33,231 bases of DNA from Candidatus Aminicenantota bacterium (GCA_030610885.1 JAUWQW010000018.1:1-33231); one strand, 5' to 3'; positions 1 through 33,231 are shown, numbered from the stretch's first letter. The notes: generated from the sequence alone by a model not told the origin. Numbers and translations: made by a program.

Positions 1-1
1 G

Positions 2-547
2 TTTTATGGAAAAATTTTAGGCATAGGACTTGCCGGTTTAACTCAAGTCGCTCTTTGGATAATTTTAGGGGGTGTATTCATAAGCCGCTTCTCTTTTGAA
101 ATTGATAAAAGTGTTTTGAGCTTTTTTACTCCTGAATTAATCATATATTTTGTTGTTTTTTTCATTTTAGGATACTTCATGTTTTCTGTTCTATTTTCAA
201 TTGTTGGTGCTTCGGTTAATACCGATCAAGAAGCACAGCAATATGCAACTCCCATATCTTTTCTCCTTATTATACCATTTATAATTGGAATAATGATAAC
301 TCAAAACCCAAATACATCAATTGTAGTACTTGCCTCATTTTTTCCTCTTTTCACACCAACTCTTATGTTTATGAGAATCAGTGTTGCAATTCCCTCTTTT
401 TTCCAAATTGCATGTTCAATCTTATCCAGCTTAATATTTATCGTGTTTTTAGCATGGCTTGGAGCAAAGATTTTTAGAACAGGGATTTTAATGTATGGGA
501 AAAAAGCCTCTCTCAAAGAGATAATTAAATGGACCATGTATAGATAA
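2..547 (+). CDS. ABC-2 type transporter permease, C-terminal part
   Basis: The reading frame is open from base 2, so the gene begins before the window. The first visible residues, GKILGIGLAGLTQVALWIIL, resemble the core membrane helix of NatB/ABC-2 type permeases. About four further hydrophobic segments follow, ending in a short basic tail (KEIIKWTMYR). The family exports ions, drugs or polysaccharides together with an ATPase that would lie upstream, outside the window. The layout of one helix, a periplasmic loop with FEIDKSV, then a helix pair and a final helix fits the C-terminal half of a NatB-like permease. The substrate cannot be told. The gene converges on the LOG-family gene with a 12-bp gap and no visible terminator. 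A TTG at 116 could be mistaken for a start, but homologous sequence continues upstream of it. Confidence 0.8.
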   Translation, partial: FYGKILGIGLAGLTQVALWIILGGVFISRFSFEIDKSVLSFFTPELIIYFVVFFILGYFMFSVLFSIVGASVNTDQEAQQYATPISFLLIIPFIIGIMITQNPNTSIVVLASFFPLFTPTLMFMRISVAIPSFFQIACSILSSLIFIVFLAWLGAKIFRTGILMYGKKASLKEIIKWTMYR

Positions 548-559
548 AATTACCTTTAT

Positions 560-1147
560 CTATACAACAGCAAAATGCCTTGCATTAGCGTTCCATTTAT
601 AAGCTTTTTTAATAGCATCTATAACATCTTCTACCCGATCAATTGATAGCCACATATTACGATGCATTTCTCTCATAAAATGTTCATCAATACAATGCTC
701 AAGTAATTTTAAACAAAAATTAAAATATCCCTTAATATTCACAAATACTATTGGATTTAGGTAAATACCCAGGCGTTTTAAAGTAATTGCCTCAAACACT
801 TCTTCAAAAGTACCACATCCTCCTGGAAGAGTTATAACAGCATCCACATCCTCTATGAGCATATGTTTCCGTTCATGCATAGTCTTTACGATTCGGAGCT
901 CTGTTAACCCCTTATGAGCCCATTCAAGCTCATTCATAAAGTCTGGTATTATGCCAACAACATTACCCTCTTTTGATAATGCACCATCTGCCAGTTTTCC
1001 CATCAATCCAACAGACCCACCACCAAAAACAATATCAATGTTGTTCTCTGCAAGTTCCTTTCCAAGTAAATTTGCAGCCTCCAAATAAATTGGATCACAT
1101 TTTTCACTGGAACCACAATATACACAAACTTTATTAATATTTATCAT
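560..1147 (-). CDS. LOG-family Rossmann-fold protein (TIGR00730 type)
   Basis: This 195-aa protein has the two family hallmarks: the nucleotide-binding start VCVYCGSSE followed by VFGGGSVGLMGKLADGAL, and the catalytic PGGxGTxEE motif in LPGGCGTFEEVFEAI. The family (lysine decarboxylase-like in old annotations) contains phosphoribohydrolases that release a base from a nucleoside 5'-monophosphate. In plants and some bacteria this activates cytokinins; the usual bacterial substrate is probably AMP or another NMP. Length is normal. The ATG start is preceded by a GAGG ribosome site. The gene lies 12 bp downstream of the DHH phosphoesterase on the same strand and very likely shares its promoter, pairing two nucleotide-processing enzymes. 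Family assignment is firm; the exact substrate is not determined. Confidence 0.92.
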   Translation of the reverse strand: MININKVCVYCGSSEKCDPIYLEAANLLGKELAENNIDIVFGGGSVGLMGKLADGALSKEGNVVGIIPDFMNELEWAHKGLTELRIVKTMHERKHMLIEDVDAVITLPGGCGTFEEVFEAITLKRLGIYLNPIVFVNIKGYFNFCLKLLEHCIDEHFMREMHRNMWLSIDRVEDVIDAIKKAYKWNANARHFAVV

Positions 1148-1159
1148 TCTATTCCTCTA

Positions 1160-2047
1160 TTATTTTTTATTATTTAATAAAATATCAGTAATTCTCTCTA
1201 TATAAACATCTGCTTTGCTGGTATCAAAACTACATGAGCCTGCGCCGAAGTGACCTCCACCTCCAAATTTTGAGGTTAATTCTCCAAGATTTACACGACA
1301 ATTCTGATTCAAAATATTACTCCCAATGCTTACTATAACCCTTTTTTTATTTTCATCATCAAAACGAATTTTAAGATTAACAAAACTTTCTGGAAATAGG
1401 GTAAATACCAAGAATCTATTTCCAGTTGGTACTTTATCTAAAGAACGAAAATCTGTAATAGAAACATGTTTGATTTGTTCAGTATTTTGTTTTAAAAACT
1501 TTTTATATATCTTGTTTCTCTTCAGTGTGTATTCATATCTCCTTTTTACTTCTCTATCTTTAAGAACTTTTTCAATATCATACTTTCTAAGTAAATCAAC
1601 AACTCTATTCCAATAAGATTCATCAGATATGCCAGAACTTGAAATAGTCATTGACAGCATTATATAAGGATATTTTTCAGGATGAAGAATTTCATCTAAA
1701 GTTAAATTTGCAGAATCAATTTTATCCGTTTCTCTGACCAATTTTATATAATCTCGTTGAAATTTTCCTTTGTAATATTCAAAGATCAAACCTGCGGCTG
1801 ATGGAGCAACCTTGAAAACCCCCCTATATACCTTATTTAATCTGTTTGAATAATGATGATCAAACCACAAGCCACTTCTTGTATCATAAGGTAAATTTGC
1901 AATTATATCATTTTTACTTATTTGAACCATTCCCTTATCTATTTCATTTGGTTCTATCCATTTTACTGGCTCATCTATATTCTCAACTTCATAGAGAAGT
2001 ACAGCACATACAATACCATCGAAATCAGGTCTTGTTACTACTCTCAT
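1160..2047 (-). CDS. DHH family phosphoesterase (nanoRNase/pAp phosphatase-like)
   Basis: The 295-aa protein begins MRVVTRPDFDGIVCAVLL, the DxD metal-binding motif of DHH phosphoesterases, and carries the defining DHH motif near residue 63 (WFDHHYSNR). Near the C-terminus, GGGGHFGAGSCSF is the glycine-rich substrate-binding loop of the DHHA1 domain. Known members hydrolyse short RNA oligonucleotides, pAp or cyclic dinucleotide products with Mn2+. The size fits the NrnA-like or exopolyphosphatase-related subgroup, so 'exopolyphosphatase-like' is an alternative label. It starts with ATG after a GGAG site, and a good sigma-70 type promoter lies at 2092-2120. It is the first gene of a two-gene unit with the LOG-family gene. 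Confidence 0.9.
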   Translation of the reverse strand: MRVVTRPDFDGIVCAVLLYEVENIDEPVKWIEPNEIDKGMVQISKNDIIANLPYDTRSGLWFDHHYSNRLNKVYRGVFKVAPSAAGLIFEYYKGKFQRDYIKLVRETDKIDSANLTLDEILHPEKYPYIMLSMTISSSGISDESYWNRVVDLLRKYDIEKVLKDREVKRRYEYTLKRNKIYKKFLKQNTEQIKHVSITDFRSLDKVPTGNRFLVFTLFPESFVNLKIRFDDENKKRVIVSIGSNILNQNCRVNLGELTSKFGGGGHFGAGSCSFDTSKADVYIERITDILLNNKK

Positions 2048-2091
2048 AGAATCTTATCTCCTTTTAATTCTTATAAAATAATAAACGTGAG

Positions 2092-2120
2092 AGTATATCT
2101 CAAAAATATTACAATTTCAA
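2092..2120 (-). promoter_or_regulatory. Sigma-70 type promoter of the DHH/LOG operon
   Basis: On the minus strand TTGAAA (2115-2120) is separated by 17 bases from TATACT (2092-2097), about 45 bases upstream of the DHH gene start. Both boxes differ from consensus at one base. This is a sequence-only prediction. Confidence 0.6.
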
Positions 2121-2142
2121 GCTTGATTTTCTAATTTTTCTC

Positions 2143-2172
2143 TTGACAATGCAAGGCTAAATCTTTTATTAT
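2143..2172 (+). promoter_or_regulatory. Predicted promoter of the AOR operon
   Basis: TTGACA (2143-2148) is followed after 18 bases by TATTAT (2167-2172). It lies about 75 bases ahead of the AOR start and is back-to-back with the divergent DHH promoter. Confidence 0.5.
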
Positions 2173-2246
2173 TAATTTTCATGTTTCAAAATATAAAATG
2201 ATACTTCAATTAATAAAAGATTACAGATAACAAGGAGGAAAAAAAT

Positions 2247-4034
2247 ATGTATAAAGGCTACAAGAACAGATGTTTACTGGTGGACTTAAGCAAAAAAAAG
2301 TACTTATATCAAACACCTCCAAAAGATTTATTCGAAACATTTATAGGCGGAAAAGGGGCTGGCTTAAAATTAATGGTTGACATGGGATTAATAACTCATG
2401 ATCCTTTTTCTGATGAGAATCCCCTTATATTTATAACAGGCCCTTTTACAGGTTCCCTTGTTCAAACATCTGGAAGATCTGCATTAGTGACAAAATCCCC
2501 ACTTACAGGAACTTTCCTTGATTCTCATGCTGGTGGATACTTTGGACCAATGGTAAAAAAAGCCGGGGTTGATTATATTATAATTACAGGGAAAAGTGAC
2601 AAGCCAGTTTATCTTCATATAACTTCAGAAGGAGTAAAGCTTGAAGATGCTTCATCCCTCTGGGGATTGGGAATATTTGAAACAGAGAAAAAACTGAAAT
2701 CAAAATATCGAGAAGCAAGAATTGCAAGCATTGGACCTGCAGGGGAAAACAAGGTGAAATTTGCCTGCATTGGAACTGAGTTATACAGACAATTTGGGAG
2801 AGGTGGCTCCGGAGCAGTAATGGGATCAAAAAAATTGAAAGCAATAGTTATTGAAGGTAATGAAAAAATTGATATTCATAATAGAGAAAAATTTATGGAA
2901 TTAAACTCCGAACTTACAAGGGATATCATGCAGCACCCAAATAGGGAAAAAAGATTCGAACTTGGCACAAATATGTGGATACGAATGGGTCAAGAAGATG
3001 GTAAATTTTTACCTACAAGAAATTTTAAAGATGTTGAATTTGAAGAGTATGAAAATATCACTTCTGAAAGCATGAAGAAAAAACTGAAATGGGAAAGTGT
3101 AGGCTGTTTTAATTGTGGAATCCTGTGTTCAAAATTGGCACATTGGAAAGATTATGAGCTTGAGGGGCCTGAATATGAGACAACTGCTTTCCTTGGTTCA
3201 GGATGCGGTATTGGCGATGCTGAAAGTATTGCATATGCAAATTACCTATGTGATGATCTTGGTATAGATACAATTTCAACAGGAGTGGTAACCTCTTTTG
3301 CAATGGAAGCATTTGAAAAAGGAATTTTAACTGCAAAAGATACAAATGGAATAAATTTGAAATTCGGAAATGCTGAGGCTCAATTTTCTTTAATAAGGAA
3401 AATTGCAAAACGCGAAGGCATTGGTGATCTACTTGCAGAAGGTTCACGAATTGCATCAAAAAAAATCGGGAAGGGAAGTGATTATTTTGCAATTCAAACT
3501 GCTGGTATGGAACTTTCAGGTGTTAATATAAAAGGATGTGCATCTATGGGATTAACCCTTGCCACATCAGACTTTGCAAGCCACACACGATTCTGGTCAG
3601 CTTCAGATGAAATGAATGGTTTACTCACATTTGAGAATACTCCGCCTTATATTAAAAAAGGCCAGGATGAGATTAATGCAAGAAATTCTTTAATTGTGTG
3701 TGATTTTCTCCCATACGGTTTTGACAGACTAATTCCAATTCTTGAGAGTTTAACTGGAATTGAGATGAATGAAAACAACATTACAAAAATCGGGGAAAAA
3801 ATCTCAAATATAACCAGAATGTATAATATTAAAAATGGAAGAACAAGAAAAGATGATACTCTTCCCCAACGATTCTTCAAAGAAGAGCATTTATCTGGTA
3901 TATTTAAAGGAAAATTTATGCATGAAGAGATATTTGAAGAATGGTTAGATATGTATTATCAGGAAAGAGGATGGAATACAAAAGGTATTCCTACAGATGA
4001 AAAGTTAATGGAATTGAGTCTTAAAAGAATATAA
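2247..4034 (+). CDS. Aldehyde:ferredoxin oxidoreductase (AOR family, tungsten enzyme)
   Basis: This 595-aa protein is full length for the AOR family. Such enzymes oxidise aldehydes to carboxylic acids, or reduce acids, using a tungsten bis-pterin cofactor, one [4Fe-4S] cluster and ferredoxin. The N-terminal domain shows GGKGAGLKLM and the stretch GPFTGSLVQTSGRSALVTKS. The cluster ligands are visible as Cys287, Cys290 and Cys294 (CFNCGILC) plus Cys485 (VCDFLPYG). They match the spacing known from Pyrococcus AOR (Cys288, 291, 295, 494). The start is ATG with AGGAGG at 2233-2238. It is the first gene of a tight four-gene unit with an aminotransferase, an unassigned protein and a homoserine dehydrogenase-like enzyme. 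The substrate is therefore probably an aldehyde from amino acid or 2-oxo-acid metabolism (inference). No cofactor-synthesis genes are in the window. Confidence 0.96.
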   Translation: MYKGYKNRCLLVDLSKKKYLYQTPPKDLFETFIGGKGAGLKLMVDMGLITHDPFSDENPLIFITGPFTGSLVQTSGRSALVTKSPLTGTFLDSHAGGYFGPMVKKAGVDYIIITGKSDKPVYLHITSEGVKLEDASSLWGLGIFETEKKLKSKYREARIASIGPAGENKVKFACIGTELYRQFGRGGSGAVMGSKKLKAIVIEGNEKIDIHNREKFMELNSELTRDIMQHPNREKRFELGTNMWIRMGQEDGKFLPTRNFKDVEFEEYENITSESMKKKLKWESVGCFNCGILCSKLAHWKDYELEGPEYETTAFLGSGCGIGDAESIAYANYLCDDLGIDTISTGVVTSFAMEAFEKGILTAKDTNGINLKFGNAEAQFSLIRKIAKREGIGDLLAEGSRIASKKIGKGSDYFAIQTAGMELSGVNIKGCASMGLTLATSDFASHTRFWSASDEMNGLLTFENTPPYIKKGQDEINARNSLIVCDFLPYGFDRLIPILESLTGIEMNENNITKIGEKISNITRMYNIKNGRTRKDDTLPQRFFKEEHLSGIFKGKFMHEEIFEEWLDMYYQERGWNTKGIPTDEKLMELSLKRI

Positions 4035-4091
4035 TTAAAAAAATTTGTAAGGATAAACTAAAAATATCTTTATAAATAGAGGAGGAAAAGA

Positions 4092-5273
4092 ATGAAAAAA
4101 TCGCATGATCAATTAGCTAATAGAACCTCTTTACTGAAACCTGAAGGAGCATATGAAGTACTGGCAAAAGCCCAAAAATTAGAAGCTTGTGGACGAGAGA
4201 TCATTCATCTTGAGATTGGGCAACCTGATTTTCAAACATTTCCAAATATAGGAATCACAGGTATCCGTGCTATTGCTAATGGAGAAACCAGATACACACC
4301 CTCTGCTGGTATTCCAGCTCTTAGAAAGGAGATCGCAGATTATACGGGTTCTCGTATAGGAATGGATATTTTACCTGTACAGGTGGTTGTAGGACCTGGA
4401 GCAAAACCCCTCCTCTTTTTCCCTATGATGGCTCTTCTGGAACCAGGTGATGAAGCAATCTATCCTGATCCTGGTTTTCCCAGTTATCGTGCTATTATAG
4501 AAATAATGGGAGCAGAACCAATTCCAGTTCCTTTAAAAGAAGAAAAGGGATTCTCATTTGATATGCACGAATTTGAGAGGAGAGTTAATAAAAATACACG
4601 CCTGGTTATTATAAATTCCCCTTCCAATCCTACGGGTGGTATTATCCCTGAATCTGACCTGAAGATCATTGCTGAAGCTTCACAGAAATATGACTTCTGG
4701 GTTATAAGTGATGAGATATATACTAGATTAACCTATATTGATGAACCAGTTCTCAGCATTATGACCTTGCCTGGCATGAAGGAGAGAACCATAATAATGG
4801 ATGGATTCTCAAAAACCTATGCAATGACAGGATGGCGACTTGGTTATGGTATTATGCCAAAACAGCTTGCGCATAAAGTCAGCCTTTTAATAACACACTC
4901 TGTAGGATGCACAGCTACATTTACACAAATTGCAGGTATAGAAGCCCTTTCTGGCCCGCAACAACAAGTAGAGGAAAAAAGGAATGTGTTCCGAAAAAGA
5001 AGAGATGTGATTGTAAAAGGGCTAAACAAAATCCCAGGAGTTAGTTGCCAGATGCCATTAGGTGCTTTTTATGTATTCCCGAACATTAAAAGTTTCGATC
5101 GCTCATCAGATGATCTGGCCAATTACTTACTTGAAGACTCTGGAGTGGCTTTACTTCCCGGGACATCATTCGGAGATATGGGAGAAGGTTATTTACGTCT
5201 CTGTTATGCTAATTCTATTGAAAGGATTGAAAAAGCATTGGAATTAATAAAACAGTCTCTGGCTAAATTATGA
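4092..5273 (+). CDS. Class I/II PLP-dependent aminotransferase (AspC-like)
   Basis: The 393-aa protein is a fold-type I aminotransferase. The PLP lysine is Lys241 in DGFSKTYAMTGWRLGYG. The cofactor-contacting motifs NSPSNPTGG and SDEIYTRLTY and the substrate-carboxylate arginine in YLRLCYANS are all present. Length is typical of aspartate/aromatic aminotransferases of the AspC/PatA group. It transfers the amino group of an amino acid to 2-oxoglutarate or another oxo acid; the preferred amino acid cannot be read from sequence. The ATG follows a GAGG site and lies 57 bp after the AOR stop, with no terminator between. Operon membership suggests it makes or consumes the 2-oxo acid or amino acid handled by its neighbours (inference). 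Confidence 0.94.
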   Translation: MKKSHDQLANRTSLLKPEGAYEVLAKAQKLEACGREIIHLEIGQPDFQTFPNIGITGIRAIANGETRYTPSAGIPALRKEIADYTGSRIGMDILPVQVVVGPGAKPLLFFPMMALLEPGDEAIYPDPGFPSYRAIIEIMGAEPIPVPLKEEKGFSFDMHEFERRVNKNTRLVIINSPSNPTGGIIPESDLKIIAEASQKYDFWVISDEIYTRLTYIDEPVLSIMTLPGMKERTIIMDGFSKTYAMTGWRLGYGIMPKQLAHKVSLLITHSVGCTATFTQIAGIEALSGPQQQVEEKRNVFRKRRDVIVKGLNKIPGVSCQMPLGAFYVFPNIKSFDRSSDDLANYLLEDSGVALLPGTSFGDMGEGYLRLCYANSIERIEKALELIKQSLAKL

Positions 5274-5322
5274 ATTTAAATATTTTAAATAATTATTTAA
5301 TAATATAAATAAGGAGGAACAA

Positions 5323-6567
5323 ATGAGTTTACACTATAATTTTTTAAACAAAAAAGAGATGCAACAAATGGATGCATTAAAAGAATCGTATGGAGGAGCA
5401 TCAGAAATCGAAAATTCTATTAAAAAATTACGTGATTACAAAGAGAGAAAAGAAATAGCTGAAGAAAAGGGTTTTGGTGAAACACTATACAAAGCTGAAA
5501 CTTATGTTAAATCATTTGCAAAGATAGAAGATTTTATTGAGAAAGAGAATATTAAGATTACAAAACCTGGTATTGCTACAGCACAAGTCTCTGGCTGGCA
5601 GGGAGCACCTGTGACACTGAGAGGCATGAAACGAATAGCAGAAGATGGAGAAACACTGGTTCCAGCAGAATTTATCTCTGTAATGGCACTCAGTGAAGAT
5701 TACGTTTTAAACGGAGAATTAATAACAACCCTGGCAATGACTGAAAATATAATGAAAATTGAAAAGTTTTGTAATGCAAATCTTATAAGTACACCCCTCT
5801 CTAATGAAGCTTTTGATCGATTAGAAAAGATCTGTGGAGAAAAATTCGAAACATGGGAACCTGCATCAGGTATGAGAACTTTAATTTTAAAAAATCAGGG
5901 CACTCCATTTGGTAATCTTGGTGGTGTTGAGGTTGCAAACAACAATCATCTGGTCTATATTGATGGAATAACTAGAGCTGCAGTAAACACTGGTTCTGAT
6001 TTCTTCCTGAATCCAAGCTGGTCAACTATTGTTGCTGCTTGCTACTATGCTCGAGACATAAAAAATATGTCATTCAAAATATCAATGCTTCTTGCAACAC
6101 AGAATGCAATCCAACTCCGTATGCTTTTGAATATTATGAAGGAATATATACGTGATGATGGCACAACACCTATTTATGAGATTAACCTTGGCAATGGGAT
6201 GAGCCCTGAAATGTTCATTCAATGTGCAAGAGAGTTAGAAGAATCTGGAATTAGCGGAGTCTCTTTAGCTGCACATTTGCGCATAAATCCTGATCTTGGT
6301 TTAAAAGACTTTGACTGGACAGAGAATGCTGATATAGTACTGAATTCTGGTACTAACATTACAATTAAATATGAAAGCGATGGAACTTCCAGGCCAATGG
6401 ATACAATGGAAACCTACTTTCTTCCAAAAGAGGAACGCTTGAAAAATGCAGAACAAATTGGCGATGTTATTTACTATAAAAGTGTTCGATGCACAAAGGA
6501 TGCAAAAAATATTATGAGACATGGACATAAAGTAAAATTTGCTGGAATATCTTACTACAACAAATAA
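5323..6567 (+). CDS. Protein of unknown function in the AOR operon
   Basis: I do not recognise this 414-aa protein. It has no signal peptide and no membrane segment, so it is probably cytosolic. The first 90 residues are charged and helical. The rest is rich in small residues and alternates predicted strands and helices: VTLRGMKRIAEDGETLVPAE, TPFGNLGGVEVANNNHLVYI, then EINLGNGMSPEMFIQCAREL and SGISGVSLAAHLRINPD. That pattern could be a TIM-barrel-like or other alpha/beta enzyme fold, but this is only an impression. Conserved-looking polar stretches (EVANNNH, DGITR, NTGSDFF, HGHKVKF) may form an active site. The ATG has AAGGAGG upstream. It lies 49 bp after the aminotransferase and 19 bp before the dehydrogenase, so co-transcription is very likely. 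It is probably the enzyme that defines the pathway. Confidence 0.85.
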   Translation: MSLHYNFLNKKEMQQMDALKESYGGASEIENSIKKLRDYKERKEIAEEKGFGETLYKAETYVKSFAKIEDFIEKENIKITKPGIATAQVSGWQGAPVTLRGMKRIAEDGETLVPAEFISVMALSEDYVLNGELITTLAMTENIMKIEKFCNANLISTPLSNEAFDRLEKICGEKFETWEPASGMRTLILKNQGTPFGNLGGVEVANNNHLVYIDGITRAAVNTGSDFFLNPSWSTIVAACYYARDIKNMSFKISMLLATQNAIQLRMLLNIMKEYIRDDGTTPIYEINLGNGMSPEMFIQCARELEESGISGVSLAAHLRINPDLGLKDFDWTENADIVLNSGTNITIKYESDGTSRPMDTMETYFLPKEERLKNAEQIGDVIYYKSVRCTKDAKNIMRHGHKVKFAGISYYNK

Positions 6568-6586
6568 TCAACAAAAGGAGAAAAAA

Positions 6587-7609
6587 ATGAAACAAAATAT
6601 CGCATTGTTGGGTTTTGGGACAGTTGGACAGGGATTGTCTGAAATACTTTTAAAAAAACGCACAGAATTAAAACAAAGATATAATTATGAATTTGAAATA
6701 GTAGCAATTAGCGACCTAGCATGGGGAACAGTTTATAATCCTGATGGTCTGGATATAAAAACAATGCTGGAAAGAGTTAAGAGAGGGGGGAAATTCTCTC
6801 AGGATGTGAAAGATTGGAGTGCTATAGAAATGATAAAAAAATCTAATGCAAATGTGGTATGTGAATTAAGTTTTACAAATCTTGAAACTGGGGAACCTGC
6901 TATTTCACATTGTAAGGCTGCATTTGAAAATGGAAAACATATTGTTACAAGCAACAAAGGTCCAGCAGCACTTGCATATCATGAGATGAAAAAATATGCA
7001 CACAATAATGGAGTTGAATTTTTGATAGAAGGTACAGTTATGAGCGGAACTCCCGTGTTAAATTTAGCTGAAGGACCTCTTGCAGGTTGTGAGATATCTG
7101 CAGCTCGAGGAATCTTAAATGGAACAACAAATTACATGCTTACTCAAATGGAAAATGGTATGGATTATAATGAAGCTCTAAAAAAGGCTCAAGAACTTGG
7201 TTATGCAGAAGCTGACCCAACAGGTGATGTTGAAGGATATGATGCACGTGCAAAAGTCACAATACTTGCAAATGTTGTTATGGGAACACCTATCTCTATC
7301 TCAAATGTTTCCTGCAAAGGAATAACAAAAATTTCTATTAATGATATAAATGAAGCAAAAAAACAAAATTCCAGATGGAAACTGATTGGTTCAGTAGAGA
7401 AAAAAGATGGGAAGGTTCTTGCTTCAGTTGCGCCTGAAATAGTCCCATTATCACACCCTCTTGCTGGAATAATGGGAGCAACTAATGCTATTACCTTTAC
7501 AACAGATTTACTGGGAGACGTAACAATGGTAGGTCCCGGAGCTGGAAGAACTGAAACTGGTTATTCAATCTTAACAGACTTAATGAAAATTCAAACTGAA
7601 ATTAAATAA
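6587..7609 (+). CDS. Homoserine dehydrogenase-like NAD(P)-dependent oxidoreductase
   Basis: The protein has 340 aa from the ATG at 6587, which follows AAAGGAG by 6 bases. An in-frame upstream start at 6539 would overlap the preceding gene and has no ribosome site. The N-terminus has the Rossmann motif GFGTVGQG. The catalytic domain has GTVMSGTPVLNL, RGILNGTTNYML and the homoserine dehydrogenase signature AEADPTGDVEGYDARAK. Homoserine dehydrogenases interconvert aspartate semialdehyde and homoserine. This one lacks the C-terminal ACT domain, so threonine feedback is not expected. In a normal threonine operon it would sit with thrB/thrC or aspartokinase. Here it is the last gene after AOR, aminotransferase and an unassigned protein, so a related substrate or the oxidative direction is possible (inference). 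Its stop overlaps the convergent diguanylate cyclase gene by 8 bp. Confidence 0.92.
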   Translation: MKQNIALLGFGTVGQGLSEILLKKRTELKQRYNYEFEIVAISDLAWGTVYNPDGLDIKTMLERVKRGGKFSQDVKDWSAIEMIKKSNANVVCELSFTNLETGEPAISHCKAAFENGKHIVTSNKGPAALAYHEMKKYAHNNGVEFLIEGTVMSGTPVLNLAEGPLAGCEISAARGILNGTTNYMLTQMENGMDYNEALKKAQELGYAEADPTGDVEGYDARAKVTILANVVMGTPISISNVSCKGITKISINDINEAKKQNSRWKLIGSVEKKDGKVLASVAPEIVPLSHPLAGIMGATNAITFTTDLLGDVTMVGPGAGRTETGYSILTDLMKIQTEIK

Positions 7610-10600
7610 TTATTTGATCTAAATTAAAGACATGTATTCTATTTCTTCCAAGTTTTTTTGCCTGATATAAAGATTTATCTGCTGATAAGATCAACATTAA
7701 TTTGTCATTCTCTTTAGAAGGAATAAAAGTTGCAACTCCTAAACTTACAGTCACTACATTGTTTATACTTGACCCTTTAAAAGAGATTTGCTTATCAATA
7801 ATATTTTGTTTGATTTTTTTTGCTATAAAAACTCCACCCTTTAAATCAGTATTTGGCATTATGATTCCAAATTCTTCTCCGCCATAACGGGCAACAAGGT
7901 CAGCTGGACGATTTAATACACCCTTCATTACTTGAGCAATCATTATCAAACAATTATCCCCTGCCTGATGCCCATAAGTATCATTAAAAAGTTTAAATAA
8001 GTCAACATCTGCCATAATTAATGATATTGGTTTTTGTTCACGCCTTGCTCGATCCCACTCTCTATCTAAATAATCCTGAAAAGTACGGTGATTAGCTATT
8101 CCAGTTAATCCATCTTCTCTAGCTAAACGCTCAAGTGTATCATTGGCTTTTTTAAGTTGTCTTGTTCTCTCATCAACAAGTTCTTGAAGTTTTCTCTTCT
8201 GAGTTTCAATATTCCTTATCCTTTTCTTTAATAATATAAAAAGAGTTCCTATCAAAATAATTAATATTATAATTTTAAATAACAAAGTCTGTGTAAATGG
8301 TGGAATGATCTTGATCTTAATAGATATACCCTCCTCATTCCATACACCATCATTGTTTGAGCCTTTAACTCTGAAAGTATATTCCCCGGGATCAAGATTT
8401 GTATAAGTAGCAAAACGCCTTTTTGAGTCAGTATGTATCCATTCCTTATTAAAACCCTCCATCTTATAAGCATATTTATTCCTGTCTGGAACTCTATAGT
8501 CTAAAGCTGCAAACTCAAAGGAGAAAACACTTGCTTTATATGAGAGTTCTATTTCTTTAGTTTCTGTTATGGGCCTTTTAAGGATCACATTGCCATTTAA
8601 TTTTTTTCCTATATTTAAAGACTTATTAAATATTTTGAAATCTGTAATAACTATAGGAGGTATGTGAGGATTATCCTTTATACTATCAGGATAAAAACAG
8701 TTGAACCCATTCATCCCGCCAACAAATATTTCTCTCCTAGGACTTATACAAAAAGCTCCACGCATGTAACCTTCACTTTTTAAAGTATCACCAATATCAT
8801 AGTTTTTTACTGTTTTTGCTTCAGGATTGAATTTAGATACTCCACTATCTGTTCTTAGCCAAATATTCCCCTCATCATCTGCTACTATTCCCATTATTTT
8901 ATTACTCAATAAAGAATCTCTTCCTGAAAAATGAGTGAACTTCCCTGAGGTTTCATCAAATTTATCCAACCCCCAATCACTTCCAATCCACAATGTGCTT
9001 GTTTTGTCCTCAAATATAAAAAAAACCCGATCCATTTGCTTCTGAGCTCTTGTACCTGTATCATATTGGTATGTTCTAAATTGTTTTGTTTGTCTATCAA
9101 ATTTATTTATTCCATTTCCAGTTCCAATCCATAGATTGTTAGAACTATCTTCATATATGCACCAAACCTCATCATGACTTATAGAGTTGGGATTATCAGA
9201 GTCATACTTATAATGTATAAATTTTCCTGTATCTCTATCAAACTCATTAAGTCCTCCTGTATAACATCCAACCCACAGGGTATTTGAATGATCTTCATAT
9301 ACACATACAGCACCTCCACTGCCCAAGCTATCATGATTATTAGGATCATATTGATATCGAGTAAATTTTTTAGTTTTTCTATCTAATTTATCCAATCCAG
9401 CATCTGTTCCAACCCACAGTGTATTCGAATGATCTTCATAGATATACCACACTTCATTATGACTCAAACTATTGGGATCGTTTTTATCATATTTATAAAG
9501 CCTGAAATTTCCTGTTGTTCTATTAAATTCATTAAGCCCTTCACGAGTTCCAATCCATATTATACCTGAATGATCCTCAAAGATTGATAATACAGAATTA
9601 TCTACTAAACTATTTGGATTATTAGCATTATGTGTATAACATACAAATTTCTTCGGTTTTAAATCAAATTTATTAACCCCTCCCCCAACTGTTCCAACCC
9701 ACATAATTCCTGACGAATCTTCAAATATACATCTGATATTTTTTGAACTTAATCTTCCAGTATTAGTTGAATTATCTAAAAAATACGTAAGTTTTTCTGT
9801 GTCTGGGTCAAACACATACAATCCATATCCTGTTCCTATCCAAATTTTTCTTCTTGAGTCCTCATATATATTGTTTATTGTAGTATTACCAAAAATATCT
9901 GTACCCTTTAGATTATATAAAAAACGAGTAAATGCACCTGTTTTGGAATTGAAACGATTCAATCCATTTTGGGTTCCAACCCACAAAGTTTCAGATGAAC
10001 TTTTATAAAGAGCACGAATACGATTACTACTGACACTATGCGGGTTATTTGGATCATGATAGTAGTGAACAAATTGACCTGTTTTAGAATCAAAGCGATT
10101 TAGCCCATTACTTGTTGCAATCCATAACTGCACAGCTCTACCTTCTTCAATAGCCCAAATTCTATTATTACTGATACTGTTTGGATTATTTGGGTCATGT
10201 TGATAACGCACAAATTTCTCTATTTTTGGATTAAATTTATTAAGACCACCTTGATATGTTCCAAACCAAAACATACCATAATGATCCTCAAAAAGCGACT
10301 GTACACGATTATCGCTAATACTGTTGGAATCATTCTTATTGAAAATATATGAATAGAAATTTCCTGTTTTTGTGTCAAACTTATTTAAGCCACCACCCCA
10401 TGTACCAATCCATATTATACCAGATCTATCTTTAAACAGATTACCTGGACTATTACTTGAAATTGAGTTGGCATTCAATGGGTCATATTTATATGCAACA
10501 AAATTATATCCATCATATCTTATAAGTCCATCAGTTGTTCCAAACCATATGAAACCTTGATTGTCTTGAACAATTGAATACACAGTACTATTAGGAAGCA

Positions 10601-10721
10601 AATGTTCAATGGTGATGTGACCAAACTTAATACTATCTTTTTCCGCATGCAGATTAAAAAATAAGCTTAATGTTATAATAACTCTAAATATTATTCCAAA
10701 TTTTATAGATTGTTTTGTCAA
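7602..10721 (-). CDS. Propeller sensor diguanylate cyclase (Reg_prop x14, Y_Y_Y, GGDEF)
   Basis: This protein of about 1039 aa makes cyclic di-GMP in response to an extracytoplasmic signal. A signal sequence/first helix is followed by 14 repeats of the two-component-regulator propeller type (IWIGTxxGLNKFD pattern), enough for two seven-bladed propellers. A Y_Y_Y domain follows at about 730-815, with RNKYAYKMEGFNKEWI and PGEYTFRVKGSN. Next are a membrane helix (about 815-838), a short coiled coil and a GGDEF domain. The active site is GGEEF at 947-951, and RPAD five residues before it matches the RxxD product-inhibition site, so it is probably active and feedback-controlled. I chose TTG at 10721: GGAG lies 6 bases before it, whereas a TTG at 10733 has no such site. 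The architecture resembles Bacteroidetes hybrid two-component sensors with the kinase replaced by GGDEF. It follows the TraB gene by 20 bp. Confidence 0.93.
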   Translation of the reverse strand: MTKQSIKFGIIFRVIITLSLFFNLHAEKDSIKFGHITIEHLLPNSTVYSIVQDNQGFIWFGTTDGLIRYDGYNFVAYKYDPLNANSISSNSPGNLFKDRSGIIWIGTWGGGLNKFDTKTGNFYSYIFNKNDSNSISDNRVQSLFEDHYGMFWFGTYQGGLNKFNPKIEKFVRYQHDPNNPNSISNNRIWAIEEGRAVQLWIATSNGLNRFDSKTGQFVHYYHDPNNPHSVSSNRIRALYKSSSETLWVGTQNGLNRFNSKTGAFTRFLYNLKGTDIFGNTTINNIYEDSRRKIWIGTGYGLYVFDPDTEKLTYFLDNSTNTGRLSSKNIRCIFEDSSGIMWVGTVGGGVNKFDLKPKKFVCYTHNANNPNSLVDNSVLSIFEDHSGIIWIGTREGLNEFNRTTGNFRLYKYDKNDPNSLSHNEVWYIYEDHSNTLWVGTDAGLDKLDRKTKKFTRYQYDPNNHDSLGSGGAVCVYEDHSNTLWVGCYTGGLNEFDRDTGKFIHYKYDSDNPNSISHDEVWCIYEDSSNNLWIGTGNGINKFDRQTKQFRTYQYDTGTRAQKQMDRVFFIFEDKTSTLWIGSDWGLDKFDETSGKFTHFSGRDSLLSNKIMGIVADDEGNIWLRTDSGVSKFNPEAKTVKNYDIGDTLKSEGYMRGAFCISPRREIFVGGMNGFNCFYPDSIKDNPHIPPIVITDFKIFNKSLNIGKKLNGNVILKRPITETKEIELSYKASVFSFEFAALDYRVPDRNKYAYKMEGFNKEWIHTDSKRRFATYTNLDPGEYTFRVKGSNNDGVWNEEGISIKIKIIPPFTQTLLFKIIILIILIGTLFILLKKRIRNIETQKRKLQELVDERTRQLKKANDTLERLAREDGLTGIANHRTFQDYLDREWDRARREQKPISLIMADVDLFKLFNDTYGHQAGDNCLIMIAQVMKGVLNRPADLVARYGGEEFGIIMPNTDLKGGVFIAKKIKQNIIDKQISFKGSSINNVVTVSLGVATFIPSKENDKLMLILSADKSLYQAKKLGRNRIHVFNLDQIII

Positions 10722-10741
10722 TCCATTCTCCAATTTATAAA

Positions 10742-11653
10742 TTATAATTGAGTTAAATTAACTCCCCTGTTTCTGAGCAATTGGATAATACCATTTTTCC
10801 CAATTAGATGGCCTGCACCAACAACAATGAAAAATTTCTTTTTTGTTTTTAAAAATGACTCGATCTTCTCCACCATTTTTTCATTTCTATCATCTATTAG
10901 TTTTCTATAAAAGTCTTTTAATTCAGGTAAATTCTGGATACTTTCATATAATATTTTTTCCATCTCAAAAGCATTACCTTCAGACCAAGCCTTAACCATT
11001 CCTCCTACCTGTTTTCTAGATTTAGAAGCCTCTTTTAAAGTATAAAATAAAAATTTATCCTGTTGCTCAGCAGAAAAACTATCAAGAAGATTGACCTGAA
11101 ATTCAGCCCCCTCTAACTCAAGAATTTCTTTTTTTTTCAAAGCCTTGTCTAAAAAATATTTATCAATTCCGAAATTTGGATCAAGACCCAATTTCATCAA
11201 TTCAAAGCTCGTAATAGTCATTGCTAAAAACCATGGTTTAAACTTTTGAAAATTGGAAATATCCATTCCATATTCTTTTAGCTTTTTCTCAGCAAGAGTA
11301 TAAGTCTTTTTTGAAATATTATTTTTTAATATCTTATCTCCAGCATACATTCCTCTTTGCATAATGAGTAGAATTGCTTCTGCTATTTTATCATTGGAAA
11401 GATTAGCCTCCACAACCAATACACTTGATTCCTCAAATGCATTCTCTATTTTTTTATTAAGAGGATACATATCTTTTTTCAAAAAATGAATTGAGCCTAA
11501 AATATAACTTGTATTTGTGTTTGATTGAATCTGCCACAAAAAAGTTTCCCCATTTTTTGAACCTATTTGCTTGGAACAAAAAATAGCAAAAGGGAATAAT
11601 ACAATAAGAAAAAATGCAATAAGGTTTCTTTTCAGGCCTGTTAATCTACACAC
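10742..11653 (-). CDS. TraB/GumN family protein, exported
   Basis: The 303-aa protein belongs to the TraB/PrgY/GumN family, named for a pheromone-shutdown protein and related to Tiki-type metalloproteases. Visible hallmarks are the N-terminal GxxH motif in ILGSIHFL (His56) and the C-terminal VGAGHLIGKNGIIQLL. A basic start and a hydrophobic stretch (LIAFFLIVLFPFAIFC) indicate export. The cysteine at the end could be lipidated, but Phe at -1 makes a poor lipobox, so anchoring is uncertain. The start is GTG with AAGGAG 8 bases upstream. A membrane-associated metal-dependent hydrolase is the likely role (family knowledge); the target is unknown. It lies downstream of a small lysine-rich gene and upstream of the diguanylate cyclase, all on the minus strand. 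Confidence 0.88.
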   Translation of the reverse strand: MCRLTGLKRNLIAFFLIVLFPFAIFCSKQIGSKNGETFLWQIQSNTNTSYILGSIHFLKKDMYPLNKKIENAFEESSVLVVEANLSNDKIAEAILLIMQRGMYAGDKILKNNISKKTYTLAEKKLKEYGMDISNFQKFKPWFLAMTITSFELMKLGLDPNFGIDKYFLDKALKKKEILELEGAEFQVNLLDSFSAEQQDKFLFYTLKEASKSRKQVGGMVKAWSEGNAFEMEKILYESIQNLPELKDFYRKLIDDRNEKMVEKIESFLKTKKKFFIVVGAGHLIGKNGIIQLLRNRGVNLTQL

Positions 11654-11707
11654 AATATATTCTCCTTAAATTTTAAAATTCAATACTTTAAAATAGTATC
11701 TAAAACT

Positions 11708-11806
11708 TTATTCCTTCTTTGATTTTTCTTTCTTGTCTTTTCTCTTCTCCTTTAATGTTCTTTTTGGGGCCTTTTTTGCCTTTTTTTCTATCCTTTTTTC
11801 TCCCAT
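11708..11806 (-). CDS. 32-aa lysine-rich small protein
   Basis: This short frame is preceded by a full AGGAGG ribosome site and, further up, by a good promoter at 11837-11865. It encodes 32 residues beginning MGEKRIEKKAKKAPKRTLKE; 14 are lysine and 3 arginine, with 6 acidic residues. There is no hydrophobic segment, so it is a soluble, probably unstructured or helical, strongly basic protein. Such proteins usually bind nucleic acid or ribosomes (inference). I have a general recollection of similar KEKRKEKK-type miniproteins in other genomes but cannot verify this here. The gene fills the gap between tatD and the TraB gene. The combination of promoter, ribosome site, start and stop makes it a real gene candidate rather than a poly-A artefact. 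Confidence 0.7.
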   Translation of the reverse strand: MGEKRIEKKAKKAPKRTLKEKRKDKKEKSKKE

Positions 11807-11836
11807 TTTTCTTTCCTCCTATTTAATCTCTTTCTA

Positions 11837-11865
11837 AGTATAATTAATTCTAAGTGTATTGTAAA
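11837..11865 (-). promoter_or_regulatory. Sigma-70 type promoter of the small lysine-rich gene
   Basis: On the minus strand TTTACA (11860-11865), a 17-base spacer and TATACT (11837-11842) lie about 30 bases upstream of the small gene's start. It could also drive the TraB and diguanylate cyclase genes. Confidence 0.6.
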
Positions 11866-11881
11866 GTCCTTTTCAAATTTG

Positions 11882-12661
11882 TTAATGAATATTAAAATTC
11901 ATTAACCTGTTAAAATTTTTATTTACAATACTATTCAACTCTTTAACAGAAATACCCCTTATTTCAGAAATTTTTTCAGCAACAATTTTTGCTCTTAAAG
12001 GAGTATTTAACTTACCTCTAAAAGGTTCTGGCGAAAGATAAGGGGAATCAGTTTCATAAAAAACCCTGTTCAGAGGTAATGTTTTTACAATTTCTCTCAA
12101 ATAATCACTCTTTTTAAATGTAACAATACCTGAAATAGAAATATAATATCCCCTTTCTAATATTTCCTTAGCATCTTCCATACTCCCTGTATAACAATGA
12201 AAAATAACTGGTAAATTAAATTCCATTTGCTCAAGAGTCTTTAAAATCTCTTTTTCTGCCTCTCTGGAATGGATGAGTAATGGCATATTAACTTCTTTTG
12301 CAATATTAATCTGCCTTTTAAAAACCTTTAGCTGATTTTCAGGAGTTGATAGGTTGTAATGGAAATCAAGTCCAGCTTCCCCCACTGCAATCACCCTATT
12401 ATTTTCTAAAAATTTAATTATTTTTCTCTCAATCTCCGAAGTATATTGGTCAGCATTGTGTGGATGAGCAGCAGTCATACATAAGATGTTATCATTGTAT
12501 TCAAGAACCTCAAAAGTTTGCTCATACGACTCTTTCTCATAAGGGTCAGCAATAGTAACTATCTTTGAAAAACCAGAATTAAAACATTCATCAATTATCT
12601 TTTTCCTTTGCCCCTCAAAATCTTTATGATCTAAATGACAATGAAAATCTATAAAATTCAT
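11882..12661 (-). CDS. TatD family metal-dependent hydrolase (DNase)
   Basis: The 259-aa protein is a standard-length TatD hydrolase, a TIM-barrel metalloenzyme with 3'-5' DNA exonuclease activity in studied members. Metal ligands are visible in order: FIDFHCHLDH (His7, His9), AVGEAGLDFHY (Glu), LIHSREA (His), IFHCYTGS (His) and YETDSPYLSPEPFRGK (Asp). The N-terminal HxH and the ETDSPYL signature leave little doubt. The start is ATG with GAGG just upstream and a promoter at 12675-12702. It is the first gene of the minus-strand series leading to the small basic protein, TraB and the diguanylate cyclase, although the small gene has its own promoter. Confidence 0.95.
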   Translation of the reverse strand: MNFIDFHCHLDHKDFEGQRKKIIDECFNSGFSKIVTIADPYEKESYEQTFEVLEYNDNILCMTAAHPHNADQYTSEIERKIIKFLENNRVIAVGEAGLDFHYNLSTPENQLKVFKRQINIAKEVNMPLLIHSREAEKEILKTLEQMEFNLPVIFHCYTGSMEDAKEILERGYYISISGIVTFKKSDYLREIVKTLPLNRVFYETDSPYLSPEPFRGKLNTPLRAKIVAEKISEIRGISVKELNSIVNKNFNRLMNFNIH

Positions 12662-12674
12662 CTCAACCTCATTA

Positions 12675-12702
12675 TTTATATAGATAGCTTCTATAATTTC
12701 AA
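12675..12702 (-). promoter_or_regulatory. Predicted promoter of tatD
   Basis: On the minus strand TTGAAA (12697-12702), a 16-base spacer and TATAAA (12675-12680) lie 13 bases before the ATG, which would give a very short leader. Confidence 0.5.
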
Positions 12703-12786
12703 TGTTTTTTCACACCTTATTATAATATATTTTGATATTGTAAGAAACCCTTTATCTACTTTTTTTTAAACTCAAAATTTTTTAAT

Positions 12787-12815
12787 TTGACAATTTTTTA
12801 TTCATAATATATAAA
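12787..12815 (+). promoter_or_regulatory. Sigma-70 type promoter of the AGCS symporter gene
   Basis: TTGACA (12787-12792), a 17-base spacer and TATAAA (12810-12815) form a near-consensus promoter about 45 bases before the start codon. Confidence 0.65.
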
Positions 12816-12858
12816 TTAACTTTTCATACAAAAAAATTTTCAAAAGCTGAGGTTGCAT

Positions 12859-14262
12859 ATGGGTCAGATCTTACATTTTATTGACAGTATAATAGTAAAA
12901 TACAATGAGTATGTAGGCGGATACCTGCTTTTAATAATGCTCGTACCTACAGGAATTTATTTTGCTATTAAATTTAATTTCCTTCACATAACAAAGCTTT
13001 CACATGCTATTAAAGTAATAAGTGGTAAATATGACAAAAAAGAGGATACAGGAGATATCAATCATTTTCGCGCCCTTACAACAGCATTATCAGCAACAAT
13101 AGGAACCGGAAACATAGTTGGTGTTGCTCTTGCCATATATTTCGGAGGGCCTGGTGCTGTATTCTGGATGTGGGTTACAGGTTTTCTGGGAATGATATTA
13201 AAATTTGTAGAGTGCACTCTCTCTTTTAAATTCAGAAAGATACACAAGGATGGATCGATCTCAGGTGGTCCTATGTATTATATGGAAATGGGTTTAAAAG
13301 AAAAATTCGGGCCTTTTGCAAAGGTTATTGCAGTGATTTTTGCTGCTGCTACTATATTGTGCTCAATTGGAACAGGAAATATGGCACAATCCAACTCAAT
13401 CTCAGATGTTTTAAGATCAAATTACAGCATTCCAACATGGCAAACCGGATTAATATTATCATCTTTTGTACTTCTTGTAATTGTAGGAGGAATAAAAAGA
13501 ATTGCAGAGGTTACTTCAAAACTTGTCCCTTTTATGGCTTTCTTATATTTTGCAAGCGCTATCACAGTGATTATGATCTTTTATAATAAAATCCCTGATG
13601 CATTTTTCCTGATACTTAACAGCGCATTTACTGGAACTGCAGCATATGGCGGGTTTATTGGTTCTTCTTTTATTATTACACTCAGATTTGGTGTAGCAAG
13701 AGGGCTATTTTCAAATGAAGCAGGTCAGGGTTCTGCAGCAATTGCTCATGCAGCAGCAAAAACAAAATATCCTGTAAGAGAGGGACTGGTAGCCTCAGTT
13801 GGTCCATTAATAGATACTCTTATAATCTGCAGTTTAACTGCTTTTACAATCATATTAACAGGTGCATGGAGAACAGGGATAAAGGGAGTAGGAATGACTG
13901 TAGAGGGATTCACAAGAGGGCTTTCACATATAGGAATAGGCGCAATGGGTCCACATATTGTTGCTGGAGGATTGATTCTTTTTGCATTCTCTACCATTAT
14001 AAGCTGGTCATATTATGGAACAAGGGCTGCAGAATACCTGTTAGGATCAAAATCAATTAAACCATACAGATATGTTTATGGTATATTTGTATTTTTAGGT
14101 TCAATATGGGGAATTGATATAGTATGGCACTTTGTTGATATGGTAATAACATTTATGACAATTCCCAATTTAATCGCAATATTAATATTATCACCTATTG
14201 TAAAAAAGGAAGTTAAGAAATATTTTGAATTAATGAGCAAAGATCAGAACAAGCTCCTCTGA
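12859..14262 (+). CDS. Sodium:alanine symporter, AGCS family
   Basis: This is an inner-membrane protein of about 467 aa with roughly ten hydrophobic segments. Family motifs include FRALTTALSATIGTGNIVGVA near residue 70, ISGGPMYYMEMGL, GTGNMAQSNSI, and GLFSNEAGQGSAAIAHAAA near residue 290. AGCS transporters take up alanine or glycine with Na+. The ATG at 12859 is preferred because GAGG lies 6 bases upstream; a TTG two codons earlier has no room for a ribosome site. It is transcribed alone from a strong promoter, divergent from tatD. Amino acid import fits the aminotransferase/AOR operon 5 kb away only loosely. The 3' end abuts the hisC-like remnant with no terminator between. Confidence 0.95.
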   Translation: MGQILHFIDSIIVKYNEYVGGYLLLIMLVPTGIYFAIKFNFLHITKLSHAIKVISGKYDKKEDTGDINHFRALTTALSATIGTGNIVGVALAIYFGGPGAVFWMWVTGFLGMILKFVECTLSFKFRKIHKDGSISGGPMYYMEMGLKEKFGPFAKVIAVIFAAATILCSIGTGNMAQSNSISDVLRSNYSIPTWQTGLILSSFVLLVIVGGIKRIAEVTSKLVPFMAFLYFASAITVIMIFYNKIPDAFFLILNSAFTGTAAYGGFIGSSFIITLRFGVARGLFSNEAGQGSAAIAHAAAKTKYPVREGLVASVGPLIDTLIICSLTAFTIILTGAWRTGIKGVGMTVEGFTRGLSHIGIGAMGPHIVAGGLILFAFSTIISWSYYGTRAAEYLLGSKSIKPYRYVYGIFVFLGSIWGIDIVWHFVDMVITFMTIPNLIAILILSPIVKKEVKKYFELMSKDQNKLL

Positions 14263-14263
14263 T

Positions 14264-14479
14264 TTAACATAAATTATATACTTTTGGGGAAAAGAGAAGA
14301 AAATTTGTCTCAGAGGCAACTGTTTCAATATTTAGAGCCTCTAATCTATTAAAGAGCTTTTCTCTATTCTGTAGATTGAGTTTTGCGCTTTTGTTCTTAA
14401 AATCACCATTTGCAAGTGAAGCCAGAGCAGCACATTGAGCAACTCTTGTCACATTAAGCAGTTTGACAAAATATAAATT
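14264..14479 (-). pseudogene. Fragment of a histidinol-phosphate aminotransferase-like gene
   Basis: The minus-strand frame reads NVTRVAQCAALASLAN, then NREKLFNRLEALNIETVASE and TNFLLFSP. This closely follows the segment of HisC-type aminotransferases after the PLP lysine (normally PFNVxxxAQAAALAAL ... LYxxLEALGxxxxPSxANFLL). The frame is open from 14479 to a stop at 14264-14266. The N-terminal two thirds, with the catalytic lysine, and the final about 60 residues are absent. No matching sequence is visible in 14480-14639. It has no ribosome site and ends 1 bp from the symporter stop. I read it as a decayed remnant. A complete hisC elsewhere in the genome would be expected. Confidence 0.65.
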
Positions 14480-14639
14480 TTAGTTGAAAAATTCTGCAAT
14501 GTATATTACATTAATCTTAGAGTATAGCTAACTCTTTACTTATAAAAAAGATGGGGATGAAACTTACATTTAATAATGCAATGCGGATAACTTGACTTTT
14601 TGTTTTAAAGGAAAAAAAATATAAAAGGAGTAAAATAAA
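14480..14639 (+). promoter_or_regulatory. Upstream region of the propeller/OMP/protease cluster
   Basis: This non-coding stretch presumably holds the promoter of the exported-protein cluster. The best candidate is TTGAAA (14484-14489), a 17-base spacer and TACATT (14507-14512), but the -10 box is weak. A ribosome site AAAAGGAG lies just before the ATG at 14640. No convincing repeat or RNA structure was seen. Confidence 0.3.
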
Positions 14640-16004
14640 ATGAGAAAAATTATTATTGCAGGAATGTTTTTTCTTGCTTTAACTTTTATCCCCCTCAATG
14701 CTCAACGGGAATGGGCAAAAACCTATGGAGGCAGTGACAATGATGAAGCCTCGTTCATTCAACAGACGAGTGATGGAGGTTATATTGTTGCAGGATACAC
14801 TCGCCCTATTAACGCTGTAAAGGGGGACATCTGGATTTTAAAGCTTAGCACAGCAGGAGTGATTGAATGGCAACGAACCTATGGAGAAAGTGACGATGAT
14901 TATGCCGAATGTATTCAACAGACAAATGATGGGAGTTATATTGTGGCAGGCCACACTAAGTCCTTTGGTGCTGGAGGTTCTGATATCTGGATTTTAAAGC
15001 TTGACTCAAAGGGGAATATTAAATGGCAACGAACCTATGGAGGGAGTGACTTGGATTTGGTTTATTCCATTCAGCAGACAGATGATGATGGTTATATTCT
15101 TGTAGCCCGCACTTGCTCCTTTGGTGCTGGGAGCGATGACATCTGGATTTTAAAGCTTGACTCAGAGGGGAATATTAAATGGCAACGAACCTATGGAGGA
15201 ACTAGCTATGATATGGCTTATTCTATTCAACAGACAAGCGATAGAGGGTATATTGTGGCTGGACGCACTTACTCCTTCGGTGAAGGAAAAGATGATGCCT
15301 GGATTTTAAAGCTTACTTCAAGTGGAGATATCGAGTGGCAACGAACATATGGAGGCAGTGGCTATGATGGATCTTCATTTATTCAACAGACAAGTGATGG
15401 AGGTTATATTGTTTTAGGTTACTACACTTTTGATTGCTTGGAGGGGGCTGATACCTGGATTTTAAAGCTTAATCCAGAGGGAGAGATCGAGTGGCAACAA
15501 ACCTATAAAGAAATTGACGGCCATGACTTTTTCCCTCGTTCTTTTCAGCAGACAAGTGATGGAGGTTATATTGTTGCAGGCTGGATTGACCTCACTGGTT
15601 GGGCATTTGGTGATGCTTGGATTTTAAAGCTTACTTCAATAGGAGATATCGAGTGGCAACGAATCTATGGAGAAAGTGATCCTCACAGTGATAATGCTTC
15701 TTCCATTCAGGAGACAAGTGATGGTGGATATATTGCTGCAGGCTCGACTAACTCCTTTGGTGCTGGAAACACTGATATCTGGATTTTAAAGCTTGACTCA
15801 GAGGGAGAGATTGATCCATCCTGTGGATTTATAAGAAGCTCAAATGCTATAGTTTCAACCACACATATTTCCCCCTCTAATACGAGTGTAACACCTGTAA
15901 ATACAAATGTTACTCCTCAGAGCACCCATATCTCACCTCAAGATACCAATATAATTTCTAATCTTATCTGTAGTAGAAAGAAAAAAGGAGGCGGAAGAAG
16001 ATGA
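14640..16004 (+). CDS. Exported seven-repeat beta-propeller protein
   Basis: The 454-aa protein has a signal peptide (MRKIIIAGMFFLALTFIPLNA, cleavage likely after LNA). Seven tandem repeats of about 50-60 residues follow, each with the pattern WQRTYGGSxxD, then IQQTSDGGYIVAGxT, then DxWILKLxxxG. Seven repeats suggest one seven-bladed propeller. The repeats stay very similar even at DNA level (a TGGATTTTAAAGCTT core recurs), which implies recent duplication or gene conversion. After the last repeat come one cysteine and a Ser/Thr/Pro/Asn-rich linker, then a basic tail. It is probably secreted or at the cell surface and involved in binding. A precise function cannot be given. Its stop overlaps the next start (ATGA), so translation is coupled to the beta-barrel gene. 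Confidence 0.85.
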   Translation: MRKIIIAGMFFLALTFIPLNAQREWAKTYGGSDNDEASFIQQTSDGGYIVAGYTRPINAVKGDIWILKLSTAGVIEWQRTYGESDDDYAECIQQTNDGSYIVAGHTKSFGAGGSDIWILKLDSKGNIKWQRTYGGSDLDLVYSIQQTDDDGYILVARTCSFGAGSDDIWILKLDSEGNIKWQRTYGGTSYDMAYSIQQTSDRGYIVAGRTYSFGEGKDDAWILKLTSSGDIEWQRTYGGSGYDGSSFIQQTSDGGYIVLGYYTFDCLEGADTWILKLNPEGEIEWQQTYKEIDGHDFFPRSFQQTSDGGYIVAGWIDLTGWAFGDAWILKLTSIGDIEWQRIYGESDPHSDNASSIQETSDGGYIAAGSTNSFGAGNTDIWILKLDSEGEIDPSCGFIRSSNAIVSTTHISPSNTSVTPVNTNVTPQSTHISPQDTNIISNLICSRKKKGGGRR

Positions 16005-16630
16005 AAAAAGTATCATTTTTTGTTTTAATTTTACTTTTTATAGCGAGTTCTAATTTTGCTCAGGCACAGAAATTTCAAGTATGCATTTTTAGTGGAGTGA
16101 ATCATGTTTTAGAGTATAGTTCTGAAGATGACTATGTGATGGGAGAAAATGATTTTCCTGTTACTCCAGCTCATACTCCTACAAATTTTGGTGTGGCTTT
16201 TGCTTATTTTTTCACAAAAGATATGGGAATTGAATTAGATGGAAGATATCATTTGTCTTCTAAAGTGACCTTACAAGATCCTTCAGATCAGGATACAGTG
16301 GAGATTAGTACACTTAAACATTTTGCTATCACTTTAAATTTTATCTATCAGTTTTCAAAAGGCAAATTTAGACCATACCTCGTGATAGGAGGTGGAATTG
16401 ATGGGGTTTTAGGCAAAGATGAAGCTTATACTACTAAATATGGATATCCATTCACATATGAAGTCCCAGAAGAAGCTTTTGATTTCCTTACTAATATAGG
16501 AGCTGGGATTCAATATTTTATAAACCCAAATTTTGGAGCCAGACTTGATTTCCGCTATGTTTTAATATTCGATGACCCAAACAATGTCATTAGTTTCAAT
16601 GTTGTTGTAGGAGGTTTCCTAAGATTCTAA
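16001..16630 (+). CDS. Outer-membrane beta-barrel protein (OmpA/OMP_b-brl-like)
   Basis: The 209-aa protein has a signal peptide (MKKVSFFVLILLFIASSNFAQA). Alternating hydrophobic strands typical of an eight-stranded outer-membrane barrel follow: FGVAFAYFFTKDMGIELDGR, FAITLNFIYQF, FRPYLVIGGGIDG, FLTNIGAGIQYFINPNFGAR and a final VVVGGFLRF. The last residue is Phe, as expected of a BAM recognition signal. It resembles the porin-like barrel families (PF13505 type) often annotated as an outer membrane beta-barrel protein. The ATG overlaps the previous stop by 4 bp and is served by AGGAGG at 15986-15991. Placement between a secreted propeller and a secreted protease suggests a surface function, but no specific role is shown. 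Confidence 0.85.
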   Translation: MKKVSFFVLILLFIASSNFAQAQKFQVCIFSGVNHVLEYSSEDDYVMGENDFPVTPAHTPTNFGVAFAYFFTKDMGIELDGRYHLSSKVTLQDPSDQDTVEISTLKHFAITLNFIYQFSKGKFRPYLVIGGGIDGVLGKDEAYTTKYGYPFTYEVPEEAFDFLTNIGAGIQYFINPNFGARLDFRYVLIFDDPNNVISFNVVVGGFLRF

Positions 16631-16691
16631 GTGAGAGAAAAACGAAAAGAAAAACTTTTGACATTACGAATTTATAAAAGAGGAGGAAAAA

Positions 16692-19028
16692 ATGAAAAGA
16701 TTTTTTGTAATGTTTTTTATGTTTTTTTTATTAACAATGTTTACCTCGACTGTTCTTTTTTCGCAAGAACCTCTTCAAATAGGAGAATATGTTTTTGAAA
16801 AGGTTGAAATTCCACATCCTTATGCAGCTAATCGCGGAATTGTATGGGAGCATATTTTTGAATGGCCAAATGCGGGGTATATTTGTGTTCACTTTAGTGA
16901 ATTCGATCTTGCACCTGGTGATTATGTAGAGATTTTTAGTCCCGATGAAAAATTTAAATATACATATAGAGGAAGAGGAAAAGTAGTGAGAGGAGGTGAG
17001 GCAACTATAAGTGAATTCTGGGCAGCTCACATTCCGGGTGACATAGCTATTGTAAGGCTCTACAGCAGAAATCCAAAAGGAGGATGGGGTTTTGTAATAG
17101 ATAAGTGGGCACGTGGTTATAGCTTGGAAGAGATAAAGACAATTATGGGAGGAGATGTAATTATTCAAGGTGTATGCGGCGATGATAATAGAAAAAACGC
17201 TAAATGTTATAGTGGCACTATATACCAAAAAAGTAAAGCTGTTTTAGCATTGTTGACGAATGGGACGAGATTCTGTACCGGCTTTCTAATTGGTAATGAA
17301 GGTCATATCATGACCAACAACCACTGTATCGACAGTCAAACTAAGGCTGATAATACCAATTATGAATTTATGGCAGAGGGGACAACATGTGCAACCGATT
17401 GTAGATCTTATGGGACTTGCCCAGGAACTATTAAGGCAAGCTCAGGAACACTTATTAAGACCAATTTTTATTTGGACTATTCTTTAATTAAATTGCCCAC
17501 AAATGTTAGTGGAACATATGGTTATTTGCAATTTAGAGATACATTGCCCATTATTTGTGAAAAAGCCTATATCCCATCCCATACAAATGGCTGGGGAAAA
17601 CAACTTACTGTTGAGGAAGATTCAACAATAAGTGGTTATTGTGAAATTCTTGGCTTTGGGAAATCTATTTTTAGAGAAGCTCCAGGAGTCAAATATCAAG
17701 CTGATGTATGGGGGGGAAGCTCGGGTGCGCCTGTAATTGCCTTTAAGGACCATTCAGTAGTAGCATTGAACCATGCTGGAAGCGAAAATCAATACTCCTG
17801 TGAACCTGGCTGGGGTGTTAAAATTCCCTCTATTATTTTAGATTTGGGCTCTGCTCTGCCAAGTGATGCTATTTTTAGACTTGAAGCGCCAAGCAGTTTA
17901 ACTGCTAACGCAATCACAGATACCCAAATAAACTTAAGATGGAAAGATAACTCAGAGTATGAAGATGGCTTTATAATTCAAAGGAAAAAAGCTGGTGGTA
18001 CATTTTCACCTATTAAAACAGTTGGAAGAAATGTTATTTCTCACCAGGATAAAAATGTTTCAGGTGATATCACTTATTATTATCGAGTGAGAGCTTATAA
18101 TAATGTAAATGAAAATTCTGCCTGGTCAAACACAGCCAGCGAAACTACCCCACCAAAAGCACCCACTAATTTAAATGCAAATGCAATTTCGTCTTCTGAG
18201 ATAAAAATAACCTGGAGAGATAATTCAAAATTTGAACAAGGTTTTAAAATTAAATGGAAGAGAGATGGTTTCAGTTGGCAGAACAAAACAGTAGGAGCTG
18301 GTGTTACTTCATGGACTCACACTGGGCTTAAGGCTAAGACTAAATATTGTTACAAGATAAGAGCTTATAACTCATATGGGAATTCTAATTGGTCAAACAC
18401 AGATTGTGACACAACCCGCGAGGCCCCACCAGTAGCACCAAGTAATTTAAGAGCTACTGCACCAGAGTGCTTTGAAATAAAATTAACATGGCAAGACAAT
18501 TCAGATAATGAACAGGGATTTAAGATTTATAGAAAATCAGGGCCAAACTGGTATCAGATTTCTACAGTTGCACATAATATAACTAAATTCTGGGATACTG
18601 AGCTTCCTTGCAGTCAGACTTTTTCCTATAAAGTGAGAGCTTATCATAATATATTTGGAAGTTCTTCTTACTCGAATATAGCCTCTGCTAAAACCATTTC
18701 TTGTTATTATTGCAGGGGAGGCTTAAATTTAAAAATAATTCCTGATAAAAAGATTGTTAATTCCGGTGAATTAGTAACTTACACTTATAAAGTTAAAAAC
18801 AATGGAGAAAAGGATTTAAAAAATATTAAAATAAAAGATGAAAAATTTGGTGACATTTCTATAGAATTTACTTTAGAAAATGGTAAAAGCAAGACTTTTA
18901 TAAAAACAGCTAGTCTAACTGAAACATATACTAACTTTGCTGAAGCCACGGCTATATATTATAAAGATAGGAATAAAATTAAAAGAGTGAAAGCACATGC
19001 ATGTGCTACAGTAGAGGTTAAAAAGTAG
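16692..19028 (+). CDS. Secreted trypsin-like serine protease with FN3 domains
   Basis: This 778-aa exported protein has a signal peptide to about residue 25 and then a beta-rich N-terminal domain (about 30-150). A chymotrypsin-fold protease domain follows with a complete catalytic triad: His211 (TNNHCID), Asp262 (YLDYSLIKL) and Ser344 (GGSSGAP). The many cysteines and the GSSGAP serine motif recall lysyl endopeptidase-type bacterial S1 proteases. Three fibronectin type III domains run from about 398 to 673, each starting PSSL/PTNL/PSNL and containing W(K/R/Q)DNS. The final about 100 residues resemble a DUF11/CARDB-like domain (VNSGELVTYTYKVKNNGEKD). AGGAGG precedes the ATG. It is probably an extracellular enzyme for protein breakdown; FN3 and the C-terminal domain would bind substrate or surface. 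It lies 61 bp after the barrel gene, possibly in the same transcript. Confidence 0.93.
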   Translation: MKRFFVMFFMFFLLTMFTSTVLFSQEPLQIGEYVFEKVEIPHPYAANRGIVWEHIFEWPNAGYICVHFSEFDLAPGDYVEIFSPDEKFKYTYRGRGKVVRGGEATISEFWAAHIPGDIAIVRLYSRNPKGGWGFVIDKWARGYSLEEIKTIMGGDVIIQGVCGDDNRKNAKCYSGTIYQKSKAVLALLTNGTRFCTGFLIGNEGHIMTNNHCIDSQTKADNTNYEFMAEGTTCATDCRSYGTCPGTIKASSGTLIKTNFYLDYSLIKLPTNVSGTYGYLQFRDTLPIICEKAYIPSHTNGWGKQLTVEEDSTISGYCEILGFGKSIFREAPGVKYQADVWGGSSGAPVIAFKDHSVVALNHAGSENQYSCEPGWGVKIPSIILDLGSALPSDAIFRLEAPSSLTANAITDTQINLRWKDNSEYEDGFIIQRKKAGGTFSPIKTVGRNVISHQDKNVSGDITYYYRVRAYNNVNENSAWSNTASETTPPKAPTNLNANAISSSEIKITWRDNSKFEQGFKIKWKRDGFSWQNKTVGAGVTSWTHTGLKAKTKYCYKIRAYNSYGNSNWSNTDCDTTREAPPVAPSNLRATAPECFEIKLTWQDNSDNEQGFKIYRKSGPNWYQISTVAHNITKFWDTELPCSQTFSYKVRAYHNIFGSSSYSNIASAKTISCYYCRGGLNLKIIPDKKIVNSGELVTYTYKVKNNGEKDLKNIKIKDEKFGDISIEFTLENGKSKTFIKTASLTETYTNFAEATAIYYKDRNKIKRVKAHACATVEVKK

Positions 19029-19062
19029 CTCTGACTTCATTTCATTGGCAGAATAGAGGACC

Positions 19063-19668
19063 TTATCTATTTTCGCTTTGTATTTGTTTAAACAGAGAGG
19101 GTTGCTCTTTTTCTTCAAACATTTCAGTCAGCTCTTCAATTGAAGGTAATTCAGAAATATCATTCAATCCAAAATAGAGCAAAAATTCTTTTGTTGTAGA
19201 ATATAGTGCAGGAAGGCCTGGAACCCTTTTTCTCCCGCTAATTTTTATTAATTTTTTTTGAAGCAAATTTTTCACAGGTCCAACAGAATTCACTCCCCTT
19301 AAGCGGGAAATCTCAGCAAGTGTAACAGGTTGTTTATATGAAACAATTGATAATGTTTCAAGAGAGGGAATTGTTAATGTTGATGTCTTCTTTATTTTAA
19401 AAAAATCATTTAACAAATCATGCATCTCTATTTTTGTGACAAGCTGTAATCCTCCACCTGACCTTTTCAAAACAATTCCCCTTTCAGAATCTTTATACAT
19501 ATCAATTAATTTTGATAGAATTTCTTCAAAATCTTTTATGTTTTTGCATTTCAAAAAAGTCATGATTTTTTCTGGTTCAACTGGCTCTTTTGAAACAAAC
19601 AAAACTGATTCAATAAAAGCAGTCTTTTGTTCTATTGTTTCAATGTTAAACTCTTTCTCTTCCTTCAT
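19063..19668 (-). CDS. scpB: Segregation and condensation protein B
   Basis: The 201-aa protein matches ScpB: two winged-helix domains with the characteristic core LETLSIVSYKQPVTLAEISRLRGVNS and the second-domain stretch GRKRVPGLPALYSTTKEFLLYFGL. ScpB dimers bind the kleisin ScpA and, with SMC, form the condensin that organises and segregates the chromosome. Its start overlaps the scpA stop by 4 bp (ATGA), the usual translational coupling. It is the last gene of the M50-trpS-scpA-scpB unit and converges on the protease gene across 34 bp. Confidence 0.95.
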   Translation of the reverse strand: MKEEKEFNIETIEQKTAFIESVLFVSKEPVEPEKIMTFLKCKNIKDFEEILSKLIDMYKDSERGIVLKRSGGGLQLVTKIEMHDLLNDFFKIKKTSTLTIPSLETLSIVSYKQPVTLAEISRLRGVNSVGPVKNLLQKKLIKISGRKRVPGLPALYSTTKEFLLYFGLNDISELPSIEELTEMFEEKEQPSLFKQIQSENR

Positions 19669-20390
19669 TGAGCAATTTTATACTTACCATTTTTCCATAC
19701 TGAGATTGTGTCAAATAATCTTTTTTGTAATACAATAATAATGCCTCTTTTAACCATATCAAGCAATGAAAAAAAAGCAACAAGGAACTCTTCTGTTGAA
19801 TCCAGCATTTCAATATACCCGGAAAAATTTAAATATCCTTTTGTTTCTAAAATCTCTAAAATCTCTTCTTGCTTCTTTTGAATCGAAAAATCTCTTGATT
19901 TAATATTAACAAATTCTTCTTTATCCCTTTTTTTAATTAAATTCAAAAAAACTTCCGCTAATTGAAAAGAGGAAATCTCTTTAATATCAAACTCTCTTGT
20001 TTCGAAATTTTCAGAAACCTCTTCTCTTTTCCACAACAACACTTCATCATTTTCCATTTGTTTGAGCAGTTTTGTTATCTTCTGAATTTTATCATATTCA
20101 GCTAAAGTGTTTATAAGTTTATCTTCCAGCGACTCCTCATTATATATTTCAGGTGCAGGTAACAAAGAACGAGATTTAATGTATATCAAAGTTGATGCTG
20201 TCATTAAAAAATCACTCTCTCTGGAAGGGTTTATGCCTCTTTTATTCATCAAATAATCAAGGTATTCTGAAGTAATCTCTGAAACTTTGATATCTAAGAT
20301 ATTCATTCTTTTTTTATTAACCAAATAGAGTAAAAGGTCAAGAGGACCCTCAAAAAATTCAGTTTGAATTTCATATTTTTCTGAATACAT
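19665..20390 (-). CDS. scpA: Segregation and condensation protein A (kleisin)
   Basis: The 241-aa protein starts with the ScpA signature FEGPLDLLLYLVNKKRMNILDI, followed by ITSEYLDYLM and SDFLMTASTLIYIKSRSLLP. A winged-helix end for SMC binding follows (LEILETKGYLNFSGYIEMLDSTEEFLVAFFSLLDMVKRGI). It is the kleisin that bridges SMC heads and recruits ScpB. No clear ribosome site precedes the ATG, so efficient translation may depend on the upstream trpS, whose stop is 28 bp away. Length is usual for the family. Confidence 0.96.
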   Translation of the reverse strand: MYSEKYEIQTEFFEGPLDLLLYLVNKKRMNILDIKVSEITSEYLDYLMNKRGINPSRESDFLMTASTLIYIKSRSLLPAPEIYNEESLEDKLINTLAEYDKIQKITKLLKQMENDEVLLWKREEVSENFETREFDIKEISSFQLAEVFLNLIKKRDKEEFVNIKSRDFSIQKKQEEILEILETKGYLNFSGYIEMLDSTEEFLVAFFSLLDMVKRGIIIVLQKRLFDTISVWKNGKYKIAQ

Positions 20391-20418
20391 TTTTTTAAAT
20401 CACTTATATTAATACTTT

Positions 20419-21396
20419 TTATATCTTTACAAGCTCTCTTACTTCTTCCAATGTTCTCTTTGCAGTTTCTCTGGCTTTTTTGTTACCCTTTTCAAGAATA
20501 TCCATTACACTAAGTTTTTCATACTTTTCCCTTCTCTCCCTAAAAGGATCAAGAAAATCATTCATATTCTTTATAAGTACCTTTTTGCAATCAATACATC
20601 CTATTGAGGCTTTCCTACACGCATACGAAATTTCTCTTATCTCCTCTTTTGATGAAAAAGATTGGTGAAGAGCAAAAACAGGGCAATCCTCTGGTACACC
20701 AGGATCTGTCCTTCTTTTTCGCCTTGTATCAGTTATCATTGGTTTGATTTTTTTCTCAATTGTTTCAGCCTTATCTGAGATACAGATTGTATTATTATAG
20801 CTTTTACTCATCTTTCGTCCATCAATTCCAGGAAGTTTCGGAATAGGAGTAAGAAATTCCATTGGCTCATCAAAGTATTCCCCATAAAAATTATTAAATT
20901 TCCTCACAATTTCTCTTGCAAGTTCAAGGTGAAAGACCTGATCCTCTCCAACAGGAACAATATTTCCTCTTACTATAATTATATCTATGGTTTGAAGAAG
21001 AGGATATCCCAGAAATCCAAAAGTGTTCAAATCTCTATCATTAAGCTGTATTTTCTGTTCCTTAAATGTTGGAACTCTTTCAAGCCATCCTAATGGTGTG
21101 ATCATGGAAAAAATCATAAATAATTCAGTAATCTCTTTTATTGAGGATTGAAGATAAACAATGCTCTTTTCAGGGTCAATCCCAACACTAAGCCAATCGA
21201 GTAAGAGCTCTTTTATATTACCCTTTATATTTTTTGAATCATGATACTCAGTTGTTAATGCATGCCAGTCAACAATTGAGTAATAACATTGATGTTTTTT
21301 TTGAAGTTCAACCCAGCTCTTTAAAGCTCCTTCCCAGTGACCTATGTGAGAAGAACCCGTTGGTCTCATTCCACTCATTACGATCTTTTTTTCCAT
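20419..21396 (-). CDS. trpS: Tryptophanyl-tRNA synthetase
   Basis: This 325-aa class I aminoacyl-tRNA synthetase charges tRNA-Trp. The ATP-binding HIGH motif is residues 17-20 (PTGSSHIGHW) and the KMSKS loop is near 195-199 (GRKMSKSYNNTI). Between them, FGFLGYPLLQTIDIIIVRGN and PVGEDQVFHLELAREI are typical of bacterial TrpRS. The C-terminal part shows cysteines (ACRKASIGCIDC) near residue 280 that could bind metal; I cannot confirm this. The start is ATG after AAGGAT, 8 bp downstream of the site-2 protease stop. Confidence 0.97.
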   Translation of the reverse strand: MEKKIVMSGMRPTGSSHIGHWEGALKSWVELQKKHQCYYSIVDWHALTTEYHDSKNIKGNIKELLLDWLSVGIDPEKSIVYLQSSIKEITELFMIFSMITPLGWLERVPTFKEQKIQLNDRDLNTFGFLGYPLLQTIDIIIVRGNIVPVGEDQVFHLELAREIVRKFNNFYGEYFDEPMEFLTPIPKLPGIDGRKMSKSYNNTICISDKAETIEKKIKPMITDTRRKRRTDPGVPEDCPVFALHQSFSSKEEIREISYACRKASIGCIDCKKVLIKNMNDFLDPFRERREKYEKLSVMDILEKGNKKARETAKRTLEEVRELVKI

Positions 21397-21404
21397 TTCT
21401 ATCC

Positions 21405-22043
21405 TTACAAAAGTATCCTATAAACAATTGAAATTATTGGGTTTGCAATAATATTTAAGATATTTGAATAAATAATAATAAGAAGAATCAAGAATCCATA
21501 TGGTTTGATTTTCAGATACATTTCCAAAGCTTCACCATGAAGCAAGCCTTCAATAATACCACTTCCGTCTAAAGGTGGAACTGGAATTAAATTAAAAATT
21601 GCAAGAAAGATGTTTATAACTATAAAATAATAGAGGATATAAGATAAAACTTCAATACTACCACCAGTGTATAAATTAACTATTCCAAAACTTCTTAATG
21701 TTAAAAAAACAATAACTCCTACAAATCCAGAAATAATATTTGAAACAGGACCAGCAGCAGAAATAAACATTCCATCTTTTCTTGGGTTTTTCAGATTATA
21801 TGGATTCACCATAACTGGTTTAGCCCATCCAAATACAGGAGCCCCGATAATTGCAAGAAAAATTGGAAAAATTATCGTGCCAATTAAATCAATATGTGCA
21901 ATGGGATTCAATGTGATTCTTCCCTGAAGCTTTGCAGTTGGATCACCGAATTTGTTAGCCATCCACCCATGAGCAGACTCATGTACAGAAATAGCAAATA
22001 AAACAACTCCAAATTGAATTATAATTAATAATATCTTATGCAT
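21405..22043 (-). CDS. Site-2 protease family (M50) membrane metalloprotease
   Basis: The 212-aa integral membrane protein has the zinc motif HESAH (His21, Glu22, His25) in its first helix and the third-ligand motif NLIPVPPLDGSGI in a later helix, as in the YwhC-like M50 group. These compact proteases cut transmembrane substrates. The trpS-scpA-scpB neighbourhood is a common arrangement for this group (general knowledge). No ribosome site precedes the only possible ATG. A promoter at 22050-22078 ends only 6 bases before the ATG, so the message may be leaderless. It is the first gene of the four-gene operon. Confidence 0.93.
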   Translation of the reverse strand: MHKILLIIIQFGVVLFAISVHESAHGWMANKFGDPTAKLQGRITLNPIAHIDLIGTIIFPIFLAIIGAPVFGWAKPVMVNPYNLKNPRKDGMFISAAGPVSNIISGFVGVIVFLTLRSFGIVNLYTGGSIEVLSYILYYFIVINIFLAIFNLIPVPPLDGSGIIEGLLHGEALEMYLKIKPYGFLILLIIIYSNILNIIANPIISIVYRILL

Positions 22044-22049
22044 TAAAAA

Positions 22050-22078
22050 AAAATACCATAAATAGCAGTATCAGTCAA
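22050..22078 (-). promoter_or_regulatory. Promoter of the M50-trpS-scpAB operon, possibly leaderless
   Basis: On the minus strand TTGACT (22073-22078), a 17-base spacer and TATTTT (22050-22055) end 6 bases before the start codon, so transcription would begin at or next to the ATG. Confidence 0.5.
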
Positions 22079-22086
22079 TTTTTTTA

Positions 22087-22115
22087 TTGACAATGAAAAA
22101 TAAAATTGCTATATT
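22087..22115 (+). promoter_or_regulatory. Sigma-70 type promoter of the TPR-like gene at 22140
   Basis: TTGACA (22087-22092), a 17-base spacer and TATATT (22110-22115) lie 24 bases before the ATG, back-to-back with the divergent M50 promoter. GGAGG lies between promoter and start. Confidence 0.6.
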
Positions 22116-22139
22116 AAAAATTTACGCAGGAGGTCAAAA

Positions 22140-23165
22140 ATGAAAAAATTTGTGATAATCTTTACAATTTTCTTTATAACAATTAGCTCATTCTATATTT
22201 ATGCAGGAAAAAGAGAAGATAGAGAGAAATTATATCTATCAGCTCTTACTGAAAGAAACCCTGAGCTCAAACTTCAAAAACTTGAAGAATACTATAATAA
22301 ATTTGGGAAAAAGAAAAAATACCAGACTTCAACCCTTTTTGTTCAACTTGTTAAAACATCACTTAAATTAAAAAAATATGATAAATTACTTAATTATGCT
22401 GACATAGCTTTACAATACAAGAAACTATCAGATGCTGAGAGATCAAACATAAAATTAAATAAAGCATATTATTATATCTATGGAAAAAAGGATTTTAAAA
22501 CAGCGGAATCTTTGGCTGATGAAGTAATTGCATTTGCAAAATCAAATAACGATAAAAACCTGAATGCAGATGCATTGAGAATAAAAGTTATTATTTTGGA
22601 ATCAGGTTCAAAAGATGTTGAAACAATAAAAAAGGCTTTGAAAACCTCAATTGAAATATATAATATTGATCATTCTCTAAAATCAGCTCACTTTGTTTTT
22701 TATTTCTCGAAAAAGCTTTACGATGAATTTGCACTTTATGATGAAGCAATTAACGCTCTTAAAAAGATATGTGCAGATAATAGAGCAATGGCAGGACATC
22801 TTGAACAGTTATCACTCTGGTATATGGCAGATGGCCTTAATAGCAAAGCTATAGAATATATGATGCCTTCCTATATGAGGAAGAAAAATTCAAAAAAAGC
22901 CTATTATATAGGCAAATTGATGTGTGAAACTGATGTTGAAAAAGCTTTCCAATACCTTGGCGAAGCATATGTTCTAAGCAATGAACCATATGCAACAAAA
23001 GCCATGGATTTGCTTAAAATTGAATATAAAAAAGAACTTAAACAAAAGCTAAACCAGGAAGCAGAAGGAGAGCAAGAAAATGTTAAGGAACCAGAAGAAG
23101 AGGAAATAGAAGGAGGAATTAAAAAGATAATCGAAGAAGCTAAAGCCAGGTTAGATAGATATTGA
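22140..23165 (+). CDS. Exported TPR-like protein, paralogue of the 24397-25404 protein
   Basis: I cannot assign a function to this 341-aa protein. A signal peptide (MKKFVIIFTIFFITISSFYIYA) indicates export to the periplasm. The rest is helical with TPR-like repeats (DKLLNYADIALQYKKL, YDEAINALKKICADN, NSKAIEYMMPSYMRKKNSKK, VEKAFQYLGEAYVLS) and ends in an acidic stretch and IIEEAKARLDRY. It aligns along its length with the convergent gene at 24397-25404: both start with LxxALxExxPxLKxQKLEEYYNK and both have YDEAIxALxxICxDN. TPR proteins are usually assembly scaffolds. The tRNA-Phe follows 36 bp downstream on the same strand. Confidence 0.8.
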   Translation: MKKFVIIFTIFFITISSFYIYAGKREDREKLYLSALTERNPELKLQKLEEYYNKFGKKKKYQTSTLFVQLVKTSLKLKKYDKLLNYADIALQYKKLSDAERSNIKLNKAYYYIYGKKDFKTAESLADEVIAFAKSNNDKNLNADALRIKVIILESGSKDVETIKKALKTSIEIYNIDHSLKSAHFVFYFSKKLYDEFALYDEAINALKKICADNRAMAGHLEQLSLWYMADGLNSKAIEYMMPSYMRKKNSKKAYYIGKLMCETDVEKAFQYLGEAYVLSNEPYATKAMDLLKIEYKKELKQKLNQEAEGEQENVKEPEEEEIEGGIKKIIEEAKARLDRY

Positions 23166-23201
23166 CTAAATTATTTTTTTATTTTATTATTATTAAATCT
23201 T

Positions 23202-23274
23202 GCCGGGATAGCTCAGCAGGTAGAGCGAGGGACTGAAAATCCCTGCGTCCGTGGTTCAATTCCGCGTCCCGGCA
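23202..23274 (+). tRNA. tRNA-Phe (anticodon GAA)
   Basis: The 73-base cloverleaf has acceptor arms GCCGGGA (23202-23208) and TCCCGGC (23267-23273), with discriminator A at 23274. The D arm contains GCTC...GAGC. The anticodon arm AGGGA-CTGAAAA-TCCCT has anticodon GAA at 23235-23237. The T arm CGTGG-TTCAATT-CCGCG has one T-G wobble. The 3' CCA is not encoded, so it must be added by the nucleotidyltransferase. It sits between the TPR-like gene and the lipoprotein pair, all on the plus strand, with no clear promoter of its own. Confidence 0.97.
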
Positions 23275-23323
23275 AATTTTTTTTAAGGTATTATATATCT
23301 TAGAAGGAGAGTTTAAAACTAAA

Positions 23324-23806
23324 ATGAAAAAAATTCTTATTTTATTTATAATAGCAATTATATTTTCAGGAGTCCTCTCATTCACAGGATGTAAAAGAAT
23401 GAGAGGCGAATTTGATGTAGAAGAATTATTTGCAGATACATATAGAAATTTAATAGCAGACAATAGTTATTTTCGCTGTTCATGCACTGTTTATAGTGTA
23501 AACTTTATGATTGGCAAAATAAAAAACTGGTCATTCAAGATTTATGATAGCAAAGATGAATTGTTATTAGATATAAATGATGCAAACCAGGACTCTCTCG
23601 GATATGATATAACAGTTGAAAAAAGAGCAATTCAAAGTTATTTTTCAGGTAATGTAAACTTAAGAACAACAGATCCAGTAACAGGAGATCTCTTCAATGG
23701 TAAAGAACCAGCAAGAGTAATCTTTAGAGGCACTATTGAGGATCAGAATGGATACACATCAGATTTAGCTCAAGTAGGGCCTGCATATTACACAGAAACA
23801 AAATAA
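23324..23806 (+). CDS. Putative lipoprotein, first of a tandem related pair
   Basis: The 160-aa protein is not assignable. A signal sequence ends in SFTGC, a plausible lipobox with Cys near residue 23, so it is probably a periplasmic lipoprotein. The mature part is predicted beta-rich, with IKNWSFKIYDSKDELLLDI and PARVIFRGTIEDQNGYTSDL. Those two stretches recur in the next gene (IEFWKFNIYKNDTLLLTI; TKVEIIVIIKDDSGYTYEI), so the two are related. An AAGGAG site lies 14 bases before the ATG, which is long; no better in-frame start is visible. It lies 49 bp downstream of the tRNA-Phe. Confidence 0.75.
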   Translation: MKKILILFIIAIIFSGVLSFTGCKRMRGEFDVEELFADTYRNLIADNSYFRCSCTVYSVNFMIGKIKNWSFKIYDSKDELLLDINDANQDSLGYDITVEKRAIQSYFSGNVNLRTTDPVTGDLFNGKEPARVIFRGTIEDQNGYTSDLAQVGPAYYTETK

Positions 23807-23822
23807 AAAAAGAGAGTAAAAA

Positions 23823-24290
23823 ATGAAAAAAGTCAATGTTTATAGTTTTTTTGTTATTTTAATTCTATTACTTGTATTTGCCGGATGCAGTTCAAACAGT
23901 GATACAGAGAATAAAAGTGATGTTAGAGTCTCATTCTATGGATGGGATTTTAGTAAAAATACATGTGAAAATGGTGATCCTGCTCTCTCATCTGAGATTA
24001 AGGCTGCGTTCAAAAACTTTTCCGAGATTCCAGGGAAAATAGAGTTCTGGAAATTCAATATTTATAAAAATGACACTTTATTACTTACAATTGATAAAAA
24101 TAATTTCGAAGATCTGGCTTGTGGGCAACAAGAACTTGTATTAGATTCTCCTATTATAGAAACCGGATGGATTGAATTGTATGGGTTTATGAAATATGAT
24201 CTTTTTGGAGATATGCCAACCAAGGTTGAAATTATTGTTATAATAAAAGATGACTCAGGTTACACCTATGAAATATCAGATATACGTTAA
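23823..24290 (+). CDS. Putative lipoprotein, second of a tandem related pair
   Basis: The 155-aa protein has a clear lipoprotein signal (LLLVFAGC, Cys22) followed by a Ser/Asn/Asp-rich linker. The mature domain shares the W-F-N/K-IY and the DxxGYTxxxxD segments with the preceding lipoprotein, indicating tandem duplication and divergence of a small beta-sandwich-like domain (fold is inference). It starts 16 bp after the previous stop and is certainly in the same transcript. The pattern suggests a shared family of extracytoplasmic proteins of unknown function. It converges on the second TPR-like gene. Confidence 0.78.
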   Translation: MKKVNVYSFFVILILLLVFAGCSSNSDTENKSDVRVSFYGWDFSKNTCENGDPALSSEIKAAFKNFSEIPGKIEFWKFNIYKNDTLLLTIDKNNFEDLACGQQELVLDSPIIETGWIELYGFMKYDLFGDMPTKVEIIVIIKDDSGYTYEISDIR

Positions 24291-24396
24291 AAAATAACTA
24301 TCAAACAAAAAAATCAACTTATCTTTATATAAAATTGAACCGGAATTAACTCATTGTTTGTATAATAAAATAAAATAGAAAAATTAAAAATATAAC

Positions 24397-25404
24397 CTAA
24401 TTATCTTTTAATCCTAATTTTAAGCGGGCTTTATTTAAAATTTCAATATAACCCCTTTCTTTTTCTTCAGGAGATTTTCCATCCATTTTTATATTAAAAA
24501 AAAGGTGTTGGAGCAATATTTTAGAATTATTCGAAGTATTTTTATCGTCCATTAAATAAGATTCTGCAAGATAATCAATAGCCTCATCTATGTCTCTCCT
24601 CTGCAAAAGTTTCCCAAGAGAGTATGATATTTTTGCATCCTTTTTTAAATTATAAGACCTTTTCAAATATTCAATAGCCTTCTCTATTTCATCTTTTTTA
24701 AAATACCATAATGCAATTTTGTTTAAATATTCAGGTTTTATACTATTATCATTACAAATCATCTCAAGAGCTTCTATTGCTTCATCATATTTATTAAATT
24801 TATAATAAAGCCTGTTTGTGAAAACAAAAATATATCTTGCAAATTCAGGAGACTTTTCATATAAATAGGCTTCAATCGATTTTTTCAACACATTTTCCAA
24901 TGCTTCAAGATCAGTTATTTGTTTGTCTAAAATACGAATTTGTAAACAAAAAGCAGGTATTACAAATTTTTCATTTAACCCAGAATTTGAGTCATTTTGA
25001 ATCATCAATTTACCAAGATTAATAACAAACTCAGAATAATTATAAGCCTTGGTTAAATTTATTTCGCTAATAACATATGCATTTGAAATTTGTAAATATA
25101 AACCTAATTTATTTTCCTCATTTATCCATTCGAATTTTAATGCTTTTTCCCCATATTTAATAACTCTATCGAATTTTTTTGATTCAAAAGCTGCTCTTAC
25201 AATATGTAAAAAAAAAATCTTCTTCATATTATGCTGTTCACTTCTATTTTTATTATAATACTCTTCCAATTTCTGAAATTTTAATACTGGGTCTTTCTCT
25301 TTCAGAGCATTTTCATACATATCTTTAGGATTATCATTCTGAGCAAAAATATACATTGAGCTGAATAAGATTAACAATAAATTCAATAATATAATTCTTT
25401 TCAT
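24397..25404 (-). CDS. Exported TPR-like protein, paralogue of the 22140-23165 protein
   Basis: The 335-aa protein has a signal peptide (MKRIILLNLLLILFSSMYIFA) and TPR-like helical repeats (YDEAIEALEMICNDNS, EIEKAIEYLKRSYNLKKDAK, DIDEAIDYLAESYLMDD). It shares its whole layout with the plus-strand gene at 22140-23165, including KxQKLEEYYNK near residue 45 and a C-terminal NKARLKLG. Function is unknown. It follows the CarboxypepD-reg/TPR gene by 80 bp on the same strand, so it may be the last member of the GWxTD operon, although no strong ribosome site is visible before the ATG. Confidence 0.8.
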   Translation of the reverse strand: MKRIILLNLLLILFSSMYIFAQNDNPKDMYENALKEKDPVLKFQKLEEYYNKNRSEQHNMKKIFFLHIVRAAFESKKFDRVIKYGEKALKFEWINEENKLGLYLQISNAYVISEINLTKAYNYSEFVINLGKLMIQNDSNSGLNEKFVIPAFCLQIRILDKQITDLEALENVLKKSIEAYLYEKSPEFARYIFVFTNRLYYKFNKYDEAIEALEMICNDNSIKPEYLNKIALWYFKKDEIEKAIEYLKRSYNLKKDAKISYSLGKLLQRRDIDEAIDYLAESYLMDDKNTSNNSKILLQHLFFNIKMDGKSPEEKERGYIEILNKARLKLGLKDN

Positions 25405-25484
25405 ATAATTTTTCTCAGTCCTTTTTTTAATTAATCAAGGTATTTAAATAATCTTTTATAAAAAAGCTTAAAATATTAATAAAA

Positions 25485-26438
25485 TTATTTTTGTTTAGGA
25501 AGAGATTTAATAATCTCCTTTGCAGTCATTGCTTCCTGGCTATCAGGATCCAATTCAACAACCTTATTAAACATTTTAACAGCAGTTGCAAAATCACCTT
25601 TATTTAAATAAGCATAACCAAGTTTTAAATACGGCACATTCCATGTGGGCTTTATCTTTGAAGCCATTTTAAAATAAGTAATAGCAGCATCCATATTATT
25701 GCTATTTAGATTAATTTCTCCAACATTATAAGCAAGTATCTCATCCTCCGGGTTCATTTCAATTGATTGTTTGAAATAAGACTGAGCTTTTTCAAGCTCT
25801 TGTTTATTCAAATATATTCCACCAATAGTTCCCAGAGCTTTTGCTGCTGTTGATATATCTTTCTTTTCCTTTGCCTTTTTAATAACCTCTTCATAAATCT
25901 CAATTGCCTTATGCAGGTCCCCTTTTTCTCTATAACAATCACCTATCTTATAGCTAATTTGATAAACATCCGGTGCTTTTTCTATAACCTTTTGAAATGC
26001 TGCAATTGCTTCATCATACTTTTTTTCTTTATATAATTCATTTCCCTTTTTAAGGAATTCCACAAGATCTTCACTCACAACAGCTTTATCCATTGCTTTT
26101 AATTTCAGAATAACAGGTGGATTTTTTGATAATTGCCTTACAAAAACAAGAGTATTTGTCGGTACATACCCATCTGCTGAAGCTGTGACTCTGAATTTTC
26201 CAGTTCCAAGTGTAATAACTGACCATACACCTTTTTTGTCTGTTATTCTTTCAAATTTCGTTATCTCATCCTCAAACAGCAATACTACTTTTGCATTTTC
26301 AATCGGGTTTTCAGCTTCATCAAGCACCTTACCTTGAAGTCTTCCTTTTCCTCTGCTCTTCTGAGCATATAATGGATTTAGCAATAAAACTGAAAATAAA
26401 ACTATTGCAATAAAGATCTGAAATTTCCTGTATTTCAT
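25485..26438 (-). CDS. Exported carboxypeptidase-regulatory-like domain plus TPR protein
   Basis: The 317-aa protein has a signal peptide (MKYRKFQIFIAIVLFSVLLL...YAQ). A CarboxypepD_reg-like beta-sandwich follows (about 30-115: RLQGKVLDEAENPIENAKVV, GVWSVITLGTGKFRVTASADGYVP), then at least four TPR units (KYDEAIAAFQKVIEKAP, LHKAIEIYEEVIKKA, ELEKAQSYFKQSIEMNPED, DFATAVKMFNKVVELDPDS). The ATG at 26438 is chosen because GGAGG lies 5 bases upstream; the ATG at 26450 is part of that ribosome site. It lies 25 bp after the second GWxTD gene and belongs to the same operon. Proteins of this build are thought to act as periplasmic scaffolds; the partner here may be the GWxTD proteins (inference). Confidence 0.88.
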   Translation of the reverse strand: MKYRKFQIFIAIVLFSVLLLNPLYAQKSRGKGRLQGKVLDEAENPIENAKVVLLFEDEITKFERITDKKGVWSVITLGTGKFRVTASADGYVPTNTLVFVRQLSKNPPVILKLKAMDKAVVSEDLVEFLKKGNELYKEKKYDEAIAAFQKVIEKAPDVYQISYKIGDCYREKGDLHKAIEIYEEVIKKAKEKKDISTAAKALGTIGGIYLNKQELEKAQSYFKQSIEMNPEDEILAYNVGEINLNSNNMDAAITYFKMASKIKPTWNVPYLKLGYAYLNKGDFATAVKMFNKVVELDPDSQEAMTAKEIIKSLPKQK

Positions 26439-26463
26439 ATTTACCTCCATAATATAAATTTTT

Positions 26464-27396
26464 TTATTTAATTTTCATTTTCAAAGTTTTTTCAACTTTT
26501 TTCTTATCATATGAATTTTCTAATTTCAATTTTAATGTATAATTTCCCGGAGCTAAATTTATATCTAATAACTCTTTTATTAAATAATATTTCTCAAGCT
26601 TCTCTAAATCTTCTTTTGTAATAGAAATTAAATAAGATTTTTCAAAATCCCACACTCTTTTGTTTTTAGTTTTAAAAATTTCAATAAAAAGATTAATAGA
26701 GGTTTGAAACTTCTTTCCCTCATCTTTTGCCTTAAAAGATATCACTTCATACGGGATTGAAACCTGAAACTTAGTTTTCCCATTCTTTAATTTATCCATC
26801 TTAAATTTAAAATCAAAAATGAGTTTTTCTTTTATAACATCCTGGTTTAATACCATTCCTGCTTTTGTTAATTCAATCATGTGATAATTACTTAAAGGTA
26901 CGAGTTCATAACTTCCTATTCTATGCTTATCAACAAACAGAACCGGGAAATACCCATAATACCATATCTCTACTGGAGGTTCATAAAATGAATATCCCAT
27001 AGGATATACCTGTCTGTTATCAGGTGGTCCTAACATTATATAAACACGCCCCCTATCACTCAGCCATCCATGTCTGCCTCCGCTTGCAAATAGTCTGTTC
27101 GATTCTTCAATACGTGACAAATATGCCTCTTTGTATATATTTCTTTCAGTTTCAGGCTCCGGGTCTCTCTTTTTCCAAAAATCTATTTTAAATTGTTCTC
27201 TTTCATTATCTGAAATATTCAAAAAGATCTTTTTCTCCTGTTTTGTGATAATATATCTGACAAGAGATAAAAACTCTTTATCTTTATGGGGCAAACTTTT
27301 TCTCAGTTTATATTGCTGAGAACATGCTATCTGGAAAAAAATAAAACCAATAGATATAATTAAAATATTCCTATTTTTTATTCTATTTTTTTCCAT
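26464..27396 (-). CDS. GWxTD domain-containing putative lipoprotein
   Basis: The 310-aa protein carries a GWxTD domain: FWKKRDPEPETERNIYKEAYLSRIEESNRLF, then GRHGWLSDRGRVYIMLGPPDN (here GWLSD), then EIWYYGYFPVLFVDK. The signal sequence ends in FFQIAC, a plausible lipobox, so it is probably membrane-anchored on the periplasmic side. The C-terminal about 110 residues form a predicted beta-sandwich. The GWxTD family has no established biochemical function. The start overlaps the end of the larger upstream GWxTD gene by 14 bp and is served by AGGGAG within or next to the upstream coding end, so translation is coupled. Confidence 0.88.
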   Translation of the reverse strand: MEKNRIKNRNILIISIGFIFFQIACSQQYKLRKSLPHKDKEFLSLVRYIITKQEKKIFLNISDNEREQFKIDFWKKRDPEPETERNIYKEAYLSRIEESNRLFASGGRHGWLSDRGRVYIMLGPPDNRQVYPMGYSFYEPPVEIWYYGYFPVLFVDKHRIGSYELVPLSNYHMIELTKAGMVLNQDVIKEKLIFDFKFKMDKLKNGKTKFQVSIPYEVISFKAKDEGKKFQTSINLFIEIFKTKNKRVWDFEKSYLISITKEDLEKLEKYYLIKELLDINLAPGNYTLKLKLENSYDKKKVEKTLKMKIK

Positions 27397-29449
27397 TATT
27401 CACTCCCTTTAATCTTAATACTAAATTCTTAATTTTCTCCTGTTTTGGATCCTCCTGTAAAGAGATCTCCCAGAATTTAATAGCTTCCTTTTTATTTCCA
27501 ACATTTAAATAACAGTGTGCCAATGCATTCAAAACATTTATATTCATGCCAAGATGAGTAAGGTATTCTCCATAAAAATTGATTGCTTCCTGATATTTTT
27601 TCGATCCATGCAATGCTCGAGCTTTAATCAATAAAAATTTGTTCCTATTAGCACCTTTCAAAAATGGTTCGACAATATTCTCAATTTTATTGTACTCTTT
27701 TAATCTCAAAAGAACACGGCAAAAATCAACAGAATACTTTAATGATAGGGGATTATAAGAAAAAGATTTTTCAAAAAAGTTTTTAGCACGTTTGTAATCT
27801 CTCTTATTGAAATATTGATTACCTAAGATATTAAATTTCTCAGTTTTGTCAGCCTTATTCATAGGAAGGGAAAGAATCCAGGGCCTTTTTAATTTTAAAG
27901 GTGCAATATAAAAATCAGAGTTTTCTTCTAAAACCTTATTATTCGCATTATATACAGAAACCTTAAGAGAATAATAATCACATAAAAAATTTTTTAAGGA
28001 GACTTTTTCCAAAAAATTCATATTTTTATAGTCTCTTATATTTTTCTCCATAGAAAAAACGATTTTTTTATCTTTATCCTTAATGATTTTATATTCAATT
28101 ATACCCTTTTTCTCAAATTCAGAAGATAGGCCTTTAATTTGAAACCATATAAAAAGTGTATCAATAGAATTAAAATCATTTCTTGGAGATGGTACAAGCT
28201 GAATATCATCAAGCACAAAAGGCTTTAATCTTCCCTTATATTTTATATTATCAATTGCGCGATTTGCAAGCATTATTGAGCTCATCTGAGGTCCATTAAT
28301 ATCAGATACAATCAAATCACCCTCAGTTGAAGTGAACTCTTTACTGACTGTATTCATAAGCAGGATATTATATTTGTAATTACCCTTTATTAAAGGAAAC
28401 ATATCCTGAAAACTGAACAGCTTATTTTGAATACTTTTAAGTTTTGAAACTTCTAATTTTATTGGAATCTTTTTAGTAAATTGATAAATTGTTCTATTAT
28501 TCATATCAGTAACTCTACCATTTATCTCAAGGTTTGTATATAAATAACCTTCATAACGCTCTAAAGAAAGCTTTTTCGGCTCAATTAAATAGTGAACAAA
28601 ATTTGTACCTGATTTATCTTTAAATACTTTTATCATTGAATGATTATCAATGTAATTGATCATTTGCTCAACTTTTACAATACCTCTATATTTTAATATC
28701 TTATCAGCATAGGAATCATTTACCCTCTTTGTTGGTGCATGCGGAATTTTAGATGCAATAAGCAATTCTGAGGAAACAGATGGTGAAACAGCATGTCTGC
28801 TCTCACTTGGAATCAAAGTCAATGAGGTCCTGGCTACTATAGGTTCGATTTCATACAACTCATTATAAGCTCTATTATAATCAATTGCATCTCCCATATA
28901 ATTTGTAAGAAGCCCTGCAGGTCCATATTTAATAGGACTATACAACACATATTCACCTATTCCATCTCTTTTAAAAAACACAACATTAAATGAATTCGGC
29001 AGTCCATATTCCACTTTCCCCGAATAAAACCATATAATAGTAGGATACATTCCTGTTTTGTTTACAAATCTATCTATCTGATTTGCTTGACCAAGAATTA
29101 TATGTATACGCCCCATATCTGATCTCCAGCCAGGACCCGGTGCTTCATGGCCATACCATCTGTTTGAATATTCTATTCTTTTATAATGTTCTATTTTAAA
29201 CTCATTTTCTTCAGTATTCGGATTTGGATCTCTTTGTTTCCAGAAAGCCTTTATAAAAACATCACGCTCTCTATCTGTTTTTAATAAGAGAAATACCCTC
29301 TTTTCCATAGGTGTTATTATATACACAACCTCTTTTTCAAACCAATCTCTATATCTCTTAGGTAAATCCTTTGATTTGTTTTTAGCATAACTAAAATTTA
29401 GAGGAATAATTAAAATAATTATTATCAGACAAATAATAGCTCTTTTCAT
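27383..29449 (-). CDS. GWxTD domain protein with C-terminal TPR repeats
   Basis: The 688-aa exported protein has a signal peptide (ending NFSYA) and an N-terminal GWxTD domain (FWKQRDPNPNTEENEFKIEH, GPGWRSDMGRIHIILGQ, TIIWFYSGK). A long beta-rich middle (about 200-540) and C-terminal TPR repeats (YFNKRDYKRAKNFFEKSFSY, KYQEAINFYGEYLTHLG, NKKEAIKFWEISLQEDP) follow. The N-terminal domain is homologous to the following gene's, showing duplication within the operon. The function of the family is unknown. The TPR part suggests it scaffolds an envelope complex. The start is ATG after TAGGAG. It is the first gene after the terminator downstream of the TonB receptor; I see no convincing own promoter. 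Confidence 0.9.
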   Translation of the reverse strand: MKRAIICLIIIILIIPLNFSYAKNKSKDLPKRYRDWFEKEVVYIITPMEKRVFLLLKTDRERDVFIKAFWKQRDPNPNTEENEFKIEHYKRIEYSNRWYGHEAPGPGWRSDMGRIHIILGQANQIDRFVNKTGMYPTIIWFYSGKVEYGLPNSFNVVFFKRDGIGEYVLYSPIKYGPAGLLTNYMGDAIDYNRAYNELYEIEPIVARTSLTLIPSESRHAVSPSVSSELLIASKIPHAPTKRVNDSYADKILKYRGIVKVEQMINYIDNHSMIKVFKDKSGTNFVHYLIEPKKLSLERYEGYLYTNLEINGRVTDMNNRTIYQFTKKIPIKLEVSKLKSIQNKLFSFQDMFPLIKGNYKYNILLMNTVSKEFTSTEGDLIVSDINGPQMSSIMLANRAIDNIKYKGRLKPFVLDDIQLVPSPRNDFNSIDTLFIWFQIKGLSSEFEKKGIIEYKIIKDKDKKIVFSMEKNIRDYKNMNFLEKVSLKNFLCDYYSLKVSVYNANNKVLEENSDFYIAPLKLKRPWILSLPMNKADKTEKFNILGNQYFNKRDYKRAKNFFEKSFSYNPLSLKYSVDFCRVLLRLKEYNKIENIVEPFLKGANRNKFLLIKARALHGSKKYQEAINFYGEYLTHLGMNINVLNALAHCYLNVGNKKEAIKFWEISLQEDPKQEKIKNLVLRLKGVNNGKK

Positions 29450-29550
29450 AACATAACACTCCTAAAAACATAATTTTATCATAAAAAATGGATAATTAAA
29501 AGTATAATTTGGCTTATGGATTAATTTTCAGGATTGGAATGGAAAAAAAA

Positions 29551-29574
29551 AGCCCCCCGGAAAACCGGGAGGCT
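29551..29574 (-). terminator. Rho-independent terminator after the TonB receptor gene
   Basis: A 10-bp stem with a 4-base loop (AGCCTCCCGG-TTTT-CCGGGGGGCT on the minus strand, including one T-G wobble) is followed by a T-run. It starts about 32 bases after the receptor stop. On the plus strand the stem has one C-A mismatch but also ends in T7, so weaker bidirectional action is possible. Confidence 0.9.
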
Positions 29575-29606
29575 TTTTTTATATTTTTCAGTTATTCTAT
29601 TTCAGA

Positions 29607-32600
29607 TTAGAATACGAACTTTAGACCAATTCTTGCTGATATTGGGGGAAAGAATTCCAACTCTTTCATGAATTTCGGATCTGGGTTAGGATTGTAATCA
29701 CTGAGTTCCCATGAATTTGCAAGAAGCGCAGCATCTGATACTGGTATGTTCTGCTCAGAAGGCATATTCCACACTCTACGTGCTGTTTTAGTATCCAATA
29801 TATTATCAACATTCAAACTGATAACCAATTTGTTTGATCCAATATTTAATGCATATTCAAGATAAAGATCTGCCCACATTAAGAATGGAGTTCTTCCAAT
29901 ATCTCCTCTTCCAAATGGCAAATATCCATCAGCCCAGACCTGATATTCTGTTGAAATTGGAGTTCCGCTCATTGCAGTTGCTGTCATTCCTACAGTTAAT
30001 CCCCATGGGAATACATATGAACCATATGCCTTGATCTGATGAGTCCTGTCTGTTGCCAATGGTCCATCAATCTTGTTCAATTCTTTGTCATATGCTAAGA
30101 ACCAGAGATCAAAAAATCTCTCAACATTCGGATCGTTTCTACCATATTCATCAGAACTTGCAAGGCCTGAGTAATTACCTTTTAAACTGCTCCATGTATA
30201 TGAAGCTCCGCCCCACCAGTTATCGCTGAATTTTTTCTCTATTCCTAAATTAACTGCCCAGTATTCTCTCTTTGCCTTTGGAGTATCAAGGAAATCATTT
30301 GAAAACTTACCACCATTTTGCTCTGTTAATGACCAACCATATCCTGGATTACATGTATAATACATCTCACCTTCTGGAGTCATAACACCAACATCTTCGA
30401 TTGCATATCTTAAATGTTTATTAACAACACGAAGAGTTACTGCTACATTTTCCATGATCTTCTTCTCTGCTCCAATAACTATCTCCTGCTGACTCATTGG
30501 TTTTAAATCAGTATCTGTTGAATCAAATGAAGGAATACGCCAATCCAATGTTGTTATATATGTTCCCGGGAAATTCCCATTAATACCAATAGTATCCCAT
30601 TCATATGTATCGAGAGTAAAATATGAACTCTTCCATTTCATTCCACCATATGAACCCTCTGCCATAGAAAGTTTCATAACATCATAGAAAAGTCCATAAC
30701 TACCGTAAACCTTTAAAGAAGAATCTCCATATACATCATAAACAAACCCGATTCTTGGAGCAATCTTATCTCCAAAACCGAATTGTACAGGTGGATAATC
30801 ATATTCTGGAAGATCACTGTATGAAGGAATATCCTCTTTTTCAGCTCTTACGCCAATGTTAATGGTAAATTTATAACCAATTGTCCAGCTGTCCTGTAAA
30901 TATAATGCCCAGCGTGTTGAATTTGGATTTGCAAAAACACCATATGCAGGGTTATCATGTACTGGATCCTGGCCTCTTACTGCATATGTTCCATATGTAC
31001 CTTGATAGGTTGTACCTCCCCATGTGAATGTACCTCCCCATCCAAAGAGAACATAAGGATTGGTAAATGAATCATCAACATCTGTTTCAATCCTTACCCA
31101 CTGAACACCGGCCTTGAGTGAATGTTCTCCTCCTGCTGTTAAATAATAATTAAAATCAAGATTAGCACTTGCTCTATTTCGAATTCTCTTCTTTGTCTCT
31201 AAACCTGCATCATAACCATAATTATACCATCCATAAGGTTTCTGATACTCTGCTGGAATTTCTAAAGGAGTCCCATCAAATTCATGAGTTGATGTTAGAT
31301 AATAAGCAGGTGCTTCATTTAAAAATCTCCATCTTGGCTCTGATTTTGTTACTAACTGGTTTGTCTTATCTATGTAAAAGTATCCGCCTCTTAAACTAAT
31401 AAGAAGGTTGTTACCAACTACATAATCCATTGAACCAGTTGCTGTCCAGTTTGGAAAATCAAATCCATAATCTGCATATACATCTTCTGAGTTACCTGCA
31501 CCTGATCTGCCCGGGAGTAATCCTCTCTCGCTATGCCAGCTGTTCATATAGCCTAATGAAACACGAAGATCCTTAAATGGCTGTGCTGTCATCTTAGCAC
31601 TATAATTCCAATATTTCCTTTCAAATGTATAATCTCCTTCTGGAATATCACCACTCAACCATTCAATATGTCTTTCCTGTTTTGTAAATACAGGCAAAAA
31701 TGCTCCGAAGAACCATACTTTGTCTTTAAGAATATATCCCCCAAAATTAAATCCAACTTCAAACCTGTCATACTTATCCTTTCCATATAAATCCTGATAA
31801 TTTACATGTTCAGCAATACTGTAATCCAGAGGATTATTACGAAGAGTGTCTCTCTCTTTTCCATTAAGCTTACTACCACTGTAATAACCAATTAATTCAC
31901 CATGAAACTCATTTCCACCTGAACGTGTTATAACATTTATAACTCCTCCCATTGCTCCGCCGAATTCTGCTGCATATCCACTTGACTTTATCTGTACCTC
32001 ATCTACAAACTCAATTGCTGCACTCTGTGCTGATGTTCCATCATAAAGTTCAGTTGTATCCATTCCATCAATATAGAACTGGTTCTCTGCTCCTGATGCT
32101 CCATCTACTGATATACCGCCAAGCCATGCTTCATCATTAACTGAAGGCATTGTTGTAACAAGAGAAGAAAAGTTCCTACCCCTTGGTAATGTCTCAATTA
32201 TCTCTTTTGTAAGTGTCATTGCTGATGCTGTGCTCTTAACATCAATCATTGGTGCTTCACCCTCAACTGTAATGGCTTCCTCAATCGTTTGAAGTGACAA
32301 TTTCACATTCAAAGACAATGTCTGCTCAACTGTGATTGAGATGTTCTTTCTGATGATTGTGCCAAACCCTTCAAGTTCAAATTTAACAGTGAAATTTCCG
32401 GGCCTTAAACTAAAGAGACGGAAAACACCATTCTCATCAGTTATGGCAACTGTAGATCCAACCATTTTCGGGTTGGTTGCAGTAACAGTAACACCAGGTA
32501 AAGCTGTGCCTTCCTGATCTGTTACTTTTCCCATGATCTTTGCTGAAGTTGCCTGAGCGCATATTAATCCGCTCATTACTACAACAAGGATCATTGTCAG

Positions 32601-32621
32601 TAAAAGTTTGTTTAATTTCAT
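29607..32621 (-). CDS. TonB-dependent outer-membrane receptor with N-terminal carboxypeptidase-regulatory-like domain
   Basis: This protein of about 1004 aa has a signal peptide (MKLNKLLLTMILVVVMSGLICAQ) and a CarboxypepD_reg-like domain (about 28-110: IMGKVTDQEGTALPGVTVTA, GVFRLFSLRPGNFTVKFELEGF). A plug domain follows (LPRGRNFSSLV, QFYIDGMDTTEL, SSGYAAEFGGAMGGVINVITRSGGNEFHGEL), then a long beta-barrel ending in ARIGLKFVF with terminal Phe. This is the OmpA-related Oar/SusC-like build without an adjacent SusD. It imports a large or polymeric nutrient using TonB energy; the substrate is not predictable. The ATG at 32621 follows AGGAGG; a longer frame from 32672 would start within the promoter. 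A sigma-54 type promoter (32656-32672) gives a leader of about 24 bases, and a terminator closes the gene, so it is probably expressed alone. Confidence 0.95.
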   Translation of the reverse strand: MKLNKLLLTMILVVVMSGLICAQATSAKIMGKVTDQEGTALPGVTVTATNPKMVGSTVAITDENGVFRLFSLRPGNFTVKFELEGFGTIIRKNISITVEQTLSLNVKLSLQTIEEAITVEGEAPMIDVKSTASAMTLTKEIIETLPRGRNFSSLVTTMPSVNDEAWLGGISVDGASGAENQFYIDGMDTTELYDGTSAQSAAIEFVDEVQIKSSGYAAEFGGAMGGVINVITRSGGNEFHGELIGYYSGSKLNGKERDTLRNNPLDYSIAEHVNYQDLYGKDKYDRFEVGFNFGGYILKDKVWFFGAFLPVFTKQERHIEWLSGDIPEGDYTFERKYWNYSAKMTAQPFKDLRVSLGYMNSWHSERGLLPGRSGAGNSEDVYADYGFDFPNWTATGSMDYVVGNNLLISLRGGYFYIDKTNQLVTKSEPRWRFLNEAPAYYLTSTHEFDGTPLEIPAEYQKPYGWYNYGYDAGLETKKRIRNRASANLDFNYYLTAGGEHSLKAGVQWVRIETDVDDSFTNPYVLFGWGGTFTWGGTTYQGTYGTYAVRGQDPVHDNPAYGVFANPNSTRWALYLQDSWTIGYKFTINIGVRAEKEDIPSYSDLPEYDYPPVQFGFGDKIAPRIGFVYDVYGDSSLKVYGSYGLFYDVMKLSMAEGSYGGMKWKSSYFTLDTYEWDTIGINGNFPGTYITTLDWRIPSFDSTDTDLKPMSQQEIVIGAEKKIMENVAVTLRVVNKHLRYAIEDVGVMTPEGEMYYTCNPGYGWSLTEQNGGKFSNDFLDTPKAKREYWAVNLGIEKKFSDNWWGGASYTWSSLKGNYSGLASSDEYGRNDPNVERFFDLWFLAYDKELNKIDGPLATDRTHQIKAYGSYVFPWGLTVGMTATAMSGTPISTEYQVWADGYLPFGRGDIGRTPFLMWADLYLEYALNIGSNKLVISLNVDNILDTKTARRVWNMPSEQNIPVSDAALLANSWELSDYNPNPDPKFMKELEFFPPISARIGLKFVF

Positions 32622-32655
32622 ATAACCTCCTAAAATTATATTACATAAGATTATG

Positions 32656-32672
32656 TGCAAGAATAATGCCAA
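32656..32672 (-). promoter_or_regulatory. Sigma-54 (-24/-12) promoter of the TonB receptor gene
   Basis: The minus strand reads TTGGCATTATTCTTGCA. It matches TGGCAC-N5-TTGCA at every consensus position except the sixth (T for C), with the correct GG-to-GC spacing. Predicted transcription would begin near 32645, leaving room for AGGAGG before the ATG. No equally good sigma-70 pair was found there. Confidence 0.6.
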
Positions 32673-32692
32673 CTTGAAAACATTATCAAAAG

Positions 32693-32707
32693 CCTCTATA
32701 ATAGAGG
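32693..32707 (-). promoter_or_regulatory. Inverted repeat upstream of the receptor promoter
   Basis: CCTCTA-TAA-TAGAGG is a perfect 6-bp inverted repeat centred about 55 bases upstream of the predicted sigma-54 start. It may be a protein-binding site; no factor is known. Confidence 0.35.
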
Positions 32708-32731
32708 ATTCTTTATGTTAAATATTTAGAG

Positions 32732-32758
32732 AATTCAAAAAATTGAATTATAATTCAA
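32732..32758. promoter_or_regulatory. Three alternating half-sites, candidate enhancer (UAS)
   Basis: AATTCAA (32732-32738), TTGAATT (32743-32749) and AATTCAA (32752-32758) form two overlapping palindromes, one of them a perfect 16-mer. They are centred about 100 bp upstream of the predicted sigma-54 start, where enhancer-binding proteins usually bind. AT-rich context lowers certainty. Confidence 0.4.
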
Positions 32759-32845
32759 AACAATGAAATATCAATGAAATTTATTTTATATAAAATACAA
32801 CATTTTCAAGAACCGCACATATTATTACTATTCCTGTAATTATTG

Positions 32846-32874
32846 TTGACAAAAATATAATATTATAATATTAT
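32846..32874 (+). promoter_or_regulatory. Sigma-70 type promoter of the toxin-antitoxin module
   Basis: TTGACA (32846-32851), a 17-base spacer and TATTAT (32869-32874). The -10 region lies inside the TATAATAT repeats, so a protein on the repeats would block it. Confidence 0.6.
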
Positions 32875-32879
32875 AATAT
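32856..32879 (+). repeat. Three tandem TATAATAT repeats, probable antitoxin operator
   Basis: Three perfect head-to-tail copies of the 8-mer TATAATAT cover the -10 region. Any window across a junction (ATATTATAATAT) is palindromic. Ribbon-helix-helix repressors commonly bind such short iterated sites. Confidence 0.55.
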
Positions 32880-32903
32880 TATGGTGGCAATAAGGAGGTT
32901 AAT

Positions 32904-33140
32904 ATGGGTGCAACAACACTAAGATTAAAAGACGAAAAACTGAAAATATTAAGAGCAATCTCTGGATATGAAAACAGACCTTTAAGCAAAATATTCGATG
33001 AATTGATTGAAGAATATATTAACAGGCACAAAGAGACCGTGGAAATATTGAAAGTTCAAAATATTGTTTATGAATGCACTGAAGGTTTGAATGAAATCAA
33101 ATCAGGGAAAGGAAAGGATCTTGATGATCTGGAAGATTGA
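32904..33140 (+). CDS. Ribbon-helix-helix antitoxin-like protein (RelB/CopG type)
   Basis: The 78-aa protein begins with a short beta-strand motif (ATTLRLKDEKLKILRAIS) and helices (NRPLSKIFDELIEEYINRH), the ribbon-helix-helix pattern of MetJ/Arc/CopG-type antitoxins. The C-terminal half is acidic and probably wraps the toxin. The ATG follows AAGGAGG. Its 3' end overlaps the RelE/ParE-like toxin start by 17 bp, the standard coupled layout. It should dimerise and repress its own promoter, most likely through the TATAATAT repeats (inference). Confidence 0.85.
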   Translation: MGATTLRLKDEKLKILRAISGYENRPLSKIFDELIEEYINRHKETVEILKVQNIVYECTEGLNEIKSGKGKDLDDLED

Positions 33141-33231
33141 AGTATCAACTAAATTTGAAAAATATTACAAAAAATTATCACAAAAAGAAAGGTTAAGAAT
33201 AAAAGATAAGTTAAGGGAACTGGAAAAATTA
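33124..33231 (+). CDS. RelE/ParE-family toxin, N-terminal part
   Basis: The frame opens with ATG at 33124, 5 bases after AAAGGA, and continues past the window end. The 36 visible residues include MIWKIEVSTKFEKYYKKLSQ followed by a basic helical stretch. This is the typical start of RelE/ParE toxins (first beta-strand, then two helices with the FxKxxKKL pattern). RelE members cut mRNA in the ribosome; ParE members act on gyrase. The catalytic C-terminus is outside the window, so which activity applies cannot be told. Confidence 0.82.
   Translation, partial: MIWKIEVSTKFEKYYKKLSQKERLRIKDKLRELEKL

Follow-up and report, generated by a model that had tools for sequence, protein, structure and literature searches.

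Gene content of the window

The window analysed here, 33,231 nucleotides in length, is one contig of a 2.5-Mb MAG (G000, 92.6% complete). Among named organisms, Candidatus Aminicenantes are closest to this MAG. The window carries four tightly packed genes encoding an aldehyde oxidoreductase of the tungsten family (AOR), a class I/II aminotransferase, a 414-aa protein termed P3 and a homoserine dehydrogenase (HSD), all on the + strand (Table 1). An earlier note, made from the DNA alone, had described them as a closely packed unit with strong ribosome sites, and re-reading reproduces this exactly: the intergenic gaps are 57 bp (AOR/aminotransferase), 49 bp (aminotransferase/P3) and 19 bp (P3/HSD), and the four starts read aaggaggaaaaaaat-ATG for AOR, gaggaggaaaaga-ATG for the aminotransferase, aaggaggaacaa-ATG for P3 and aaaaggagaaaaaa-ATG for HSD. 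The ORF lister begins the HSD gene at TTG 6539, within the P3 gene, and the ATG at 6587 is preferable.

The single upstream promoter that had also been claimed fares less evenly. The top match of the promoter scan is also the best site upstream of the unit and is close to consensus, but promoter-like sites in the scanned region are no more numerous than expected (27 versus 22.6 +/- 5.1 in shuffles), and this site is at best a plausible promoter of the unit. Between the four genes there is no forward hairpin of terminator type; the sole forward match (2381-2400) lies inside the AOR gene, in a scan that did no better than shuffles. A divergent DHH-like gene lies upstream of the unit, and at 7602-10733 a gene for a large Reg_prop/Y_Y_Y/GGDEF protein converges with the HSD gene and overlaps its end by 8 bp. 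Farther along the window (12853-14262), a gene of the Sodium:alanine symporter family possibly encodes an amino-acid importer; no tie to the four-gene unit was seen.

Table 1. Position and basis of assignment of the four genes and the upstream promoter-like site
Feature	Position	Strand	Basis
Promoter-like site, best upstream of the unit	2143..2172	+	TTGACA-18-TATTAT, 11/12 consensus match only
AOR, WOR-family large subunit (P0001, 595 aa)	2247..4034	+	Pfam AFOR_N/AFOR_C; ligand cysteines; tree clade
PLP aminotransferase class I/II, aspartate-aminotransferase-like (P0002, 393 aa)	4092..5273	+	Pfam Aminotran_1_2 PF00155, 9e-69
P3, new protein family (P0003, 414 aa)	5323..6567	+	No family match; 157 relatives; AF2 model; conserved residues
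HSD (P0004, 340 aa, ATG 6587)	6587..7609	+	NCBIfam PRK06270; Pfam Homoserine_dh PF00742; motif

HSD and its aldehyde oxidiser

P0004 scores 443.8 bits against PRK06270 (cut-off 373), which places it among the HSDs, with the NAD_binding_3 domain alone just under its cut-off (22.3 versus 24). It keeps GxGxxG, the SNKG lysine and the active-site motif A-x3-G-Y-A-E-x2-P-x2-D-V-x-G-x-D-x3-K, and the full catalytic motif is present in 61 of the 63 HSDs compared. The HSD reaction is reversible in principle, and the PRK06270 annotation carries no direction. This would allow a biosynthetic HSD that reduces aspartate semialdehyde to homoserine, with AOR a mere aldehyde detoxifier and the unit a fragment of threonine/methionine biosynthesis, and aspartate kinase, aspartate-semialdehyde dehydrogenase (ASD) and threonine synthase (ThrC) are indeed present in several P3-bearing relatives. 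G000, however, has exactly one HSD, and a profile search of its genome brought up neither aspartate kinase nor ASD nor ThrC above the cut-offs, a provisional result given that the MAG is incomplete. Because this genome lacks both a second HSD and those three enzymes over cut-off, there is a strong, if not final, case that P0004 is not an ordinary enzyme of threonine/methionine biosynthesis. Furthermore, a branch with 100/100 support sets 61 HSDs of the P0004 type, whose partners are aldehyde oxidisers and IclR regulators, apart from two ThrC-linked HSDs, and I consider the biosynthetic explanation improbable.

The same type of HSD was found on plasmid pRL8 of Rhizobium johnstonii 3841 (R. leguminosarum), where an aldehyde dehydrogenase (ALDH) gene directly follows and genes for aminotransferases, homoserine kinase, RidA and an amino-acid transporter lie near. 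I take this HSD to be pRL80071; the matched record bears other locus tags. pRL80071, a putative HSD, is induced in the pea rhizosphere (PMC3333776). According to PMC10228743 (citing Liang 2022 and Vanderlinde 2014), its orthologue falls in an HSD group strongly directed to homoserine oxidation and lies near a gene cluster for homoserine catabolism. At 50% identity to the pRL8 HSD, P0004 is a candidate member of this oxidation-directed (Arthrobacter/pRL80071-type) group, whose mark is one-way oxidation of L-homoserine. The window shares with pRL8 the HSD type, an aldehyde oxidiser in the same gene set and an aminotransferase nearby, whereas pRL8 has an NAD-type ALDH in place of AOR, lacks P3, and encodes in addition an amino-acid ABC transporter, RidA and homoserine kinase. 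The rhizobial type is marked by HSD adjoining ALDH; the aldehyde oxidiser of the window is AOR, so the unit falls outside that type, and ALDH appears in relatives from other phyla. By analogy, the unit would resemble the rhizobial homoserine catabolism cluster in its working while being a different cluster. The earlier note knew of no named pathway with this set of genes; homoserine catabolism with a homoserine-oxidising HSD has in fact been described for Rhizobium, though with neither AOR nor P3 (PMC10228743, citing Vanderlinde 2014), and the remark is right only in part.

A second point of comparison is a plasmid region for ectoine/hydroxyectoine use in Priestia megaterium, where an HSD (53%) is likewise followed by an aldehyde oxidiser and aspartate would arise from a C4 compound of the aspartate family. 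There HSD-ALDH comes after EutB, cyclodeaminase, M24 and M20, and both AOR and P3 are missing. The ALDHs of P3 loci share 51-61% identity with those of pRL8 and Priestia.

P0001 combines AFOR_N and AFOR_C with the [4Fe-4S] cysteines C287-x2-C290-x3-C294 and C485, the domain make-up of a class I WOR, and like that class it is a single large subunit with no adjacent small-subunit gene. Its family membership suggests that it would bind tungstopterin and use ferredoxin as acceptor. G000 has five AORs, the four others lying on contigs C43, C63, C124 and C24 (L002-L005), and the HSD-linked AORs form a single clade (97/98) separate from these four; all 17 AORs of that clade keep the C-x2-C-x3-C motif. 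HSD also adjoins AOR where P3 is absent (G008, G014, G042, G045), and other P3-less relatives have ALDH in this position. HSD and an aldehyde oxidiser, either AOR or ALDH, form a module. These adjacencies, together with the exchange of AOR for ALDH, bear out the theme of homoserine/aspartate-semialdehyde oxidation that the earlier note had put forward, and oxidation of homoserine by HSD and AOR is probable.

From their families, HSD would oxidise L-homoserine to aspartate 4-semialdehyde with NAD(P)+, and AOR would oxidise the semialdehyde to aspartate, passing two electrons to ferredoxin and replacing the NAD-linked ALDH that accompanies rhizobial homoserine-type HSDs. Such a ferredoxin-linked substitute for ALDH in homoserine use would let fermenting or syntrophic bacteria in sediments save energy, and aspartate semialdehyde becomes the proposed physiological substrate of one AOR/WOR clade. 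A 2026 survey of WORs (PMC13328260) gives a defined role for only five of 92 clades; it assigns aspartate semialdehyde to no characterised WOR, and the words 'homoserine' and 'semialdehyde' are absent from its main text. Literature searches on AOR + HSD operons, AOR of Aminicenantes and HSD of Cloacimonadota found nothing.

The P3-less HSD-AOR and HSD-ALDH operons also carry an IclR regulator, a PF04199 cyclase-family protein and a probable porin, with an SNF-family symporter in two loci. In L163, L164, L169, L170 and L175 the first three of these head the operon, an arrangement that may serve the use of an imported lactone or amide of homoserine.

Conservation of the gene set

Of 60 near genomes, 14 have a P3 relative, and the GTDB contig set gave matches at 157 places, of which the best 80 belong to Aminicenantes, WOR-3, Stahlbacteria, Zixibacteria, Cloacimonadota, Latescibacterota, Fermentibacteria, Bacteroidales and a few others. 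Other genera of the same Aminicenantia family keep the order AOR-aminotransferase-P3-HSD, in many cases together with an IclR regulator, and in Bacteroidales (L103, L116) the set is arranged cupin-P3-aminotransferase-SDR-HSD-AOR. The earlier note had made a shared pathway depend on the genes being adjacent in more than this one genome, and they are.

Partners were counted at 81 P3 loci (same strand, within 6 kb); the counts are lower limits, as many contigs are short, and the loci are related rather than independent events. HSD is present in 43, ALDH in 15 and AOR in 13; an aminotransferase of a second type is present in 42 and one of the first type in 12. Cupin (34) and SDR (30) are frequent in other P3 clusters; both are absent from the unit in the window and have no role in the scheme proposed below. 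Less common partners are a cystathionine-gamma-synthase-family protein (9), IclR (6), ThrC (5) and homoserine kinase (4). AOR, HSD and aminotransferase occur together within 6 kb in 11 of the 81 loci, many others being cut by contig ends. Among the 81 loci, none has both AOR and ALDH, every locus with ALDH also has HSD, and no locus with ThrC does.

The conservation of both order and set across genera and phyla supports the view that the four genes belong together. P3 does occur without these partners in some loci of WOR-3, Stahlbacteria and Latescibacterota, which counts against a pathway. One might then regard AOR as a general aldehyde detoxifier and the four genes as a loose association with no common pathway: AORs occur in several copies per genome, as in G000, and many have a broad substrate range and accept many aldehydes. 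Against this stand the conserved arrangement, the exchange of AOR and ALDH beside HSD, and the dedication of one AOR clade to this position, and I regard a loose association as very unlikely.

P3, a new family with a predicted barrel fold

No relative of P3 was found in Pfam, NCBIfam or the PDB, and its profile gave just two matches among solved structures, both non-significant and unrelated. Structure prediction, which the earlier note had named as a check, yielded a confident AlphaFold2 model (82 sequences; pLDDT 93.3, pTM 0.93) with a helical N-terminal part followed by eight alternating strands and helices, that is, a (beta/alpha)8 or TIM barrel. The polar residues S90, N230, K252, S254, N288, N291, H318, K349 and E351 are invariant even when relatives down to about 22% identity are included, and in the model they lie at or near the C-terminal ends of strands 1, 4, 5, 6, 7 and 8. 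Since TIM-barrel active sites sit at the C-terminal strand ends, P3 is predicted to be, very likely, an enzyme. It represents a new and highly conserved family across several uncultured phyla, for which formation of homoserine is a testable prediction.

A Foldseek search of the model against the PDB and viral models returned only generic TIM barrels, with TM-scores of at most about 0.5 on the target. A B12/PLP aminomutase was considered after a weak Foldseek match of a first, poorer model to ornithine 4,5-aminomutase, and was rejected along with lysine 5,6-aminomutase alpha: none of the 82 members matches PF09043. A genome search with PF09043 carries little weight by itself, as control genomes were also without a match. 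RuBisCO large chain was likewise rejected, the PF00016 matches being weak (18 of 82 members, best 2.9e-5) and out of register; two that were examined closely reach 12-14 bits against a cut-off of 30.1. In these, residues ~319-400 of P3 (its last strands) align to the first strands of RuBisCO.

A possible source of homoserine

What would P3 and the aminotransferase contribute? The earlier note had cast the 414-aa protein as the missing step of an oxidation route. This finds no support in that form, because conversion of homoserine to aspartate semialdehyde and on to aspartate needs only HSD and AOR; P3 and the aminotransferase more likely act upstream. P0002 itself is a class I/II aminotransferase whose best NCBIfam models are aspartate aminotransferases, with scores below the equivalog cut-offs (322.5 versus 550 and 315.7 versus 624), so that it is aspartate-aminotransferase-like rather than an assigned equivalog.

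The Cloacimonadota are informative here. In L090, L093 and L096 a P3-aminotransferase(-SDR-cupin) module is followed by HSD-ALDH, whereas in L084, L100, L111, L113 and L115 it is followed by ThrC-homoserine kinase; in L115 and L102, ASD and aspartate kinase (both named by eye) lie upstream. Homoserine is the compound common to both outlets, and is therefore the likeliest product of the P3-aminotransferase module. Five genomes have ThrC in the P3 cluster (G452, G460, G467, G469 and G470); in each of them ThrC is over cut-off, and no HSD was found in any. ThrC and homoserine kinase near P3 with no detectable HSD pose a missing-enzyme puzzle in their own right; a P3 route offers one way in which some Cloacimonadota might form threonine in the absence of HSD. 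The main alternative for these genomes is that the SDR acts as a substitute HSD. In some ThrC-bearing Cloacimonadota, catabolic-type HSDs could serve threonine synthesis too.

On balance, I favour reading the unit as an anaerobic pathway of homoserine oxidation joined to a step that supplies homoserine. Its parts differ in strength. That P3 and the aminotransferase together make homoserine is somewhat less likely than not, though a serious candidate; that 4-hydroxy-2-oxobutanoate is the intermediate, a 2-oxo acid from P3 that is then aminated, is doubtful. In the speculative scheme, P3 would yield a C4 2-oxo acid, in the simplest case 4-hydroxy-2-oxobutanoate, which the aminotransferase would turn into homoserine, aspartate perhaps donating the amino group. 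If aspartate is the donor, HSD and AOR would regenerate it and the net product would be oxaloacetate. More tentatively, P3 may be a new family forming 4-hydroxy-2-oxobutanoate (built from pyruvate plus a C1 unit, for instance, or made from a C4 sugar acid by dehydration) which, with the aminotransferase, would provide an HSD-independent route to homoserine, feeding threonine synthesis in the HSD-less Cloacimonadota or ferredoxin-linked oxidation by AOR to aspartate in Aminicenantia and Bacteroidales. The synthetic homoserine cycle, built from a 4-hydroxy-2-oxobutanoate aldolase, an aminotransferase, homoserine kinase and threonine synthase using promiscuous E. coli enzymes such as RhmA (PMC8879981), would have a natural counterpart in P3, aminotransferase, homoserine kinase and ThrC if P3 makes 4-hydroxy-2-oxobutanoate. 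However, P3 matches no known aldolase family.

The flow might also run the other way, with the aminotransferase turning homoserine into 4-hydroxy-2-oxobutanoate, P3 cleaving this by a retro-aldol reaction to pyruvate and formaldehyde, AOR acting on formaldehyde or aspartate semialdehyde, and HSD as a parallel outlet. Aldolases and KDO8P synthase are among the best Foldseek barrels, albeit without specific kinship, and a thinly sampled distant group of P3 (~22% identity) has neighbours in keeping with such a reaction. One member (L035 9736-16179) adjoins Fe-ADH, AOR, a D-2-hydroxyacid dehydrogenase (named by eye from sequence) and a LarA-like (lactate-racemase-like) protein; another, on a Polaromonas plasmid (L149 2961-15248), lies opposite an operon with a DapA-type protein, a TRAP transporter, Fe-ADH and SSADH. 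These neighbourhoods are also compatible with hydroxy or oxo acids being converted into aldehydes and acids. The ThrC-homoserine kinase variants in HSD-less genomes nevertheless favour a module that makes homoserine, and the consuming direction seems unlikely.

The family assignments do not fix the substrate, and the alcohol and hydroxyacid dehydrogenases beside distant P3 relatives could suggest that another gamma-hydroxy amino acid is the substrate of the HSD-like enzyme and of P3, and that the unit degrades it by the same logic of alcohol to semialdehyde to acid. I think this distinctly unlikely: the HSD active-site motif is intact in nearly all of the sequences compared, P3 loci are linked to ThrC, homoserine kinase and aspartate kinase/ASD, and P0004 shares 50% identity with an HSD from a documented homoserine-use region.

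Homoserine may have further sources beside HSD-aldehyde oxidiser pairs. Cystathionine-gamma-synthase-family proteins, absent from the unit in the window, are encoded near HSD-AOR in an Aminicenantia relative (L174 2540-6640) and near HSD-ALDH in the Priestia region (L182 4533-9521); the two are 61.5% identical, and this protein is possibly another homoserine-yielding enzyme.
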